Assembly (NCBI GenBank): GCA_031289255.1
Contig: JAITPW010000003.1
Span: 1 to 32,574 of the forward strand
Length of the DNA: 32,574 nt
DNA from: Bacilli bacterium
Lineage (GTDB): Bacteria > Bacillota_I > Bacilli_A > JAJDGJ01
Direction of reading: 5' to 3'
Below, piece by piece: positions 1 to 32,574 of this stretch (the stretch's first letter is position 1; each line of letters begins with the position of its first letter). A program made the position numbers and the translations under genes. The notes under the pieces are model-generated. The model saw nothing but the letters and a program-made list of their open reading frames with translations. It did no database searches and was not told where the DNA came from.

Positions 1-651
1 TGCCTTGATTATAAAGGCATTATTGAACTTGCCAAAAATTTCCCAAGCAAAAAAGCAAACCGCTTTATTGAGTGGTTCACATACAGCGACGAAACCATTG
101 ACGGCAAGAGCAAGTCCAAGGCTTACGCGCTTTTCGACAGTTCGTTGCTCGATACGCTTGATGTCGGCAGCATTAAAGGTTTGCAGCAGATTCATGGCTA
201 TCTATTTGGCGGGCTGTACGACTTTGCGGGACAAGTCCGCGAGCTGAATATCGCAAAGGGTGGTTTTCGTTTTGCGCCCGTACAGTTCTTGGATAACACG
301 CTGAAAACCATCGAAGCAATGCCCGAGACGACCTTTGACGAAATCGCGGACAAATATGCCGAGATGAATGTCGCTCACCCCTTTATGGAGGGCAACGGTC
401 GAAGCACCCGCATTTGGCTTGACTTGATTTTGAAAAAGAACCTCAAACTTTGCGTTGACTGGAGTCGGATAGACAAGAAAAGCTATCTTGACGCAATGCG
501 TGAAAGCACGATGAACACAGATAAAATCAAGGCGCTTTTGAAATCCGCCCTGACGGATAAGATAAACGACCGCGAGGTCTTTATGGAAGGCGTTGACTAT
601 TCCTACTACTACGAGCAGGAAGATGATATAACAGGAGGGAATGTGGAGTGA
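1..651 (+). CDS. Fic/DOC family protein, 5' end outside the window (partial)
   Basis: Frame 1 is open from base 1 (CLDYKGIIELAKNFPSKKANRFIEWFTYSDETIDGKSKSKAYALFDSS...). It contains the Fic motif HPFMEGNGRSTR (HxFx[D/E]GNGRxxR). Stops at TGA 649-651. Confidence 0.93.
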   Translation, partial: CLDYKGIIELAKNFPSKKANRFIEWFTYSDETIDGKSKSKAYALFDSSLLDTLDVGSIKGLQQIHGYLFGGLYDFAGQVRELNIAKGGFRFAPVQFLDNTLKTIEAMPETTFDEIADKYAEMNVAHPFMEGNGRSTRIWLDLILKKNLKLCVDWSRIDKKSYLDAMRESTMNTDKIKALLKSALTDKINDREVFMEGVDYSYYYEQEDDITGGNVE

Positions 652-3600
652 ATACATTTAATAGCGAACGCGAATTTGAGGATGCCCTTATTAAGGTGTT
701 GTTCACCAAGGGTTGGGAGTCGGAAGTTCTCAAAAACCCCTCAGAGCAAGACCTCATAGACAACTGGGCTAAAATCCTCTTCGATAACAACCGCGAACAA
801 GATCGCCTGAACAACCAACCGTTGACGGCGGGCGAAATGCAGCAGATTATCGAGCAAATCACCACGCTGCGAACGCCGCTGAAACTCAACGGCTTTATCA
901 ACGGCAAGACGGTATCCATCAATCGTGACAATCCTGATGATGAACTGCACTTCGGTCTTGAGGTCAGCCTCAAAATTTACGACCGCCGTGAAATCGCCGC
1001 AGGTCAGAGCCGCTATCAGATTGCGCAGCAACCGAAGTTTCCCACCCGCGGCATTCTAAATGACCGTCGTGGCGACTTGATGTTGCTCATCAACGGAATG
1101 CCGGTCATTCATATCGAACTGAAAAAGAGCGGTATCCCCGTGTCACAAGCGGCAAATCAAATTGAGAAATATGCCCGCGAAGGCATATTCAGCGGATTAT
1201 TTGCCCTCGTACAGGTGTTCGTTGCTATGAACCCGGACGAAACGCTCTATTTCGCTAACCCCGGACTCGACGGCAAGTTTAACCCTGATTTCTATTTTCA
1301 TTGGGCGGATTTCAATAACGAGCCTGTGAATGATTGGAAAAGTATCGCATCGTACTTCTTGTCCATTCCTATGGCACACCAGATTATCGGATTTTACACC
1401 GTACCCGACGACAGCGACGGTATTTTGAAGGTCATGCGCAGTTATCAGTATTACGCCGCCTCTGCCATTTCCGACAAGGTATCAAAAACCAAGTGGGATG
1501 AAAAAGACCATCTTTACGGCGGCTATGTGTGGCATACGACCGGCAGCGGCAAGACGATGACCAGCTTCAAGTCCGCACAACTTATCGCCAATAGCAAGGA
1601 TGCCGACAAGGTTATCTTTTTGATGGACAGAATCGAACTCGGAACTCAGAGCCTGAAAGAGTATAAAGGCTTTGCCGAAGAGAATGACGACGTGCAGGCT
1701 ACCGAAAATACGCAGGTGCTTATCGCGAAGTTGAAAAACCCGAACCCTGCTAATACTCTGATTGTCACGTCCATTCAGAAAATGAGCAACATCAAAGAGG
1801 ACGATGGCATGAACGCCAAAGACCTCGAAATTATGACGGGTAAGCGCATCGTATTCATCGTGGACGAAGCGCATCGTTCCACTTTTGGCAATATGCTTAT
1901 CACGATAAAAAACACTTTCCCCGGAGCTATCTTCTTTGGCTTTACAGGGACACCTATCTATAAGGAGAACGAACGTAAAGGAAACACGACCGCCACCGTT
2001 TTCGGCGACGAACTGCATCGCTACTCCATCGCCGACGGTATTCGGGATAAAAACGTGCTGGGTTTTGACCCCTATATGGTTACGACATTCAATGACAGAG
2101 ACTTACGCACCGCCGTTGCTTTGGAAGAGGCAAGAGCGACGACGGTCTTAGAGGCTATCGCCGACCCCGCTAAATCCGCAATCTACTATAATTTTATGGA
2201 TTCCTCCAAAGTGAAGATGGCGGGCTACTATGACAATGTAAAAACTTACGTTAAAGGCATCGAGGACTATCTACCCGCCACCCAGTACCACCAAGACATA
2301 CATCGAGAAATGGTGGTGAAGGATATTTTGGCGGGCTGGACACAATACAGCCACGGCGAGAAATTCCACGCCATTTTTGCGACTTCAAGCATTCCCGAAG
2401 CCATAGCCTATTATCGCATTATTAAGGCGCAATGTCCCACCCTTAAAGTCACAGCCCTTTTCGACCCGAACATCGATAATGGCGATGGTGCAACCACGAC
2501 ATTCAAAGAAGCCGGACTTGTTGAAATCGTCACTGACTATAACGCCCGCTATGAGCAGACCTTTGACCTTGCAAATCACGCCAAGTTCAAAAAGGACGTG
2601 GCGGCACGACTTGCGCACAAAGACCAGTATAAACGCATTGAGTCCCAGTCTGAAAAACAAATAGGATTGCTTATCGTTGTCGATCAGATGTTGACGGGCT
2701 TTGATTCCAAGTGGGTCAATACGCTGTATATGGACAAAATCCTGCGGTTCGAAAACATCATTCAGGCGTTCTCCCGCACTAACCGTCTGTTTGGACCCGA
2801 TAAGCCTTTCGGGACAATCCTCTATTACCGCAAGCCACACACGATGACACGCCTTATCGACGAGGCGGTGGCGTTATATTCTGGCAACAGACCCGCCGGG
2901 CTGTTTGTAGGGCGACTTCACGAGAACCTGAACGCCCTCAATGAGATATTTGCGGAAATAAAAAAGGTATTTGAAGACGCGGGCGTTCCCAATTTTGAGA
3001 AAAACCCTGACGAAATAGAAGCCTGCGGTATGTTCGCCAATCTGTTCAAGACACTTAACGAGCATCTTGAAGCCGCCGAGATTCAGGGCTTCAAGTGGGA
3101 AACATCTGAATATAGTTTCAAAGACGAACATGGGCATAACTACACCATTACCGTATACTTTGACCAGACCGCATATCTTATTTTGGCACAGCGTTATAAA
3201 GAGCTTTTCAGCGGTAAAGGCGAGGGCGACGGCAATGAAGATGTTCCTTTTGAAATTGATGGGCATCTGACCGAGATTGACACAGGCAAAATCGATACCG
3301 ATTATATGAATGCTCGCTTTACTAAATACCTGCGGGCGCTTGTGGAAGGCGATGCGGTAGAGCAAGCGCTTAACGACCTGCATAAAACATTTGCCACGCT
3401 AACACAGGAAGAGCAAAAATACGCCAATATCTTCTTGCATGATATTCAGCGCGGCGAAGTAAGCCCCGAAGAAAGTAAGACCCTGCGCGACTACATTACG
3501 GAATATCAGGCGAAAGCCAAAGCCGACCAAATCCATAAGGTATCGAGCATTTTCGGGCTTGATGAAGCGCAGTTGCGTGAGATGATGAGCCTAAAGCTCA

Positions 3601-3782
3601 CTGATAGCAACATCAACGAATATAATCAGTATGGCAAGCTGAAAGACACGGCGGATCGAGAAAAGGTAAAAGCCCACTTTGAACAGCAACAAGGTGAAAC
3701 GCTATCGCCAAAAAAGATAAACATTGAATTTGATAAATGCTTGCGTAAATTTTTGTTGGAAGGCGAATTTGATACGGAATAG
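648..3782 (+). CDS. hsdR: Type I restriction enzyme R subunit (HsdR)
   Basis: 1044 aa; nuclease-like GDLMLLINGMPVIHIELKKSG, Walker A HTTGSGKTMTS, VDEAHRS box, helicase region. GTG start overlaps the Fic stop (GTGA). Confidence 0.96.
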   Translation: MNTFNSEREFEDALIKVLFTKGWESEVLKNPSEQDLIDNWAKILFDNNREQDRLNNQPLTAGEMQQIIEQITTLRTPLKLNGFINGKTVSINRDNPDDELHFGLEVSLKIYDRREIAAGQSRYQIAQQPKFPTRGILNDRRGDLMLLINGMPVIHIELKKSGIPVSQAANQIEKYAREGIFSGLFALVQVFVAMNPDETLYFANPGLDGKFNPDFYFHWADFNNEPVNDWKSIASYFLSIPMAHQIIGFYTVPDDSDGILKVMRSYQYYAASAISDKVSKTKWDEKDHLYGGYVWHTTGSGKTMTSFKSAQLIANSKDADKVIFLMDRIELGTQSLKEYKGFAEENDDVQATENTQVLIAKLKNPNPANTLIVTSIQKMSNIKEDDGMNAKDLEIMTGKRIVFIVDEAHRSTFGNMLITIKNTFPGAIFFGFTGTPIYKENERKGNTTATVFGDELHRYSIADGIRDKNVLGFDPYMVTTFNDRDLRTAVALEEARATTVLEAIADPAKSAIYYNFMDSSKVKMAGYYDNVKTYVKGIEDYLPATQYHQDIHREMVVKDILAGWTQYSHGEKFHAIFATSSIPEAIAYYRIIKAQCPTLKVTALFDPNIDNGDGATTTFKEAGLVEIVTDYNARYEQTFDLANHAKFKKDVAARLAHKDQYKRIESQSEKQIGLLIVVDQMLTGFDSKWVNTLYMDKILRFENIIQAFSRTNRLFGPDKPFGTILYYRKPHTMTRLIDEAVALYSGNRPAGLFVGRLHENLNALNEIFAEIKKVFEDAGVPNFEKNPDEIEACGMFANLFKTLNEHLEAAEIQGFKWETSEYSFKDEHGHNYTITVYFDQTAYLILAQRYKELFSGKGEGDGNEDVPFEIDGHLTEIDTGKIDTDYMNARFTKYLRALVEGDAVEQALNDLHKTFATLTQEEQKYANIFLHDIQRGEVSPEESKTLRDYITEYQAKAKADQIHKVSSIFGLDEAQLREMMSLKLTDSNINEYNQYGKLKDTADREKVKAHFEQQQGETLSPKKINIEFDKCLRKFLLEGEFDTE

Positions 3783-3841
3783 TATGTCTTGTTTGTTTTT
3801 ATGCTTTCACTGTTCCTAAGCGTCAGCAAATTATAAAAAGG

Positions 3842-3886
3842 AAAAAGCCCGTGAATGCCGATAACTCAGACGTTCACGGGCTTTTT
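3842..3886. terminator. Intrinsic terminator-like hairpin downstream of hsdR
   Basis: Perfect 14-bp arms AAAAAGCCCGTGAA (3842-3855) / TTCACGGGCTTTTT (3873-3886), with T-run. Confidence 0.85.
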
Positions 3887-3907
3887 GGGGTTTTGTCCAT
3901 AAGGCGT

Positions 3908-4098
3908 TTACCCATCAGCGTAAACACCACCGTATTCCCACTCGGGGTTTACTTGATTTTGCTTGCTGTATGAGAAACTTGTGTGGCGAGCGAGTACAAC
4001 ATTGTTTCTTTATCCAGTGGCACGCGGGCATTGGCGACTACGCACAGCTGCTTTGATTTGACCTTCGTAGGTTCTATTTTTTGTACATTTTGCTTCAT
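3908..4098 (-). pseudogene. Serine site-specific recombinase, N-terminal remnant
   Basis: Minus strand: MKQNVQKIEPTKVKSKQLCVVANARVPLDKETMLYSLATQVSHTASKIK*, then a shifted frame VNPEWEYGGVYADG*. Resembles the resolvase N-terminal pattern (YxRVSTxxxxQ..S.xxQ....I..NPEWE..GvYaDeG). Frameshift plus stop. Confidence 0.7.
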
Positions 4099-4139
4099 AG
4101 GCAACTCCTTATTTAATAATCGTTACCTATATATATCAC

Positions 4140-4321
4140 TCATTTCGAGGTATATAACAAGTCATTTTCCCGATAAATACTACCCGAAAACAAGCCATAC
4201 TTATCGGCAAGTTTTGTGTCAATCATCATAGGACGTCAGCGGTTATAACGCTGTCCGCAAGCAATTTTCTGAATAGCGACAACGCTGTTTTATTGTGGAG
4301 AAACTCATCTTGTTTACTCAT
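4140..4321 (-). pseudogene. SHOCT-like short ORF of a recombinase cassette, frameshifted
   Basis: Minus strand: RBS-like AGGAGG then MSKQDEFLHNKTALSLFRKLLADSVITADVL*, followed in another frame by MIDTKLADKYGLFSGSIYRENDLLYTSK*. Looks like one ~60 aa protein broken by a frameshift. Confidence 0.5.
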
Positions 4322-4715
4322 TCGTGCGGTCCTCCTTGATATGACGGAGCAAGCCTGCAACAGTATTTGCGCTTTGAGTTGCCATAGGCTGTAAATGATT
4401 TTCCGCAGACCTTGCAAGTGAAAGAGTATACTGCTTTACGAGTAAACGTTTCAGGATGTTCGTTCTACCATTCCATACGGCATTTATCGGAGCAGAATTT
4501 TTTTGCCGTTTGTGGGGTAGACGTATAAGTGACACGCCGCATTGCAAGCAACTGCAAATTTGCTTTTCGTCTTGCGCCTTAAGGTTTGGACGGCAGTAGG
4601 ATTTAACCATGTTTTCGCCTATTACAAGTTCTGTGGCTATTTTGCCATATCTCAAACCTTGACCCCGAGGCGCACAATCTGTTGTTTTTATAAAATAGGC
4701 ATATTCGTCCTCCAA
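4318..4715 (-). pseudogene. HTH (sigma-like) plus zinc-ribbon protein, multiply frameshifted
   Basis: Minus strand: GLRYGKIATELVIGENMVKSYC (HTH), CLQCG, then after a shift at an A-run FCSDKCRMEW*NEHPETFTRKAVYSFTCKVCGKSFTAYGNSKRKYC, then a further shift to ACSVISRR. Contains an internal TAG. Confidence 0.68.
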
Positions 4716-4836
4716 TCCAGAGGAAAGGAAAAACTCTCCTCACTATCCATAGAGGACAGCAATGGGAGCTTTGAAAACTGAAATGGCTGCTTATTTCTTA
4801 ACCGTGTAGTCGAGAGAGAGTCAATTCGCACCGAAT

Positions 4837-6090
4837 TTGAGTTTGCCAAACAGTACTGAAGGACTCCAAAAAGAGTATGAAGAAGATGGATTTTTATTTG
4901 AAATATTTGATAATGATACTTTTGCTACTATTGTTGTTAATTTTGATGATATAACAGGAGATAAAGAAACTCTTGGTATTGAAAATTCAACCAAGTTAAT
5001 TACTGAATTTAAAGATAATGGATATATTGATGATTATGGGAAGGCTACTGATTGCTTAAGGATGGCAATCAAAAATGAGGATATTAGAGTCAGTGAACAG
5101 TTTAAAGATATTGTTCCCCAGATTTTAGAAGTTACTAATTCAAAAACCAAGAGTCTTAAGATTAAAAATGCGTCAGAAAAAGTAGAAGTTAAAGTTATTA
5201 AAGAGGCTTTGCCAGAAAACTTTATAAAACTTTGGGATAAGATTAAATATAAAACTACTTATCGTATTGATTTTAATTCAGAAGAGCTTATATCTAATGC
5301 TGTTAATGGTACTTCTTCTCTTGTGGGCATTAAAGATATACAAACTCATAGGGCAACTTATTTATATAAGAGAAGTGCCATTAAAATGGATGTAGCAGGT
5401 ATTGTTGCTAAACTTGTTGGCGAGTATAATACAAGTTTGACACCTAATGCTAGATATCAATTACCGGATATTATTACTTACTTACAAAACGAGACTAGTT
5501 TAACACGAAAGACTATTGTTGCAATTTTACAATCAACAACTAACTTAGATCAGTTCAAAAATAATCCTTTAATTTATATGAATCAAGCAGCTAAGATTAT
5601 TAATAAACATAAAAACCAATTAATTGTAGATGGTATTAAATATACTAAAATTGATGATGCTTATGAACAATTTTTGTTTACATCAGAAACAGTAAATGCA
5701 TATTTAGGCGTGAATGGCAACTCAGTTGAAGCTGATAAAAATAAAGCTAAGACTTTGTACGAGTATATTGTGACAGATTCTGAAGTAGAACGAGAATTTG
5801 CTCGTAAAGCAGAACTAGATTAAAAAGTTAAGTTTTATATAAAAATGCCAAATTGGTTCAAAATCCGTACTCCGCTTGGAACTTATAATCCAGATTGGGC
5901 AATGCTTTATGAAGAAGACGATGAACAAACATTATACTTTATTATCGAAACTAAAGGTGATGTCAATGATGATCAGCTACGACCTCATGAATCTGCAAAA
6001 ATTAAAGCAGAAAAAAAACATTTTGAAGCTATAAGTACCGATATTAAATTTAAATGTGTGAAGAATGAGGAAGATATTCGAGCTAATTAA
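4837..6090 (+). pseudogene. Type III restriction enzyme Res subunit, C-terminal remnant with in-frame TAA
   Basis: ORFs 4837-5823 (GLQKEYEEDG..., DKIKYKTTYRIDFNSEEL...EREFARKAELD) and 5845-6090 (PNWFKIRTPLGTYNPDWAMLYEEDDEQTLYFIIETKGD) are in the same frame, separated only by TAA 5821-5823. Helicase half absent. Confidence 0.85.
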
Positions 6091-6155
6091 TTAGGGCATC
6101 AAATATTTGTGTGGACAACTTCTAATTTCAATTCAAGAATTAAAAAATTTAAAGC

Positions 6156-6190
6156 TTAACTATTAAGTTATGAGTTTAATATGATATAAT
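6156..6190 (+). promoter_or_regulatory. Candidate promoter of a short transcript
   Basis: TTAACT (6156-6161), 18 bp, TATGAT (6180-6185), overlapping TATAAT (6185-6190). Confidence 0.35.
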
Positions 6191-6194
6191 TTAC

Positions 6195-6256
6195 AACTAA
6201 TAGCGGTGTTGCTTTGCAGAGCGCATCTAAAAACAGTGAATTCGTTCACTTTTTTT
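6195..6256 (+). ncRNA. Candidate small RNA ending in a UUCG-loop terminator
   Basis: No ORF; promoter-like box just upstream; compact GC-richer segment AGCGGTGTTGCTTTGCAGAGCGCATCT in very AT-rich DNA; ends with AGTGAA-TTCG-TTCACT-TTTTTT. Confidence 0.35.
6235..6256 (+). terminator. Intrinsic terminator with UUCG tetraloop
   Basis: AGTGAA (6235-6240) TTCG TTCACT (6245-6250) followed by a T-run. Confidence 0.75.
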
Positions 6257-6607
6257 ATATAATAAAAGTTTAGATGTTTTAAATTTAAGATAACTTACAC
6301 TTTATTTGTTCTTACTTAGTCTATTATACTAAGGTAACTTTTCTTTTAAAAGAATTTGCTATCTTGAATGATTCTTAAATAATTAAAACAGGAAAAAAAT
6401 ATTTAGAAACTAAGGCACTGATATTACATTTAATTGTATGATTTATAAGAAAAACATTTATATTAATTAATTGCATAATAAAATAATATTATATTTATTT
6501 AACAATGTAGTTTGTATTTATAAAAATTAAAGCATTACTATTTTAAATATAAAGTATCATATTTATTAGGAATAAATAACAATTTTTTATAAGATACTTA
6601 ATAATTA

Positions 6608-6638
6608 AAAACCATCAACTTTTATAGTTGATGGTTTT
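6608..6638. terminator. Intrinsic terminator (likely for the minus-strand ATPase gene)
   Basis: AAAACCATCAACT (6608-6620) TTTAT AGTTGATGGTTTT (6626-6638), perfect 13-bp stem, symmetrical A/T tails. Confidence 0.85.
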
Positions 6639-6679
6639 AACTTATAAACTAATAAGTCGGGTATTAATTTAAATTATGA

Positions 6680-7948
6680 CTAATTTTTTAAGCAGCCAAG
6701 TGGCACAACCCATACACTATTTTTTAATTGATAAGCATACTCAGTACCGGTTAATACCATAAGGAATGAAGGCTCGTTCATTTTTTTTGTATCCACAATC
6801 GACTTCAACTTTAATAGATTTTGGGCAGCTGATTCTATTTCAAAGGCGCCTAGTTTTATTTCCACTGCCCCCCATCGACCATCGGCAAGCTGAATTATAG
6901 CATCGATTTCAAGATTATTTTTATCGCGATAATGATAAACTGCACCATCGATACTATCAGCATAAATTCTTAAATCTCTAATGCAAAGCGATTCAAACAG
7001 AAAACCAAATGTATTGAGATCGGCAAGGAGTCGTTTTGGTGTTGCCCGTAGGGAAGCTGCTGCAAGGGAAGGATCGGTAAAATGACGTTTTGCAGTTGTT
7101 CTGATAGCCGTTTTAGAACGTAATTTTGCACTCCAAGCGGGCAGATCTTCAATGACATGAATTTTTTTAAGAGCTGCAATATATTGATTGACTGTAGCTT
7201 GTGATAAGGACTCATCATTAATAATTAAATCATTAAGAATGGTTGCTGTTCTAGCTTCATTAGAAATATTACGTGAAAGAGAGCGAATGAGAGCTTTGAC
7301 TCGATCGGGATTTTTTTCAACTCCATCAGCTTTAGATATATCTTCATTTGCAACAGCTTCAAGATAATCACTGGCAATGCTTATAGCAATCTTTTCACTC
7401 TGTTCTAAAGCTGCTTCAGGCCAACCACCACGATTAATAGTAAAGGCTAATTTCTCAATGGTTAGGCTGGATTTACCATTAATACTGGTTATACCATCAA
7501 ATAAATCACGTAGCGAAACTTCTCCATTAGATTCACCAGATTCAAATAGTGACATGGTACGCATTTTCATTCTAGCAATGCGGCCTGTCCCGGTGTGCAT
7601 ATCTTCAGTACGAGTTGGTATAACTGATCCGGTTAGAATGAATTGTCCATGTAATCGTCGTTTATCTACTGCAAAACGAACAGCATTCCATAGTTCTGGG
7701 GCTACTTGCCACTCATCCAACAGTCTTGGTGTTTCACCTTCTAATAATAGAGATGGTTTTGTTTGAGCAATTAAGATATTAGCTTTAGTATTGTCGGGAT
7801 CTTGCATATATAAAACACTCTTTGCCATTTCTTCACCTGAACTTGTTTTGCCACACCATTTAGGTCCTTCGATTAAAACTGCGCCTTTTGCAAGAAGCAA
7901 AAGAGCTAGTTTTTCATCAGAAATTCGTTTTAAATAATTTGAATTCAT
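6680..7948 (-). CDS. AAA ATP-binding protein, DUF4143 type
   Basis: 422 aa; Walker A GPKWCGKTS, LLDEWQVAPELWNAVRFAVD..FILTGS, C-terminal nuclease-like DAIIQLADGRWGAVEIKLG; RBS AGGTG upstream of ATG. Confidence 0.9.
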   Translation of the reverse strand: MNSNYLKRISDEKLALLLLAKGAVLIEGPKWCGKTSSGEEMAKSVLYMQDPDNTKANILIAQTKPSLLLEGETPRLLDEWQVAPELWNAVRFAVDKRRLHGQFILTGSVIPTRTEDMHTGTGRIARMKMRTMSLFESGESNGEVSLRDLFDGITSINGKSSLTIEKLAFTINRGGWPEAALEQSEKIAISIASDYLEAVANEDISKADGVEKNPDRVKALIRSLSRNISNEARTATILNDLIINDESLSQATVNQYIAALKKIHVIEDLPAWSAKLRSKTAIRTTAKRHFTDPSLAAASLRATPKRLLADLNTFGFLFESLCIRDLRIYADSIDGAVYHYRDKNNLEIDAIIQLADGRWGAVEIKLGAFEIESAAQNLLKLKSIVDTKKMNEPSFLMVLTGTEYAYQLKNSVWVVPLGCLKN

Positions 7949-7964
7949 ATTATCACCTGTTATT

Positions 7965-7993
7965 AGTATAATCTAAACTATCAACTTTGGCAA
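7965..7993 (-). promoter_or_regulatory. Promoter of the DUF4143 ATPase gene
   Basis: Minus strand: TTGCCA (7993-7988), 17-bp spacer, TATACT (7970-7965), about 17 nt before the ATG. Confidence 0.55.
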
Positions 7994-8034
7994 TTGTTTA
8001 CTATCAACTTTGGCGGATATTTACTATTGATTTC
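7977..8034. repeat. 23-bp period direct repeats (2 exact cores, 1 degenerate) upstream of the ATPase
   Basis: ACTATCAACTTTGGC at 7977-7991 and 8000-8014, degenerate ACTATTGATTTC at 8023-8034; starts spaced exactly 23 bp. Confidence 0.85.
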
Positions 8035-8156
8035 TTTATTAGATTTTTATAGTATTAGTTTGTTTCGTTTTAAAGATATTGATAATACTAAGTTGTTTGG
8101 AAATGCTAAACAACTAAGCATAAAGAGAGAATAATTACTTATTTTTATAATTAATT

Positions 8157-8205
8157 AAAAAGGCTTAAATATTAATGTAAATACTTATGATATTTAAGTC
8201 TTTTT
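8157..8205. terminator. Terminator-like hairpin
   Basis: AAAAAGGCTTAAATAT (8157-8172) / ATATTTAAGTCTTTTT (8190-8205), 16-bp stem with one G-T pair. Confidence 0.6.
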
Positions 8206-8206
8206 G

Positions 8207-8237
8207 TGATATGATTTAAAAAATGTAAATCATATCA
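8207..8237. promoter_or_regulatory. Perfect inverted repeat upstream of the methyltransferase (candidate operator)
   Basis: TGATATGATTTA (8207-8218) AAAAATG TAAATCATATCA (8226-8237), 28 bp before the start codon. Confidence 0.55.
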
Positions 8238-8265
8238 AATAATTATATTAAAGGAGAAATTTAAA

Positions 8266-8877
8266 ATGAGTATTAATGAGAATATGAGAGAGCAATTTAA
8301 GAATCCTCAGGGTTTAGCCGGTAAGATTGCTACAACAATATTAAATAAGCAGAATGAAAGACCTTATCAAGGAGCTATTAAATCATTAGCATTACAAGAT
8401 AATGAAGTCGTAGCTGAAATAGGGTTTGGTAATGGTTATTTATTAGAGAGATTAGCTCATGATTATCATTGTCTTTTTTATGGGATTGATATTTCAGCGG
8501 ATATGGTCGAACTTGCTAATGAAAGAAATGATACTTTTATCAAAGAACAAAGAATGTTTTTAAAGGTTGGTGATGCTTTAAAAACAGGCTATGAAAATGA
8601 TTTTTTTAATAAAGTCTTTACGATTAATACCGTCTATTTTTGGGATGATTTAGAACTTGGCTTACAAGAGATGTATCGTATTTTAAAAACTAATGGTATC
8701 TTTGTGAATGGTGTTTATACTAAAGAATTTCTTGACACGTTACCGGTTGCTAATGAAGGTTATATTAAATATTCTTTAGAGGTCTTAAAAGCAGTAGGCT
8801 TAAAAGTTGGTTTTAGAGAAGTTATTATTAATGAAGTAATAAAAGATAAAGCTTATAGTATTGTTTATCAAAAATAA
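8266..8877 (+). CDS. Class I SAM-dependent methyltransferase
   Basis: 203 aa; VVAEIGFGNGYLLERLA, FYGIDISADMVELA, FTINTVYFWDD; RBS AAGGAG at 8251-8256. Confidence 0.9.
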   Translation: MSINENMREQFKNPQGLAGKIATTILNKQNERPYQGAIKSLALQDNEVVAEIGFGNGYLLERLAHDYHCLFYGIDISADMVELANERNDTFIKEQRMFLKVGDALKTGYENDFFNKVFTINTVYFWDDLELGLQEMYRILKTNGIFVNGVYTKEFLDTLPVANEGYIKYSLEVLKAVGLKVGFREVIINEVIKDKAYSIVYQK

Positions 8878-8907
8878 ATAAATAATTTAATATTAGTATT
8901 ATTGTAT

Positions 8908-8953
8908 AAAAAAATATCTTACAATACATTTTCGTATTGTTAAGATATTTTTT
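8908..8953. terminator. Bidirectional terminator hairpin
   Basis: AAAAAATATCTTACAATAC / GTATTGTTAAGATATTTTTT with a single-base bulge, between convergent genes. Confidence 0.75.
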
Positions 8954-8996
8954 GATTAAAAATATATTATCTTGCCTTGATATTATTATAGCTAGT

Positions 8997-9602
8997 TTAG
9001 ATCCAAGTTACCTTGTTTTCTTCTTTATTGATAATTCTTTTAATATTACTACGATGTTGATAAGTTAAAAAGAAGAATAATAATAAAACAATATATTTAA
9101 CATTATCAAAGGTATTGAAAATAAAAGATAATGCTACTAAAATACCGACGGTAATGATAACAGCTAATGACATCATATGATGAATTTTAAGGTTAATAAC
9201 CAGTAAAACTATGGCTATAAATAGTAAAATTGGATTTAAGGCTAATAATAAACCAGTGGCACAAGCAACACCTTTACCTCCTTTAAAACCGGCAAAGATT
9301 GGATAACAATGTCCAATAACGCAAGCTAGACCAATTAAATAGGGATTAATATTTAAAGAAGCTATTTCATTAAGATATTTCGCAATCATAACTAAGATAA
9401 AAGCTTTAAGAATATCTAAGATCATAACACTAAGACCAGCTTTTTTACCTAAAGTTCGTCCCATATTAGTTCCCCCTAAATTACCTGAGCCTTTAGTTCT
9501 GATATCAGTATGATAAAAAGTCTTACCAATTACTAAAGCAAAAGGGATACTACCAACTAAATAACCGCTAATTATAAAAATAATATTTAAAAATATGTTC
9601 AT
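8997..9602 (-). CDS. plsY: Glycerol-3-phosphate acyltransferase PlsY
   Basis: 201 aa membrane protein; GSIPFALVIGK, KGSGNLGGTNMGRTLGKKAG, GHCYPIFAGFKGGKGVA. Confidence 0.95.
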   Translation of the reverse strand: MNIFLNIIFIISGYLVGSIPFALVIGKTFYHTDIRTKGSGNLGGTNMGRTLGKKAGLSVMILDILKAFILVMIAKYLNEIASLNINPYLIGLACVIGHCYPIFAGFKGGKGVACATGLLLALNPILLFIAIVLLVINLKIHHMMSLAVIITVGILVALSFIFNTFDNVKYIVLLLFFFLTYQHRSNIKRIINKEENKVTWI

Positions 9603-9729
9603 TTAATCACCATTCTTATTATACCTTTAATTACTAACAATAGTAAACTATATTATTAACATAACATTTTATTTAAATAATTTAGCTTATAATTGTGATA
9701 TAATATATCAGTTAGGAGTGAGAATTATT

Positions 9730-11673
9730 GTGAGTAATAATAAAACTAACTATGGTGCAGATAGTATTAAAATACTTCAAGATCGTGAAGCGGTTCGTAA
9801 AAGACCAGGAATGTATATTGGAAGTACTGATAATCGTGGCCTTCATCATTTAGTTTGGGAAATAGTAGATAATGCCATTGATGAGCGTTTAGCTGGGTTT
9901 GGTGATAAGATTGATGTTGTCCTTAATAAAGATGGTTCATTAAGTGTGAGTGATTATGGACGAGGAATACCAGTCGCAATGCATGAAAGTGGTAAGAGTA
10001 CCCCCGAAGTCATTTTTACGATTCTTCATGCTGGTGGTAAATTTAATCAAGATGGTGCTTATAAAAGTGCTGGTGGTTTACATGGTGTGGGGGCTAGTGT
10101 CGTTAACTTTTTATCAAAAAAAATGATTGTTAATGTCGCACGTGATAATAAAGAATATGAAATTATTTTTGAAGATGGCGGTAAAGTTAGTTCGCCATTA
10201 AAAAAAATAGGTAATACTAAAATAACAGGAACAAAAGTAACTTTTTATCCTGATGAACAGATTTTCACCAATACTGAGTTTAACTTTAATATCATTATTC
10301 AAAGATTACAAGAATCAGCTTTTCTTAATAAAGGCTTAGATATCAATATTAAAGATGAACGAGACGTAGAAGTAAAAGAGATAAACTATTGTTATGAAAA
10401 AGGAATTATTAGTTTTGTTGATTATTTAAATGAAGAGAAACATTCTTTAGGAGAAATAATTGCTTTTGAAGGTAGTAATAATGATATTGATATTGAAATT
10501 GCGATGCAATATAGTGATGGTTATGCCGAAAACATCTTAAGTTTTGTGAATAATGTTAAAACAGTTGATGGCGGAAGTCATGAGGTTGGCTTTAAAACAG
10601 GCTTAACAAAAGTTTTTAATGACTATGCTCGTGAACAAAAAATATTAAAAGATAAAGATAAAAACTTAGAAGGAACTGATATTAGAGAAGGTATTTGTGC
10701 GATTGTTTCGATTAGAGTTCCTGAGGGTATTCTCCAATTTGAAGGTCAAACTAAGGGTAAACTAGGAACGCCGATTGCTAGACCTAGTTTAGAAAGTTTT
10801 GTCTATGATAAGATGCGTTTTTATTTAGAAGAACATAAAGAATTTTCACAAACATTAGTAAAGAAAGCTTTAAAAGCTAGTCAAGCTCGTGAAGCTGCTC
10901 GTAAAGCGCGTGAAGATATCCGTAAAGGGAAAGATAGTGCTAAAAGTCGTATTTTAGGTGGTAAATTAACACCAGCCCAATCTAAAGATCATAATAAAAA
11001 TGAATTGTTTATTGTTGAGGGTAATTCAGCTGGTGGTAGTGCTAAACAAGGGCGTGATCGTAAACATCAAGCTATTTTACCATTAAGAGGGAAAGTTATT
11101 AATACTCAGAAAGCTAAACTGGCAGATATTTTAAAAAATGAAGAGATAGCTACTTTAATTAATACTATCGGTGGGGAAATAGGTAGTGAATTTAATGCTC
11201 AAGATTGTAATTATGGTAAAGTTATAATTATGACTGATGCTGATACTGATGGAGCCCATATTCAAGTATTACTATTAACATTCTTATACTTATATATGAA
11301 AGATTTATTCTTAAAAGATAAAGTTTATTTAGCTTGTCCACCTTTATTTAAATATCAGAAGAAACAGAAGATTATTTATGCCTATGATGAAATAGAATTA
11401 CAAAGTATAATTGAAAAACATGGTAAAGGTGAAATTCAAAGATATAAAGGATTAGGAGAAATGAATGCTCCTCAACTATGGGAAACAACGATGGATCCAA
11501 CCCAACGAAAATTAATCCAAGTAGGAATTGATGATATGGCATTAGTTGAAAAAAGAATTAATGTTTTAATGGGTGATAAAGTTGAGCCCAGAAGAAGATG
11601 GATTGATGAAAATGTTATTTTTACGATGGAAGATGATTATACCAAAATAATTGAAGGGGTTAATAATAAATGA
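9730..11673 (+). CDS. parE: DNA topoisomerase IV subunit B
   Basis: GHKL ATPase (EIVDNAIDERLAGF, GGLHGVGASVVN), Toprim (VEGNSAGGSAKQGRDRKHQA, MTDADTDGAHI). GTG start at 9730 after AGGAG; ParE rather than GyrB by parC pairing and plsY synteny. Confidence 0.9.
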   Translation: MSNNKTNYGADSIKILQDREAVRKRPGMYIGSTDNRGLHHLVWEIVDNAIDERLAGFGDKIDVVLNKDGSLSVSDYGRGIPVAMHESGKSTPEVIFTILHAGGKFNQDGAYKSAGGLHGVGASVVNFLSKKMIVNVARDNKEYEIIFEDGGKVSSPLKKIGNTKITGTKVTFYPDEQIFTNTEFNFNIIIQRLQESAFLNKGLDINIKDERDVEVKEINYCYEKGIISFVDYLNEEKHSLGEIIAFEGSNNDIDIEIAMQYSDGYAENILSFVNNVKTVDGGSHEVGFKTGLTKVFNDYAREQKILKDKDKNLEGTDIREGICAIVSIRVPEGILQFEGQTKGKLGTPIARPSLESFVYDKMRFYLEEHKEFSQTLVKKALKASQAREAARKAREDIRKGKDSAKSRILGGKLTPAQSKDHNKNELFIVEGNSAGGSAKQGRDRKHQAILPLRGKVINTQKAKLADILKNEEIATLINTIGGEIGSEFNAQDCNYGKVIIMTDADTDGAHIQVLLLTFLYLYMKDLFLKDKVYLACPPLFKYQKKQKIIYAYDEIELQSIIEKHGKGEIQRYKGLGEMNAPQLWETTMDPTQRKLIQVGIDDMALVEKRINVLMGDKVEPRRRWIDENVIFTMEDDYTKIIEGVNNK

Positions 11674-14231
11674 GTATAGAATTTAGTGAAACACTTGAGA
11701 CCTATTTTAAGACCTTAGAAGATGTAATGGGTGATTGCTTTGGTCGCTATTCTAAATATATTATTCAAGATCGAGCGATTCCTGATGCCCGTGATGGTCT
11801 AAAACCAGTCCAAAGAAGAATATTATATGCGATGTTTAAAGAAGGCAATCATCATGATAAAAGTTATCGAAAATCGGCTAAAGCCGTCGGGGTTATCATT
11901 GGTAATTATCATCCTCATGGTGATAGTTCTGTCTATGATGCTTTAGTAAGATTATCACAAGATTTTAAATTAAACCATCCTTTAGTTGATATGCAAGGTA
12001 ATAATGGGTCAATCGATGGTGATGAAGCAGCGGCGATGCGTTATACAGAAGCTCGTCTAAGTCCTATTGCCATGCAATTATTAGAAAATGTTAATAAAAA
12101 TACTGTCTTATTTGCCCCTAATTTTGATGATACTGAATTAGAACCAACGGTCTTACCTGCTTATTTCCCTAATATCCTTGTTAATGGTAGTACTGGTATA
12201 TCAGCTGGTTATGCGACCAATATTCCCTCTCATAATCTTAAAGAAATTATTGATGCTACTATTTATCGAATCAATAAACCAACTTGTGAATTAAATGATT
12301 TATTAAAGATCGTGAAAGGGCCTGATTTTTGTACCGGGGGAATTATTCAAGGTCGTAATGAAATTAAGAAAGCCTACCAAACTGGTAAAGGACGGATTGT
12401 CATTAGAGGTAAGATTAACGTTAGTGAAAATCGTTCTTTTAAGATTATTAAAATAAGTGAAATTCCTTATGAAGTTAATAAAGCAGAATTGGTTAAGAAG
12501 ATGGATGAAATAAGAGCTGATAAAGTAATTGATGGTTTTGTAGCCATTCGTGATGAATCAGATCGTAATGGTTTGAGTATTGTTATTGAATTAAAAAAAG
12601 ATACTGATGAAAAATTAGTCTTGAACTATCTTTATAAAAATACTGATTTACAGATTTATTATAGTTTTAATATGGTAGCAATCGTTAATCGTAAACCAAT
12701 GTTATTAGGGCTAATGCCTTTATTAGATGCTTATATTGAACATCAAAAAGATGTTTTAACAAGATTAAGTGTTTATGAATTAGCGGTTGCTAATAAAAGG
12801 ATTCATATTGTAGCTGGTCTTATTAAAGCTGTTGATGTTATTGATGAAGTAATTAATATTATCAGAAAAAGTATTAATCGTAGTGATAGTATCACTAATT
12901 TAATAACTAGATTTGCCTTTAGCCAAATTCAAGCTGAAGCCATTGTTGATTTAAGATTATATCGTTTAAGTAATACCGATATTAATGTCTTAGAAAATGA
13001 ATATGAAGAATTACAAGCCAAGATAAACCATTTAACTTTATTATTAAATGATAGTAGCTTATTAAATAAAGAAATCATTAATAAGTTAAATGAGGTTAAG
13101 AATGCTTTTACTATTGAACGTCGTAGTTTGATTGAAAATGATATTGTTGAGATTAATATTGATAAAGAAGATTTAATTACTGAAGCTGAAGTAATGATCA
13201 GTATTTCCAAAGATGGTTATGTTAAACGTTCAAGTATGAGATCTTATCAATCTAATAATGATGAGTTTGTTCGTAAAGAAGATGATTTTATTTTTGCGAT
13301 TTCGAAAGCAAGTACTCTTGATAAACTATTAGTCTTTTTAGATGATGGAACTTATGCTTATATTCCTGTTTATGAATTATTAGAAACAAAATGGAAAGAT
13401 TTTGGTAAACATTTAAATAATTATGTTCAAGGCGTAGCTCATGCTAAAGTTGTTAATGCTTTATTGATTGATAATTTTGATAATAATTTAATTTTAGTAA
13501 GTGCAAGTAAAAGTGGTTTAATTAAAACGACTTATCTTAAAGATTTGGCGGTTAGTCGTTATAATAAAGTTATGAAATACTTTAAATTAAAGAATGATGA
13601 TTTAATTATTGATAATCAAGTAACTAATACTCTTAATGATGTTATTTTGACTAGTAATAAAGGTTATATGTTAAGATTTAACTTAGATGATTTTCAACCT
13701 ACTTCACCACGGGCAAGTGGTGTTAAAGCAATGCGTTTAAATGATGATTATTTAATTGGTTGCCTTTGTGCTTCACCAATTAGTAAGGAACAAGTTTTTA
13801 TTATCTGTGATAATGGTCAGACCAAAAGAATGCCTTTAAGTTTAATTGAAAAAGCCAAACGAGCAACAAAAGGGAAGCTAGTTATTAAGAATAAGAAAAC
13901 TAATCCTGATTATCCTTTAAAAACCATCTTATTAAGCAGTAATAGTGAAATATTTATTACTGATAATACTTATCGCGTTAAGTTATTAAAAGCTTACGAT
14001 ACGCCTTTATCAAATATTGGTGAGGGTATGAAAAAAAGTATTGATTTAGCAAAAAATGAAAAAATAATTGATGCTTGCATCATAAATGATTTACATTTAG
14101 GGCTTAATAATGATATGATGGTTACGAATGTTGACAAAAATGATGATTCTGATGATATTGATGTTGATGTTTTTGATTATAATGATGTAAATAATCAATT
14201 AGAATTTGATTTAGATTTTGAAGAATTTTAG
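11670..14231 (+). CDS. parC: DNA topoisomerase IV subunit A
   Basis: 853 aa; YSKYIIQDRAIPDARDGLKPVQRRILYAM, catalytic Tyr region EAAAMRYTEARLSPIA; overlaps the parE stop (ATGA). Confidence 0.93.
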   Translation: MSIEFSETLETYFKTLEDVMGDCFGRYSKYIIQDRAIPDARDGLKPVQRRILYAMFKEGNHHDKSYRKSAKAVGVIIGNYHPHGDSSVYDALVRLSQDFKLNHPLVDMQGNNGSIDGDEAAAMRYTEARLSPIAMQLLENVNKNTVLFAPNFDDTELEPTVLPAYFPNILVNGSTGISAGYATNIPSHNLKEIIDATIYRINKPTCELNDLLKIVKGPDFCTGGIIQGRNEIKKAYQTGKGRIVIRGKINVSENRSFKIIKISEIPYEVNKAELVKKMDEIRADKVIDGFVAIRDESDRNGLSIVIELKKDTDEKLVLNYLYKNTDLQIYYSFNMVAIVNRKPMLLGLMPLLDAYIEHQKDVLTRLSVYELAVANKRIHIVAGLIKAVDVIDEVINIIRKSINRSDSITNLITRFAFSQIQAEAIVDLRLYRLSNTDINVLENEYEELQAKINHLTLLLNDSSLLNKEIINKLNEVKNAFTIERRSLIENDIVEINIDKEDLITEAEVMISISKDGYVKRSSMRSYQSNNDEFVRKEDDFIFAISKASTLDKLLVFLDDGTYAYIPVYELLETKWKDFGKHLNNYVQGVAHAKVVNALLIDNFDNNLILVSASKSGLIKTTYLKDLAVSRYNKVMKYFKLKNDDLIIDNQVTNTLNDVILTSNKGYMLRFNLDDFQPTSPRASGVKAMRLNDDYLIGCLCASPISKEQVFIICDNGQTKRMPLSLIEKAKRATKGKLVIKNKKTNPDYPLKTILLSSNSEIFITDNTYRVKLLKAYDTPLSNIGEGMKKSIDLAKNEKIIDACIINDLHLGLNNDMMVTNVDKNDDSDDIDVDVFDYNDVNNQLEFDLDFEEF

Positions 14232-14251
14232 ATGCTATTGGGAGGAAAACA

Positions 14252-15910
14252 ATGAATGCATTTATTGAACAAGCACAAGCCGTTCATTTTAATGGCTTAC
14301 AAGCATTAGCAGGACTAGCAATATTCTTATTTGGTATTAAAGCTATGGGGGACAATTTAAAAGCGATAGCAGGGAATAGAATGAAAGAGTTAATCGATCG
14401 TTATACTACTAATCCTGTTATGGGAGTTTTTGTCGGAGCAACTGTTACGGGATTAATTCAATCTAGTTCAGGAACCACCGCCTTAACTATTTCATTAGTA
14501 CGTTCAGGTTTAATGAATTTACGCCAAGCTGTGGGTATTATTATGGGTGCCAATATTGGGACGACCGTAACCGCTATTTTAATTGGTTTTCATTTAACAC
14601 AGTATTCACCATATTTTCTAATTGTCGGGGCTTTTATGACAATGTTGGCTAAGAAGCCACGAATGGAACATTATGGAATGTTATTAGTAGGCTTTGGAGC
14701 TTTATTTTATGGTTTAATGACCATGGGGGATTCTTTAAAAGTTTTAGCAGAAATGCCTATTTTTAAAGAACAGCTAGCCGTAACTTTATCGAATAATAAA
14801 TTTGCTGGAGTCGGTCTAGGAATGTTAATGACCTTAGTTATTCAATCTTCTTCGGCAACTATTGGTATTCTCCAAACGTTATATAGTGAAGGTGTTATTA
14901 ATTTACAAGGTGCTTTACCAATTTTATTTGGGGATAATATTGGGACCACGATAACAGCAATCTTAGCTAGTATTGGGGGAAGTATTGCGGCTAAAAGAGC
15001 GGCTGCTGCCCATGTCTGTTTTAATTTAATTGGTACGATATGTTTTATTATCATCTTTCCATTATTCTATTCTTATATTAATTGGGCTGGTTTAACACTA
15101 GGTTTAAATAAGATGATGCAGATTGCCTTTGCTCATGCCTCATTTAATGTGGCAACAACAGTGGTTTTATTGCCATTTGTGGGAGCATTAGTCGCTTTAG
15201 TCACTAAATTAATTCGTGATAAGGGTGATGAGGACGTGATTGTATCAAAGATTGTCTTAGATAAGAAAATCATTGCTGAATCACCCGAGGTAGCGGTTTC
15301 AGTTGCTTATAAAGCAACGATTGAAATGTCTTTAGTATGTGAGAAAATTATTAGAAGAACTAGAGAATATATCAATACGAAAGATTATAAGTTAATTGAA
15401 AAATTACAAGGTTATGAAGATATTGTCAATGATTTAAATGATCGCATCTCTAATTTCTTAGTTGAAATAGGTTCTTATCCTTTAGCTGAGAAAGATAATA
15501 TCTTACAAAATAATTTATTTTATTCATTAAAAGATTTAGAGCGTATTGGTGATCAGTGTCAGAATGTGGTTAAATATTTTTATACGATCTATGATGCTCG
15601 GGAAGAATTAACACCGATGGCCCTAGCTGATTTAATGAAGATATTTGATTTATTAGATGGCATCATGATTAATACAACTAAACTATTAAGAAGCCCTAGT
15701 CATGATATTATTATTCAAATGGGTATTGATGAAGAAAAACTTGATGATTTAGAAACAAGTGTTAAAGCTGGTTATATTGAACGAGTTAAAAATAAGGAAC
15801 CAATGGGTGCAACAGCTATTTCCGTCTTTGTTGATATCGTTTCAGATTTAGAAAGAATCGGTGATCATTGTTATAACATTAGTTCACGAACTAAAAAAGT
15901 ATTAAGTTAA
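14252..15910 (+). CDS. Na/Pi cotransporter family protein with C-terminal PhoU-like domain
   Basis: 552 aa; QSSSGTTALTISLVRSG, IMGANIGTTVTA, second QSSSATIGI and FGDNIGTTITA; C-terminal DLERIGD motifs; RBS GGGAGG. Confidence 0.92.
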   Translation: MNAFIEQAQAVHFNGLQALAGLAIFLFGIKAMGDNLKAIAGNRMKELIDRYTTNPVMGVFVGATVTGLIQSSSGTTALTISLVRSGLMNLRQAVGIIMGANIGTTVTAILIGFHLTQYSPYFLIVGAFMTMLAKKPRMEHYGMLLVGFGALFYGLMTMGDSLKVLAEMPIFKEQLAVTLSNNKFAGVGLGMLMTLVIQSSSATIGILQTLYSEGVINLQGALPILFGDNIGTTITAILASIGGSIAAKRAAAAHVCFNLIGTICFIIIFPLFYSYINWAGLTLGLNKMMQIAFAHASFNVATTVVLLPFVGALVALVTKLIRDKGDEDVIVSKIVLDKKIIAESPEVAVSVAYKATIEMSLVCEKIIRRTREYINTKDYKLIEKLQGYEDIVNDLNDRISNFLVEIGSYPLAEKDNILQNNLFYSLKDLERIGDQCQNVVKYFYTIYDAREELTPMALADLMKIFDLLDGIMINTTKLLRSPSHDIIIQMGIDEEKLDDLETSVKAGYIERVKNKEPMGATAISVFVDIVSDLERIGDHCYNISSRTKKVLS

Positions 15911-15919
15911 TAGGATACG

Positions 15920-15948
15920 AAGAACCTCACTATTAGAGGTTCTTTTCT
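15920..15948 (+). terminator. Intrinsic terminator
   Basis: AAGAACCTC (15920-15928) ACTATTA GAGGTTCTT (15936-15944) TT. Confidence 0.85.
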
Positions 15949-15989
15949 CTTGTTTTAATAATTACTTAAAGATAATGGATTATCTATTT

Positions 15990-16039
15990 GTAACATTTTT
16001 ATTTAAATACTAACAATATTCACGTAAATATCCTATAAT
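15990..16039 (+). promoter_or_regulatory. pst promoter with candidate PhoP-box-like hexamers
   Basis: GTAACA, CTAACA and TTCACG spaced at about 10-bp steps (15990-16024), followed by TATAAT at 16034-16039. Confidence 0.4.
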
Positions 16040-16081
16040 AGTACTATATAATTGATGGTGGAAAATACATGAGAAGGAGAC

Positions 16082-16882
16082 TTGATTATGAAGAAGTTTC
16101 TTATAATAGTAATAGGGTTATGGTTAGTGGGGTGCTCTTATCAAGAAGGACTTGAAGTATCAGGTTCAACTAGTGTGGCACCAGTGATGGAAAAATTAAT
16201 AAGTGATTATCAAAGTAATCATGTTGCAAATATTAATCTAACAGCTGATGGATCAAGTGCGGGGATTAGTGCTGCACTTGAAGGGGTTAGTGATATTGGG
16301 ATGAGTTCACGAGCTTTAAGTAAAGATGAATTTAATAATGATATTGATGTTAATATTATTGGTATTGATGCCATTGTTGTGGTTTTGAATAAAGATAATA
16401 AAATTACTAATTTAAGCATACAAGATCTTCATGATATTTATTGTGGAAAGAAAAATAACTGGCAAGATTTTGGTGGTGAAAATATTCCGATTGTTTTAGT
16501 TTCGCGGGAAAATGGTAGTGGGACTAGAGATGCTTTTGAAGATAGTATTAAAGCTAAAGATGCGAATAAAGCTAGTTATGTTGATTTATATAATCCTGTT
16601 ATTGTTAATTCAACTGGGGCTGTTATTGAGAATGTTAAACAAAAAAAAGGAGCTATTGGTTATATGTCAATGGGTAGTGTTATTCAGGATATAAAAGCGA
16701 TTAGTTTGAATAATTATCAAGCTAATAAAAGTAATGTTATTAAGAAATTGTATCCGATTAGCCGTGAGTTCTATGTAATAAGTAAAAAAAATAATATTAA
16801 AGCCAAAACTTTTATTAATTATATTTTAAATGAAGATGGCCAACATATTATCGAAAATGAAGGCTTTATTAGGGTGAAATAA
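16082..16882 (+). CDS. pstS: Phosphate ABC transporter substrate-binding lipoprotein
   Basis: Signal plus lipobox LVGC; SGSTSVAPVMEKL, GSSAGISAALEGVSDIGMSSR, SRENGSGTRDAFE. Confidence 0.94.
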   Translation: MIMKKFLIIVIGLWLVGCSYQEGLEVSGSTSVAPVMEKLISDYQSNHVANINLTADGSSAGISAALEGVSDIGMSSRALSKDEFNNDIDVNIIGIDAIVVVLNKDNKITNLSIQDLHDIYCGKKNNWQDFGGENIPIVLVSRENGSGTRDAFEDSIKAKDANKASYVDLYNPVIVNSTGAVIENVKQKKGAIGYMSMGSVIQDIKAISLNNYQANKSNVIKKLYPISREFYVISKKNNIKAKTFINYILNEDGQHIIENEGFIRVK

Positions 16883-16884
16883 AT

Positions 16885-17769
16885 ATGAAAAAATATCTAA
16901 ATAAACAGTTGTTTTTTGAAACACTTTATAAATTAAGTATTATTTTTGCTTCATTATTATTATTATTAATTATTATTTTTATTTTTTTTGAAGGAGTTCC
17001 GGCCTTAAAAGAATATGGTGTTTTTAAAATGCTTTTTAATATGAGCTGGCAACCAACTGCTCATGAACCTAGTTTTGGTCTAAGTAAAATGATCCTAGCA
17101 ACGATAATATCGACTTTATTATCATTATTGATTGCGATACCAATTGGTCTTTTAAGTAGTGTTTGTTTAGTTCGTTTAGTTTCGCGTAAAATAAAAAATA
17201 TAATCATGTTTATCGTTGAAATTTTAGCTGGTATTCCTTCGGTTATTGTTGGTTTTTTTGTTTTAAAAACGATTGTAGCTTTTCTCTATCAGCATTTTTA
17301 TATGAATATTGGTGTATCTGGTAATAGTATGTTGGCGGCTGTTTTTGTTTTAGCTTTAATGGCTTTACCAACCATCATTACAATCACTGTTAAGGCTTTA
17401 GAAGCGGTTAATCCGATGTATACTGAAGCTAGTTTAGGATTAGGGGCTAATAAAATTCAAACTATTTATAAAGTGGAATTAAAAGCAGCTAAATCAGGAA
17501 TCATGGCGGCGATTGTTTTAGGGGCGGGACGAGTTATTGGAGAGACGATGGCCGTGATGTTAGTTAGTGGTAATGCGATTAATATTTCAAGTAATTTATT
17601 ATTACCCACCCGTACTTTAACCGCTAATATTGCTACGGAAATGTCTTATGCTAGTGGTTTACATCAAAGTGCCTTATATGCTTCAGGGATTGTTTTATTT
17701 ATAATGATCATGCTGATTAATATTACCTTATTAATAATCTTAAATAAAGGGGGTGGTGATAATGCTTAA
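16885..17769 (+). CDS. pstC: Phosphate ABC transporter permease PstC
   Basis: 294 aa multi-TM; EILAGIPSVIVGFF, EASLGLGANKIQTI, GRVIGETMAVMLVSGN. Confidence 0.93.
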   Translation: MKKYLNKQLFFETLYKLSIIFASLLLLLIIIFIFFEGVPALKEYGVFKMLFNMSWQPTAHEPSFGLSKMILATIISTLLSLLIAIPIGLLSSVCLVRLVSRKIKNIIMFIVEILAGIPSVIVGFFVLKTIVAFLYQHFYMNIGVSGNSMLAAVFVLALMALPTIITITVKALEAVNPMYTEASLGLGANKIQTIYKVELKAAKSGIMAAIVLGAGRVIGETMAVMLVSGNAINISSNLLLPTRTLTANIATEMSYASGLHQSALYASGIVLFIMIMLINITLLIILNKGGGDNA

Positions 17770-18577
17770 TCATCCTTGGCAGGTTAAATTAATTAAAATA
17801 TTAACTTACTTAGCAACAATTCTTTTAGTATTATTAGTTTTTTGGATGGTTAGTTTTATTATCATCCAAGGTATTAGTTATTTAAATATGACTTTGTTAA
17901 AAGAGAGTAGTAGTTTGATTATAACAACTTTAATGGTGGTCTTTTTAGCATTGTTAATTGCTTTACCATTAGGAATATTTAGTGCTATTTATTTACAAGT
18001 TTATACTAATAATGGTAAGCTTGTTAAAATGATGCGTTTTAGTATTGATAGTTTAAATGGAGTACCATCAATTATCTTTGGTTTGTTTGCCCTATCGTTC
18101 TTTATTTATTATTTAGGTTTAAATCGTTCTATTTTTAGTGCCTCTTTAATTATGAGTATTGTCGTTTTACCATTAATAATTAAGAATACCGAAGAAGCTA
18201 TTAAAACGATTGATATTGCGCAAATTCAAGGTAGTTTAGCACTAGGAGCTAGTCGTTTTACAACGATTAATCGGGTTATTATTCCCTATTGTATTGATGG
18301 TATTATTAATGGAGTTATTCTTGCGATTGGTAAAATTGTCGGTGAAACGGCTGCGATTATGTTTGTCATTGGTAGTGCTAGTAGTATTCCTAAATCTTTT
18401 TTTGAACCTGGCTCAACACTAGCAACGAAGTTATATTTAATTATTCAAGAACCTACTTATAGTAGTAATGGTATTGGTAGTGCTTATGGAATTGCTTTGA
18501 TTTTATTGTTAATCGTTGTCTTATTAAATTTACTAGTTAAGTTAGTTAATCATATTTTTATGAAGAGAAGAGGTTAA
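17762..18577 (+). CDS. pstA: Phosphate ABC transporter permease PstA
   Basis: Multi-TM; DSLNGVPSIIFGLFAL, GSLALGASRFTTINRVIIP, GKIVGETAAIMF; ATG at 17762 after GGGGGTGG. Confidence 0.93.
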   Translation: MLNHPWQVKLIKILTYLATILLVLLVFWMVSFIIIQGISYLNMTLLKESSSLIITTLMVVFLALLIALPLGIFSAIYLQVYTNNGKLVKMMRFSIDSLNGVPSIIFGLFALSFFIYYLGLNRSIFSASLIMSIVVLPLIIKNTEEAIKTIDIAQIQGSLALGASRFTTINRVIIPYCIDGIINGVILAIGKIVGETAAIMFVIGSASSIPKSFFEPGSTLATKLYLIIQEPTYSSNGIGSAYGIALILLLIVVLLNLLVKLVNHIFMKRRG

Positions 18578-18580
18578 GTA

Positions 18581-19336
18581 ATGGATAATATATTTGATAT
18601 TAAGAATTTAAATTTATGGTATGGTTCTAAACATGCTTTGCAAGGGATTAATCTCAGAATTAATAAACAGAGTGTTGTTGCATTAATTGGTCCTAGTGGG
18701 TGTGGTAAATCAACTTTTTTAAGATGTTTAAATCGTATGAATGATTTGATTGTGAATTGTCATATTGAAGGTAGTATTCTTTTTAATAAAGTGAATGTTA
18801 ATAGTGAACGTTATGATGAAATTAATCTTCGCAAAAAAGTAGGGATGGTTTTTCAAAGGCCTAATCCTTTTCCAATGAGTATTTATGAAAATGTTATTTA
18901 TGGACCGAAATGTCAAGGGATAACTAATAAAAAAAGACTTGATGAATTAGTTGAAAGTAGTCTTAAGAAAGCGGCTTTATGGGAAGATGTTAAAGATCGC
19001 TTAAATAGTAGTGCCTTAGGATTAAGTGGTGGCCAACAACAACGTCTTTGTATTGCGCGAGCGATTGCGATGGAACCAGATGTTATTCTAATGGATGAAC
19101 CAACTTCAGCTCTAGATCCGATTGCTACAGCTAAAATAGAAAAATTAATTATTGAATTAAAGGCTAATTATACGATTATTATTGTAACGCATTCGATGCA
19201 ACAAGCAGCGCGGATTAGTGATTATACTGCTTTCTTTTTAATGGGAGAATTAATTGAATATGATAAGACTGATATTATCTTTGCGAATCCTAAGAATAAG
19301 AAGACCGAAGATTATATTACTGGTCGATTTGGATAG
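18581..19336 (+). CDS. pstB: Phosphate ABC transporter ATP-binding protein PstB
   Basis: Walker [57 protein letters not shown]. Confidence 0.96.
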
Positions 19337-19346
19337 GAGGATTATC

Positions 19347-19994
19347 ATGATTATTTTAGATGAAGTTATGAATGAAATATTACTAAAAGTAGTGTTGATG
19401 TTTGATTTAACCATTATAAATCATAACAAGGCAATTGAAGCTTTGATTAGTGGTGATCATCATCTTGCTTTAGAAGTCATTGAAAGTGATGAAAAGATCA
19501 ATCAATTAGAACAACAGATTAATTATGATGTCATGCTTGCTATTGCGAAACATCAACCAGTAGCACGAGATCTTCGTTATTTAATTGCCATGATTAAGGT
19601 TGCTAATGATGTTGAAAGAATTGGTGATTATGCGAAAAGTAATGCTAAGACAGCTATTATTAATAGTGATCGGACTTTTTTAACGACTATTTTTCTTAAG
19701 AATATGAAGCGGATGGGTGATATTATTGCTCGTTTATTAGAAGATTCTAAACAAGCTTTTCTCAATGTCGATGTTGATAAAGCTTATAGTTTAGTTCGCG
19801 AAGATAATAGTTTAGTGAAAATATTAAATGAGACTCTTGAAAACAATCCTTTTGAAGAAATTAAAGATAATAATGTGGAATCTTTTGTTTCAATAAATGG
19901 GGTCATTAGAACGCTAGAACGAACTAGAGGTCATCTGGCGAATATTTGTGAAGCAACAATTTTTGTTGGAAATGGAGAGTTTGTTGAACTATGA
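19347..19994 (+). CDS. phoU: Phosphate signalling protein PhoU
   Basis: MIILDEVMNEILLKV...; KVANDVERIGDYAKSNAKTA; ATG at 19347 after AGGAGG (shorter than the ORF-track start, which lies inside pstB). Confidence 0.9.
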   Translation: MIILDEVMNEILLKVVLMFDLTIINHNKAIEALISGDHHLALEVIESDEKINQLEQQINYDVMLAIAKHQPVARDLRYLIAMIKVANDVERIGDYAKSNAKTAIINSDRTFLTTIFLKNMKRMGDIIARLLEDSKQAFLNVDVDKAYSLVREDNSLVKILNETLENNPFEEIKDNNVESFVSINGVIRTLERTRGHLANICEATIFVGNGEFVEL

Positions 19995-20647
19995 AGAAAA
20001 AAATATGTATAATAGAAGATGAAAAGGCTTTGCAGTTATTATTGAATTATGAATTAAAGAGTATTAATTATGAAGTAGTACAGTGTGAAGATGGTTTAGA
20101 AGGTTTAGATATGTTACGGGATAATGAGTTTGATCTTGCTATTATTGATTGGATGTTACCTAAATTAAGTGGTTTAGATATTGTTAAGTTAATTAGACAA
20201 GAAAAAAAGAATCTTAGAATTATCATGTTGACTGCCAAAGATAATGAGATGGATATTGTTGAAGGTTTGGATAGTGGTGCTGATGATTATTTAACTAAAC
20301 CCTTTTCAACAAGAGAGTTAAAAGCTCGGATTAATTCTTTAATTAGAATTAATAGTTATAGTAATTTAGAGGTTGCTGATATTGAAATTAATCATGATGC
20401 TAGACTAATTAAAAAGAATGGTCAATTAATAAAAACGAGTAAATTAGAGTTTGATCTTATTGTATATTTTATTAATAATAAAAATAAGGTTTTAACAAGA
20501 GAAACTATTTTTAATCGTTTTTGGAAGAATGATAGTGATGTTGGTTTAAGAGTAGTTGATAATCATATTGCGAATATAAAAAGGAAGTTTGATTTAAGAA
20601 ATAATATTATTACTAAAAGAGGGGTAGGTTATATATTTGTCGATTGA
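19991..20647 (+). CDS. phoP: OmpR/PhoB-type response regulator (probable PhoP/PhoB)
   Basis: Receiver: CIIEDEKALQ, DLAIIDWMLPKLSG, MLTAKD, GADDYLTKPFSTREL; winged-helix DNA-binding C-terminus; ATGA overlap with phoU. Confidence 0.9.
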   Translation: MKKKICIIEDEKALQLLLNYELKSINYEVVQCEDGLEGLDMLRDNEFDLAIIDWMLPKLSGLDIVKLIRQEKKNLRIIMLTAKDNEMDIVEGLDSGADDYLTKPFSTRELKARINSLIRINSYSNLEVADIEINHDARLIKKNGQLIKTSKLEFDLIVYFINNKNKVLTRETIFNRFWKNDSDVGLRVVDNHIANIKRKFDLRNNIITKRGVGYIFVD

Positions 20648-21755
20648 TTTTGAACTAGTAAAGATTTTTCTATTTAGTATTTTATTCTTAATACCAGTAA
20701 TGATTGTTGCTAGTATTATTAGTCATTATCTTAATAAGAAAAAACATGTCACCATTAATGAGAAACGAATTAATAATCAACATGTTATTGAAACGATTAT
20801 TGATAATTTTCGTAATGCTTGTGTTATTCTAACTAAAGATGGTCGCATTGTTTCTTATAATAAGGCTTTTTATGATTTAGTAGGACCTAGTCATATTAAT
20901 AGTTTTGTTAAAGATAGTTCTTATATTACTAATTTTATTAATGGAGGACATCAGAATCGTTTAATTGAGAGTCTTATCAATGATCATTATTATTATATTG
21001 AACTGACAAAGTTAATTACGGAAGGTTTAGATTTAGTATTTATGAATTTTGTGGATGTAACTTTAATAAAAAATGCTTATTTAAAACAAGATAGTTTTAT
21101 TAAGGATTTAAAACATGAATTAAAGACGCCTTTAAGTGGTATTATTGGTCTAAGTAATCTCTTAACAACGATACCCATCGATGATGAAAAAGAATTTAAT
21201 AAAATATGTATGACTATTCATGAAGAAGCTTTACGAGTTAATGATATTATTAATGAACTTACCAATAGTTTTGATAGTAATGTAGGAACTGATATCATTG
21301 ATATTGATAATCTCTTTGATGAATTAAGTTTAATTTATCAAAATAATGAACATCCTAATGTTAGATTGTATTTTCGTAATTATGTTGAGATTAATCTGGT
21401 TAGTGATTTTCAAATTATTAAACAGATCATTATTAATATTATTAATAATGCTTTTCAATATACAGTTGCTGGTTATATTAATGTTAAAGCTGTTCAAGAA
21501 GATAATAGTATTGTCTTTAGTATCTCTGATACGGGGATTGGGATGGATACTGCTGAAATAGATTTAATCTTTGAAAGATTCTATCGTATTGATAAATCAC
21601 GAGATCGTCATACGGGAGGTTATGGATTAGGATTAAGTATTGTTAAGAAACTTGTAGATAAATTAGGAGCTACTATTAATGTTATGTCTAAAGTAAATGT
21701 GGGCACCACTTTTATAATTAAATTTGCTTTAGATAAAGAAATTGAAGATCATTAA
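20637..21755 (+). CDS. phoR: Sensor histidine kinase (probable PhoR)
   Basis: N-terminal TM, PAS-like region, H box KHELKTPLSGIIGLSN, N box NIINNAFQYT, G boxes DTGIGMD and GGYGLGLSIVKKLVD; TTG start overlapping the regulator. Confidence 0.88.
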   Translation: MSIDFELVKIFLFSILFLIPVMIVASIISHYLNKKKHVTINEKRINNQHVIETIIDNFRNACVILTKDGRIVSYNKAFYDLVGPSHINSFVKDSSYITNFINGGHQNRLIESLINDHYYYIELTKLITEGLDLVFMNFVDVTLIKNAYLKQDSFIKDLKHELKTPLSGIIGLSNLLTTIPIDDEKEFNKICMTIHEEALRVNDIINELTNSFDSNVGTDIIDIDNLFDELSLIYQNNEHPNVRLYFRNYVEINLVSDFQIIKQIIINIINNAFQYTVAGYINVKAVQEDNSIVFSISDTGIGMDTAEIDLIFERFYRIDKSRDRHTGGYGLGLSIVKKLVDKLGATINVMSKVNVGTTFIIKFALDKEIEDH

Positions 21756-21782
21756 CTTTTAATTATACAAAGATAAGGTAAT

Positions 21783-21805
21783 ATCTTGTCCTATAATAAC
21801 AAGAT
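21783..21805. promoter_or_regulatory. Inverted repeat flanking a -10-like TATAAT
   Basis: ATCTTGT (21783-21789) CCTATAATA ACAAGAT (21799-21805), upstream of the membrane-protein gene. Confidence 0.4.
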
Positions 21806-21860
21806 TATGATGTTTTAAATGAGTTGTTTAAATGAGATAATATTTTGAGGAAGTAGCATC

Positions 21861-22358
21861 ATGTTATTCTTGAAATCTAAAAAAAAGATTAAAGACCAAG
21901 TAAATAATTTTGTTCATAAACTTAAAACTTCAAAGTATTATTTAGGTGATTTATTATCGTTATTTTTAGCTTTAATTAGCGCTTTGCTTTTCAGTTTTAT
22001 TAAACTAGCATGATATTTGGGATTATCTCATTTTTTAGTAATGTTTTCGATCATTGCTTATATGGTTTATGAACCATTAAGTTATCATAATGAAAATGAT
22101 TCTAAATTTAAAAGATTGGCGAAGCAAGTTATTATCTATACTATTTTACTAGTTCTCTTTGTTGTGGTGATGGCCTTACCTATTTATAATTTATTTTACT
22201 ATGGTTGGATTGGTTTAAAGGATCTGCTGTTTACTTATTTAATTATTTTTTTATTGATTGGTTTTGTGATGATTTCCAGCAGTGCTTCATCAATCCTTGG
22301 TAAGAAAGTCATAAATATTAATGTTAATATCGATAATAATAAAAATGAATCGCTATAA
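21861..22358 (+). pseudogene. Small membrane protein gene interrupted by an in-frame TGA
   Basis: ATG at 21861 preceded by TGAGGAAG; MLFLKSKKKIKDQVNNFVHKLKTSKYYLGDLLSLFLALISALLFSFIKLA*YLGLSHFLVMFSIIAYMVYE...; same frame as the listed ORF 22017-22358. Confidence 0.6.
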
Positions 22359-22389
22359 AAATCATAATAGCGATAGGTTTAATAATAAA

Positions 22390-22414
22390 AAAACACCCTT
22401 TTTGAGGGTGTTTT
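22390..22414. terminator. Intrinsic terminator
   Basis: AAAACACCC (22390-22398) TTTTTGA GGGTGTTTT (22406-22414), between convergent genes. Confidence 0.88.
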
Positions 22415-22418
22415 GTGC

Positions 22419-22898
22419 TTAGAATAAAGCAATAATATTTTTAATTTCTTCTTCATAATCATTATTAATATCATATTCTTTAAAACCAATGGTATCCATT
22501 AACTTAGCATTAGTGAAACTCAACATATTTGAGAGGTTGGCTCTAGTGCTAGCACCACCGGTTTGACCACTAGAACAAGCTAAGATTAGAACATTAATAT
22601 TATCTAAATAAAAACGATCATGACGGCTTAACCAATCAAGAATACTTTTTAGAAAAGCTGGGGGATTACCATTATATTCAGGGCAGACAATAATTAAATT
22701 ATCATATTCTTTAATCTTGTTGTATAAAGCAATAACTTCATTAGGGAAGTTAACTTCTAAATCACGATTATAGAAGGGAATATTTAAAGTTCTGGTATCT
22801 AAATAATCGACTTGTTCATGTTGGCCTAGTTTAAATGCTAAATCTTGATTAATTGAATCTGTGGCATTACTACCAGCTATAGTTAATATTTTTTTCAT
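22419..22898 (-). CDS. NAD(P)H-dependent FMN reductase family protein
   Basis: Flavodoxin-like fold: KKILTIAGSNATDSINQDLA, IIVCPEYNGNPPAFLKSILDWLSR. Confidence 0.85.
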   Translation of the reverse strand: MKKILTIAGSNATDSINQDLAFKLGQHEQVDYLDTRTLNIPFYNRDLEVNFPNEVIALYNKIKEYDNLIIVCPEYNGNPPAFLKSILDWLSRHDRFYLDNINVLILACSSGQTGGASTRANLSNMLSFTNAKLMDTIGFKEYDINNDYEEEIKNIIALF

Positions 22899-22900
22899 AA

Positions 22901-23125
22901 TTAAAGTTCCTCTACACCAATAACTCCAGGTATTTCTTCACACATCATATCTTCAATGTAAGATAAAGTAACAGTAGCACTACTACAATGCGAGCAATTA
23001 CCTAACATCTTAATGTAAACAATACCATCTTCAAATTTAATAAACTCGAAATCGCCACCGTCTCTTCGTAAATAGGGACGGATTGTTTCGCTAAATTCAA
23101 TAATTTGTTCATTCATTGTACTCAT
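22901..23125 (-). CDS. NifU C-terminal domain-like Fe-S scaffold protein
   Basis: 74 aa; IRPYLRRDGGDFEFIKFEDGIVYIKMLGNCSHCSSATVTLSYIEDMM (CxxC). Confidence 0.9.
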   Translation of the reverse strand: MSTMNEQIIEFSETIRPYLRRDGGDFEFIKFEDGIVYIKMLGNCSHCSSATVTLSYIEDMMCEEIPGVIGVEEL

Positions 23126-23589
23126 TAAAAGTTTCCTCCAAATAATATAAATAATATTAAACTAACTATCAGGCCTAAAATAAAACCACCAAAGACTTCA
23201 AAACGTTCATGGCCAATGATTTTCTTTAGCTTAGTAAAGTAAATAGGATCATCAAGACGTAATCCTAAAAGGTCTCTTAGATCAGAAATCAATTGATCTG
23301 TTACTGTGATGTGTTTTCCAGCATATAGTCTAACGTTCATGGCATCATAACCAACGATTAATAATATAATAAATGATATCATAAAGGCGTCGCTAGATAA
23401 ACCATCACGCATCGCAAATGATGTTGCTAGAGCAGCAACCGTTGAAGTGTGTGAGCTGGGGAAGCCTCCACTAGAAAAGACCTCGAGAATATTAAATTTC
23501 TTGGTCTTATAGTATTTTGTAAAAGGTTTCATTAATTGAGCGATTATATTCGCAATAATAGCTGCAATTAATGGTAAAAAATTCATCAT
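23125..23589 (-). CDS. Divergent PAP2 family membrane protein
   Basis: 154 aa; SSGGFPSSHTSTVAALATSFAMRDG, YDAMNVRLYAGKH. Confidence 0.9.
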   Translation of the reverse strand: MMNFLPLIAAIIANIIAQLMKPFTKYYKTKKFNILEVFSSGGFPSSHTSTVAALATSFAMRDGLSSDAFMISFIILLIVGYDAMNVRLYAGKHITVTDQLISDLRDLLGLRLDDPIYFTKLKKIIGHERFEVFGGFILGLIVSLILFILFGGNF

Positions 23590-23803
23590 TATTAAAAACT
23601 CCTTTTAAGTATTATATCATACTTAAGCTATTTTTTTTACTTTGTTAAAAGTAATATCTTGTTTAGTTATAATCATTAACTGATTAATGTGAGTTGATAG
23701 GAAAAAAGATTATTTTTTTATTTAATTAATTATTTTTAAGATAATTATTTAACTTAATAAATATTATTAGATAAGATAATATTCTTAATAAGAATGATAT
23801 TCT

Positions 23804-23874
23804 AAGAAAAAGAGTAAATTAGTGATTATTACTTCCTTTTTTCAATAAATATTGCCTTTCATTTACTCTTTCTT
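23804..23874. repeat. Long imperfect inverted repeat upstream of the S1-domain gene
   Basis: AAGAAAAAGAGTAAAT (23804-23819) / ATTTACTCTTTCTT (23861-23874); 2-nt bulge in one arm. Confidence 0.55.
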
Positions 23875-23922
23875 CCTTAAATAAGTCCTTTTTTATGATA
23901 TAATAAGGCAGAGGTGTTATAA

Positions 23923-24225
23923 ATGCCAGGACATAAAAATCAGTATGTTAAAGGACAAGTAATAAGTCAGAATAAGTATGGCTTTGTGGTAAAACTTGCT
24001 AATAAGAAAATTGGCTTTGTTCCTAATTCGCAGATTAATCATCATAGTGAAGATAAAATCATGATTAATAAAGTTATGTCTTTTAAAAAAATTAAGAATT
24101 TAAAAAATAGTTCGCAAGATATTTTATCTTTAAAATTTAATCAAGTAATCGGTTTTGATACTTTAAGAAAAGAAATGCCGTTTTGGATGGCACAAATACG
24201 AGGTAAGGATTATGATAAAAACTAA
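23923..24225 (+). CDS. S1 RNA-binding domain protein
   Basis: GQVISQNKYGFVVKLANKKIGFVPNSQI S1-fold pattern; TATAAT at 23899-23904; upstream of pgi. Confidence 0.8.
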   Translation: MPGHKNQYVKGQVISQNKYGFVVKLANKKIGFVPNSQINHHSEDKIMINKVMSFKKIKNLKNSSQDILSLKFNQVIGFDTLRKEMPFWMAQIRGKDYDKN

Positions 24226-25447
24226 TTTCAGTAATTCAAAATTAATAATTAATAAGCATGAATTTAATGAATGTTATCAACGGATCAAAGATGAACTAAA
24301 GCATAATTATATGTTTGGTTGGCATCAATATCTACTAGCTAATCATGATGATTTAATTAGTGAAATTAATCAAATTAATACAGAATTACAAGGTTATGCT
24401 AAAAATATGGTTGTTATTGGGATTGGTGGTTCTTATTTAGGTAGTTATGCGATTAATGAAGCTTTAAATAATGGCTATCATCAAGAATATCAATTAATAT
24501 TCTTAGGGCAGAATCTTGATAGTGATTATTTTAATAATGTTCTAGCTTTTTGTGAAGAGAATGATTTTGTCTTAAATGTCATTTCTAAATCAGGTAATAC
24601 TTTAGAACCTTCACTAGCTTATGAATTAATTAAGGAATTAATGATTAAAAAATATACATATGAAGGTTTTAAAAAGCGGATTATTATCACAACTGATGCC
24701 CAAGAGGGTTGTCTACGAGATGAATGTTTAAAACATGATTTAAAATCCTTAATTATTAATAATGATATTGGGGGACGTTATTCCGTCTTTACTAGTGTTG
24801 GATTATTACCTTTAGCATTTGTGAATATTAATATTAAAGAGTTATTATTAGGAGCCCAGGCAGCTAGTAAATGTTATTATACTAAAGATGTTAATGATGC
24901 CTTTTATTATGCTTTAATTAGAAATAATGAATATCTTAATGATAAGAAGGTTGAAGCCTTAATCGTTTATAATCCTTATTTAAGAGGTTTAATTGAATGG
25001 TATAAACAATTATTTGCTGAGAGTGAAGGCAAAAATAAAAAGGGCCTTTTACCAATTGGGATGGTTTATTCAACTGATTTACATTCTTTAGGACAATTTG
25101 TTCAAGAAGGCACACCGATGTTATTTGAGACTAATATAACTTTTAAAAGTAATAATGATATTAGTTTAAAAAACTTTATTAATAATGATGCTTTAGCTTA
25201 TTTAAGTAAATATGATTTAGAAGATGTTAATAAGATTGTTAATAGCTCGGTTATTAAAGCTCATTATGAAATAGGAAATATTAATAATTATGTTTTAGCA
25301 TTAAATGAATTAAATGAATATAATTTAGCCTATTTAATGACTTTTATGATGTATAGTTGTGCTTATAGTGCTAGTCTATTAGCAGTTGACCCTTTTAATC
25401 AACCAGGGGTAGAAGTTTATAAAAAAGAAATAAAAGAATTATTATAA
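24212..25447 (+). CDS. pgi: Glucose-6-phosphate isomerase
   Basis: VVIGIGGSYLGSYAINEAL, SKSGNTLEPSLAYEL, GGRYSVFTSVGLLPLAF, DLHSLGQFVQEG. Confidence 0.95.
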   Translation: MIKTNFSNSKLIINKHEFNECYQRIKDELKHNYMFGWHQYLLANHDDLISEINQINTELQGYAKNMVVIGIGGSYLGSYAINEALNNGYHQEYQLIFLGQNLDSDYFNNVLAFCEENDFVLNVISKSGNTLEPSLAYELIKELMIKKYTYEGFKKRIIITTDAQEGCLRDECLKHDLKSLIINNDIGGRYSVFTSVGLLPLAFVNINIKELLLGAQAASKCYYTKDVNDAFYYALIRNNEYLNDKKVEALIVYNPYLRGLIEWYKQLFAESEGKNKKGLLPIGMVYSTDLHSLGQFVQEGTPMLFETNITFKSNNDISLKNFINNDALAYLSKYDLEDVNKIVNSSVIKAHYEIGNINNYVLALNELNEYNLAYLMTFMMYSCAYSASLLAVDPFNQPGVEVYKKEIKELL

Positions 25448-25457
25448 GAGGGATAAA

Positions 25458-26282
25458 ATGATTAAAATAAAAGATTTAAACTTTAATTATTCACAAGATG
25501 TTAATGAAGAAGGATTAACGCTTGAGAATATTAATTTACATATTAAAAAAGGTAGTCATACTGTTATTCTTGGACATAATGGGAGTGGGAAATCAACGCT
25601 TGCTAAGTTATTGATCGGTTTATTAAAAGCCCAATCAGGGACAATTGAAGTTGATGGTCTTGAGATGAATCTTGAGAACGTCTATTATATTAGAGACAAG
25701 ATTGGCATTGTCTTTCAAAATCCTGATAATCAATTCATTGGTGCTAGTGTACAAGATGATATTGCTTTTGGGTTGGAGAATAAATGTATTGCTCATGAAA
25801 AAATGCAAGCTATTGTGAATGAGTATGCTTCTAAAGTAGGAATGGATCATTATCTCAGTCATGAACCTTCACGCTTAAGTGGGGGTCAAAAACAACGAGT
25901 TGCGATTGCTGGTATTCTAGCGATGCATCCTGATGTTATGATTTTTGATGAAGCGACAAGTATGCTTGATCCGGCTGGCGTTAAAGAAGTTAATGCGCTA
26001 ATTAGTATATTACAGAAAGAGAAACAAGTAACAATTATCAGTATTACTCATGATATTGATTATGTTATGAATGCCGATTATGTGATTGTTTTAGATCAAG
26101 GTAAAATCTTAATGGAAGGATTACCTTTGGATATTTTTAAACATAGTAAACAATTACAAGCTATTGGGTTAGATATACCTTTAGCTTTAAAGATTAGTAA
26201 CTCTCTTCAAGAAAAAGGTCTTAAGATTGAGGATAGTTTAAGTATGAAGGAGCTTGAAGATAAGTTATGGCAATTAAAATAG
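25458..26282 (+). CDS. ecfA1: ECF transporter ATP-binding protein EcfA1
   Basis: GHNGSGKST, FQNPDNQFIGASVQDDIAFGLEN, LSGGQKQRVAIAG, IFDEATSMLDP. Confidence 0.93.
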   Translation: MIKIKDLNFNYSQDVNEEGLTLENINLHIKKGSHTVILGHNGSGKSTLAKLLIGLLKAQSGTIEVDGLEMNLENVYYIRDKIGIVFQNPDNQFIGASVQDDIAFGLENKCIAHEKMQAIVNEYASKVGMDHYLSHEPSRLSGGQKQRVAIAGILAMHPDVMIFDEATSMLDPAGVKEVNALISILQKEKQVTIISITHDIDYVMNADYVIVLDQGKILMEGLPLDIFKHSKQLQAIGLDIPLALKISNSLQEKGLKIEDSLSMKELEDKLWQLK

Positions 26283-27115
26283 AAAATGTCTTTTATACGT
26301 ATGCCCCCCAAAGTGTTTTTGAATATAAAGCTTTAAAAGGCATCGATTTAAAGATAAATAATAATTCCTTTACTGCCATCATTGGGCAAACAGGTAGTGG
26401 TAAATCAACATTGATTCAACATTTAAATGCGATATTATTACCTGAAGCAGGTACATTAGAAATTAATGACTTTAAGATTACTAATAAAGATAAAAAAACT
26501 AGTTATAAAAACTTACGCAAAGAAGTCGGACTAGTTTTTCAATTTAGTGAGTATCAATTATTTGAAGAAACTATTTTAAAAGATGTGATGTTTGGTCCTC
26601 TTAATTTTGATGTTGATGAGAAAAGGGCTCAGGAATTAGCAATTAAATATTTAAAACTGGTTAATATTGATGAATCATTATTTGATAAATCACCGTTTGA
26701 TTTAAGTGGTGGTCAAAAAAGAAGGGTTGCTATTGCTGGTATTCTGGCAATTCAACCTGATATCATTGTCTTAGATGAACCAACAGCGGGTTTAGATCCG
26801 CAAGGAGCTCAAGAGATGATGGAAGTATTTTTAGAATTAAAAGAGCAACATCATAAAACTTTGATATTGGTTAGTCATGATATGGATTTTGTTTATGAAT
26901 ATGCCCAAAATATTGTACTCTTAAATGAGGGACGTATCGTTTTAAATGAAGATAAAGTTAATTTTTTTAATAATAAAGATATTAGTAAATATGGTATTGA
27001 AAAGCCTCAGTTATTAAATTTATATGAAGGACTTTTTAATAAACAAGCCAAGATGTATTTGTCTTATGATAAAATGATTAATTTAATTGTGGAGGAGTTT
27101 AGCGATGTTAAATAA
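26267..27115 (+). CDS. ecfA2: ECF transporter ATP-binding protein EcfA2
   Basis: GQTGSGKSTLIQHLN, FQFSEYQLFEETILKDVMFGPLNF, LSGGQKRRVAIAG, VLDEPTAGLDP. Confidence 0.94.
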   Translation: MAIKIENVFYTYAPQSVFEYKALKGIDLKINNNSFTAIIGQTGSGKSTLIQHLNAILLPEAGTLEINDFKITNKDKKTSYKNLRKEVGLVFQFSEYQLFEETILKDVMFGPLNFDVDEKRAQELAIKYLKLVNIDESLFDKSPFDLSGGQKRRVAIAGILAIQPDIIVLDEPTAGLDPQGAQEMMEVFLELKEQHHKTLILVSHDMDFVYEYAQNIVLLNEGRIVLNEDKVNFFNNKDISKYGIEKPQLLNLYEGLFNKQAKMYLSYDKMINLIVEEFSDVK

Positions 27116-27908
27116 TATTACCATTGGGGCCTATATTCCAGTCAATTCAATCATTCATCGCTTACATCCACTCGCAAAGATTTTAAGTTTAATCTTACTT
27201 TTAACTGGTGTTTTTTTAATTCATAATATAATGGTTTTTTTAGTGAGTACTTTATTTATTTTAATCTTAATATTAATTGCCCGTTTATCACCATTACAAT
27301 TAGTTAAACAAATTAAAGTTTTATATTTCATGTTTATTTTCTTATTTATCTTAAATATTTTTATGTTACGAACTGGTGAAGTTGCTTTGATAATTAAAGG
27401 TTATCCTATTTATTGGCAAGCTATTAATCAAACTATTATTATTTTATTTCGCTTAATTTCAATGATAATTCTTAGTTCTATTCTAACGATGAGTACTAAG
27501 CCATTAGATTTAACTTTAGGTATTGAACAATGTTTTATGCCTTTAAAACGTTTTCATTTTCCGGCTCATGAAATTGCGATGATGATATCGATTGCTTTAC
27601 GATTTATTCCTACTTTAGTAGAAGAAACTAATAAGATTATGATTGCTCAAACTTCCCGTGGTGTTGATTTTAAATCAAATAAATTTAAAGTAAAAATTAA
27701 AGCTGTAATCGCTTTATTGATTCCTTTATTTGTAGCAAGTTTTAAAAGAGCTGAAGAACTTGCCAATGCCATGGAAGCTCGTGGTTATAATCCTAGTGCG
27801 CAACGAACTAGATTTATTAAACATGAGTGGCGTTATCAAGATAGTATCGTTTTAATGGTAGGAATACTTTATTTAGGGAGCATAATATGTTATTTAATTA
27901 TCAAATAA
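27105..27908 (+). CDS. ecfT: ECF transporter transmembrane protein EcfT
   Basis: MLNNITIGAYIPVNSIIHRLHPLAKI; QTSRGVDFKS and ANAMEARGYNP coupling motifs; ATG at 27105 after GGAGGAG. Confidence 0.93.
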   Translation: MLNNITIGAYIPVNSIIHRLHPLAKILSLILLLTGVFLIHNIMVFLVSTLFILILILIARLSPLQLVKQIKVLYFMFIFLFILNIFMLRTGEVALIIKGYPIYWQAINQTIIILFRLISMIILSSILTMSTKPLDLTLGIEQCFMPLKRFHFPAHEIAMMISIALRFIPTLVEETNKIMIAQTSRGVDFKSNKFKVKIKAVIALLIPLFVASFKRAEELANAMEARGYNPSAQRTRFIKHEWRYQDSIVLMVGILYLGSIICYLIIK

Positions 27909-28624
27909 TATTTAGTTATGATGGTAGTGAGTTCTATGGTATGCAAAAACAACTTAAACAAAGAACAGTTCAAGGTGTCCTAGAGGCTATTCTTACTCGT
28001 TTAAATGGCAATGAAGCAATAAGTTTAAAGTATGCTAGTCGTACTGATAAAGGTGTACATGCTTTAAAACAAGTGGGTAGTTTTGAAACAAATCATGAAC
28101 TTAATCTCTATTATGTTTTACATGCTCTTAATCTAGCTTTACCTAATGATGTTTTTGTCAAAGATATCAAACGGGTTGCAAATAATTTTCACCCTCGTTA
28201 TCTGGCTATTAAGAAACATTATCGTTATTTAATTAATCTTAATGAATATGATCCCTTATTAAGAAATCAAATGTGGTTTATTAATAAAGAGCTAGCTCTT
28301 GATAAGATGAAAGAATGTCTTCCACTTTTAATAGGTCGACATGATTTTAGAACTTTTAGCAGTGTTAGTAATAAAAAAAATAGTATTAGAGAAATTTATG
28401 ATATAATTATTGTTAAAAATAAAGGGATTATTAGTATTGATTTTTATGGTGATGGTTTTTTAAGATATATGATAAGAAAATTAGTCATGATTTTAATTGA
28501 AATCGGTCTTAATAAGAAAAACAAAGAAGATTTAGTTAATTTATTAAATAAGAAAGATATTAGTGCTTATTCACAAGTTGCCATAAGTTCAGGCTTATAT
28601 TTAATGGAGGTTTATTATGATTAA
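27887..28624 (+). CDS. truA: tRNA pseudouridine synthase A
   Basis: IFSYDGSEFYGMQKQLKQRTVQGVLE, YASRTDKGVHALKQVGSF catalytic Asp motif. Confidence 0.95.
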   Translation: MLFNYQIIFSYDGSEFYGMQKQLKQRTVQGVLEAILTRLNGNEAISLKYASRTDKGVHALKQVGSFETNHELNLYYVLHALNLALPNDVFVKDIKRVANNFHPRYLAIKKHYRYLINLNEYDPLLRNQMWFINKELALDKMKECLPLLIGRHDFRTFSSVSNKKNSIREIYDIIIVKNKGIISIDFYGDGFLRYMIRKLVMILIEIGLNKKNKEDLVNLLNKKDISAYSQVAISSGLYLMEVYYD

Positions 28625-29954
28625 AAAAATAAAATGTTTGATCATTATTGTTTTAGGATTATTAAGTATTAATAATATTAGTGCTTTAAGTATCAATCAA
28701 GTATTTAGTGATAATAATCTAGCAAATTGTGTTGCTGGGCAATTAAAAATTGATGTTAATGCTGGGGTAACTAATAAACAATTAAGTAGTATTAATACTT
28801 TAAACTGTTCTAATGTTAAGATTGGTAATTTAAAAGGGATTGATAAACTAACCAATTTAAATAATCTTGATTTAAGCAATACTAATTTAACTGATATTAG
28901 TGAGATTTCTGGTATTAATAAATTAACTAGTTTAAATCTTAGTGATAATGCTCATTTAAGTAATATTAATTTACTTTATTATAATCGTAGTTTACAAGAG
29001 TTGAAAATGGATAATACTCATTATAGTAATATGATTATCATCAGTGAATTTAGAGAATTGAATAGTCTTTCCTTGATGAATAATGGTTTAAGTAATGTTG
29101 ATTACTTAAGTTATTTACCTAAGCTTGAAAAATTAAATTTAAGTAATAACTTACTAAGTAATATTGATTTTACAAGTAAATTAACGCATTTAAATGAATT
29201 GAATATTGCGGATAATAAATTGAAGATAATTAAAGAACTACCAACATCTTTACAAGTATTACTTGTGAATGATAATGATATTAATAATGGGAATGGTCTT
29301 AGTAAATTAAAAAGACTTACTTATTTAGATATGGCTGATAATGAGTTAAGTAATTTAGAATTCATTATCAATAATAAAGAGTTAAAGTATTTAGATATTG
29401 TTGGGAATAATATTACTAATATCAATGTCTTAAATAACTTAGAGAAACTAGAAATACTAACTTTAGATTATGCTAAAATAGGGGATAGTTCAAAGTTAGA
29501 TGAAAATATTAAAGTACTCTTGGATCGTAATAATTCTCAAAAAGTAATCGATGAATTAAATGATCAAAAAGATAATGAAGTAAGCAATTCTAAAAGCTTT
29601 AATATTAAGGGGTTATTGCCGATTATTGGTGTAGCCATCTTAGTTTTACTCTTTATCATTATCTTACTGATAAGAGCTAATAAACATAAGCATCAAAGCT
29701 TAAATGAAAATAATATCATTAAAGATGATGATGTTAATCTTGATATTGTTGATGTTAGTCCTATTAAAAAAGATAGTATTGAAGAAATTATTGATACTTT
29801 AGAAAAACAACAAGGTAGTGAAAAACAAGTATTAAATATACAAGATAGTATTCTTAATAATCATACTAAGCTTACTAAAAGAGTTCGTACTATCAAGAAT
29901 CATGTTAAAGGACCAGTAATTAAACTAAGAACCAGAATTAATAGATTAAAATAA
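28617..29954 (+). CDS. Leucine-rich repeat surface protein with signal peptide and C-terminal TM
   Basis: Repeats such as LTNLNNLDLSNTNLTDISEISGINKLTSLNLSDN; N-terminal hydrophobic leader; TM GLLPIIGVAILVLLFIIILLI followed by a ~100 aa charged tail. Confidence 0.85.
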   Translation: MIKKIKCLIIIVLGLLSINNISALSINQVFSDNNLANCVAGQLKIDVNAGVTNKQLSSINTLNCSNVKIGNLKGIDKLTNLNNLDLSNTNLTDISEISGINKLTSLNLSDNAHLSNINLLYYNRSLQELKMDNTHYSNMIIISEFRELNSLSLMNNGLSNVDYLSYLPKLEKLNLSNNLLSNIDFTSKLTHLNELNIADNKLKIIKELPTSLQVLLVNDNDINNGNGLSKLKRLTYLDMADNELSNLEFIINNKELKYLDIVGNNITNINVLNNLEKLEILTLDYAKIGDSSKLDENIKVLLDRNNSQKVIDELNDQKDNEVSNSKSFNIKGLLPIIGVAILVLLFIIILLIRANKHKHQSLNENNIIKDDDVNLDIVDVSPIKKDSIEEIIDTLEKQQGSEKQVLNIQDSILNNHTKLTKRVRTIKNHVKGPVIKLRTRINRLK

Positions 29955-30028
29955 TTTTTTACATAATAATATTAAAAACTCTTGGTGAAGATTTGATTGT
30001 AATTAATTAAGCCAAGAATTAAACGACT

Positions 30029-30067
30029 AAGGAATGTATTCTGTAATAAACAGGGTTCATTCCTTTT
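30029..30067. terminator. Stem-loop with nested inner hairpin, T-rich 3' side
   Basis: AAGGAATG-TATT-CTGT-AATAA-ACAG-GGTT-CATTCCTT-TT. Confidence 0.65.
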
Positions 30068-30608
30068 AATTTAGCTTTTATTTAATCGTTATTGTAATAG
30101 TGGATATATTTATTTAATTCACTGTTAATAAAACCGAAAAACCATTCATCAAAATATGTCTAGACAGTAACCTATCGCGAAGTATTTTAGTTATTATTAT
30201 TATTTTTAAAACTTTTAATATGATAATATATATAAGATCGCTCTTGTTCTTAAGGCAGGATTAAAGATTTCTTATTTTCCAAAGTAACATGCTTAAGTTT
30301 ATCTATAAATAATAGTAATATTGGATGATATTGATTATTGTAGTAAATTACTTACAAAATTGTATAGATTTAAAATTGAAAAAATAAAAGATATTGATTA
30401 ATCGATAAAAATGTGTAACATATATAATATATTTGTGGTTAGAATTAATAACTAAAAAAAGCTTTATAATATATTATATGAATTTTGCTGATTTTTGTTA
30501 TTATAATTTATTTTCTTTATATATTGATATTAAAGCTAATATTATCGTAAGTAATTATTTTTATTTCATTTGAAATTATTATATTATTATTAGCTAAAAA
30601 AATTTTTA

Positions 30609-30740
30609 AGTTTTGTGAATTTTTATTCATACTAAATTCACAAAACTAGGACATTTATTCGCAAAAACTAGGATATTTATTCACAAAACTAGCTTATTTA
30701 TTCATAAACTATAATATTTATTCATAAAAATATTTTTAAA
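30609..30740. repeat. 20-22 bp tandem repeat array beginning with an inverted copy
   Basis: Units TTCACAAAACTAGGACATTTA (30637), TTCGCAAAAACTAGGATATTTA (30658), TTCACAAAACTAGCTTATTTA (30680), TTCATAAACTATAATATTTA (30701), TTCATAAAAATATTTTT (30721); inverted AGTTTTGTGAATTT at 30609-30622 pairs with AAATTCACAAAACT at 30634-30647. Confidence 0.88.
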
Positions 30741-30772
30741 CATAAAATACACATTTTTTACTTATTATATTG

Positions 30773-30801
30773 TTGACTTAATTATTTATTGGTATTAAAC
30801 T
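30773..30801 (+). promoter_or_regulatory. Promoter upstream of the 30863 gene
   Basis: TTGACT (30773-30778), 17-bp spacer, TAAACT (30796-30801). Confidence 0.45.
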
Positions 30802-30862
30802 TTAACCATAACGTTATGTATTAATAATTTAGAAAGGAAAAATCGATCGATAGAGAATAATT

Positions 30863-31537
30863 ATGAAGAAATCAGTTAAAAGAAAATTTATATTTTCTTT
30901 AGGGATTTGTGGAATATTATTATTATTTTGTTTTATCTATAATAATAATAATATAAAAGCTGAAAAAGATGTAATTTATAGTATTACATCAAAGAATGTA
31001 TCTGAATATGTCAATCAAGTTGAATATGTTACTTTTGGTTTTAAAAATGATAATCCTGAGATTACATTAGATTATGATAAGGATTTAACTGTTGATGTAA
31101 AAAAATATGAATCAAATGTAACAGATTATCTTAATGAACTTGCTATTAGTTCTAAAAAAGCAGGCAACTACAAGATTAAGATTATTAATAAAAAAAGTAA
31201 TGATTTAATTGATGAAATTGATGTTAATATTAAGAATTATAATATTACTAGAAACAGCTCAAAAGATGACCTTTATCAATATCGTTTAAATCAAATTAAC
31301 TTAAAATATGGGGTAAATGATAATGATTTTATGGATAAATTAGATTCAGAAAACTTATCTAAATATCTAAAAGATATTGATGATTTAAAAAAGGAATTAT
31401 TTGATGAAGATTCTAAAAAAATGAGTAACAAAGTATGGGATAATCTTGATGATGCACGACTGATCAGAATTAAAAAAACCGATAAAGATTATAGTAATAC
31501 TGATATTAATTGTATTACTAAAACCGCTGATGTTTAG
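30863..31537 (+). CDS. Uncharacterised protein with N-terminal signal/TM segment
   Basis: 224 aa; KRKFIFSLGICGILLLFCFIY leader, charged extracytoplasmic region; no family recognised. Confidence 0.75.
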   Translation: MKKSVKRKFIFSLGICGILLLFCFIYNNNNIKAEKDVIYSITSKNVSEYVNQVEYVTFGFKNDNPEITLDYDKDLTVDVKKYESNVTDYLNELAISSKKAGNYKIKIINKKSNDLIDEIDVNIKNYNITRNSSKDDLYQYRLNQINLKYGVNDNDFMDKLDSENLSKYLKDIDDLKKELFDEDSKKMSNKVWDNLDDARLIRIKKTDKDYSNTDINCITKTADV

Positions 31538-32574
31538 TACCAATAAGCGTCGTTTATTAGTTGGTATTATTATCATCTTAATAGTCGGTTTTTTATATTA
31601 TCAAGTCTTAAAAGAAGCTAAAGATTTTCCCCATATCAAATATGAAGTTAATAAAAATGTTCCTAATTATTTAGTATTTAAGTTAGGGGAACCTAAACCT
31701 GGTTATGATACAATTAAAGATATTTATCAAATGAAGGATGGCCAATTTCAAAAAATTAAAGATAATAAAATTAAGACTACTTTAGATTTTCCTCAACTAT
31801 TAAATAATAATGTGGCTGAGATTAATGGTTATGTTAATTGTGAGATTGAACAAATTAATTATGATGGTTCAGTTAAATTTCAAGATATCTGTAATATTAA
31901 GAATGCTAAAAAGATTGATGATGGTATGATTACTAATATTCCTTTTCACAATGATCAATACATTGTTACTTATCTTAATATAGGTTATCAAAAGAATGGT
32001 ACTTATCAAAGTGTTTTGAGAATACTAGATAATGATTATCATTTTATTGGTGATATTGAAATTGATGCTATTGTTAATAATATTTTTGTGAGTAATAATC
32101 AACTTTACTATAGTAAAGTTGATACTAAAAATGAAGATCAAATAGTTAAAAAAATAATGAAGTATGATTTAAAAACTAAACAAACATCACTCTATTATAA
32201 TAATACTAATAAAGAAAGAATAAATTATTTAGTATTTGATCAAAAAGATTGTTATATGTTTATAAGTGAAAATAACTATAAAAGTAAGGATTATATTAAA
32301 GTGATGAGGTATGATGGTCATCAGATGATTGATACTAATACTAAAATTGATTATATTCCTTTGTATTATTTTCAAAGAGATGATGGTATTTATGTTGATA
32401 ATGATAGTAATGATGAAACTCATGATAGTGGTTATTTAAGAATACACAACAAAAAGATAACAACTTATGAGCGAATATGTCATAATCATGTTAAGTATTA
32501 TGGTATGAATCATGTTTATTGTCTTAATGAAAAAGAAGATGGTTTTATTAAGTATCCTTATAATAGTAAAAAAG
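31530..32574 (+). CDS. Uncharacterised membrane-anchored protein, 3' end outside the window
   Basis: ATG at 31530 overlaps the upstream stop by 8 nt; open for about 348 codons to the window end: MFSTNKRRLLVGIIIILIVGFLYYQVLKEAKDFPHIKYEVNKNVPNYLVFKLGEPKPGYDTIKDIYQMKDG...; absent from the ORF track. Confidence 0.9.
   Translation, partial: MFSTNKRRLLVGIIIILIVGFLYYQVLKEAKDFPHIKYEVNKNVPNYLVFKLGEPKPGYDTIKDIYQMKDGQFQKIKDNKIKTTLDFPQLLNNNVAEINGYVNCEIEQINYDGSVKFQDICNIKNAKKIDDGMITNIPFHNDQYIVTYLNIGYQKNGTYQSVLRILDNDYHFIGDIEIDAIVNNIFVSNNQLYYSKVDTKNEDQIVKKIMKYDLKTKQTSLYYNNTNKERINYLVFDQKDCYMFISENNYKSKDYIKVMRYDGHQMIDTNTKIDYIPLYYFQRDDGIYVDNDSNDETHDSGYLRIHNKKITTYERICHNHVKYYGMNHVYCLNEKEDGFIKYPYNSKK

Follow-up and report, generated by a model that had tools for sequence, protein, structure and literature searches.

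The tandem repeat that precedes the ATPase gene in the 32,574-nucleotide stretch of DNA analyzed here (the window) is probably an operator array, bound and autoregulated by the very ATPase-nuclease in front of which it lies, a reading to which we give a probability of about 0.75. Contact of the ATPase with the array is strongly supported by covariation between the protein and the repeat unit, from which we infer physical binding, and cooperativity, repression, and a defense trigger would come as further steps of the same model.

Results

A 23-bp tandem repeat at the promoter of the ATPase gene

The ATG of the window ATPase lies at position 7948 on the minus strand. Upstream, two copies of ACTATCAACTTTGGC at 7977-7991 and 8000-8014 are spaced by exactly 23 bp, confirming the pair of identical 15-nt cores described in a previous sequence-only reading. 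Read on the minus strand, where the unit is GCCAAAGTTGATAGTAAACAATT-like, the array consists of the promoter-proximal unit 1 (GCCAAAGTTGATAGTTTAGATTA, 7969-7991), with a conserved footprint in its first 14 to 15 nt, of unit 2 (GCCAAAGTTGATAGTAAACAATT, 7992-8014), and of a degenerate unit 3 (AAAGAAATCAATAGT, 8015-8037); the core of this third copy, also reported earlier, is indeed in register at 8023, though weak on its own (8/15 identical). As had been proposed, the proximal copy lies over the -35 box: the minus-strand hexamer TTGCCA (7988-7993) is partly made from unit 1, begins 2 nt ahead of the first G of the unit, and is followed, after a 17-bp spacer, by the -10 hexamer TATACT (7965-7970). 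Within the 200-bp upstream region, the tandem score of the window was reached in 2 of 3000 dinucleotide shuffles, and no further exact copy of the 13-mer core of the repeat was found in the 1.21-Mb genome.

The window ATPase and its predicted domains

The gene (6680-7948, minus strand) encodes an AAA_14-DUF4143 ATPase of 422 amino acids; no other DUF4143 gene was found in this genome. Both Pfam domains score over the gathering score (AAA_14, 41.6 bits; DUF4143, 116.6 bits), and the PADLOC profile PDC-S01 (PDLC04790) matches the protein over its full length (residues 1-420, E=1.3e-62) and is the best match for distant members with 23-bp arrays as well. The secondary structure of the AlphaFold2 model (62 sequences, mean pLDDT 93.9) was read as an AAA+ domain followed by a winged helix and a PD-(D/E)XK domain. 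The predicted recognition helix of the winged helix spans residues 250-262 (7163-7201, minus strand), with residue 251 encoded at 7196-7198, and the predicted PD-(D/E)XK core spans residues 335-365 (6854-6946, minus strand), with the hairpin residue 343 encoded at 6920-6922. Among 165 genes, the Walker residues K34 and D78/E79 are invariant, as are the nuclease-type residues D349, E363, and K365, which lie on beta strands of the model; this D...ExK motif on the expected strands makes the protein a putative PD-(D/E)XK nuclease. Residue 343, which covaries with the DNA as described below, is six residues away from D349. A sequence search of the PDB gave no match. Foldseek retrieved 2qen, a Walker-type ATPase of P. 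abyssi (TM 0.44), and the archaeal Orc1/Cdc6 on origin DNA (2qby), to the chains of which the whole-chain TM was 0.21 to 0.28, short of a whole-chain match.

Defense-type neighbors, a type I HsdR and a Fic protein matching the PDC-S04 profile, are encoded in the same 8 kb of the window as the ATPase (145-3782 and 4837-6090); by eye, 4837-6090 resembles a broken restriction-type gene, with 4837-5823 devoid of a Pfam match.

The 23-bp pitch is conserved in the PDC-S01 clade

Homologues were drawn from plasmids, phage records, 80 genome contigs, and viral contigs, of bacteria and archaea. The search for a periodic repeat upstream of orthologues that the sequence-only reading had suggested was run, and a 23-bp period was found ahead of nearly all close homologues. 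In 95 of 97 homologues, the upstream tandem period that scored best was 23 or 46, and 23-bp units were visible on inspection in the remaining two (L053 and L101), compared with 194/4850 shuffles (4%) and 109/3273 control windows (3%). In a second, separate set drawn from 295 Bacillota genomes, 23 or 46 was again the best period in nearly all true members, genomes using TGA as a sense codon included, with L154 as the exception; the repeat was mostly absent from the more distant DUF4143 genes of this set. The sequence of the unit varies from gene to gene and its pitch is constant. A 23-bp array characterizes the PDC-S01 (PDLC04790) clade as a whole.

In a second DUF4143 clade, arrays with a pitch of 32 to 34 bp precede 18 of 20 genes (65/1000 shuffles) and, in six other genomes, 25 of 29 genes, whereas no consistent tandem was found in two further DUF4143 clades. 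The pitch of the array thus belongs to the protein clade, since other DUF4143 clades have another pitch or none. The earlier reading had underestimated how general such arrays are, in the PDC-S01 clade and, at 32 to 34 bp, in the second clade. A covariation analysis of 33 genes from the 33-bp clade, aligned in a crude register, showed no clear peak. Examples of the 32- to 34-bp arrays are found in L262, L238, L218, and L269-L298, and genome G299 has many such paralogues with different arrays. In another DUF4143 clade, the promoters of L223, L243, and L265 carry inverted repeats instead of a consistent tandem array.

Unit structure, copy number, and promoter phase

The unit consensus across loci is GCCAAA-TNNCNN-AATAAAATTTC. 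Copy-to-copy identity is 0.76 to 0.95 at unit positions 1-14 and 0.39 to 0.63 at positions 15-23, in a register taken from a profile with GCCAA as its seed, a choice that could make positions 1-5 look sharper. On these alignments, the unit is bipartite, a GCCAAA-like part and then a variable core, with a footprint of ~14 bp and a 9-bp spacer. Arrays comprise 2 to 15 units, mostly 3 or 4, the long ones having 11 to 15, and the orientation of the unit relative to the gene is identical in 167 of 174. Promoter phase was scored in the 55 loci with a sigma-70-like promoter, and all 55 arrays sit at a promoter. Counted from the last unit, the -35 box begins at -2 in 17 loci, window included, and at +19 to +21 in 22, where the unit ends just upstream; modulo 23, 44 of the 55 promoters fall within 3 of the 23 phases, a lock between the -35 box and the phase of the repeat.

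Two residues of the ATPase covary with two parts of the unit

Among all protein segments, 236-255 had the top partial correlation with the unit core. In a ranking of 9660 residue-base pairs by mutual information, residue 251 with unit positions 11 and 12 came first and second, and residue 343 with position 2 came third; in the independent set alone, the former pairs ranked 4 and 2, and residue 343 with position 1 ranked first. Sister pairs (72 independent) placed residue 251 first of 320 for changes at unit positions 11-12 (p=1e-9) and residue 343 second of 320 for changes at positions 1-3, while the crossed combinations ranked 93 (251 with positions 1-3) and 96 (343 with positions 11-12), a double dissociation of the two residues.

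The resulting rules are chemically sensible: at positions 11-12, K251 goes with G and D/E251 with C, and at positions 1-3, K343 goes with GCC. CC at positions 2-3 was present in 55/55 discovery genes with K343 and in 3/32 with other residues. The three rules were replicated in 65 non-redundant genes, each less than 80% identical to any discovery gene (p=3e-6, 2e-5, and 8e-5). The nearest relatives of the window offer a natural swap of the two half-sites. L023, 80% identical to the window protein, keeps K343 and the GCCAAAGT half, with residue 251 changed from A to V and a changed core; L022 has the same V251 and CAAAAG core as L023, with K343 changed to A and GCC to GAT. Residue 251 of the window protein itself is alanine, a class with too few members for a rule. 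On sequence grounds, the covariation may also be compatible with an indirect link between the ATPase and the repeat.

Private units and stray arrays

In genomes with at least two members, each paralogue has a different unit, down to two tandem paralogues with their own array each (L080), and nearly identical orthologues have the same or nearly the same unit.

Arrays were also seen away from ATPase genes. In L076, a second array (6761-6834), with a unit of the same kind as the ATPase's own, lies ~1.5 kb past the end of the ATPase gene and fronts an unrelated gene, whose promoter may thus be a second regulated one. Orphan 23-bp arrays that lack an adjoining ATPase gene were seen at L060:413-553 and L017:833-900 and in L302 and L303, and their units differ from that of the neighboring ATPase, where such an ATPase exists. 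Since there are arrays without an adjoining ATPase gene, the array may be more than an operator. Four viral contigs (L334, L339, L340, and L372) carry non-coding PDC-S01-like arrays without the gene, which could be decoys, remnants, or chance.

A link with phage replication origins was rejected: (GCCAAA N17)x3 occurred in 51 viral stretches, versus 59 for a 22-bp control and 56 for the reversed motif, hence no enrichment. Many of the 51 stretches, of which two examples were read, look like iterons within the coding sequence of phage replication genes; L337, L358, and other viral contigs have GCCAAA repeats at 23-bp pitch within genes resembling replication initiators. The window's own double unit was absent from the viral contigs. 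An RNA-based (CRISPR-like) reading was set aside, as arrays positioned on the predicted promoter or ahead of it should not be transcribed.

Discussion

A proposed model of autoregulation by the array-bound ATPase

We propose a model in which each protomer would read one unit with two domains: residue 343, in the beta-hairpin of the PD-(D/E)XK domain, would contact the GCC-side half, and residue 251, at the N-terminal end of the recognition helix of the winged helix, the variable core. Protomers would lie side by side at the fixed 23-bp pitch (~2.2 turns), on 2 to 15 units and usually on 3 or 4, with AAA+ contacts probably helping their alignment on the array. Array-bound protomers would cover or abut the -35/-10 region and repress the gene, keeping a potentially harmful nuclease at a low level, and loss of the oligomer, e.g., by a change of ATP state or by infection, would switch the nuclease on. 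Each gene may have drifted to its own array-protein pair, and paralogues in one genome would therefore escape cross-regulation.

Several other readings of the repeat have to be weighed against this model. Chance or neutral slippage comes to mind since tandem duplications are frequent in AT-rich intergenic DNA; however, the sequence changes at a fixed 23-bp pitch, neighboring DUF4143 clades have other pitches or none, and the conservation of the pitch across phyla already refutes this explanation, to which we give virtually no weight. As binder of the repeat, the sequence-only reading had named the ATPase itself or a trans-acting factor, and the former is favored by the replicated covariation of residues 251 and 343. 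A separate regulator with the ATPase as a passenger would be a common arrangement, and one relative (L015) does have an HTH gene just upstream, but no regulator gene common to the annotated loci was seen, and the units are gene specific and covary with two residues of the ATPase, one of which opens the predicted recognition helix. We hold such a regulator to be very improbable.

If the ATPase is the binder, it could conversely be recruited ahead of the -35 box and activate the promoter of its own gene, as the 22 promoters with offsets of +19 to +21 would allow; in the 17 loci with offset -2, the last unit overlaps the -35 box, and binding there should block RNA polymerase, which makes activation rather unlikely. 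A possible, albeit unlikely, alternative is that the array serves as a self-marker or holding site and not as an operator only, with an inactive AAA+ nuclease parked on it that would act upon loss, disturbance, or competition of the array, in a guard or addiction-like manner. The invariance of D349, E363, and K365 together with the proximity of the DNA-covarying hairpin to D349, arrays of 11 to 15 units that exceed the need of a simple operator, and the existence of orphan arrays all speak for parking. Nevertheless, the strict phase lock of the -35 box is best explained by control of transcription. A further hypothesis, joining operator and holding site, could be that DUF4143 ATPases form a large family of self-addressed single-protein systems, in which each gene would have a private array as its address, read by the two-domain code, and the array oligomer would both silence the gene and hold the nuclease, the alarm being its loss or disturbance and not the recognition of phage DNA; taken as a whole, we regard this hypothesis as doubtful.

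Significance and comparison with known systems

PDC-S01 has been described as an ATPase fused to the PD-(D/E)XK superfamily and reported as the fourth most common defense system across all prokaryotes, most such candidates awaiting experimental validation (PMC12988326). This published architecture fits the window protein, an ATPase with a PD-(D/E)XK domain (PMC12988326). No mention of an operator array or of a DNA specificity of PDC-S01 was found in the open-access literature that was covered. For practically every member of the PDC-S01 clade, there is now a predicted DNA ligand next to the gene itself, together with a recognition code of two residues, and binding, regulation, and nuclease activation are therefore directly testable. 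Moreover, the pitch of the array (23 versus 32 to 34 bp) provides a rule for telling DUF4143 clades apart, and the arrays with their ATPases might supply many orthogonal repressor-operator pairs.

The iteron arrays of plasmids and phages consist of short direct repeats, spaced by about two helical turns, to which winged-helix Rep initiators bind that are encoded by the neighboring gene and autoregulated. The window array resembles them in the type and spacing of its repeats and in its place beside the gene of a winged-helix protein, but nothing points to a role in replication, the promoter at which it sits serves one ATPase-nuclease gene, and one DNA contact of the ATPase apparently comes from the nuclease-like domain. 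With Orc1/Cdc6, the window ATPase shares an AAA+ domain followed by a winged helix; it differs from Orc1/Cdc6 and related proteins by a whole-chain TM of 0.21 to 0.44, by the added PD-(D/E)XK domain, and by sites that are tandem promoter repeats. In autoregulated toxin-antitoxin systems and restriction-modification controllers, as in the model proposed here, a potentially harmful enzyme is kept low by cooperative binding to an operator, which is read by a DNA-binding part of the system. Unlike these controllers, PDC-S01 has the ATPase, the putative reader, and the nuclease-type domain in one protein, and its putative operator sequence is specific to each gene at a constant pitch.
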